From Verrucomicrobiaceae bacterium (GTDB lineage: Bacteria; Verrucomicrobiota; Verrucomicrobiia; Verrucomicrobiales; Akkermansiaceae): a stretch of DNA of 33,483 nucleotides. Below are positions 1 through 33,483 of this stretch, piece by piece; the first letter of the stretch is position 1; every line of letters starts with the position of its first letter. The position numbers were made by a program, and so were the translations under genes. Location of the stretch: contig SYAP01000037.1 in NCBI GenBank assembly GCA_005787565.1, positions 1 through 33,483 of the forward strand. The letters are read 5' to 3'. The notes beneath the pieces are model-generated. The model was not told where the DNA came from and did not search any database. It saw only the letters and a program-made list of their open reading frames with translations.

Positions 1-189
1 CATCAGGTCCGCCGCATGTTCGCCGCCGCGGGAAACCACGTCACCTCCCTCAAACGCATCTCCATCGGCGGACTCACCCTGCCAGAAGACCTCGAAGAAG
101 GCGATTGGCGCATTCTAACGGAAACCGATCTCCAACAATTGTTAGGTCAACCTCCGTCTCCCTCCTCCACCCCCGGCGGCGTCCCGTAG
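1..189 (+). CDS. 3' end of RsuA/RluB-family pseudouridine synthase (5' truncated by window)
   Basis: Frame 1 reads HQVRRMFAAAGNHVTSLKRISIGGLTLPEDLEEGDWRILTETDLQQLLG..., typical of the family C-terminus (HQVRRM...L.R..IG...L..L..G.WR.LT); stop TAG at 187-189. Confidence 0.8.
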   Translation, partial: HQVRRMFAAAGNHVTSLKRISIGGLTLPEDLEEGDWRILTETDLQQLLGQPPSPSSTPGGVP

Positions 190-647
190 CCCACCAGCTT
201 CGACTTCGACTCCGCCTTCGGCACGCGGAAATCATACAACCCATAGCCGTTCGCCTTCGTGCCCCGGTAACTCCGCCCGTCCGTCGAGTTGATCATCACC
301 GCGCGCCCGTCCTTCTTCTCCTTCCCCAGATACATCGCCACATGATGGATCCGCTTCGTCACCCCGTCCGCCTCCGCCCAGAACAACAAATCCCCCGGCT
401 TCAACTCCGCCAGCGACGCATCACCCACATCCTTCGCCTCCGCGGAAACCTCCCTCAGCCGCCCATGCTTCTTCAACCACTCCCACTGCCCCGCCGAACT
501 CCGCGGCGGCTTCAACCCAGCCTTCTCCATCACGAAAACCATCGCCCCCGAACAATCAAACCCACCCCGCGCCGGATCCTCGCTCCCATCCACATGCTTC
601 AACCACGGCGATTCATTCCCCACCACCACCACACCATCCCGCCCCAC
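147..647 (-). CDS. NlpC/P60-family cysteine peptidase (C40), GTG start; N-terminus uncertain
   Basis: FDCSGAMVFVMEKAG catalytic Cys motif, PGDLLFW, HHVAMYLG catalytic His motif. Overlaps convergently with the upstream gene by ~43 bp. Confidence 0.75.
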   Translation of the reverse strand: MGRDGVVVVGNESPWLKHVDGSEDPARGGFDCSGAMVFVMEKAGLKPPRSSAGQWEWLKKHGRLREVSAEAKDVGDASLAELKPGDLLFWAEADGVTKRIHHVAMYLGKEKKDGRAVMINSTDGRSYRGTKANGYGLYDFRVPKAESKSKLVGYGTPPGVEEGDGG

Positions 648-766
648 ACTTTCCCCTCCGTCAGGGTTTTCCGCATTGCCGGAGATTCACAAATTTCTTT
701 CGATTTCCCCAGGCAACCGCAGACCTCATCGCGGCCAGCCTCTTCTCCATCTCACCCCCACCCACC

Positions 767-1864
767 GTGCCCGCTCCTCTCAGAATCATCATCGCCTGTG
801 GCGGCACCGGCGGCCACCTCTTCCCCGGCATCGCCGTCGCCGAGTCCCTCCGCACCCAAGGCCACGAAGTCCTCCTCCTCGTCTCCGAGAAAAAAGTCGA
901 TGCCGAAGCCTCCGCAAAATACTCCCACCTGAAATTCCAAACCGTCCCCGCCGTCGCCAAACCCGCGACCCTCTCCCCCAAAATGCTCCCATTCCTCTGG
1001 CGGCTCTGGGGCTCCATCCGCCGCTGCAAATCCATCATCCAATCCTTCAACGCCGACGCCGTCCTCGGCATGGGCGGCTTCACCTCGCTCCCTCCCGTCT
1101 ACGCCGCCCACAAACTCGGACTCAAAACCTTCATCCACGACTCCAACGCCCGACCCGGCCGCGCCAACGTGATGACCTCCCGCTTCTGCACCAAAGTCTT
1201 CCTCGGCCTCGATCCCGCCAAAACCTTCTTCCCCGGCCGCCAAACCCAACTCACCGGCACCCCCGCACGCCCGGAAATCCTCAACCTCCCCACCCGCGAA
1301 GCCGCCGCCGAACGCTTCGGCCTCGACCCCGCCAAACCCACCATCCTCGTCACCGGCGGCAGCCAGGGCGCTCGCCGACTCAACGAACTCGCCGCACAAG
1401 CCGCCGCCAACCTCCCCGAAAACACCCAGGTCCTCCACATCGCCGGCGCATCCGACTTCGAACGCGTCCGCGAAATCACCACCGCCCGCCCCAACTACCA
1501 CGTCATCGGCTTCTGCGACCAAATGCCCTCCGCCTACGCCTCCGCGGACCTCGTCATCGCCCGCTCCGGCGCATCCAGCCTAACAGAAATCGCCCTCGCC
1601 GCACTCCCATCCATCCTCGTCCCCTACCCCTACGCCGCAGACGACCACCAAACCCGCAACGCCGAAGTCTTCTCCAACGCCAACGCCGCCACCCTCATCC
1701 AGGAAAAAGACCTCAGCGCCCAAAAACTCGCCCAACTCGCCACCGAAATCCTCTCCGACCTCCCCCGCCACCACCGCATGTCCCAAGCCGCCCGCTCCCT
1801 CGCCATCCCAGACGCCGCCGACCGCGTCCGCGACTCCATCCTCTCCACCATCACCCCGATCTAA
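767..1864 (+). CDS. murG: UDP-N-acetylglucosamine--N-acetylmuramyl-(pentapeptide) pyrophosphoryl-undecaprenol N-acetylglucosamine transferase
   Basis: ACGGTGGHLFPGIAVAESL, GMGGFTSLPPVYAA, VTGGSQGARRLNE, ARSGASSLTEIA..PSILVPYPYAADDHQ; GTG start at 767. Confidence 0.95.
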   Translation: MPAPLRIIIACGGTGGHLFPGIAVAESLRTQGHEVLLLVSEKKVDAEASAKYSHLKFQTVPAVAKPATLSPKMLPFLWRLWGSIRRCKSIIQSFNADAVLGMGGFTSLPPVYAAHKLGLKTFIHDSNARPGRANVMTSRFCTKVFLGLDPAKTFFPGRQTQLTGTPARPEILNLPTREAAAERFGLDPAKPTILVTGGSQGARRLNELAAQAAANLPENTQVLHIAGASDFERVREITTARPNYHVIGFCDQMPSAYASADLVIARSGASSLTEIALAALPSILVPYPYAADDHQTRNAEVFSNANAATLIQEKDLSAQKLAQLATEILSDLPRHHRMSQAARSLAIPDAADRVRDSILSTITPI

Positions 1865-2047
1865 CAAACCGCTCGGCTGGCACGCCACCCACGACCCCCC
1901 TGCCAACAAAACCGGAAGCCGCCCCCAAAGACCTCATCGAAGCGGACACCACAAGCCAAGCCGCCCCCTCTAACAAAATCCCACCACCCCACCCCCCTCC
2001 GCAATCTTTTGGATTTCCACACGCCATGCCGGGGTCTTTCATCACGC

Positions 2048-2074
2048 CCGCGTCCGCGACTCCACCCTCTCCAC
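2048..2074 (+). repeat. Displaced copy of the murG 3' end (partner 1822-1848)
   Basis: ccgcgtccgcgactccaccctctccac differs from 1822-1848 at one position by eye; same frame (RVRDSxLST), ending in a TGA that overlaps the murC ATG. Confidence 0.7.
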
Positions 2075-2086
2075 TTTCCCCACCGC

Positions 2087-4399
2087 ATGACCGATCTCAC
2101 CTCACGCCTCACCGACCGCACCCAGCCCCTTCACGTCCACCTCATCGGCGTCGCCGGTTCCGGCATGAGCGGCCTCGCCCTCCTCCTCCTCGGCATGGGC
2201 CACAAAGTCAGCGGATCCGACAAAGTCACCACCGCGGAAACCGAGCGCATGCAAAGCATCGGCCTCCAGTTCTCCTGCCCGCAAACCGCATCCTCCACCG
2301 AAGGCGCGGACCTCGTCGTCTACTCCTCCGCCATCCGCCCGGAAAACCCCGCCTACGCCGCCGCCGCCAAAGCCGGCATCCCCCTCCTCCGCCGCGCCGA
2401 ATGCCTCGCCGCCATCCTCCACACCCGCAAAGGCATCATCATCTCCGGCACCCACGGCAAAACCACCACCTCATCCATGACCGCCCACCTCCTCCGCGAG
2501 GCCGGCCTCAAACCCTCCCACTACGTCGGCGCCGAAATCCCCATCCTCGGCGCAAACGCCCACTGGTCCGAACAAGGCGACGCCATGGTCGCCGAAGGCG
2601 ATGAAAGCGATGGCACCCTCGCCCTCTATCAGCCACAACACTCCGTCATCCTCAACATCGAAGCCGAACACCTCGACTTCTATCGCGACCTCGACCACAT
2701 CAAACAAATCTTCTCCACCCTCGCCGACCAGACCTCCGGAAACATCATCTACTGCGCCGAAGACCCCGTCGCCTCCGAAGTCTGCGCCCACCGCCCCAAC
2801 GCCCTCTCCTACGGCTGGGAAAACGAAGACCACCCCGCCAACTACACCGCCACCGACATCCGCGACCTCAAAGGCTCCTCCGCCTTCACCGTCTGCAAAA
2901 ACGGCACCCCACTCGGCGATATCGAACTCGGCATCCCCGGCAACCACAACATCCTCAACGCCCTCGCCGCCATCGCCATCGCGGACATCTCCGGTGCCGA
3001 ATTCCACCACATCGCCCGCGCCCTCTCCTCCTTCGCCGGTGCCAAACGACGCTTCGAAACCAAATACCTCTCCCCAGCCCTCCGCATCGTCGACGACTAC
3101 GGCCACCACCCCTCCGAACTCGCCGCCACCCTCCAAACCGCACGCTCCCTCAAACCCTCACGCGTCGTCGTCCTCTTCCAACCCCACCGCTACACCCGCA
3201 CCCAGGCCCTCGCCGACGACTTCGGAAAAGTCCTCCAAGCCGCCGACCGCGTCTTCATCACCGACGTCTACCCCGCCTCCGAACCACCCATCCCCGGCAT
3301 CACCGGCAACACCCTCGTCGAAGCCATGGCCGCCCACGGCCACATCCCCGCCACCTACCTCCCCGATCTCGCCACCGCACACCACGCCGTCGGCAACGCC
3401 CTCGAACCCGGCGACCTCCTCATCACCCTCGGCGCAGGAAACGTCCACGAAGCCGGCACTCGCCTCGCCGCCGACTTCAAAACCCTCGAGGAAATGAAAG
3501 CCCTCATGCCACCCGGCGAGATCGACGGCAAACTCTACGAACCCATGAAACGCCACACCACCATGCTCGTCGGTGGCCCCGCACAATTCTGGCTCGAACC
3601 CCACTCCTTCTACGCCTTCGCCTTCCTCGTCGACTACTGCCGCCAACGCGGCCTCCCCATCCGCGTCGTCGGCCGCGGCTCCAACCTCCTCGTCCGCGAT
3701 GGCGGCATCCGCGGCGCCGTCATCCACCCCACCGGCGGCGTCTTCTCCGAAGTCTCCGTCGACGCCAAAGGCCACGTCACCGCCGGCGCAGGCGTCCGCC
3801 TCAAAAAACTCGCCTCCCTCGCCGGTGCCAGCGGCATCGGCGGCTTCGAATGGATGGAAGGCATCCCCGGAAACGTCGGCGGCGCACTCCGCATGAACGC
3901 CGGCGCCATGGGCATCGAAACCTTCGACCAGGTCGTCCGCGTCACCTTCCTCGACGAAGACGGCGTCATCCGCACCCGCGAACGCGAAGAAATCCTCGCC
4001 GAATACCGCAACGTCCAGGAACTCCGCCGCAACTTCGCCCTCCAAGCCGTCTTCAAAGGCAAAAACGACAAACCCGAAAACATCAAAGCCCGCTGGGACG
4101 CCTCACGCGAAAAACGCAAAACCTCCCAACCCGTCGCCGCCTCCGCCGGCTGCACCTTCAAAAACCCCGAATACCTCCCCGCCGGCCGCCTCATCGACTC
4201 CCTCGGCCTCAAAGGCACCACCCACGGCCAAGCCGCCGTCTCCGACATCCACGGCAACTTCATCACCAACCTCGGCGGCGCAACCGCACGCGACGTCCTC
4301 GACCTCATCGAATCCATCCAACAAAAAGCCAAATCCGAACGCCGCGTCGACCTCGAAACCGAAATCAAAATCCTCGGCGAAGACCTCCCCACCTTCTGA
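2087..4399 (+). CDS. murC/murB: Bifunctional UDP-N-acetylmuramate--L-alanine ligase / UDP-N-acetylenolpyruvoylglucosamine reductase (MurC-MurB fusion)
   Basis: MurC: HLIGVAGSGMSGLA, GTHGKTTTSSM, EGDESDGTL, DDYGHHPSE. MurB: VVGRGSNLLVRDGGIRGAVIH, WMEGIPGNVGGALRMNAGAMG, AGCTFKNP. Single uninterrupted frame; ATG at 2087. Confidence 0.95.
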   Translation: MTDLTSRLTDRTQPLHVHLIGVAGSGMSGLALLLLGMGHKVSGSDKVTTAETERMQSIGLQFSCPQTASSTEGADLVVYSSAIRPENPAYAAAAKAGIPLLRRAECLAAILHTRKGIIISGTHGKTTTSSMTAHLLREAGLKPSHYVGAEIPILGANAHWSEQGDAMVAEGDESDGTLALYQPQHSVILNIEAEHLDFYRDLDHIKQIFSTLADQTSGNIIYCAEDPVASEVCAHRPNALSYGWENEDHPANYTATDIRDLKGSSAFTVCKNGTPLGDIELGIPGNHNILNALAAIAIADISGAEFHHIARALSSFAGAKRRFETKYLSPALRIVDDYGHHPSELAATLQTARSLKPSRVVVLFQPHRYTRTQALADDFGKVLQAADRVFITDVYPASEPPIPGITGNTLVEAMAAHGHIPATYLPDLATAHHAVGNALEPGDLLITLGAGNVHEAGTRLAADFKTLEEMKALMPPGEIDGKLYEPMKRHTTMLVGGPAQFWLEPHSFYAFAFLVDYCRQRGLPIRVVGRGSNLLVRDGGIRGAVIHPTGGVFSEVSVDAKGHVTAGAGVRLKKLASLAGASGIGGFEWMEGIPGNVGGALRMNAGAMGIETFDQVVRVTFLDEDGVIRTREREEILAEYRNVQELRRNFALQAVFKGKNDKPENIKARWDASREKRKTSQPVAASAGCTFKNPEYLPAGRLIDSLGLKGTTHGQAAVSDIHGNFITNLGGATARDVLDLIESIQQKAKSERRVDLETEIKILGEDLPTF

Positions 4400-4403
4400 A
4401 ATA

Positions 4404-4427
4404 AGTCCTATAGGTCCTATAAGTCCT
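4404..4427 (+). repeat. Short tandem/palindromic repeat (AGTCCTATAGGTCCTATAAGTCCT) between murC/B and ddl
   Basis: GTCCTATA unit repeated about 2.5 times; includes palindromic GGTCCTATA/TATAGGTCC core. Confidence 0.6.
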
Positions 4428-4449
4428 TTCTCTCACACCCCTCGACCCC

Positions 4450-5364
4450 ATGCTCCACTCCACCAAAATCGCCGTCCTCATGGGCGGACCCGGCTCCGAA
4501 CGCCAAGTCTCCATCGCCTCCGGAACCGCCGTCCTCAAAGCCCTCCAATCCCTCGGCTACCAAGCCTTCCCCGTCGATGTCACCGGCACCACCATCGACC
4601 TCCCACCCGGCACCGGCCTCGCCTACAACCTCATCCACGGCACCTTCGGCGAAGACGGCCAACTCCAGGAAATCCTCGAACAACAAGCCATCCCCTACAC
4701 CGGCGCACGCTCCGCATCCTCACGCATCGCCTTCGATAAAAACCTCGCCAAAGACCGCTTCACCGCCGCCGACGTACCCACCCCGCGCGCCGAAATCCTC
4801 GACGTCTCAAACGGCCCAAAACTCCCCTCCATCCCCGTCCCCTTCGTCGTCAAACCCCCGCGCGAAGGCTCATCCGTCGGCGTCACCATCGTCCGCGATC
4901 CCGCCCTCGCCGCCGCCGCCATCGCGGACGCCGCCAAATACTCCACCGACCTCCTCATCGAGGAATTCATCGAAGGCAAGGAACTCACCGTCGCCATCCT
5001 CGACGACACCGCCCTCCCCATCGTCCACATCGCCCCTCGCGATGGCTTCTACGACATGGCCAACAAATACCCATGGCTCGGCGGCGGCGGCGCAGGCAGC
5101 GACTACCACTGCCCCGCAGACCTCGATCCCGCCACCACCGCCGCCGTCCAAGCCGCCGCCCTCGCCGCCCACCGCTCCCTCGGCATCGAAGTCTACTCCC
5201 GCGTCGACGTCCTGTTAGACGCCCAAAACCGCCCCTTCGTCCTCGAAGCCAACACCATCCCCGGCATGACCGAAACCTCCCTCCTCCCCAAAGCCGCCGC
5301 CGCCGCCGGAATCCCCTTCCCCCAACTCTGCCAAAAAATCGCCGAACTCTCCCTCACCCTCTAA
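4450..5364 (+). CDS. ddl: D-alanine--D-alanine ligase
   Basis: VLMGGPGSERQVSIASG, LIHGTFGEDGQLQEILE, FVVKPPREGSSVGV, EEFIEGKELTVAIL, FVLEANTIPGMTETSLLPKAA. Confidence 0.95.
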   Translation: MLHSTKIAVLMGGPGSERQVSIASGTAVLKALQSLGYQAFPVDVTGTTIDLPPGTGLAYNLIHGTFGEDGQLQEILEQQAIPYTGARSASSRIAFDKNLAKDRFTAADVPTPRAEILDVSNGPKLPSIPVPFVVKPPREGSSVGVTIVRDPALAAAAIADAAKYSTDLLIEEFIEGKELTVAILDDTALPIVHIAPRDGFYDMANKYPWLGGGGAGSDYHCPADLDPATTAAVQAAALAAHRSLGIEVYSRVDVLLDAQNRPFVLEANTIPGMTETSLLPKAAAAAGIPFPQLCQKIAELSLTL

Positions 5365-5373
5365 CAATGTGTC

Positions 5374-5390
5374 CCGACCGTCCCGGTCGG
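5374..5390 (+). terminator. Short hairpin just after ddl stop (CCGACCG-TCC-CGGTCGG), terminator-like or repeat
   Basis: Perfect 7-bp inverted repeat, 3-nt loop, no T-tract. Confidence 0.3.
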
Positions 5391-5444
5391 CAACCCGCTA
5401 CCATCCTTGACGCCGCGCCCCGTGTGATACAAATTCGTCTCACC

Positions 5445-5693
5445 ATGAAATCGGCATCCATCCGCGACCTCCGCAACGCCTTCCCCACCGTCGCACGGTG
5501 GATCGATGAAGGGGAAAGCGTCGAAATCACCCGCGCGGGCAAGCCATTCGCCCGTCTCGAACCGATCAAACCGGAACCCTCGCTCCATCGGATCATGCCG
5601 GACTTCCTCGCCCGCATGCGCCAACACTTCCCCAACGAGAAACCGGGGAAAGGCCTTTCCAGTGTGGTGGACTACGCCCGCGGCGACCGATGA
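5445..5693 (+). CDS. Phd/YefM-like type II antitoxin
   Basis: MKSASIRDLRNAFPTVARWIDEGESVEITRAGKPFARLEP; ATGA overlap with downstream PIN gene. Confidence 0.75.
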   Translation: MKSASIRDLRNAFPTVARWIDEGESVEITRAGKPFARLEPIKPEPSLHRIMPDFLARMRQHFPNEKPGKGLSSVVDYARGDR

Positions 5694-6151
5694 ACGCCTA
5701 CGCGGACACTGGATTTGTAGTCACCCTCTACAAACAGGAAACCACCAGCCCCCAAGCCGCCGCCTTGATGGCCCGCCAGAAGACTTCTGTCCAATTGACA
5801 CAACTTGGCGAACTCGAATTCCTCAACGCGCTTCACCTGGCGGTGTTCCGGAATGAAATCACGGCAACCAACGCGGCCCTGAAGAAACGCCTGTTCCTCG
5901 AAGACCTCGCAAACGGAATCTTCACCATCACCCCCGTCCCCGCTTCCGCGCTCTTCGCGAAATCCATCGAACTCGCCAACCGTCACAGCGCAACCCTCGG
6001 CACCCGCAGCCTCGACCTCATGCACATCGCCGCCGCACTCCTCCTCAAAGCCGAAACCTTCCTCAGCTTCGACGAACGCCAGCGCAAAGCCGCAAAAGCC
6101 GAAGGCCTCAAAGTCAAACCCGCCTCCCTCCCAACACCATCCCCGGCATGA
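5690..6151 (+). CDS. PIN-domain (VapC-like) toxin; stop codon supplied by ddl-derived repeat
   Basis: MNAYADTGFVVTLYKQETTS...LGTRSLDLMHIAAAL...FLSFDERQRKAAKAEGL; acidic PIN residues; last residues PTPSPA* read from the ddl 3' copy in another frame. Confidence 0.8.
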   Translation: MNAYADTGFVVTLYKQETTSPQAAALMARQKTSVQLTQLGELEFLNALHLAVFRNEITATNAALKKRLFLEDLANGIFTITPVPASALFAKSIELANRHSATLGTRSLDLMHIAAALLLKAETFLSFDERQRKAAKAEGLKVKPASLPTPSPA

Positions 6152-6243
6152 CCAAAACCTCCCTCCCCCCCAAAGCCGCCGCCGCTGGAATCCCCTTCCC
6201 CCAACTCTGCCAAAAAATCGCAAAACTCTCCCTCTCCTTCTAA
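6131..6243 (+). pseudogene. Copy 2 of the ddl 3' end
   Basis: Reads NTIPGMTKTSLPPKAAAAGIPFPQLCQKIAKLSLSF* versus Ddl NTIPGMTETSLLPKAAAAAGIPFPQLCQKIAELSLTL*; roughly 90+% nucleotide identity by eye with one 3-nt gap. Confidence 0.9.
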
Positions 6244-6317
6244 AGAGATTTGCGAGCAAGTGAAGCTGTAAGGACACTTAAAGCAGACAATTTCAGCACC
6301 ACACTTTCCTCATCGAG

Positions 6318-6821
6318 CTAAATATCGAGAAATGGTATAGGATTTAGATCCTCGTCATCCAAACTCAATTCCACCTCGTCAATTCTTGGACACGACAAAT
6401 CACCCCTCATCGGGTGCCACATTATCGGCACGTCACCTTGCTCGGAATCATGATTGTCAAGGACTATCCAACCCAGCTTTTCATACATTTTCTGACGCCA
6501 TATCTTACCTTTATACCAATCATCATCTTGTGTTGCAATCCTGAGAAATGCAACTCGCGCGCCTTTACTTCTAAAGTAACGCATTGTAAGCAACATGCCT
6601 GCTGACCCCAATCCTTGTCGTCGATCTTTTTTTGACGTGACTGACAGGTGATCAAAAATCAAAATAGGAGCAGCCGCATTTATTGGTAATTGAGCTCGAT
6701 ATTGACTGAGGCCTCCGACAAGATTAGGAAATATCCACTGATTTTCAGCCTCATTCCACGAGTTAATGATATAGGCATCTGCCACTCCGAACTGGCGCTC
6801 ATCTAAAAGAAGTATTATCAT
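6318..6821 (-). CDS. GNAT-like N-acetyltransferase domain protein
   Basis: HLSVTSKKDRRQGLGSAGMLLTMRYFRSKGARVAFLRIATQ...YEKLGW: acetyl-CoA loop R/QxxGxG and terminal strand pattern. Confidence 0.55.
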   Translation of the reverse strand: MIILLLDERQFGVADAYIINSWNEAENQWIFPNLVGGLSQYRAQLPINAAAPILIFDHLSVTSKKDRRQGLGSAGMLLTMRYFRSKGARVAFLRIATQDDDWYKGKIWRQKMYEKLGWIVLDNHDSEQGDVPIMWHPMRGDLSCPRIDEVELSLDDEDLNPIPFLDI

Positions 6822-7024
6822 GTAATTAAAAAATTTGGAAGCTTATCCGGAAGTGTAATCAGGCCTTTGTTGCTCATCACCAATTTAACCCACCACAAAA
6901 GTCCTTTTTTCCAATTCTCTCATCCCACTCAAAGCGTTGCCAAAATTTCACCTTGAGAATCAACACAGCATCGTTGTTCGACAGGGTACAGAAATGCAGG
7001 GAAATGAGGGTGGATATGAAACTT

Positions 7025-7534
7025 TCAATAAACGGACTTGGGTCTGAAATTAGTTCGCTTAATTGTATGATTCGCCGACATCCTTCCACACTTTGCCGCA
7101 ACTGCAATTATCCATTTTGCAACTTCAACCGCCATTTCAATTTCGATTTCCGTAATCTTCGTCTTACTATCAATCATATCATAGTTATCATTATCCATTG
7201 AGAGACTTATCCAACAAATGCTGGATAACGGTCGAAAACTGAATGACACATTTTTCTCTCTCCCATCTCGGCTGCGAAAGAATTCGAGTCTAATGAGTGG
7301 ACTGTTAATACGTGCATCATCACCTGCGTATCGATAAATTAGTTCATAATCAAAGACTGCCACGGTACGACTGCCGGCAGGGATTTCAGGATCTACATAG
7401 ACAGAAGCAGAAGGAATAGGATCGTGCCGAACCTCGCGTCCAACAGGTACCGCTAAAGGACGAGCGCCTGTGAGCAATCCGCAATACGCGCATGCAGTTT
7501 TGTCATCAATAATCTTTTTGAAAAAGCTAAACAT
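7025..7534 (-). CDS. Hypothetical protein in AT-rich island
   Basis: 169-aa ORF MFSFFKKIIDDKTACAYCGLLTGARPL...; same low-GC composition and strand as neighbour. Confidence 0.5.
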   Translation of the reverse strand: MFSFFKKIIDDKTACAYCGLLTGARPLAVPVGREVRHDPIPSASVYVDPEIPAGSRTVAVFDYELIYRYAGDDARINSPLIRLEFFRSRDGREKNVSFSFRPLSSICWISLSMDNDNYDMIDSKTKITEIEIEMAVEVAKWIIAVAAKCGRMSANHTIKRTNFRPKSVY

Positions 7535-7728
7535 AAGCTATACTGATTCTATGGATTTAAGAAAATCACAAAATGGAAAATTATTCTTTCCGTTTTTTCG
7601 TCGAAATATCAGCGGACTGGTGATGTAGATTCGATAGGAAAACTCCTTCTCACTTGCAAGCTCGAAATCATCCACGCCCTACGTGTCCCTTCCAATTCCC
7701 TTTGTCGCCACCAATTGATCCACCCGCA

Positions 7729-7833
7729 CTCGAAGCCTACACCATCCCCGGCATGACCGAATCCCGCCTCCCTCCCAAAACCGCCGGCATCCCATTCCTC
7801 CACAACTACCAAAGACTCCCCGAACTCTCCCTA
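7729..7833 (+). pseudogene. Copy 3 (more diverged) of the ddl 3' end
   Basis: Reads LEAYTIPGMTESRLPPKTAGIPFLHNYQRLPELSLAP versus Ddl LEANTIPGMTETSLLPKAAAAAGIPFPQLCQKIAELSLTL. Confidence 0.8.
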
Positions 7834-8036
7834 GCTCCCATCGCCACACAGCAGAGCAACGACTTCCGCCCGCAAACATTCCCATCGCGAATCAGCCACC
7901 CTCACCGCCGCTACGACCACCCACCCGAGCCATCCCATCCGGGCCTATCGTTCCCCAGTTCACCACATTCTCAGCATCCCTCTCCCAACATCCCAACTCT
8001 AGACATCCGCCCCAGCTCCGCCTATCCTCAGCACCG

Positions 8037-8320
8037 ATGCACGCCCTGTCCAACCACCTGTTCTGGGATGTGAACCGGTAAGAAATCCACCCTGTCACAC
8101 ACGCCGCGTGGCTCACCCACCGCGTGCTCGAATACGGCCGCTGGGCGGACTGGCAGATCCTCGTCTCCGAATACGGCAAACCACGCCTGGCCGATCTCGC
8201 CACAAGCCTCCGCACCCTCTCCCCGAAATCCCTCGCCTTCTGCAGCGCGTGGTTCGAACTCCCCCAATCCGCTTTCCGATGCTCCACGTCCATGCCGTCC
8301 CGCAACCCGCAACCTCCCTC
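8037..8320 (+). pseudogene. DUF6922-like protein remnant with premature stop
   Basis: MHALSNHLFWDVNR*EIHPVTHAAWLTHRVLEYGRWADWQILVSEYGKPRLADLATSLRTLSPKSLAFCSAWFELPQSAFRC; in-frame TAA at 8079-8081. Confidence 0.6.
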
Positions 8321-8870
8321 TTGCAACGGCTCCTCTCCCGCGATGCACTCAAGCCCTTCGCCCTCGGTGAAGGCACCTCTCTCGCCCTCCGCTTCGGCCA
8401 TCGTCTCTCGGTGGATCTCGACTACTTCACCCTTGTCGAATTCCACCTAACACCCTGCTCGAGACGCTGAAGCTCGATGAAACGACCATCCTCTCCGTCG
8501 CAAAAAACTCCTTAAGCCTCGTCTCGCACGGCGTGAAAATCGATCTCATCCGCCACGCATACCATCAGGTCGCACCCATCGACATCATCGAAGGACACCA
8601 ACTCATCTCCGTCCCGGACCTTGCTGCCATGAAGCTCAACGCCATCGCCAATCGAGGATCGAAAAAGGATTTCTATGACCTCGCCGAGCTTCTTCATCAT
8701 CACACGCTCGGCGAAATGCTCCGCTTCTTTTCCACCAAAGATCCCGCCACCGATCCATTCGCCGTCATCCGAGCCTCGCTTGGTTTGAAGATGCCGAACT
8801 CGAACCCGATCCAGCTCCTCTTGCAGCGCAGACCTGGGAACAAATCAAACAGCAGACGCCAAGCCCAAGG
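8279..8870 (+). pseudogene. AbiEii-type nucleotidyltransferase remnant with at least two frameshifts
   Basis: LQRLLSRDALKPFALGEGTSLALRFGHRLSVDLDYFT | NTLLETLKLDETTILSVAKNSLSLVSHGVKIDLIRHAY...AAMKLNAIANRGSKKDFYDLAELL | SLAWFEDAELEPDPAPLAAQTWEQIKQQ read across three frames (shifts near 8440 and 8780). Confidence 0.7.
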
Positions 8871-8951
8871 ATTCACACGGGTCATCCAATCGTTAGAGTT
8901 TTTGGCACTCGACCTCAATGGTGACCGAAGAGTCTTTCGCAAATCTCTTAA

Positions 8952-8983
8952 AATCCGTGTCCATCTGCATTGATCCGTGGTTC
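8952..8983 (+). repeat. AATCCGTGTCCATCTGCATTGATCCGTGGTTC element
   Basis: Internal ATCCGTG reiteration; resembles the 'atccgtgt-catctg-atccgtggtt' type intergenic repeats I recall from various bacterial genomes (from memory, not searched). Confidence 0.4.
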
Positions 8984-9083
8984 GCTTTCCTCTTTGGGCT
9001 GAGACACCCCAACAAGCGCACAGTCCATCATCTACCTGTTGAACCCCTTTTAACTTTCTAACAGTTTTCTGCCACTCCCACGA

Positions 9084-10652
9084 TCACTTCCCTGGCAGAT
9101 GGCCGTGATAGAGGTAGAGCGCGCCGTAGGTCCAGTTCGGCTTGGGCATGCCGGGGAAGTTGGCCCGGTCCATCATCAGCGCGATGTAGGGCGCGGGATA
9201 CCCTGCGGGCAGGGGGATCACGTTGGGCCAGATGCGGGTGCCGTTCTCGTCGTTCCACGGCGGCAGAGTCACCTTCAGTTCACCGGCGGGCTTCAGGTCC
9301 GGATAGGTCCGGAGGTAAATCTTCCGGTCCGCACTGCCGAACAGCGCGAAACGTTGATCGCCGAACTTCTGGATCAGCGTGCCGGTGCTGTCCATCTCCA
9401 CCGGACCGGCCAAACGGGTGAAGCCGCGGTCCCAGTGATCGCTTTCCCACATGCCGGCGCGATAGGTCTTGCCGTGCTCACACAGCAGCAGCCGCCATTT
9501 TCCAGCTTCCTTGTCATACACGCCATGCGGATCCTCATGGGCTCCGTCGAGGCCGATCGGACGCGCCTGCATGATGGAAAATCCCCGCCGCGGATCGCGC
9601 GCCGAAGTGACGGCGAGGATCGTCTTGCCCTCGGCCGTTCCGGCTCCACCCAAAGCGCTGAAACCGGTCGTCCAGCCCCGCCATTCGCCCGACTTGCTGT
9701 CGCGGAAAAGATGGGACGCCAACTCGTTGCGCAGCAGACCATCCGCCATGTCGAAAACGATGATCCCCTCGAAACGCAGATCGAACACCGATGGATTGAG
9801 CGAGAAGACCCCTTGCAGCGGATGCGGCAAACCGCGGCCGCGCACCGTAATGGTGAACCACAGCCGACCCTCGTCGAGAAGCGGCGCGCCTTCCTCATCG
9901 GTGATCGCCCGGATGTCGGCCTGGCCGGATCCAGGGGAGAGATACGAAGAAGCGCCGCCTAACAGGATTGTCGCACCGGGCTTGAGTTCGGTGGCGACGG
10001 CGAAGTCCATCCGCTGAAACCTTTCGCGCTCGCGCAAATCGAGGTGCTTGGCGAAATCCGAGAAACCAACCAAAACCGACCTGCCGGAGGATTCTAACAG
10101 CAGGTTGACTCCCACCGCCGACATCTGGGCGCGTAGAGTGAGGTCCTTGGTCGCGGTGCCTGCCGGAACGGGCCACTCCTTTTCAACCACCTGTTTCCCA
10201 CCCGCGATCACCTGCCAGCGGATCATCGCTGGCTTGCCATCCTTGAACCGCAAACTGGCTGTTAGAGAATTACCATCCTTTGAATCGAGGAAGCTCAACC
10301 CGGCCGATCCATCCCCTTCGGCGTGTTGGATCACCAGATCATGGGTGGCGAAGGGGTTGAAGCCGCCAACCCAGCGCAACGACGCTCCGCCAGCCTCTTT
10401 GGCTTCACCGGAAAGGCTTCCATCCTTCAAGCTCCAGACAACACCCGGTGTCGGCTGCAACTCCGGATGCATCAGATCGAGGTCGACCACCTGCGCGGGT
10501 CGCAGCGAAGCCAGCGGGATGTTTTGCCCGGCATCGAACACCATGCGCGTCACCGCCTGCCTGCGAAACTGGATTTCATCCGGCCGCACCTCGTCCGCCG
10601 AAGCGATGGATGCACAGCAGGAAACGAACAGAACGGTCCGGAAAAAATTCAT
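9084..10652 (-). CDS. Secreted protein with glycoside hydrolase-like beta-propeller (GH43/32-like, tentative)
   Basis: Signal peptide MNFFRTVLFVSCCASIASA; DPHGVYDKEAGKWRLLLCEHGKTYRAGMWESDHWDRGFTRL...YIALMMDRANFPGMPKPNWTYGALYLYHG. Confidence 0.65.
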   Translation of the reverse strand: MNFFRTVLFVSCCASIASADEVRPDEIQFRRQAVTRMVFDAGQNIPLASLRPAQVVDLDLMHPELQPTPGVVWSLKDGSLSGEAKEAGGASLRWVGGFNPFATHDLVIQHAEGDGSAGLSFLDSKDGNSLTASLRFKDGKPAMIRWQVIAGGKQVVEKEWPVPAGTATKDLTLRAQMSAVGVNLLLESSGRSVLVGFSDFAKHLDLRERERFQRMDFAVATELKPGATILLGGASSYLSPGSGQADIRAITDEEGAPLLDEGRLWFTITVRGRGLPHPLQGVFSLNPSVFDLRFEGIIVFDMADGLLRNELASHLFRDSKSGEWRGWTTGFSALGGAGTAEGKTILAVTSARDPRRGFSIMQARPIGLDGAHEDPHGVYDKEAGKWRLLLCEHGKTYRAGMWESDHWDRGFTRLAGPVEMDSTGTLIQKFGDQRFALFGSADRKIYLRTYPDLKPAGELKVTLPPWNDENGTRIWPNVIPLPAGYPAPYIALMMDRANFPGMPKPNWTYGALYLYHGHLPGK

Positions 10653-10915
10653 GGATTCGTGGGTTGTTAGGCGGGTTGGGCAAACGTGAGGAGGAGGCAC
10701 TCCTGTTGCCGTCACCATCCTTTCCGATCCGGGGCCCTCGGATCAAGCCGGTTTGAAGGTGGAAGATTCCTCAAACGAATCCTCCGTCGATTGCCAGACC
10801 CGCCTTCATGAAACATGCGGTCGTCGTTTTGCGCGGGGAGGCCGAAACCTGGCGACCGGTCTTGCATCCGGGAAATCATGAGCGTTCTTTCCTTTAGTCC
10901 CTTCAAGCCCGATGG

Positions 10916-11038
10916 TTAGAAAACCGGACACAGGGAATCAGGCCGTGCGGCGGAGGCGGTGGAACAGACAGAAGACGCGGCGATGATCCCGATGGCCAGG
11001 GAGGTGATGGCGTTGCCTCGGAAGATGGAAGATTTCAT
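10916..11038 (-). CDS. Possible 40-aa secreted micropeptide
   Basis: MKSSIFRGNAITSLAIGIIAASSVCSTASAARPDSLCPVF*: positive N-region, hydrophobic core, AxA-type cleavage site. Confidence 0.35.
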   Translation of the reverse strand: MKSSIFRGNAITSLAIGIIAASSVCSTASAARPDSLCPVF

Positions 11039-11381
11039 GGCTGATTGTGGTCGAGCTCGAACAGGTTCGCTCTCTAACGATGGCCGCGTCAGGCTTCGGA
11101 CGGATGGTTCCGAAGGTCCCCGAAACGGTGCAAACCGCAGCGGGGAACGCGCCTTTCATCCCATTCGATCCGCTAAAGTTTGCTGCGGGGAAACGAGCAT
11201 GGCGCGTGCCAAAGCGGCGACGCAAGGCAATTCTGTTAGTTTGATCGAACGCTTTCCCGCGTGTTGCGCGGAGGATGGGGTGCGGGTGAAATCGGTAAGC
11301 GGCTGAAGATGTGTGACCATGCGCCCGTATCATCCAATCGCGCTGGGCGGACAAAGGTGATGTTTTTTCATCCGCACAAGG

Positions 11382-13934
11382 TCACGGCGAGTATTTCACC
11401 TCGAAACGTCCAAACGCGCGGGGCGGTCCGGGCGGCAGGAAAAAGGAATAACTCGCCCTTTCGTAGTTCGCGTTCAGTGCCTGGCTCGAAATGATGATCT
11501 GCGTGGTAACCGGGGCGAAATCGAGGCCGGTGCCGGTCTGGAGTTCATAGTCAAACAAGCTGGTGCCGATGCGGCGGATCGTGCGTGCCTGCACCTGATA
11601 GCCGTTGCCCGCAGGGCTGATGGTGATGCTCGGCAGGCCGGAGATATCCCGGGCGGGATTGCGAAACTGACGTTTGTCCGGAACTCCAGGGTTCAGGTTG
11701 AAGGCCATTTCCTGCCAGTTCAACACGCCATCAAGATCGGGATCGGACTCGGGCAGAAGATTGTTTCCACTCAGACCGAAGGAGGCGCAGTAGCTGGCCA
11801 CGGTGACATCCACCGTTTCACTCCACAGGATGTGATCGCCCTTCAGGCTCGCCGTGAAAAGGTCGGCGCGGCCATCGCCATTGAAATCCGCAGCAACGAT
11901 GGCTTTGGTGTATTGAGGGCGGATGGAGAGAGCGGATTGGGTGAAAACGCCGCTGCCGTTGTTCGTCCATACCGTGTCCGCTTGCTCACCGAGCGAACCT
12001 TGGGCCAACCACAGGTCGAGGTCGCCATCGGCATCGCGATCGAGAAATACCGCGCCGCTGCCGTAGTTTCCGCTGAAGATCTGCGGCGACGCCGTGAACG
12101 TGCCGCTGCCATTGTTCATCCACAACTGGGTTGCGGCGTTGCCATTGACTTGCAGGAGATCAAGATCGCCATCTTCATCGACGTCAGCCAACTCCACCGC
12201 CAGCGTGGTGCCGATGCCCAGGTTCTGGCCGGTGGTGGTGAAATGGTTAGAACCACTCCGCAGCCAGACGGTGGAAGGCTCGTAGTAATTGCCGGCGACG
12301 ACGTCGGGAAGGTTGTCGCCATTGAGGTCGCCGACGGCGATGGCGTAGGTCGAGCCCGCGCCAAATTGATCGAGAATCGTGAACTGGCCGCTGCCGTTGT
12401 TTCGATAAATCTGGTTCTGGCCGGGAGTGGTGAAATGGGTGCGGTTGCCGACGATCGCATCGAGGTCACCATCGCCATCGATGTCATGAACCGCGACGGC
12501 ACTGCCGCTGGAGATGCCGATTTCCTGCGGAGTGGCGGTGAACTGGCCGTTGCCATCGCCGAGCCACAAGCGGTCGGGCGCGGTGGGGTTGTTGATCACC
12601 AGCAGGTCGGCATGGCCATCGCCATTGAAATCCCCGGCACCGACCGCGTTGTTTTGCGGGTTGTTTTCATGGATGAGGACACCGGTTTCACGAAAGTCAC
12701 CGCCGCCGTCATTTTCTAACAACTGCACGATACCATTACTGGTGCCAATCGCGATGTCGGCATCACCATCATCATCAAAATCAAGCGCGGCACAGCTCGT
12801 CGCCACCACCCCGCCGAGGCGCTGGCCGGAATCCTTGATCGGACCTCCTTGATTGATCGGAACCCGCTTCCAGACTTCGGAAGGGGCACCGTTCTTGGTT
12901 AGATAATAGTCCTGATCGCCATCGCCATCGAGGTCGGCGATGGCGATATCGATCGACCCCGTCTGGCCGAGTGGAGCGGCGCTGTTGGTGAAAACGCCAC
13001 TGCCGTTGTTCCGCCATACCTCGGTGGGCTCGGTGTTGAGGTTACCGACGATGGCGTCGATGTCACCATCCGCATCGATATCCGTGAGCGTCACCCGGAA
13101 CGAGTAGCTCATCCCCAAGGCCTGACCACTGTTGGAAAAAACGCCGCTGCCATTGTTGAACCAAACCTCGTTGGCGAGACCGCCGCTCATTCCGTTGGCG
13201 ATGAAGGCATCGCGGTCGCCATCGCCATCGAGATCCGCGAAGGAGATGTCGAAGCTGCTGGAGGCACCGATGATGGAGGGACTGAGGGTGAAGATGGCGG
13301 AGCCATTGTTCAGCCAAAGGGTGTTGTTGCCATTGTTGGCGAGAGCGATGTCGAGGTGGCCGTCGCCATTCACATCAGCCACCTTGCAGCCTGGGGTGAA
13401 CTGCATGCCAAGAGTCTGTCCACTATTGAAAAACACGCCGTTGCCGTTGTTGAGCCAGACCTCCGTGGGGTGGCTTGATGAATTGGCAGGGATGACGGCA
13501 TCCATGTCCCCATCGGAGTCGAGATCCGCCAGGGCGAGGGCACGACGTGACGCGAAGCCGCTGATGAGCTGGCCGCTGTTAGAGAAATTGCCGTCTCCAT
13601 CATTGAACCACACTTCGCATTGGGCGAGGTGGCGGGCGAGAAACAGATCGAGGTCGCCATCACCATCTAGGTCCGCCATTTGAACGGCACCGGCGGACGG
13701 CAGCAGTGATGCGGTGGGGCTGATCTCGAATTTTCCCGAGCCATCATTGACCAACAAATAACTGGAATCGTTCTGATGGCTCGTGCAGGCATCAATGTCG
13801 CCATCGCCATCGATATCACCAAGGGCGCTGCTGAAGGCGGTGGTGCCTTTGATCGGTTGCTCCCAGAGGATGCTGAGATCCGCGCGGGCGGAAAATGCCG
13901 CGGCGAAAAATAGGGCGGGATGGAGGAGTTTCAT
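11382..13934 (-). CDS. Secreted FG-GAP/VCBS repeat protein
   Basis: Signal peptide MKLLHPALFFAAAFSARA; more than a dozen repeats of the type DLDGDGDLDLFLAR...EVWFNDGDGNFSNSGQ. Confidence 0.9.
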   Translation of the reverse strand: MKLLHPALFFAAAFSARADLSILWEQPIKGTTAFSSALGDIDGDGDIDACTSHQNDSSYLLVNDGSGKFEISPTASLLPSAGAVQMADLDGDGDLDLFLARHLAQCEVWFNDGDGNFSNSGQLISGFASRRALALADLDSDGDMDAVIPANSSSHPTEVWLNNGNGVFFNSGQTLGMQFTPGCKVADVNGDGHLDIALANNGNNTLWLNNGSAIFTLSPSIIGASSSFDISFADLDGDGDRDAFIANGMSGGLANEVWFNNGSGVFSNSGQALGMSYSFRVTLTDIDADGDIDAIVGNLNTEPTEVWRNNGSGVFTNSAAPLGQTGSIDIAIADLDGDGDQDYYLTKNGAPSEVWKRVPINQGGPIKDSGQRLGGVVATSCAALDFDDDGDADIAIGTSNGIVQLLENDGGGDFRETGVLIHENNPQNNAVGAGDFNGDGHADLLVINNPTAPDRLWLGDGNGQFTATPQEIGISSGSAVAVHDIDGDGDLDAIVGNRTHFTTPGQNQIYRNNGSGQFTILDQFGAGSTYAIAVGDLNGDNLPDVVAGNYYEPSTVWLRSGSNHFTTTGQNLGIGTTLAVELADVDEDGDLDLLQVNGNAATQLWMNNGSGTFTASPQIFSGNYGSGAVFLDRDADGDLDLWLAQGSLGEQADTVWTNNGSGVFTQSALSIRPQYTKAIVAADFNGDGRADLFTASLKGDHILWSETVDVTVASYCASFGLSGNNLLPESDPDLDGVLNWQEMAFNLNPGVPDKRQFRNPARDISGLPSITISPAGNGYQVQARTIRRIGTSLFDYELQTGTGLDFAPVTTQIIISSQALNANYERASYSFFLPPGPPRAFGRFEVKYSP

Positions 13935-16900
13935 GGGGCGTAGGCCGGGGTGAGGCGGTAGAATTGCTTCTGCTGGCCGGGGAGGATGAAGGGGTTGAGA
14001 TAGAGGAGTTCGCCGGAGCTGTTAGGGAAGACGTCGAGGTTTTCCGATGGGACGGGGTCCCAATCTTCAAGCGTGCCGGATTTCTCGATCGGCGCGGCCC
14101 AGCCCTCGGCGGCAGCGAGGTCGGAGCGGGAGAAACTCAGGGTCGGCGCGCCTGTGAGAGGATGGGTGGTCATCTGCAAAGCGATGCTGTTAGGCGCGAA
14201 GGGATCGGTGCCGTGGTAGAACTCGGTGGCGAGGTCGAGGCCGTCGTTGTCGCTGTCTTCATCGGCATCGAGCTGGTGCCATTTGAGGTGATCCTGCCAT
14301 GAGCCGATGATTTCCTTTGGCACGAACTCGATCTGGTAGTGTTCCTGCGGCGTCGCTGCGGCGAGAGTGCCGGGGGCGAAGAATGGCGGGGCGAGGGTGA
14401 GGTCGTGGGCGGTGAAATTGAAGGACAGCGAGCCACCTGAGAAAGCCCCGACATCGGCGAGCGAGAAGACGCGCGGGTAGATGTAGTGGGATCCGGTGGC
14501 TGGGTTCGGATCATCAATGTCGGACTGCGCGGCATTCGAGAGATCGTGAAAACGCAGCAGGCCCTCCATGGGAAGTTTCATCACGAGGCGGGCGTTGACG
14601 TTCTGCGGTTGGAAGCCGCCCTGGGGATCGTGACCGCCGGGCCAGGGCAGGATGGAGCGGGTGTTGCCGGAAGTGAGGATGCCATCGGCCGCCGGGCGGA
14701 TGGCCGCGAGGGTTTCCGCGCCCGTGCCGGTGTGGAGGGCGAAGCGGTCGATTTCCAGATCGCGCGAAACGCGCAAGGTGTAGCCGGCTTGGCCACTGGA
14801 GAGACCGAGAACGAAAGTGCCGACACCGATCTGCCCGCAGCCCCACAGGTGACCATCGTGCCAGGTAAGGTCGCGCATGACATCGAAGACCGTTTCGCCG
14901 CCGGTGGGAATCGGGCGGGTGGGTGCGATGGCATCGCCGGCGCCTTCGGCATCGATGGAGCCGTAGAGAATGCCGCCGAGCGATTCGCCGCTGGCGGAGA
15001 ATTTCGCGAGGAGTTGCTGCGGGAGCTTGTCGAGCACGTTGGCACCCCAGTTTCCACCGGCGCAGAGATTCCCTTCATCGTCCTCCGCCACCGGTCCGAG
15101 GATGCTGGAGCGCGGGCCGCTGTTGAGTGCGGTGGCCCAGAGCGGTTCGCCGCTGTCGCCATCGACTTTCATGATGAAACCAAGCCCCGGCGAGGCCAGC
15201 GAGGGATCGATCTGCCCGCTGAGGATGACGTCGCCCGCCGCAGTGGTGGCAAGGCGGAGGGTCTCGACGTAGGGCTCGACGCCTGCCACGAGGTCGGCCG
15301 CGTAGCGTTTGATCCAAAGGATGTTTCCGGAGTCATCGCATTTCACCAGGAATGGCTGGCGCGGACTACTATCGATGCCGTAGAAGCCACCGGTGAAATA
15401 CTCCAACTGCCCTGGAACCGAGGCGGGGCGGGCGACGAGATCGCCGATCACGATCTGGGTGAAGGGGATGCCCTCACCGCTCGGAGCAATGCGCTGGGCG
15501 ACCCACTGGCGGACGCCGTCGCCATCGTGCCGGGCGATGGCGAAGCCTTCGGTGCTGAGGGTGACAAAGCCGCCGTCGGGATGCGCGATGGCATCCTTCA
15601 TCAAGGGCACGGAGTTGAGCAGGGTCCATTTCAGCTCGCCCTCGGCCGAGTAGCGCGAGAGGTCGCGCCCGCCGCCGACGATGAGGTCGGTGGAACCGGC
15701 GAGCGGGACGATGAACTGCCGGCCCGGATCATCCGGCGTATCGAAGAAAGCCAGCGCACGCGCCCAGCGGGTGTCGCGCCCACCGATGGGTCGCAGGCCG
15801 GGATTGTCGGGCAGGGTGATGTTTCGCGCCGCGGGACCGGGAGGGAGCAGCGGGCCACCCGCATCGATGGAAAAGATGGGCAGCGTGGCCAGCGTGGTTT
15901 CTTCATCGACGAAATCCAAGCCGAGGAAGGCGAACTCGACGCCGCCGGTGACATCCAGCGCGCCATCGAGCTTCCACCAGGGATCGCCTGCGGGAGTCAG
16001 CTCGAACTCGCCGCCGAGACGGGCGCCGATGGTGGGTCCGCCGCTGAAACCGCCGCCGCCGAGCGCGCAAAAGAGTTCCAGCTTGGCCCAAGCGGAAACG
16101 CTGGCATCGAGCTGGCTGAAGATGGCCGGTGCGGAGACGGTCGGCGGGGTGGTCTCCACGTCCTGATCGTAGAAGGGCTGGCCATCGATGTAGCCGGCGG
16201 TGGCGGTGAAACTCAGCGAGGACTGGACGGGAACGCTGAGGCTGTCAGGCGCGTTCACGGCGGCTCCGAGCGAAAGCGAGAGGTTCGACGTGAAGGTCAG
16301 GCCGGAGGGGAGGTAGAGGGAGAAGAGCGGCACGGAGAAGAGCTGCTCCTCTTGCTCTGTTAGAGGAGCGGATTGGTTGTCGGCCGCGCCCCGGGTTTCA
16401 ACGAGCAGCGTGGTCTCGGCATCGAAGCGGGTGGTGACGAGGAATTTCCGGACGCTGAACTCGTTGATCTGGATTTCCACATCGAAGCTGCGCGGCTTGA
16501 AGAACAGCGAGCCGGAGAGATCGATGGCATCGCCGATGCGGACGCGGTTGAAATGCACCGGATGGGGGGTGGTGACGGGATTGCCCTCGATGCCGGCGTT
16601 CACGCCGAAACCGCTGGGGCTGGTGGCATCGACGGTGCTGCGGATGGTGCCGTGTTTCACCAGATGGAGCAGCGTGTAAGGTTCATCGATGGCCTCGCCC
16701 TCACCGTCGTACAGTGTGAGTGGCAAGGCGGTATAATAGCGGTCCACGCCGCCGAATTCGGTGATGCGCTCGGCCTCGACGACCTCGCCGATGAGCATGG
16801 GGAGTTCCAGCTCGAAGGGGTGTTGTGAGAATCTTCCGCCGAAACCGGAGTTGATCAGTCCCGAGTGGGCGAGCGACTCGCGGACGAGTGCAAAGGCGAA

Positions 16901-18121
16901 TTCCTCCTCGTGCTCTAACAGAATGGTGTAAGGCGAGATGATCGGGTTGTCGAAAGCGCGGGGGCTGATGCCCGGAAGCCAGTTGTTGAGAAGGAATTCG
17001 GCGCGTGTGGGAGTGATGAGGTCCACCGGATAGCGGAAGACCCACAACTCGCAGCCGCGGGTGGTGAAGCGCGAGCCATCGAGAATGGAGGCGCGCAGCG
17101 CGGCGGCGCCAGCATTGGGCACGCGGAGCTGGATGGTGGCGCTGGAGGCATCCGGCGCGGCATCGTCCTCGGCGGGAATGCCGGAAAAGCGGATCGTGTC
17201 GTTTGTCGGCAGAGTCTGGATTTCCGGCCCGCCGGGAAAGGTCGGGCGGAGGGTAAGCTCGACATTGTTCCAAGGGCAGGCCGAGTCGTTCTGGAGTTGG
17301 GCGGTGACCAGCATTTCCGTGAGCCCGCCGCCGACCGGGGTTTCGCTGAGGATCACGGGGTTGATGACCGTTAGATCCGGTGAATCGACGAGGATGGTGC
17401 CGACTTTCGGATGCGTGTGACTGCCCTCTGCGGTGACCGGCGCGGGATCCTGGGCGGTGCCGACATCGAGCGCGAAGGAGATCGTGCGGTCGGTGGCCCC
17501 TGGAGCCAGCAGGCCGCTGCGGGTGAGCGTGGCGGTCACGCGGTATTCGCCGGGTGCGAGGGTTTGCGTGAAACTGAAGCGGCGGTCGGGGGCGACCGTG
17601 GTGTCATCGACGCTGAAGACCACGACCCAGTTGTCGAGGCCCTGCTGCCGTTCAATGCTGACGGCGCCGGTGGCGTTGGCGCCGATCAGGCCATCGAGCG
17701 TGACCGGCTCGGCGCTGGTGATGATGTTGAATCGCTGGCGCAGGGCGGACTCCACGTTTTCGGTGACGGTGACCGGCAGCGCTGGGTTCGGCGTCCAGTT
17801 GCCGCTGGCGGCGGCGGTGTTTTTCGAGGAGACGCTGCCGAGCACTTGCAGGTAGGTCGTGCCGTGGGGCCGCACGCTCATCACGGCGAGGGTGTTGAGT
17901 GTGACGACGGCCTGGAGGGATCCGTCGGGCGAGGTGGCATCGAGGTTTTCCACCCCGCCCAGCGCGCTGATGACCGTGCCGGCATCGGCGGGCGTGGCGC
18001 TGTCTGTTAGATTGCCGATGAAAGCGGTGAGGGTGGCCTCGGTGGCGGAGTAAGAGACGCCTTTCTCGACGTCGGCGTGGAGGGAAAGAGCAAGGGCCAG
18101 CAGGAAAATCGTGGAGCGCAT
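13931..18121 (-). CDS. Very large secreted hypothetical protein (1396 aa) with beta-propeller-like region
   Basis: MRSTIFLLALALSLHADVEKG signal; 4-bp ATGA overlap with downstream FG-GAP gene, so probably one operon. Confidence 0.8.
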   Translation of the reverse strand: MRSTIFLLALALSLHADVEKGVSYSATEATLTAFIGNLTDSATPADAGTVISALGGVENLDATSPDGSLQAVVTLNTLAVMSVRPHGTTYLQVLGSVSSKNTAAASGNWTPNPALPVTVTENVESALRQRFNIITSAEPVTLDGLIGANATGAVSIERQQGLDNWVVVFSVDDTTVAPDRRFSFTQTLAPGEYRVTATLTRSGLLAPGATDRTISFALDVGTAQDPAPVTAEGSHTHPKVGTILVDSPDLTVINPVILSETPVGGGLTEMLVTAQLQNDSACPWNNVELTLRPTFPGGPEIQTLPTNDTIRFSGIPAEDDAAPDASSATIQLRVPNAGAAALRASILDGSRFTTRGCELWVFRYPVDLITPTRAEFLLNNWLPGISPRAFDNPIISPYTILLEHEEEFAFALVRESLAHSGLINSGFGGRFSQHPFELELPMLIGEVVEAERITEFGGVDRYYTALPLTLYDGEGEAIDEPYTLLHLVKHGTIRSTVDATSPSGFGVNAGIEGNPVTTPHPVHFNRVRIGDAIDLSGSLFFKPRSFDVEIQINEFSVRKFLVTTRFDAETTLLVETRGAADNQSAPLTEQEEQLFSVPLFSLYLPSGLTFTSNLSLSLGAAVNAPDSLSVPVQSSLSFTATAGYIDGQPFYDQDVETTPPTVSAPAIFSQLDASVSAWAKLELFCALGGGGFSGGPTIGARLGGEFELTPAGDPWWKLDGALDVTGGVEFAFLGLDFVDEETTLATLPIFSIDAGGPLLPPGPAARNITLPDNPGLRPIGGRDTRWARALAFFDTPDDPGRQFIVPLAGSTDLIVGGGRDLSRYSAEGELKWTLLNSVPLMKDAIAHPDGGFVTLSTEGFAIARHDGDGVRQWVAQRIAPSGEGIPFTQIVIGDLVARPASVPGQLEYFTGGFYGIDSSPRQPFLVKCDDSGNILWIKRYAADLVAGVEPYVETLRLATTAAGDVILSGQIDPSLASPGLGFIMKVDGDSGEPLWATALNSGPRSSILGPVAEDDEGNLCAGGNWGANVLDKLPQQLLAKFSASGESLGGILYGSIDAEGAGDAIAPTRPIPTGGETVFDVMRDLTWHDGHLWGCGQIGVGTFVLGLSSGQAGYTLRVSRDLEIDRFALHTGTGAETLAAIRPAADGILTSGNTRSILPWPGGHDPQGGFQPQNVNARLVMKLPMEGLLRFHDLSNAAQSDIDDPNPATGSHYIYPRVFSLADVGAFSGGSLSFNFTAHDLTLAPPFFAPGTLAAATPQEHYQIEFVPKEIIGSWQDHLKWHQLDADEDSDNDGLDLATEFYHGTDPFAPNSIALQMTTHPLTGAPTLSFSRSDLAAAEGWAAPIEKSGTLEDWDPVPSENLDVFPNSSGELLYLNPFILPGQQKQFYRLTPAYAP

Positions 18122-18311
18122 AGTTGGGGAAAGATTTCCGGCCAAGACGCGGCGGGCGGCGGGTTGTTTCGTGAAAATGTTGGAAGTTTTTCCTGAAACA
18201 GAATGGAAGATGATGCGTCTGGGCTGGCTGATGGAGCTTGTCATCGGATCTCTGGTCCCTCAGACCCTCGGCAACTCCGTGTCTCGAAAACGGACACGGG
18301 ACTGCTGGATC

Positions 18312-18899
18312 ATGGAAGGTAAGGAGAGCAACCCGCATGAGGACACCCGCTGGCAATTTCTGCTGGAAGGGGTGCGGGCAGGCGACGCAGCGGCGGAAAG
18401 GCAACTGGTGGAGGATCTTTATCCGCGGGTGGCGGGCATCATCCAATCGCTGCGTCCGCGGCGTGAGCTGGTGGAGGATCTGGCGCAGGAGGTGTTTCTG
18501 CGGATGTTTTCAAGGCTGGCGCAGTATCGCTGCGGTTCGTTTGTCTCGTGGGTTGACGCGATCACGCGGCGGGTTTGCTATGATGCGCTGCGCAAACAGA
18601 AGGTAAGGCCGGAGTGGCGGTTTGCGGATTTTCCGGAGGATCCCGCGGAGATGGTGGCGGAGGCCGGCGAAGGGGATGGGGCTTCGAGGGAATCGGCCGA
18701 TTTGTTAGAAAAGCTGTTCGCGCGGATGGACTCGGCGCAGGTGTGGTTGCTGCGTGAGGTGGAGTTGCGTGGCCGGACCACCGATGATCTGGCGCGGGAG
18801 ATGGGGTGGACGAAGGTGGCGACGAGGCTGAGACTGATGAGGGCGAGACGTTTGCTTGCGAAAACTTATCAAACGATCATGAAAGGAGAAACCCAATGA
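18312..18899 (+). CDS. ECF-type RNA polymerase sigma factor
   Basis: LVEDLAQEVFLRMFSRLAQYR (region 2), WVDAITRRVCYDALRKQK, LLREVELRGRTTDDLAREMGWTKVATRLRLMRARRLL (region 4 HTH). Confidence 0.85.
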   Translation: MEGKESNPHEDTRWQFLLEGVRAGDAAAERQLVEDLYPRVAGIIQSLRPRRELVEDLAQEVFLRMFSRLAQYRCGSFVSWVDAITRRVCYDALRKQKVRPEWRFADFPEDPAEMVAEAGEGDGASRESADLLEKLFARMDSAQVWLLREVELRGRTTDDLAREMGWTKVATRLRLMRARRLLAKTYQTIMKGETQ

Positions 18900-19189
18900 G
18901 CAATCACATGGATCTACAGCATCATTTCGCTCGTGTTCGAAGAGCGGCTGTGGAGGAGTCACAATCCTCGATGCCGGCCGGATTCGCCGAGCGGGTGTTG
19001 GCGAGGCGGCCTGCTTGGGAGAGAGAACAGCGTGAAATTTCGTTGGCGCGGATGTCGGCGGTCGGCGCGATGGCTTCGCTGCTGATCGTGGCGTTCGCCC
19101 ATTTCCAGTCGGTGCCCACGGAGTCGGAGCCGGCCTTCACCGGTTGGCTTGAAATGGAACCGTTAGATGAAACCAACCTCTGGGAGTGA
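18896..19189 (+). CDS. Small membrane protein, possible anti-sigma/regulator
   Basis: MSNHMDLQHHFARV...MSAVGAMASLLIVAFAHF (TM); ATGA overlap with sigma gene. Confidence 0.6.
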   Translation: MSNHMDLQHHFARVRRAAVEESQSSMPAGFAERVLARRPAWEREQREISLARMSAVGAMASLLIVAFAHFQSVPTESEPAFTGWLEMEPLDETNLWE

Positions 19190-19196
19190 CCCACTG

Positions 19197-19595
19197 ATGA
19201 GCACGATGTCCACCCGATTGCTTTCGATCCTGCTGATGGCGGTGATCTTTGTGTGCGGATTTCTATCAGGCCGCCTTACCGCGCCGCGTGATTCCGTGCT
19301 GCCTGGTTTGCAGGGGAATCCCGACCAACCGATCGAGCCCCTGCGGGTGCAGGATCGGGTGATGCGTCGCTACATCGAGGAGCTGGCCCTGACGCCGGAA
19401 CAGGTGGAAACGTGCCGCCCGCTTTTCGAGGAAACGGGCGAGCGAATGCTGAAGCTGCCGAAGCTTTCCGAAGAACGGTTGGAGGAACTTGAGCGATTTC
19501 ACAGGGCCTTCGCGTCGCACTTGACGCCGGAGCAGCAGGAAAAGGCCAGCAAAATGCTCGAACAGGCTCAGCGGATGAAACGCCCAAAACGTTGA
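19197..19595 (+). CDS. Periplasmic LTXXQ/CpxP-like (heavy-metal sensor-like) protein
   Basis: N-terminal TM LLSILLMAVIFVCGFLSGRL; LTPEQVETCRPLFEET...LTPEQQEKASKMLEQ. Confidence 0.6.
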   Translation: MSTMSTRLLSILLMAVIFVCGFLSGRLTAPRDSVLPGLQGNPDQPIEPLRVQDRVMRRYIEELALTPEQVETCRPLFEETGERMLKLPKLSEERLEELERFHRAFASHLTPEQQEKASKMLEQAQRMKRPKR

Positions 19596-19663
19596 GGCGT
19601 CCGGTCGGCGTGCCATTTCACTTCCCGTTTGATTTTGCCGCCACTCCTCCCCACGTTCCGCGC

Positions 19664-20218
19664 ATGGCGAAAAAGACGACGGCAAAACGCGTGGTGGTGA
19701 AGGTGTTTCTCTACGGAATCCAACCGCAGATCTGGCGGCGCTTCTCAATCGATACTGGAGTGACCTTCGCCGCGCTGCATGACGCGATCCAGTGCGCGAT
19801 GGGTTGGGAAAACCGCAGCCCTCACGAATTCCGCCATGGAAAAGGCAAACGCCTCGTCGATGTGATCGGCCCGGTCGGCTTGCAGGACCAAGTGATCGGC
19901 GAGTTCCAGGACGAACTCGCCCTCACGCTCGCCGACTACATCGGCAAAAAAAAGACCCCGCTGCGGATGCTCTACCGCTACGATTTCAACTCCGAGTGGA
20001 TCCATGAAGTCGTCTTTGAAAAACTCATCGAAGGCGAGGGCGGCCCGGAAATGATCGAAGGCGAACGCGCCTGCCCGCCGGAAGACATCGGCGGACACTT
20101 CCAATTCATGCAGGCGCTCCACGGCGAAATCGAATGGCTGGACCGCAAATACGCACCCGAATCCTTCGATCCCGCGAAAGTCGATTTCACGCCAAAAGGC
20201 CCACGGAAACGCCGCTGA
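19664..20218 (+). CDS. Plasmid pRiA4b ORF-3 family protein
   Basis: VVVKVFLYGIQPQIWRRFSIDTGVTFAALHDAIQCAMGWENRSPHEF...YDFNSEWIHEVVFE. Confidence 0.8.
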   Translation: MAKKTTAKRVVVKVFLYGIQPQIWRRFSIDTGVTFAALHDAIQCAMGWENRSPHEFRHGKGKRLVDVIGPVGLQDQVIGEFQDELALTLADYIGKKKTPLRMLYRYDFNSEWIHEVVFEKLIEGEGGPEMIEGERACPPEDIGGHFQFMQALHGEIEWLDRKYAPESFDPAKVDFTPKGPRKRR

Positions 20219-20244
20219 TCGCCGATCCATCTCGCCCGGTTGTG

Positions 20245-21684
20245 ATGAAACGGTGGCTCGCACTCGTCCTGATATCGGCCACCGCTTCGCATGCCGAATT
20301 CGTGCCCGATTTCAAACTCAAAGCGGACGATTTCACGGCGCTCATGGCCGTCGACGCCACCGTATCCGATGGGCTCACGCCGTTTCAGCCGGGCGGCCAC
20401 GGGAAATTTTTCGTACAAGGCTGGCAGCGACCGAACCAGCAGGCGAAATGGACCATCACCTCCGGTGAACCGGCCGAAGTGGCCGCGCAGTTGCTGATCC
20501 ACGGAAAATCCGGCCAGAAACTGCGCATCAAAGTCACCGCCGCCGGTCACACGCTGACCGGCACCCTGCCTGCGGACGCAAAACGCTGGCAGCGGATCGC
20601 CCTGCCCGGCACCATCCCCCTCCCCTCCGGACCATCGGACATCACCCTTCGGCTTTCCTGCGCCGATGGCTCCCCCACCTTCAACGCCGAAGTCCACGCC
20701 CTGGAACTCGTCCGCCCCACCGTCCGCGACGCCCTTCACCAACGCGCCATGGCCATGCGCGCAGACACCACCTGGTTTCAAAAAGCAAAGTTCGGCATCA
20801 TGGTCCACTGGACCAGCCAGACCATGCCACGCCATGGCGACCCAAAACCCTACGACCAAGCCGTCACCGACTTCAAAGTCGATGCCTTCGCCGATCAAAT
20901 GAAACGCACCGGCGCTGGCTTCGTCGTCATCACCACCTCCCACGCGCAACAATATTTCCCCGCCCCGCTCGCCTCCCTCGATCGCATCCTGCCCGGCCGC
21001 ACCAGCAAGCGCGACCTCATCGCCGATCTCGCAGCCGCCCTTTCCCGCCAAAACATCAAGCTGATGCTCTACTACCACCTCGGCGCGGCGGACGACGCGG
21101 CATGGACCCAGGCTTCCGGATTTTGGAAAACCGACACTGCACCCTTCTTCAACCACTGGAGGGAAATCATCACCGAAGCCGGCCAACGCTATCGCGAAAA
21201 CCTCGCCGGCTGGTGGTTCGACGACGGCAGCACCAACTACTTCTACCGCAGTGCCCCCTGGGAATCCCTCAACACCGCCGCCAAAGCCGGAAATCCCCAG
21301 CGCCTCACCGCCTTCAACGCATGGGAACTCAACAACCCCACCGAATTTCACGACCTCTTCACCGGCGAAGGCTTCCAGGACCCGCGCGGCTACAACGAAC
21401 TGCTCACCCGCGGCGGCGACGGACGATACCCCTCCGGCACCCACCGCGGCCTCCAATCCAGCGCCTGCCTCATCACCGAAACCGATTGGGTCCACCTCCG
21501 CCGCGACACCCCCATCCCCAGCCCGAAATGGAACCCCGAACAGCTCGCCACCCTGCTCGGCGAGTTCGCCGCACACCGCAACGTCCCGATTTTCAACCTC
21601 GCCATCTACCAAGACGGCACCGTTTCCTCCGAATCCGTCGAACTCTTCCGCTCCGCCACCGCACACCCCCAACCCGCCCCCTGA
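20245..21684 (+). CDS. Alpha-L-fucosidase-like (GH29) secreted protein
   Basis: WFQKAKFGIMVHWTSQTMPRHG, GAGFVVITTSHAQQYFPAP, RDLIADLAAALSRQNIKLMLYYHLG, GWWFDDG. Confidence 0.75.
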   Translation: MKRWLALVLISATASHAEFVPDFKLKADDFTALMAVDATVSDGLTPFQPGGHGKFFVQGWQRPNQQAKWTITSGEPAEVAAQLLIHGKSGQKLRIKVTAAGHTLTGTLPADAKRWQRIALPGTIPLPSGPSDITLRLSCADGSPTFNAEVHALELVRPTVRDALHQRAMAMRADTTWFQKAKFGIMVHWTSQTMPRHGDPKPYDQAVTDFKVDAFADQMKRTGAGFVVITTSHAQQYFPAPLASLDRILPGRTSKRDLIADLAAALSRQNIKLMLYYHLGAADDAAWTQASGFWKTDTAPFFNHWREIITEAGQRYRENLAGWWFDDGSTNYFYRSAPWESLNTAAKAGNPQRLTAFNAWELNNPTEFHDLFTGEGFQDPRGYNELLTRGGDGRYPSGTHRGLQSSACLITETDWVHLRRDTPIPSPKWNPEQLATLLGEFAAHRNVPIFNLAIYQDGTVSSESVELFRSATAHPQPAP

Positions 21685-21837
21685 GACCTCAATCCACCCA
21701 AAACCCCAACCCACCTCCGTCCCAACTCCTCTCCAATCCAAGAAATTCCAAAAAAAAAATCTTGCCCGCCCCGCGGCCCCGTGTTGATGTCCCCGCCCCG
21801 TCGCACCCGGCGGATCAACCTTTTATTCCCCACGGCC

Positions 21838-22152
21838 ATGGCCTACGCAGTGATCAAAACCGGCGGTAAACAATACCGCGTCCAACAAGGCGACAAGTTC
21901 GACGTCGAAAAGCTCGACGCCGCAGTCGATTCCGAAATCACCTTCAGCGAGGTGCTTCTGGTCGGCGAGGGTGACTCCGTCAAAGTCGGCGCACCGACCG
22001 TCGAAGGCGCATCCGTCGTCGCCAAGGTCATCAGCCAGTTCCGCGGCCCCAAAGGCATCGCCTTCAAATTCAAGCGCCGCAAGGGCTTCCACAAAACCAA
22101 AGGCTTCCGTCGCCACCTCACCAAGCTGGAGATCACCTCCATCGCCGGCTGA
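21838..22152 (+). CDS. rplU: 50S ribosomal protein L21
   Basis: [26 protein letters not shown]...[24 protein letters not shown]. Confidence 0.97.
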
Positions 22153-22181
22153 TTCTTACAACCCCATTCCTCTCCACCACC

Positions 22182-22439
22182 ATGGCCCATAAAAAAGGAC
22201 AAGGCTCCGTCAAAAACGGACGTGACTCACGCAGCAAACGCCTCGGCGTCAAAAAATTCGGCGGACAAGCTGTCATCGCCGGCAACATCCTCATCCGCCA
22301 GCGCGGAACCAAAGTGCATCCGGGCATCGGCGTCGGCATCGGCCGCGACCACACCCTCTTCGCCCTCATCGATGGCCGCGTCACCTTCGACCGCGAAGGC
22401 CGCCGCATCAATATCTCCCCAACCGCCACCGCGAACTGA
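22182..22439 (+). CDS. rpmA: 50S ribosomal protein L27
   Basis: [48 protein letters not shown]. Confidence 0.98.
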
Positions 22440-22468
22440 TTTCAAAACGCCAACGCGTTTTCAAAACA

Positions 22469-22503
22469 CCGTGCGTCTCTCCCGAGGCGCACGGTTTTTT
22501 CTT
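22469..22503 (+). terminator. Rho-independent terminator after rpmA
   Basis: CCGTGCG...CGCACGG stem followed by TTTTTTCTTTT. Confidence 0.85.
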
Positions 22504-22550
22504 TTCAGCACCCACCCAAAATCTTGGCACGCCCGCTGCTTTACCTCATT

Positions 22551-22634
22551 CGTCGCGACACATCAGGCGGTCCGACTGAGATGCTCCAAGGTTAATGGGT
22601 TTTCCGAGGGGATGATCAGTCGGGCCGCTTTTTT
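22551..22634 (+). ncRNA. Candidate small RNA or leader between rpmA and murJ
   Basis: Promoter-like TTGGCACGCCCGCTGCTTT at 22524-22542 (GG-N10-GC spacing), then 13-bp stem GCGGTCCGACTGA (22567-22579)/TCAGTCGGGCCGC (22616-22628) with one G-U, then TTTTTT. Confidence 0.4.
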
Positions 22635-22746
22635 CTTTCCGGTGGCTCTACAATATTTCCCGCAATCCGCCATCGCCAGCCGGACCCTGCGGGCATAAAA
22701 CGCGGCGCGCCAGCGCCTCCTGCCGGTGCGATTCCCCGTGCCGCAC

Positions 22747-24345
22747 ATGTCCTCGTCCAAAGCCACATGGAAAGTCAGCGCCGCCGTCATGGCCAGCCGC
22801 GTGCTCGGTCTCGCGCGCGAAATGATGTTCGCCGGTCTCTACGGCGGCAGCCGCTGGATGGACTGCTTCTACCTCGCCTTCAAGGTCCCCAACCTCCTGC
22901 GCGACCTCTTTGCCGAAGGCGCGCTCTCCCAAGCCTTCGTCACCACGTTCTCGAAAAAACTCCAGGTCGAGGGCGAAAAACCCGCGTGGGAACTCGCCCA
23001 CAAGATGCTCACCCTCGCCGCGGTCTTCATGAGCCTCGTCTCGCTGTTAGGCATCGTCGCCGCACCATGGATCGTCGATCTCCTCACCGCCCTCTCCCGT
23101 TCGGGAAATTCCCCACGCGTCTATGATCCCGCCGAAGTCGCGCTGATCGTCACCATGGTCCGCGTGATGTATCCCTTCATTCTGTTAGTCTCGCTCGCCG
23201 CACTCGTGATGGGCCTGCTCAACGCCAAGAACATCTTCGGCATGCCCGCGCTCTCGTCGTGCTTTTTCAACATCGGCTCCATGGCCGGCGGCGCGGCCTT
23301 CGGCTATTGGATGGACCCCACCTGGGGCCCGCAAAGCCTCGTCGGCTTCGCCATCGGCGTCGTCATCGGCGGTGCCGCGCAATTGATCTGCCAATTCCCC
23401 GCCCTCCGCCGCGCCGGATACCGCTACATCGCCGACTTCCGCTGGCGGGATTCCGGCGTCCGCCAAATCCTGAAACTCATGGCCCCAGCCGTGATCGCCG
23501 CGTCGGTCGTGCAGATCAACGTCGTCGTCAACGCCATGTTCGCCTACGCCGTCGAAGGCGGTGCAGTCAGTTGGCTCAACTACGCCTTCCGCCTCATGCA
23601 ACTCCCCATCGGCGTCTTCGGCGTCGCCGTCGCCACCGTCACCCTCCCCGCCCTCTCCCGCGCCGCCGTCAACGGCATCTCCAACGATTTCAACCCCACC
23701 CTTGCCAAAGGCCTCCGCCAGGTCGCCTTCCTCGTCCTCCCCTCCACCATCGGCCTTGCCCTCCTCGCAGAACCCATCGTCAGCCTCCTCTACGAGCGTG
23801 CAAACTTCGACGTCCGCGACCGCCTCCAAACCGCCGCCGCCCTCCGCGCCTACGGATACGGCCTCGTCTTCTACGCCGCCCTCAAAGTCCTCCAACCCGC
23901 CTTCTACGCCATCGACCGCCGTTGGTTTCCCATGATCGTCAGCTTCTTCGCCCTCGGCCTCAACCTCGGCTGCAATTACCTCTTCGTCTTCGTCCTCCGT
24001 TGGGGCCACGAATCCCTCGCTCTAACAACAAGCATCGCCGCCTCCGTCAACTTCATCGTCCTCTACCTCGCCATGCGCAAATTCGCCGGCGATCCCGGCA
24101 CCCGCGGCATGCTCACCCTCCTCATGAAACTCCTCCTCGCCGGCGGAGCCATGGCCGCCCTCTGCTGGGCCGCCAACCGCTTCCTCTTCGCCGACCTCTC
24201 CCACATGGCCCTCTGGTGGAAAATCATCGCCCTCTCCGCCACCTGCGGCACCGCCGCCATCCTCTATTTCCTAACAGCCAAACTCCTCCGCGTCTCCGAA
24301 GCCCAAGAAGCCCTCGCCATGGTCACCCGCCGCCTCAAACGCTGA
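22747..24345 (+). CDS. murJ: Lipid II flippase MurJ/MviN
   Basis: SRVLGLAREMMFAGLYGGSRWMDCFYLAFKVPNLLRDLFAEGALSQAFVTTFS; multiple TM segments; LLYERANFD. Confidence 0.95.
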   Translation: MSSSKATWKVSAAVMASRVLGLAREMMFAGLYGGSRWMDCFYLAFKVPNLLRDLFAEGALSQAFVTTFSKKLQVEGEKPAWELAHKMLTLAAVFMSLVSLLGIVAAPWIVDLLTALSRSGNSPRVYDPAEVALIVTMVRVMYPFILLVSLAALVMGLLNAKNIFGMPALSSCFFNIGSMAGGAAFGYWMDPTWGPQSLVGFAIGVVIGGAAQLICQFPALRRAGYRYIADFRWRDSGVRQILKLMAPAVIAASVVQINVVVNAMFAYAVEGGAVSWLNYAFRLMQLPIGVFGVAVATVTLPALSRAAVNGISNDFNPTLAKGLRQVAFLVLPSTIGLALLAEPIVSLLYERANFDVRDRLQTAAALRAYGYGLVFYAALKVLQPAFYAIDRRWFPMIVSFFALGLNLGCNYLFVFVLRWGHESLALTTSIAASVNFIVLYLAMRKFAGDPGTRGMLTLLMKLLLAGGAMAALCWAANRFLFADLSHMALWWKIIALSATCGTAAILYFLTAKLLRVSEAQEALAMVTRRLKR

Positions 24346-24498
24346 CCACCAATCCCCATCAGCCATCCAAAACCCGATCTAACAAAGACTCATCCGCTCC
24401 CACCGCATCGATCCCACCGCCGGAAAACCGCCCCGCAAACACACCACGCGAAATTCCATGACACACCGGAACCTTTCGCGGCGTTCGATGGCAAAGCC

Positions 24499-25395
24499 AT
24501 GCGAACCCTCATCCTCCTCGCCATTTCCGCCCTCAGCGCCGCGGCCGCACCCGATCCCGTCCGCGTGCTGATCTGGGACGAACGCCAACCGGAACAGAAA
24601 AAAGCCTATGCCGGCGCTTTCCTCGGCGACACCATCGCAGCCTGGCTCTCCAAACAACCCGGAATCGTCGCAAAATCCGTCGGCCTCGACTCGCCCGAAC
24701 AAGGCCTCGATCCGGCGACCCTCGATGCCACCGACGTCATCATCTGGTGGGGACATCAAAAACACATGGAAGTCTCCGAAGCCCGATCCGCCGAGGCCGT
24801 CAAACGCGTCATCGAAGGAAAACTCGGCTTCGTCCCGCTCCACTCCGCCCACTGGGCGCGGCCGTTCGTCACCCTCATGCAGGAACGAGCGAAATCCGAC
24901 GCCCTCGCAAAACTGCCCGAATCCGAGCGCGCCACCGCGCGATGGGAATTTCTCAACACCTCGCCCGTCGGCAAGCTGGTGAAACATTCCGATCCGCTCA
25001 CCCCCTCGCTCTCTAACAAAAATGGAATCTGGAAACTCACCCTCCCGCAGTGCGTTTTCCCCGACTACCGGCCCGACGGCGCACCGAGCCAAATGACCAC
25101 CCTGCTCCCGGACCATCCCCTCGCCGCCGGCCTCCCGCCGCAGTGGAGCCTTCAACAAACGGAAATGTACAACGAGCCATTCCACATCCCCACTCCCGAC
25201 GCCGTGGTCTTCGAGGAGCGATGGGAAAAGGGCGAGCACTTCCGCAGCGGCTGCGCCTGGCAGATCGGAAAAGGACGCGTCTTCTACTTCCGGCCCGGCC
25301 ACGAAACCTATCCCGTATTCCAGGACGAAAACTGCCTCCGCGTCATCCTCAACGCCACCCGCTGGACCGCCCCTGCCACCAAAACACCCGAATAG
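24499..25395 (+). CDS. ThuA-like (trehalose utilization) domain protein
   Basis: VRVLIWDERQPEQKKAYAGAFLGDTIAAWL...DVIIWWGHQKHMEVS...GLGFVPLHSAHWARPF-type pattern; GRVFYFRPGHETYPVFQDENCLRVILNATRW. Confidence 0.8.
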   Translation: MRTLILLAISALSAAAAPDPVRVLIWDERQPEQKKAYAGAFLGDTIAAWLSKQPGIVAKSVGLDSPEQGLDPATLDATDVIIWWGHQKHMEVSEARSAEAVKRVIEGKLGFVPLHSAHWARPFVTLMQERAKSDALAKLPESERATARWEFLNTSPVGKLVKHSDPLTPSLSNKNGIWKLTLPQCVFPDYRPDGAPSQMTTLLPDHPLAAGLPPQWSLQQTEMYNEPFHIPTPDAVVFEERWEKGEHFRSGCAWQIGKGRVFYFRPGHETYPVFQDENCLRVILNATRWTAPATKTPE

Positions 25396-25460
25396 ACCCT
25401 GCCGCTCTTCCCCGCTTTGCCGCCTTGCGTCGTTAGTCACATCGGCTAGCTTCGGCCGTC

Positions 25461-26096
25461 ATGGGTCGCCAATCCGTCATCATCAAAGCCCTCTGCGTCC
25501 TCGCCGCCATCTGGGCCGTCGTGTTCGGCATCCGCGCCTACGCATCGTCCAAGAAAATCACCGCCGAGCGCGTCCAAGCCGTCATCGTCGAATCCAACTT
25601 CTCCGACTGGTCCGAGCACGACACCCCGCCAGACGCCGCCGAAGCCAAACGCCGCGACGGCAAACTCCGAGAAATCGCCGAACTCGTGAACCGCCTCGAC
25701 TTCAACGAACGCGAAAAAAACCGCGACAACCTCTCCGGCGACCGCCTCTTCAACAAACTCACCGCCAACGAAAAATCCCTCTTCATCGACCTCACCGTCG
25801 CCGTCTCCATGAACCGCTTCATGGAAGCCCTCGACGCCATGCCTGCTGAAGAACGCAAACGCTTCGTCGAACGCGGCCTCGCCGAAATCCGCGAAGGCAA
25901 AACCCAACAGGACATGGCCCGCGCCGAAGAACTCGGCGAAGACGTCCTCGACAAAATCAGCAGCGAAGGCATGCGCGCCTACTTTGAAAAAGCCGACACC
26001 GACACCAAGCTCGACCTCGCACCCCTCATGGAAGCCATGAACGAAGTCATGCAGGGCCTCCGCGGCAACGAATTCGGCAAACGCACCGGCCCATGA
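25461..26096 (+). CDS. Hypothetical membrane-anchored protein
   Basis: N-terminal TM (IIKALCVLAAIWAVVFGI); C-rich codon usage like neighbours; ATGA overlap with next gene. Confidence 0.7.
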   Translation: MGRQSVIIKALCVLAAIWAVVFGIRAYASSKKITAERVQAVIVESNFSDWSEHDTPPDAAEAKRRDGKLREIAELVNRLDFNEREKNRDNLSGDRLFNKLTANEKSLFIDLTVAVSMNRFMEALDAMPAEERKRFVERGLAEIREGKTQQDMARAEELGEDVLDKISSEGMRAYFEKADTDTKLDLAPLMEAMNEVMQGLRGNEFGKRTGP

Positions 26097-26602
26097 AACG
26101 CAACGGATTCACCCTAACGGAACTGCTGGTGGTCATCGCCATCATCGCCACCCTCGCCGGCATCGCCTTCCCCGTCTCCCGCTCCTTCATCGGGAAATCC
26201 CGCCAGGCCGCCTGCCTCACCCAGCTCCGCTCCATCGGCATCGGCATGCAGGAATACCTCCAGGAAAACAACCAGACCATGCCCCTCCTCTCCCCCGGGC
26301 GCACCTCCAAAACCGAAGACATCCCCGTCCTCGAAACCGTCCTCCTCCCCTACCTCCAGTCCCCCGAAGCCTTCCGCTGCCCCGCCGACAAAAAACAATA
26401 CGACGCCTCCGGCTCCAGCTACCTCTGGAACCCCACCCAAAACGGCCTCCACGTCACCAAACTCGCCTTCTTCGGCGTCAACAACCGCCCCGAATCCATC
26501 CCCCTCGTCTTCGACAAGGAATCCTGGCACCCGCGCGGCGTCAACTTCCTCTACGCCGACTCCAGCACCTCCAGCGAAATCCGGTTCTCCACCGGAAACT
26601 AA
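26093..26602 (+). CDS. Prepilin-type N-terminal cleavage/methylation domain protein (type II secretion pseudopilin-like)
   Basis: MKRNGFTLTELLVVIAIIATLAGIAFP; C-terminal WHPRGVNFLYADSS similar to H-X9-DG region. Confidence 0.9.
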   Translation: MKRNGFTLTELLVVIAIIATLAGIAFPVSRSFIGKSRQAACLTQLRSIGIGMQEYLQENNQTMPLLSPGRTSKTEDIPVLETVLLPYLQSPEAFRCPADKKQYDASGSSYLWNPTQNGLHVTKLAFFGVNNRPESIPLVFDKESWHPRGVNFLYADSSTSSEIRFSTGN

Positions 26603-26611
26603 CAGAAACAG

Positions 26612-27508
26612 ATGTTAGAAGCCACCAACCTCCAGAAATCCTTCGCCGGGAAACCCGCCCTCCGCGACGTCTCCTTCACCGTCAAAAAAGGCGAGATCCA
26701 TGGACTGTTAGGGCACAACGGCGCCGGCAAAAGCACCACCCTCGGCATCATCCTCGGCATGGTCATGCCCGATCACGGAAACGTCTCCATCGGCGGCCTC
26801 TCCGTCCTCACCCACCGCTCCCAAGCCCTCCGCAAGGTCGGAGCCATCTTCGAGGCACCCTCCTTCTACGACTACCTCAGCGGCTGGGAAAACCTCCGCA
26901 TCCTCATGGGATACTCCAACGGCTTCGATCCCGCAGCCGCGCAAAAAGTCGTCGCCGAAGTCGGCCTCACCAAACGCATCCACTCCAAAGTCCGCACCTA
27001 CAGCCACGGCATGCGCCAACGCCTCGCCCTCGCCCAGGCACTCCTCCCCGAGCCCGAGCTACTCCTGTTAGACGAACCCACCGACGGCCTCGACCCCGAA
27101 GGCATCAAATGGTTCCGCGACTTCATCCTCCAGCTCCGCGAACAACGCGGCATGACCGTCCTCTTCAACTCCCACCTCCTCGCCGAGGTCGAGCTCATGT
27201 GCGACCGCGTCACCATCCTTCGCGAAGGAAAACTCATCCACGAGGGCACCCTCCGCAGCCTCCAGGAAGAAACCCCCATCTACGAGGTCGATCTCTCCCC
27301 CTGGGAAAAAGCCGCCCCCCTCATCCAACAAGCCGGCGGCGAAATCCTTTCCCCTAACAAAATCTCCCTCCCCCACTCGCTCGACCCCGCCACCTTCACC
27401 GCCGCCCTCATCCATTCCGGCATCCAGCTCCGCGCCTTCGCCCCCCACCGCCGCTCCCTCGAAGACCTCTACATGGAACTCCTCAACGGCGCCTCCTCGC
27501 CCAACTGA
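26612..27508 (+). CDS. ABC transporter ATP-binding protein
   Basis: Walker A GHNGAGKST, signature YSHGMRQRL, Walker B LLLDEPTDGLDP, N.HLLAEVE. Confidence 0.95.
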   Translation: MLEATNLQKSFAGKPALRDVSFTVKKGEIHGLLGHNGAGKSTTLGIILGMVMPDHGNVSIGGLSVLTHRSQALRKVGAIFEAPSFYDYLSGWENLRILMGYSNGFDPAAAQKVVAEVGLTKRIHSKVRTYSHGMRQRLALAQALLPEPELLLLDEPTDGLDPEGIKWFRDFILQLREQRGMTVLFNSHLLAEVELMCDRVTILREGKLIHEGTLRSLQEETPIYEVDLSPWEKAAPLIQQAGGEILSPNKISLPHSLDPATFTAALIHSGIQLRAFAPHRRSLEDLYMELLNGASSPN

Positions 27509-27558
27509 GCGATCGCCCGAACCCTCGTTCCATCGCTCGAACCACCTTGACGCCCATG

Positions 27559-27577
27559 ATGAGGCGCATATCCTCAT
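27559..27577 (+). promoter_or_regulatory. Inverted repeat ATGAGG-N7-CCTCAT upstream of RHH antitoxin; candidate autoregulatory operator, with TTGACG (-35-like) at 27547-27552
   Basis: Perfect 6-bp arms between a TTGACG box and the antitoxin start. Confidence 0.45.
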
Positions 27578-27583
27578 TGCATT

Positions 27584-27889
27584 ATGGCCATCATGACGAT
27601 CCGCACCACCGTCGCCTTCGATCCAGCCACTGCGGCGCGGCTTGAACGGCTCTCTCAGCGTTGGGGCGTTTCCAAATCCGAGACCCTCCGCCGCGCCCTC
27701 GAAAGAGCGGAAGTAGCCGCATCCGCTCCTTCATCATCATCCGAACCGACTTTTGAGGAAATCGCATCCATGTCGCCGGCCGATGCCTTCGCCTGGCTCA
27801 ACAAACACTCGCTCATCACACCTGAACAAGGAGCCGCTTGGCGCGAACAAGTGGAACATACCCGTGCGGATTTCGCTTCACGGCCATGA
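27584..27889 (+). CDS. Ribbon-helix-helix antitoxin
   Basis: MTIRTTVAFDPATAARLERLSQRWGVSKSETLRRALERAE. Confidence 0.8.
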   Translation: MAIMTIRTTVAFDPATAARLERLSQRWGVSKSETLRRALERAEVAASAPSSSSEPTFEEIASMSPADAFAWLNKHSLITPEQGAAWREQVEHTRADFASRP

Positions 27890-28266
27890 TCCATCTCGAC
27901 AGCAACCTTCTCATCGCCCTCGCGGATCCCGCCGATCCCCACCGGGAAAAGGCCCTCCAACTCATGCGAGCGCTCCCACAAGCCGCCGTATCCAGCTTGG
28001 CATGGTGGGAATTCGAGTGTGGGCCCGTCAGCCCCGAAGGCATTGCGATTGTCCGAATCATGCTCCCGGGCGGAATACTCCCTTTCACCGAGACTCAAAG
28101 CAGGGAAGCTGCCCTTCTCTTCAATGCAGCAGGCCGTGCCCGCCGTCTCAAGTTCGACTCGCTCATCGCCGCAACCGCCATTCTCGCGAATGCCGAGTTG
28201 GCCACCGTCAATCCATCCGATTTCCAGCCTTTCGTCCCACACGGCCTCAAACTCCACGTTTGGTGA
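27886..28266 (+). CDS. PIN-domain (VapC-like) toxin
   Basis: MIHLDSNLLIALADPADPHREKAL...RARRLKFDSLIAATAILANAELATVNPSDF; ATGA overlap with antitoxin. Confidence 0.85.
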   Translation: MIHLDSNLLIALADPADPHREKALQLMRALPQAAVSSLAWWEFECGPVSPEGIAIVRIMLPGGILPFTETQSREAALLFNAAGRARRLKFDSLIAATAILANAELATVNPSDFQPFVPHGLKLHVW

Positions 28267-28273
28267 ACCACCG

Positions 28274-29518
28274 ATGAGCCCGGGAACTTCCCCAATCTCT
28301 TTCCCAGCCAAATCCATCGCCGTCCTTTGTGTCGCGTTGGCCGTGGGGTGGATCATCTATCAGTCGCGGGAAACGCCGGGGTCTGCTGCGAAAACTGAGC
28401 CTCCCCGCACTCCATCACGCGAGCGGCCACGGCTCGATCGACAATCCCTCCCGCCAGACGCACACCGGCAACCGGCCAACCAACTCCGCGCCTGGGCAGC
28501 GGCCATGACCGATCAGGAACTCGCCCAAATGATCAACCGCGTCTGGGCCGATCTGCCACAGGGGGACATCGATCCCGATCCATCGACGAAGACCCTGCTT
28601 TGCGCGCTGTTCCGCGAATGGGGGCGGCGGGATCCGCTGGCGGGGTTTGCTGCATTGAGAAAGTTGAGTGACGAATGGTACAAGAACTCCGAATCCGGGG
28701 TCCAAATCCAGCATGCTCCAGGAATACCATTGCTCTACGCAATCTTGGCCGGCTTCGGCGAGCGCGATCCGGCGGGTGCATGGGAAGAACTCAACACTCA
28801 GAACCTTGCCGTGGATAACGGTTGGATTCTTGGCAATAGTGAAACTCCGGAAATGCACGCGGTCTTGGATTCGATCTTCGCGAAACTGTTAGCCGAATCA
28901 CCCGAGCTGGCCACCGAGTCGGTGGAAAGCGGACACCGCCTTCGCTATGTGGCGATGCGCACCTTGCTGGCAAACATGCAGAATCCCGATCAGCGGCTAG
29001 CGCATTACCGCCGATGGCTGATGGAGGCCAAGGCCGGAGGAAACAACCATGCGTTTTCCCCGGTTTTTGAGCCGCTCATACTGCACTACGCCCTAACAGG
29101 AATTGCCATGCGTGATCCGGAGCAGGCTTGGCACGTGTTGCCCGCGTCCGGCGATCCGCTTATCTTCATTGAGAGCTGGGTCAACCATCAGCCCGAGCAG
29201 GCGATCCAGTTTTTAGAACGAAAACTGATAGAAAACGACCGGACTGATTGGCTGTTTGAGTTTGGGAAAGCGCTCCTCCATACGCACCCGGAGCTGGCGG
29301 TTCAATGTCTCACCATGGCAGGCCCACAGGTTCTGGATCCTTTCGCACCAGCACCCGTATTGACCATGAAAGACCCACAATGGCCGGTGGTGGAGGGGAT
29401 GAAACCCGGCATCCCGATTGAAGAGTTGCAGGAGCGGTGGAGGAAGGCGCTGGATGACCCATCGGTTCCTCCTGCCATTCTCGAAATGTTCCATCCCCTG
29501 CTGGAAACCACGGACTGA
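28274..29518 (+). CDS. Hypothetical protein with N-terminal TM
   Basis: MSPGTSPISFPAKSIAVLCVALAVGWIIYQSR...; long uninterrupted frame. Confidence 0.65.
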   Translation: MSPGTSPISFPAKSIAVLCVALAVGWIIYQSRETPGSAAKTEPPRTPSRERPRLDRQSLPPDAHRQPANQLRAWAAAMTDQELAQMINRVWADLPQGDIDPDPSTKTLLCALFREWGRRDPLAGFAALRKLSDEWYKNSESGVQIQHAPGIPLLYAILAGFGERDPAGAWEELNTQNLAVDNGWILGNSETPEMHAVLDSIFAKLLAESPELATESVESGHRLRYVAMRTLLANMQNPDQRLAHYRRWLMEAKAGGNNHAFSPVFEPLILHYALTGIAMRDPEQAWHVLPASGDPLIFIESWVNHQPEQAIQFLERKLIENDRTDWLFEFGKALLHTHPELAVQCLTMAGPQVLDPFAPAPVLTMKDPQWPVVEGMKPGIPIEELQERWRKALDDPSVPPAILEMFHPLLETTD

Positions 29519-29641
29519 CCGCCGCACACGCTCGGACTTTCGGAGTTGGCAGGCTCGTCGTTTCCGACCCGCGAACTCCAAAATCGTTCGGCCCCGTCGC
29601 CCTCCTTGACTCCACCCCGTCTCTAGCGAACCTAGCGAATC

Positions 29642-29890
29642 ATGATCACCGCCAGCATGCATGAAGCCAAGTCCCGCCTTTCCGAGTTGGTCAAGGCAGT
29701 GGAGGAAACCGGCGAGATCGTCGTGCTGCAGCGCAATGGCAAGCCCGTGGCGGAGATTCGTCCTTACCTTCCTCCCAAAAAGATCCGCCGCGACTTGCGC
29801 CCGGAACCCTCGCTCCGCCCGATTCTCGCCCCTGGCTATGATCCTGCGGAGCCGCTGAGTGACGATGAATGGCCTGAGGATTGCCGATGA
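29642..29890 (+). CDS. Phd/YefM-family antitoxin
   Basis: MITASMHEAKSRLSELVKAVEETGEIVVLQRNGKPVAEIRP; ATGA overlap with next gene. Confidence 0.85.
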   Translation: MITASMHEAKSRLSELVKAVEETGEIVVLQRNGKPVAEIRPYLPPKKIRRDLRPEPSLRPILAPGYDPAEPLSDDEWPEDCR

Positions 29891-30260
29891 AACTGCTGGT
29901 CGATACTTGCGCCCTTCTTGCCCTCGGCACGGGAAACCTGCCGAAGAAGGCTTCCAAATGCCTGTCAACGGCGGATGAAGCAGCGGTTCCCGCCTTGGTG
30001 GCTTGGGAGATCGCCATCAAGGTAAGGACCGGAAAACTGCTGCTGCCAGACGCTCCTCTGCCATGGATCGAATCCCTCTGCAACTTGCTCTCCAGTGGCA
30101 AGGACCCGACACCCGCCTCCTTTGCGCTGCCGCCGACTTGCCGCGGATTCACCGCGATCCTTTTGACCGGGTCCTCATCGCCACCTGCCTCTCGCAGAAC
30201 CTCACCATCCCCACCTCTAACCGGATCATTCCTACCTATCCGGGCGTGAAAGTCATTTGA
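29887..30260 (+). pseudogene. PIN-domain toxin disrupted by a frameshift
   Basis: N-terminus MKLLVDTCALLALGTG...VPALVAWEIAIKVRTGKL in frame of 29887; conserved C-terminus AAADLPRIHRDPFDRVLIATCLSQNLTIPTSNRIIPTYPGVKVI in the frame of ORF 30003-30260. Confidence 0.75.
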
Positions 30261-30315
30261 TGAATCCATTTTCCCGCTCCGGTAATTGATCCCAATTCCA
30301 CCAACCACCATACCA

Positions 30316-31323
30316 GTGACTGCCGCCGCCTACGACCTCGCCGACCGCCTCCATCAACTCGCCCCTTGGCAGTGGATGAACGAAATCACCCTCATCGCCA
30401 TCGAGCATCCGGAATCCGGCCGCCGCGACCACATCTCCATCATGGGCATGATGGGAAACCACCGCTCGCTCGCCCTTTATCTCGGCCCGGTGGGGAGGCA
30501 ACGGTTCAACTTGATCCAAGAGCGGCGCGACCTGCATCAGCAAGACACCGTCGCACTCATTTTGGACACCCCGCAGCTCCAGTGCTCCTTCTCCCCACGC
30601 GGGGACCTCTTCAAATCCGAACTCGCCGCCATCAAACAAGCCGGAAAGAAATACCGTGGCGAAAACTGGCCCTCCTTCCGCAGCTTCCGCCCGGGCTACT
30701 GCCCGATTCCCGCGAATGACGAGGAAACCCGTTGGCTTTGCACAGCCATCGAACAAGCCCTCGAAGTCGCCCCGACCTTGAGTTGGGGCGACGACACCCT
30801 GCGCTACCCGAAAGGCGGCGCCGAAATTCTCACCCGCCGACTCATCAACGGCGAATGGCGCACAGAGTGGACCAAAGACGATGGGTCTCTCCACGAGTTT
30901 CCCCAACCTCCAGCGGATGCCTTGCTGGTGGAAAAAGTCCGCCAGCACCCCAAGTCCATCGCTGTTCAAGCCGCCTTTTTGATGGTTCCCAATCCGATCG
31001 GCAAATCCCGCGAAGTCTCGGTGTTTCCCTATTTCCTGCTGCTTGTGGAGCCGAAAAGCCGCTTCGTCCTCGGTTTCTCACTCCTCTCCGTGGAACATAA
31101 ACCCTACGAAGAACTCATCGCCTCCGTGCCCGACGAGTTCCTCCGCATTTGCGACCAGAATTCCATCCGGCCTGCATCCATCGCCGTAGACTCTCCCGCC
31201 ACTCACGCCCTGCTCTCTTCCACCGCAGCTTCCTTCGGCATCCGCTGCGACCTCAAGCAACACCTCCCGGCTCTGGACGGTGTTTTCGAATCGATGCTTG
31301 GCTTCATGGGTGGTGGTTTTTGA
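30316..31323 (+). CDS. Hypothetical protein, DUF6930/DUF7309-like (tentative)
   Basis: HLISIMG-type region DHISIMGMMGNHRSLALYLG; long frame; GTG start at 30316. Confidence 0.55.
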   Translation: MTAAAYDLADRLHQLAPWQWMNEITLIAIEHPESGRRDHISIMGMMGNHRSLALYLGPVGRQRFNLIQERRDLHQQDTVALILDTPQLQCSFSPRGDLFKSELAAIKQAGKKYRGENWPSFRSFRPGYCPIPANDEETRWLCTAIEQALEVAPTLSWGDDTLRYPKGGAEILTRRLINGEWRTEWTKDDGSLHEFPQPPADALLVEKVRQHPKSIAVQAAFLMVPNPIGKSREVSVFPYFLLLVEPKSRFVLGFSLLSVEHKPYEELIASVPDEFLRICDQNSIRPASIAVDSPATHALLSSTAASFGIRCDLKQHLPALDGVFESMLGFMGGGF

Positions 31324-31434
31324 TGGGCACGATCCTGGATTTATCGGGGCTGTGGGTTGCATGGGGGCGCGGAGTGGATTATTCCCATGGCGCGAGCGGA
31401 CTGCTTTTCCGATTTCACTCCAACTGACCGACCG

Positions 31435-32283
31435 ATGCTTTTTCTCCAACAACTCCGCGGGGAGCTCCGCAAACTCTTCGCCCGGCCGCGGACGTGGATG
31501 GGCTATGGCGCTTTCCTGGTGATGGAGGGGCTGATTCTTTGGGTCTACAAGCTGGAGAGCGGTCAGCGGGTGGTGCGGAAATTGACGGAGCGGAACGGGT
31601 TGGAGTTCGAGACTTACTACAGTTCGCTGTCGATCACGTTCACGATCATGCTGCTGAGCATGTTCATTCTGGGGTCGATCTTTTTCGCGCTGGTGGCCGG
31701 GGATATCGTGGCGAAAGAGAATGAGGATGGAAATCTGCGCCTGGTGTTTTCCCGGCCGATCAGCCGGTTGCGGTTGTTGTTGGTGAAGTACACGGCGATC
31801 TGCCTGTACACGTTCACTTTTGTGTTTTTCGTGGGGATTTCCGGCTACGCGATGGCGGTGGCGGCGGTGGGTTGGGAGGGCGGGCTGCTGGTGATGGAGC
31901 CGAAGATGAAGGTGTTCTCGGTGTTCCCGGGTTGGTCGGAGGGAGCCGGGGCGCTGGCTTTGTCCGCGGTGGGGATCGGCCTGAGCATGATCACGCTGTC
32001 GTCGATCGCGTTCTTTTTCTCGTGTTTCCGGATCAAGCCGGCGGCGGCGACGATCATCACGCTGACGATCCTGTTTGTGGACATGATCCTGCAGAATTTC
32101 CCGTTTTTCCGGCCGTATGAGAGCTGGTTTGTGACGTGGCGGATGAGCGCGTGGGTGTATTTGTGCGAGCAGCCGATCTCGTGGGCGAAGATCGCGGAGT
32201 CTTACGCGCTGTTGGGCGGGTTGAACCTGACGCTTTTCGTGCTTGGCTGGATGGCGTTCCAGACGCGGGATTTCAAAACGTGA
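31435..32283 (+). CDS. ABC-2 type transporter permease
   Basis: ELRKLFARPRTWMGYGAFLVMEG...GSIFFALVAGDIVAKENEDGNLRLVFSRPISRLRLLLVKYTA; several TM segments. Confidence 0.85.
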   Translation: MLFLQQLRGELRKLFARPRTWMGYGAFLVMEGLILWVYKLESGQRVVRKLTERNGLEFETYYSSLSITFTIMLLSMFILGSIFFALVAGDIVAKENEDGNLRLVFSRPISRLRLLLVKYTAICLYTFTFVFFVGISGYAMAVAAVGWEGGLLVMEPKMKVFSVFPGWSEGAGALALSAVGIGLSMITLSSIAFFFSCFRIKPAAATIITLTILFVDMILQNFPFFRPYESWFVTWRMSAWVYLCEQPISWAKIAESYALLGGLNLTLFVLGWMAFQTRDFKT

Positions 32284-32316
32284 AGTGCACGGCGGCCGAC
32301 TGGCGGCGCGGGCCGT

Positions 32317-32955
32317 TTACCAGTTGATGTTCTGGCCGCGGGTGTCGATGTGCGTGAAATTCCAGTAGGAGCCGACGCCGCCTTTGAAGAGGCCACGGTC
32401 GCGAAGGTTGCGGGTGGTGGCGGTAACGACGGAGGCGCGGATCGGAAATTTCACGTCGACGGCGACGTTTGCCTGGTGCCATGAGCCGGTGCGGGCTCCT
32501 GCGCAGCGTGCGTTGTAGGCGGGGCTGCGGTAGGCGGACAAAATTTCGGCAACCGGGGAATTCAACTCCAGCGCGATGCGATCGACGACGCGGAGGGTGT
32601 ACCCCATGCGGTTCCACCACTGTTTCGGCGGGAGGTTGTTCCAAACGCCACTGCGTTCCTTGGCGTGGGCGTCGAGGACCTGCTGGGAGGTGATTTTCTT
32701 GAGCTTGAGAGCGGCGAGGTAGCGGCTGTAGTCGGGAAGCAGGGCACCTTGGAGTTGGCGCCACTCGGCAGGGAAGCTGTTGAGATCGACTCCTGCGGGA
32801 GCTTCGGCGGATTTTTTCCGGGTGAGAATGAAGGCCGAGGCAGGGCTGGTCGAAACAGCGAGCGCGGCGGTGGCGAGGCCAAGGGTTCCGAGAACGCCGC
32901 GGCGGCTTGTCGGTTGAAGAAGGGTGGCGGATTCGCGGGTCGGAAGGTCAGACAT
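32317..32955 (-). CDS. Tat/Sec-exported DUF882/M15-like peptidase
   Basis: TSRRGVLGTLGLATAALAVS signal; LNSPVAEILSAYRSPAYNARCAGARTGSWHQANVAVDVKF. Confidence 0.75.
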   Translation of the reverse strand: MSDLPTRESATLLQPTSRRGVLGTLGLATAALAVSTSPASAFILTRKKSAEAPAGVDLNSFPAEWRQLQGALLPDYSRYLAALKLKKITSQQVLDAHAKERSGVWNNLPPKQWWNRMGYTLRVVDRIALELNSPVAEILSAYRSPAYNARCAGARTGSWHQANVAVDVKFPIRASVVTATTRNLRDRGLFKGGVGSYWNFTHIDTRGQNINW

Positions 32956-33142
32956 GGCAAAGGGAGAGGGAAAGGGCTGGAGGCGGGAATAGCGGTTCAT
33001 GTGCCAAACGGAGGTTCAAGAACCCCTCTGGCCGGGGAAATTCCCGGCTAACCAAGCAGCTCAGATCGATCCGGCAAGGAAAAACGACTCTCCAGCGCTG
33101 CCAATCTCCTCCAGCCCCCGGAGCTTCTTGGATTTTCGGGGC

Positions 33143-33179
33143 AAAAAAAGACCGGCACCCCATGGTCGCGGGATGCCGG
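33143..33179 (-). terminator. Rho-independent terminator of the minus-strand P-II gene
   Basis: CCGGCATCCCGCGACCATGGGGTGCCGG hairpin followed (minus strand) by a T-run. Confidence 0.7.
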
Positions 33180-33209
33180 AGGATGAATGAAAACGGGTGG
33201 AGCCGCGCG

Positions 33210-33483
<274 letters not shown>

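Follow-up and report, generated by a model that had tools for sequence, protein, structure and literature searches.

Integration of the element e14 into icd is site-specific, takes place at the 3' end of the gene and restores it. In Helicobacter pylori, restriction-modification genes have been described as insertions with a long target duplication (Nobusato, Uchiyama, Ohashi, Kobayashi 2000, as cited in PMC1643837 and PMC3154945), a class in which such cargo, or a comparable selfish gene unit, is frequent rather than obligatory (PMC1643837). In addition, orphaned 3' ends formed by homology-facilitated illegitimate recombination have been reported for Rhs and for the T6SS arrays of Vibrio (PMC5361080, PMC3240628). 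Here we describe a scar between murG and murC in the draft, metagenome-type assembly (364 contigs, 78% complete) of a Verrucomicrobiaceae bacterium (Akkermansiaceae in the GTDB lineage; G000), located on a contig of 33,483 nt (C12) that is referred to as the window. Similar to the insertions in Helicobacter, in which the duplicated target is longer than that of a transposon, the locus contains a foreign segment flanked by a duplicated target. The cargo of that class is often selfish, being restriction-modification genes there and a comparable unit, a toxin-antitoxin pair, at ddl here; the 183 nt at murG are apparently non-coding. The duplication at ddl (116 nt at 91% identity) is clearly long, whereas that at murG, with only about 30-42 nt, is short for the class, and the uninterrupted site was read here from relatives, none of them near-identical. 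The coordinates of all features are given in Table 1.

Table 1. Features of the murG-murC-ddl region, with positions in the window
Feature	Position	Strand	Remarks
murG, complete, active copy	767..1864	+	365 aa, 78-79% identity to closest relatives; C terminus as long as theirs
Upstream copy of murG 3' end (core 1822-1848)	1819..1855	+	sequence match
183-nt insert	1865..2047	+	absent from the junction in 30 genomes; without copies, structure or promoter
Downstream copy of murG 3' end (core 2048-2074), TGA overlapping the murC ATG	2045..2090	+	
murC (fused to murB)	2087..4399	+	
ddl, active copy	4450..5364	+	second duplication has the 3' end 5249-5364 as its template
Toxin-antitoxin pair inserted after ddl (Phd/YefM-like antitoxin, PIN-domain toxin)	5445..6151	+	PF02604 (below cut-off), PF01850 (above cut-off)
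Second copy of ddl 3' end	6131..6243	+	91% identical; altered at residues conserved in relatives
Third copy of ddl 3' end	7736..7842	+	most decayed

The two cores of the duplicated murG end are identical at 26 of 27 positions and share a reading frame, a match that an earlier note on this DNA had described and that proved exact on recount, and a BLAST alignment extends it to 30 nt at 93% identity (1819-1848 and 2045-2074; 46.4 bits). Counted from the RV codons through the stop, both copies align without gaps over 42 nt encoding 13 residues (RVRDSILSTITPI and RVRDSTLSTFPTA, each followed by the stop), with 32 of the 42 positions identical; they differ by five amino-acid-changing and two silent codons, the stop codon being among the silent ones. 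Also in agreement with the note, murG terminates at 1864 ahead of an insert, estimated there at about 180 bp and found to comprise 183 nt without a gene of its own, and the stop codon of the downstream copy overlaps the start codon of murC in an ATGA at 2087-2090. When predicted genes were compared, each by its terminal 45 nt, with the following 320 nt, murG scored highest (24.5; runner-up 18.0) among the 3' ends of 221 genes sampled from 449 kb of the source genome, and the highest scores were 17.5 among 400 genes of relatives and 13.5 among 597 5'-end controls (first 45 nt). A chance origin of the match, which the note had regarded as fatal to its reading, was therefore not borne out. Likewise, in a wider survey of 797 kb (20% of the genome, 412 predicted genes), in which gene ends of 120 nt were compared with 3.5 kb of downstream sequence, only ddl (163 bits) and murG showed a duplicated 3' end with at least 42 bits. 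Since genes were called by a simple, purpose-written codon-usage predictor, which was checked on the window, these gene counts are approximate. Weaker candidates were rejected as intergenic repeats, matches between neighboring coding sequences or doubtful ORFs. Scored alone, the downstream copy fits the murG ends of 22 relatives better than 99.988% of the window positions.

In 30 genomes of the same genus murG and murC are joined directly, with a 4-nt overlap in 27 and a 1-nt gap in three, as expected in the earlier note, and a direct junction is also present in most of the named database records. The 183-nt insert is therefore the derived state, and the downstream copy sits at the place of the ancestral murG terminus. 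The murG end, which occurs once in the relatives, is present here in two copies, one on each side of the insert. Among named records, the nearest are metagenome-assembled genomes of Akkermansiaceae, Verrucomicrobiaceae and Luteolibacter, and the closest MurG proteins found in this comparison, which covers relatives outside the species, are 78-79% identical. The two genes lie apart in a subgroup of six genomes (G004, G005, G008, G015, G018, G021), and a gap of 194 nt separates them in G086. In G017, an insert of 854 nt (L021, 2578-3431) between murG and murC carries a PIN-domain toxin gene on the opposite strand; no duplicated gene end was found at this insert. The proposal that the downstream copy represents the displaced original end of murG holds insofar as this copy occupies the ancestral place and resembles the ends of relatives, whereas the upstream end may be either a replacement, as the note held, or the native end: the two copies are about equally close to the relatives, matching them at 21.0 and 20.3 of 36 positions.

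A search for further copies of the insert, whose dispersal the earlier note had suspected, yielded none in the source genome (best off-target E value 0.004) and no significant match in 73 genomes of the genus, where only short matches at noise level were obtained (best E value 0.0019). No inverted ends were found in the insert, it folds no better than shuffled sequences (z +1.06), and it contains no promoter and only a single weak terminator-like match on the opposite strand. A structured or regulatory insert was rejected in view of this fold score and the lack of a promoter, as was an upstream region of murC imported from the genomes closest in murC, three of which show no resemblance to the insert. 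The insert presumably has no function of its own.

As claimed in the earlier note, the same pattern exists at ddl, which starts approximately 2.6 kb beyond the end of murG and is followed by two further copies of its 3' end, so that three successive ends are present in total. Decay of these copies grows with their distance from the gene. Relative to the active end, the second copy shows five amino-acid-changing codons, two silent codons and the loss of one codon. Since the changes mostly alter amino acids, several of them at residues that vary little or not at all among 24 relatives (TETSLLPK to TKTSLPPK, AELSL to AKLSL), the second copy is a duplicate in decay, and the ddl copies are the result of duplication followed by decay. 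The third copy is separated from the second by about 1.5 kb of unrelated DNA with two predicted proteins lacking a Pfam match. In relatives ddl is usually followed by ftsQ, directly or within tens of bases, and is directly joined to it in most members of the genus; in the source genome the contig bearing on the region upstream of ftsQ (C347) ends inside this gene. A partial ddl match in another genome (G014, C261) was discarded as a contig edge. Other genes resembling toxin-antitoxin systems also occur in the window: a ribbon-helix-helix and PIN pair recognized by Pfam (27584-28266), a Phd protein paired with a small protein without Pfam match (29642-30249), and a predicted protein at 8533-8973 that matches the AbiEii nucleotidyltransferase toxin family only in part (profile positions 134-177 of 238) and is preceded by a fragmentary ORF.

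The anatomy of this region, as read from a draft metagenome-type assembly, leads us to favor, with moderate confidence, illegitimate recombination that inserted foreign DNA and duplicated the target as the origin of the murG-murC scar. This reading is supported by the direct junction in 30 genomes, by a repeat far above chance and by the uniqueness of the insert, as well as by the independent match of the downstream copy to the murG ends of relatives, the decay of the ddl copies and the insertion of a PIN-toxin gene at the same junction in G017. Counting against it, the relatives provide no near-identical empty site, the closest murG reaching only the identity given above, the insert could not be traced to a source, and the insert in G017 is not accompanied by a duplicated gene end. 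In such an event, an ancestor with the murG TGA overlapping the murC ATG would have suffered a break within the last 40 or so nucleotides of murG, and repair would have captured 183 nt of unrelated DNA, leaving a copy of the gene end on either side of it. The copy kept on murG would still give MurG its normal length, the other would still adjoin murC, and the two would have diverged since. At ddl the same kind of event would have taken place at least twice, the nearer one having brought the toxin-antitoxin pair.

Among the alternatives, homology-facilitated illegitimate recombination deserves most attention, even though we regard it as unlikely. Here, DNA of a related strain would have recombined within murG and brought in the murG end of the donor together with its flank, the present insert, while the other end was joined illegitimately at the native terminus, which was thereby displaced downstream. 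The pattern proposed for Rhs and the Vibrio T6SS arrays (PMC5361080) likewise combines a new 3' end and flank with older 3' ends that have been displaced, and the series of active gene, new DNA and older 3'-end remnants seen at ddl resembles these arrays. In line with such a process, genes of the operon show mosaic affinities within the genus (positions 767-5364 for murG, murC and ddl, and 22747-24342 for murJ). While murJ is nearest to G001, G013 and G011, and murG overall to G001, G011 and G013, stretches of murG are closer to genomes in which murG is not followed by murC; murC is nearest to G005, G040 and G084, and ddl to G012, G002 and G023. Judged from these affinities, the mur operon has probably recombined. 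However, the mosaic is modest and places no breakpoint at the insert, and none of the 73 genomes of the genus has the insert downstream of its murG. A donor with the same gene end and the inserted flank was thus not found among them, although an unsampled donor may exist. Moreover, the regions upstream of murC in three genomes of the group closest in this gene are unlike the insert, and the differences between the copies are mostly amino-acid-changing, as expected of decay and not of two functional genes diverging. In contrast to the Rhs and Vibrio arrays, housekeeping genes rather than polymorphic toxins are affected here, and the copies look like decayed duplicates and not like alleles of different origin.

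A second alternative, which we consider very improbable, ties the 3'-end insertions to the hexamer CTAACA: the motif would guide uptake or integration of DNA, and the insert would start at TCTAACAA, which supplies the new stop while the old end is pushed downstream. Both genes with duplicated ends, murG and ddl, stop in TCTAACAA, while 11 of 206 genes stop in CTAACA; this association was noticed after the fact and comprises two cases. The insert itself contains one CTAACA in addition to that at the murG stop. Independently of this reading, the motif is strongly enriched across the sampled genome, with 390 occurrences in 449 kb compared to 27 expected from trinucleotide composition (approximately 14-fold) and 681 in 797 kb (0.85 per kb), whereas variants with the first or fifth base changed, or with the last base replaced by T, occur at counts near or below expectation. 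Positions in the window include 1580, 1861, 1970, 5213, 5361 and 26599-26618, and the preferred context is YCTAACAR. Coding and non-coding DNA carry the motif alike, with 222 of the 390 occurrences falling in predicted genes at a coding fraction of 64%. It overrides codon usage: CTA-ACA codon pairs number 72 versus 1.4 expected, and TGTTAG accounts for 42 of the 61 TTA codons. A second octamer, TCTATCAG, one base different from the first motif, is also enriched (75 versus 2.5 expected in 449 kb) in an analysis of the sampled source genome and of stretches of G018, G001 and G041; in G018, CCTAACCG occurs 13 times in 40 kb (1.2 expected) and could represent a dialect. Enrichment of CTAACA varies within the genus: at the high end, G057, G062 and G071 have about 1 copy per kb or more, and at the low end no enrichment is visible in G052, G054 and G009. 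It resembles that of the motif classes of uptake sequences, Chi and HIP1 (PMC4390886), and CTAACA is a candidate for a DNA uptake sequence or for a motif of the Chi or HIP type; full-text searches of open-access articles turned up no description of an uptake sequence for this group.

That the assembly is chimeric here, or that the repeat arose by chance in C-rich coding DNA, appears just as improbable: the genome is fragmented and incomplete, and short repeats do occur in its C-rich DNA, but the top rank of murG among the gene 3' ends, the restriction of such duplications to ddl and murG and the independent match of the downstream copy to relatives argue against chance, and a chimera is at odds with copies that differ, with the single occurrence of murG and murC at high identity and with a junction inside a 33-kb contig. 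Least probable of all is the small mobile element that the earlier note proposed to target gene 3' ends and supply a replacement end, in the manner of some integrase elements, since, despite the pattern at two genes of one operon with stop codons in the same motif and a likeness to e14 in icd in the intact 3' end of the host gene and the displaced end beyond the insert, the lack of dispersed copies in the source genome and the genus largely refutes it, the cargo at ddl is different and unrelated, no third gene among the 412 sampled is affected, and, unlike e14, the tiny murG insert and the unrelated inserts at ddl show no integrase, terminal repeats or defined att core, with no recombinase detected by a Pfam scan of five predicted proteins in and downstream of the ddl inserts and the 183 nt being too short for one.

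MurG is intact and of normal length. The murC start no longer overlaps the stop of murG but follows it after 222 nt, and murC is no longer translationally coupled to murG; a promoter search of the insert recognized no start signals of its own for murC. The murG-murC scar is one more instance of an insertion of a known kind, genuine but small, and is not a new gene-end-targeting element. The occurrence of two such events 2.6 kb apart suggests a local hotspot, and in G017 a toxin gene lies at the very same murG-murC junction. The locus provides a clean, polarized example of an essential, translationally coupled operon tolerating an insertion: the upstream gene retains an end of full length and the displaced terminus stays with the downstream gene, at the expense of the coupling between them.
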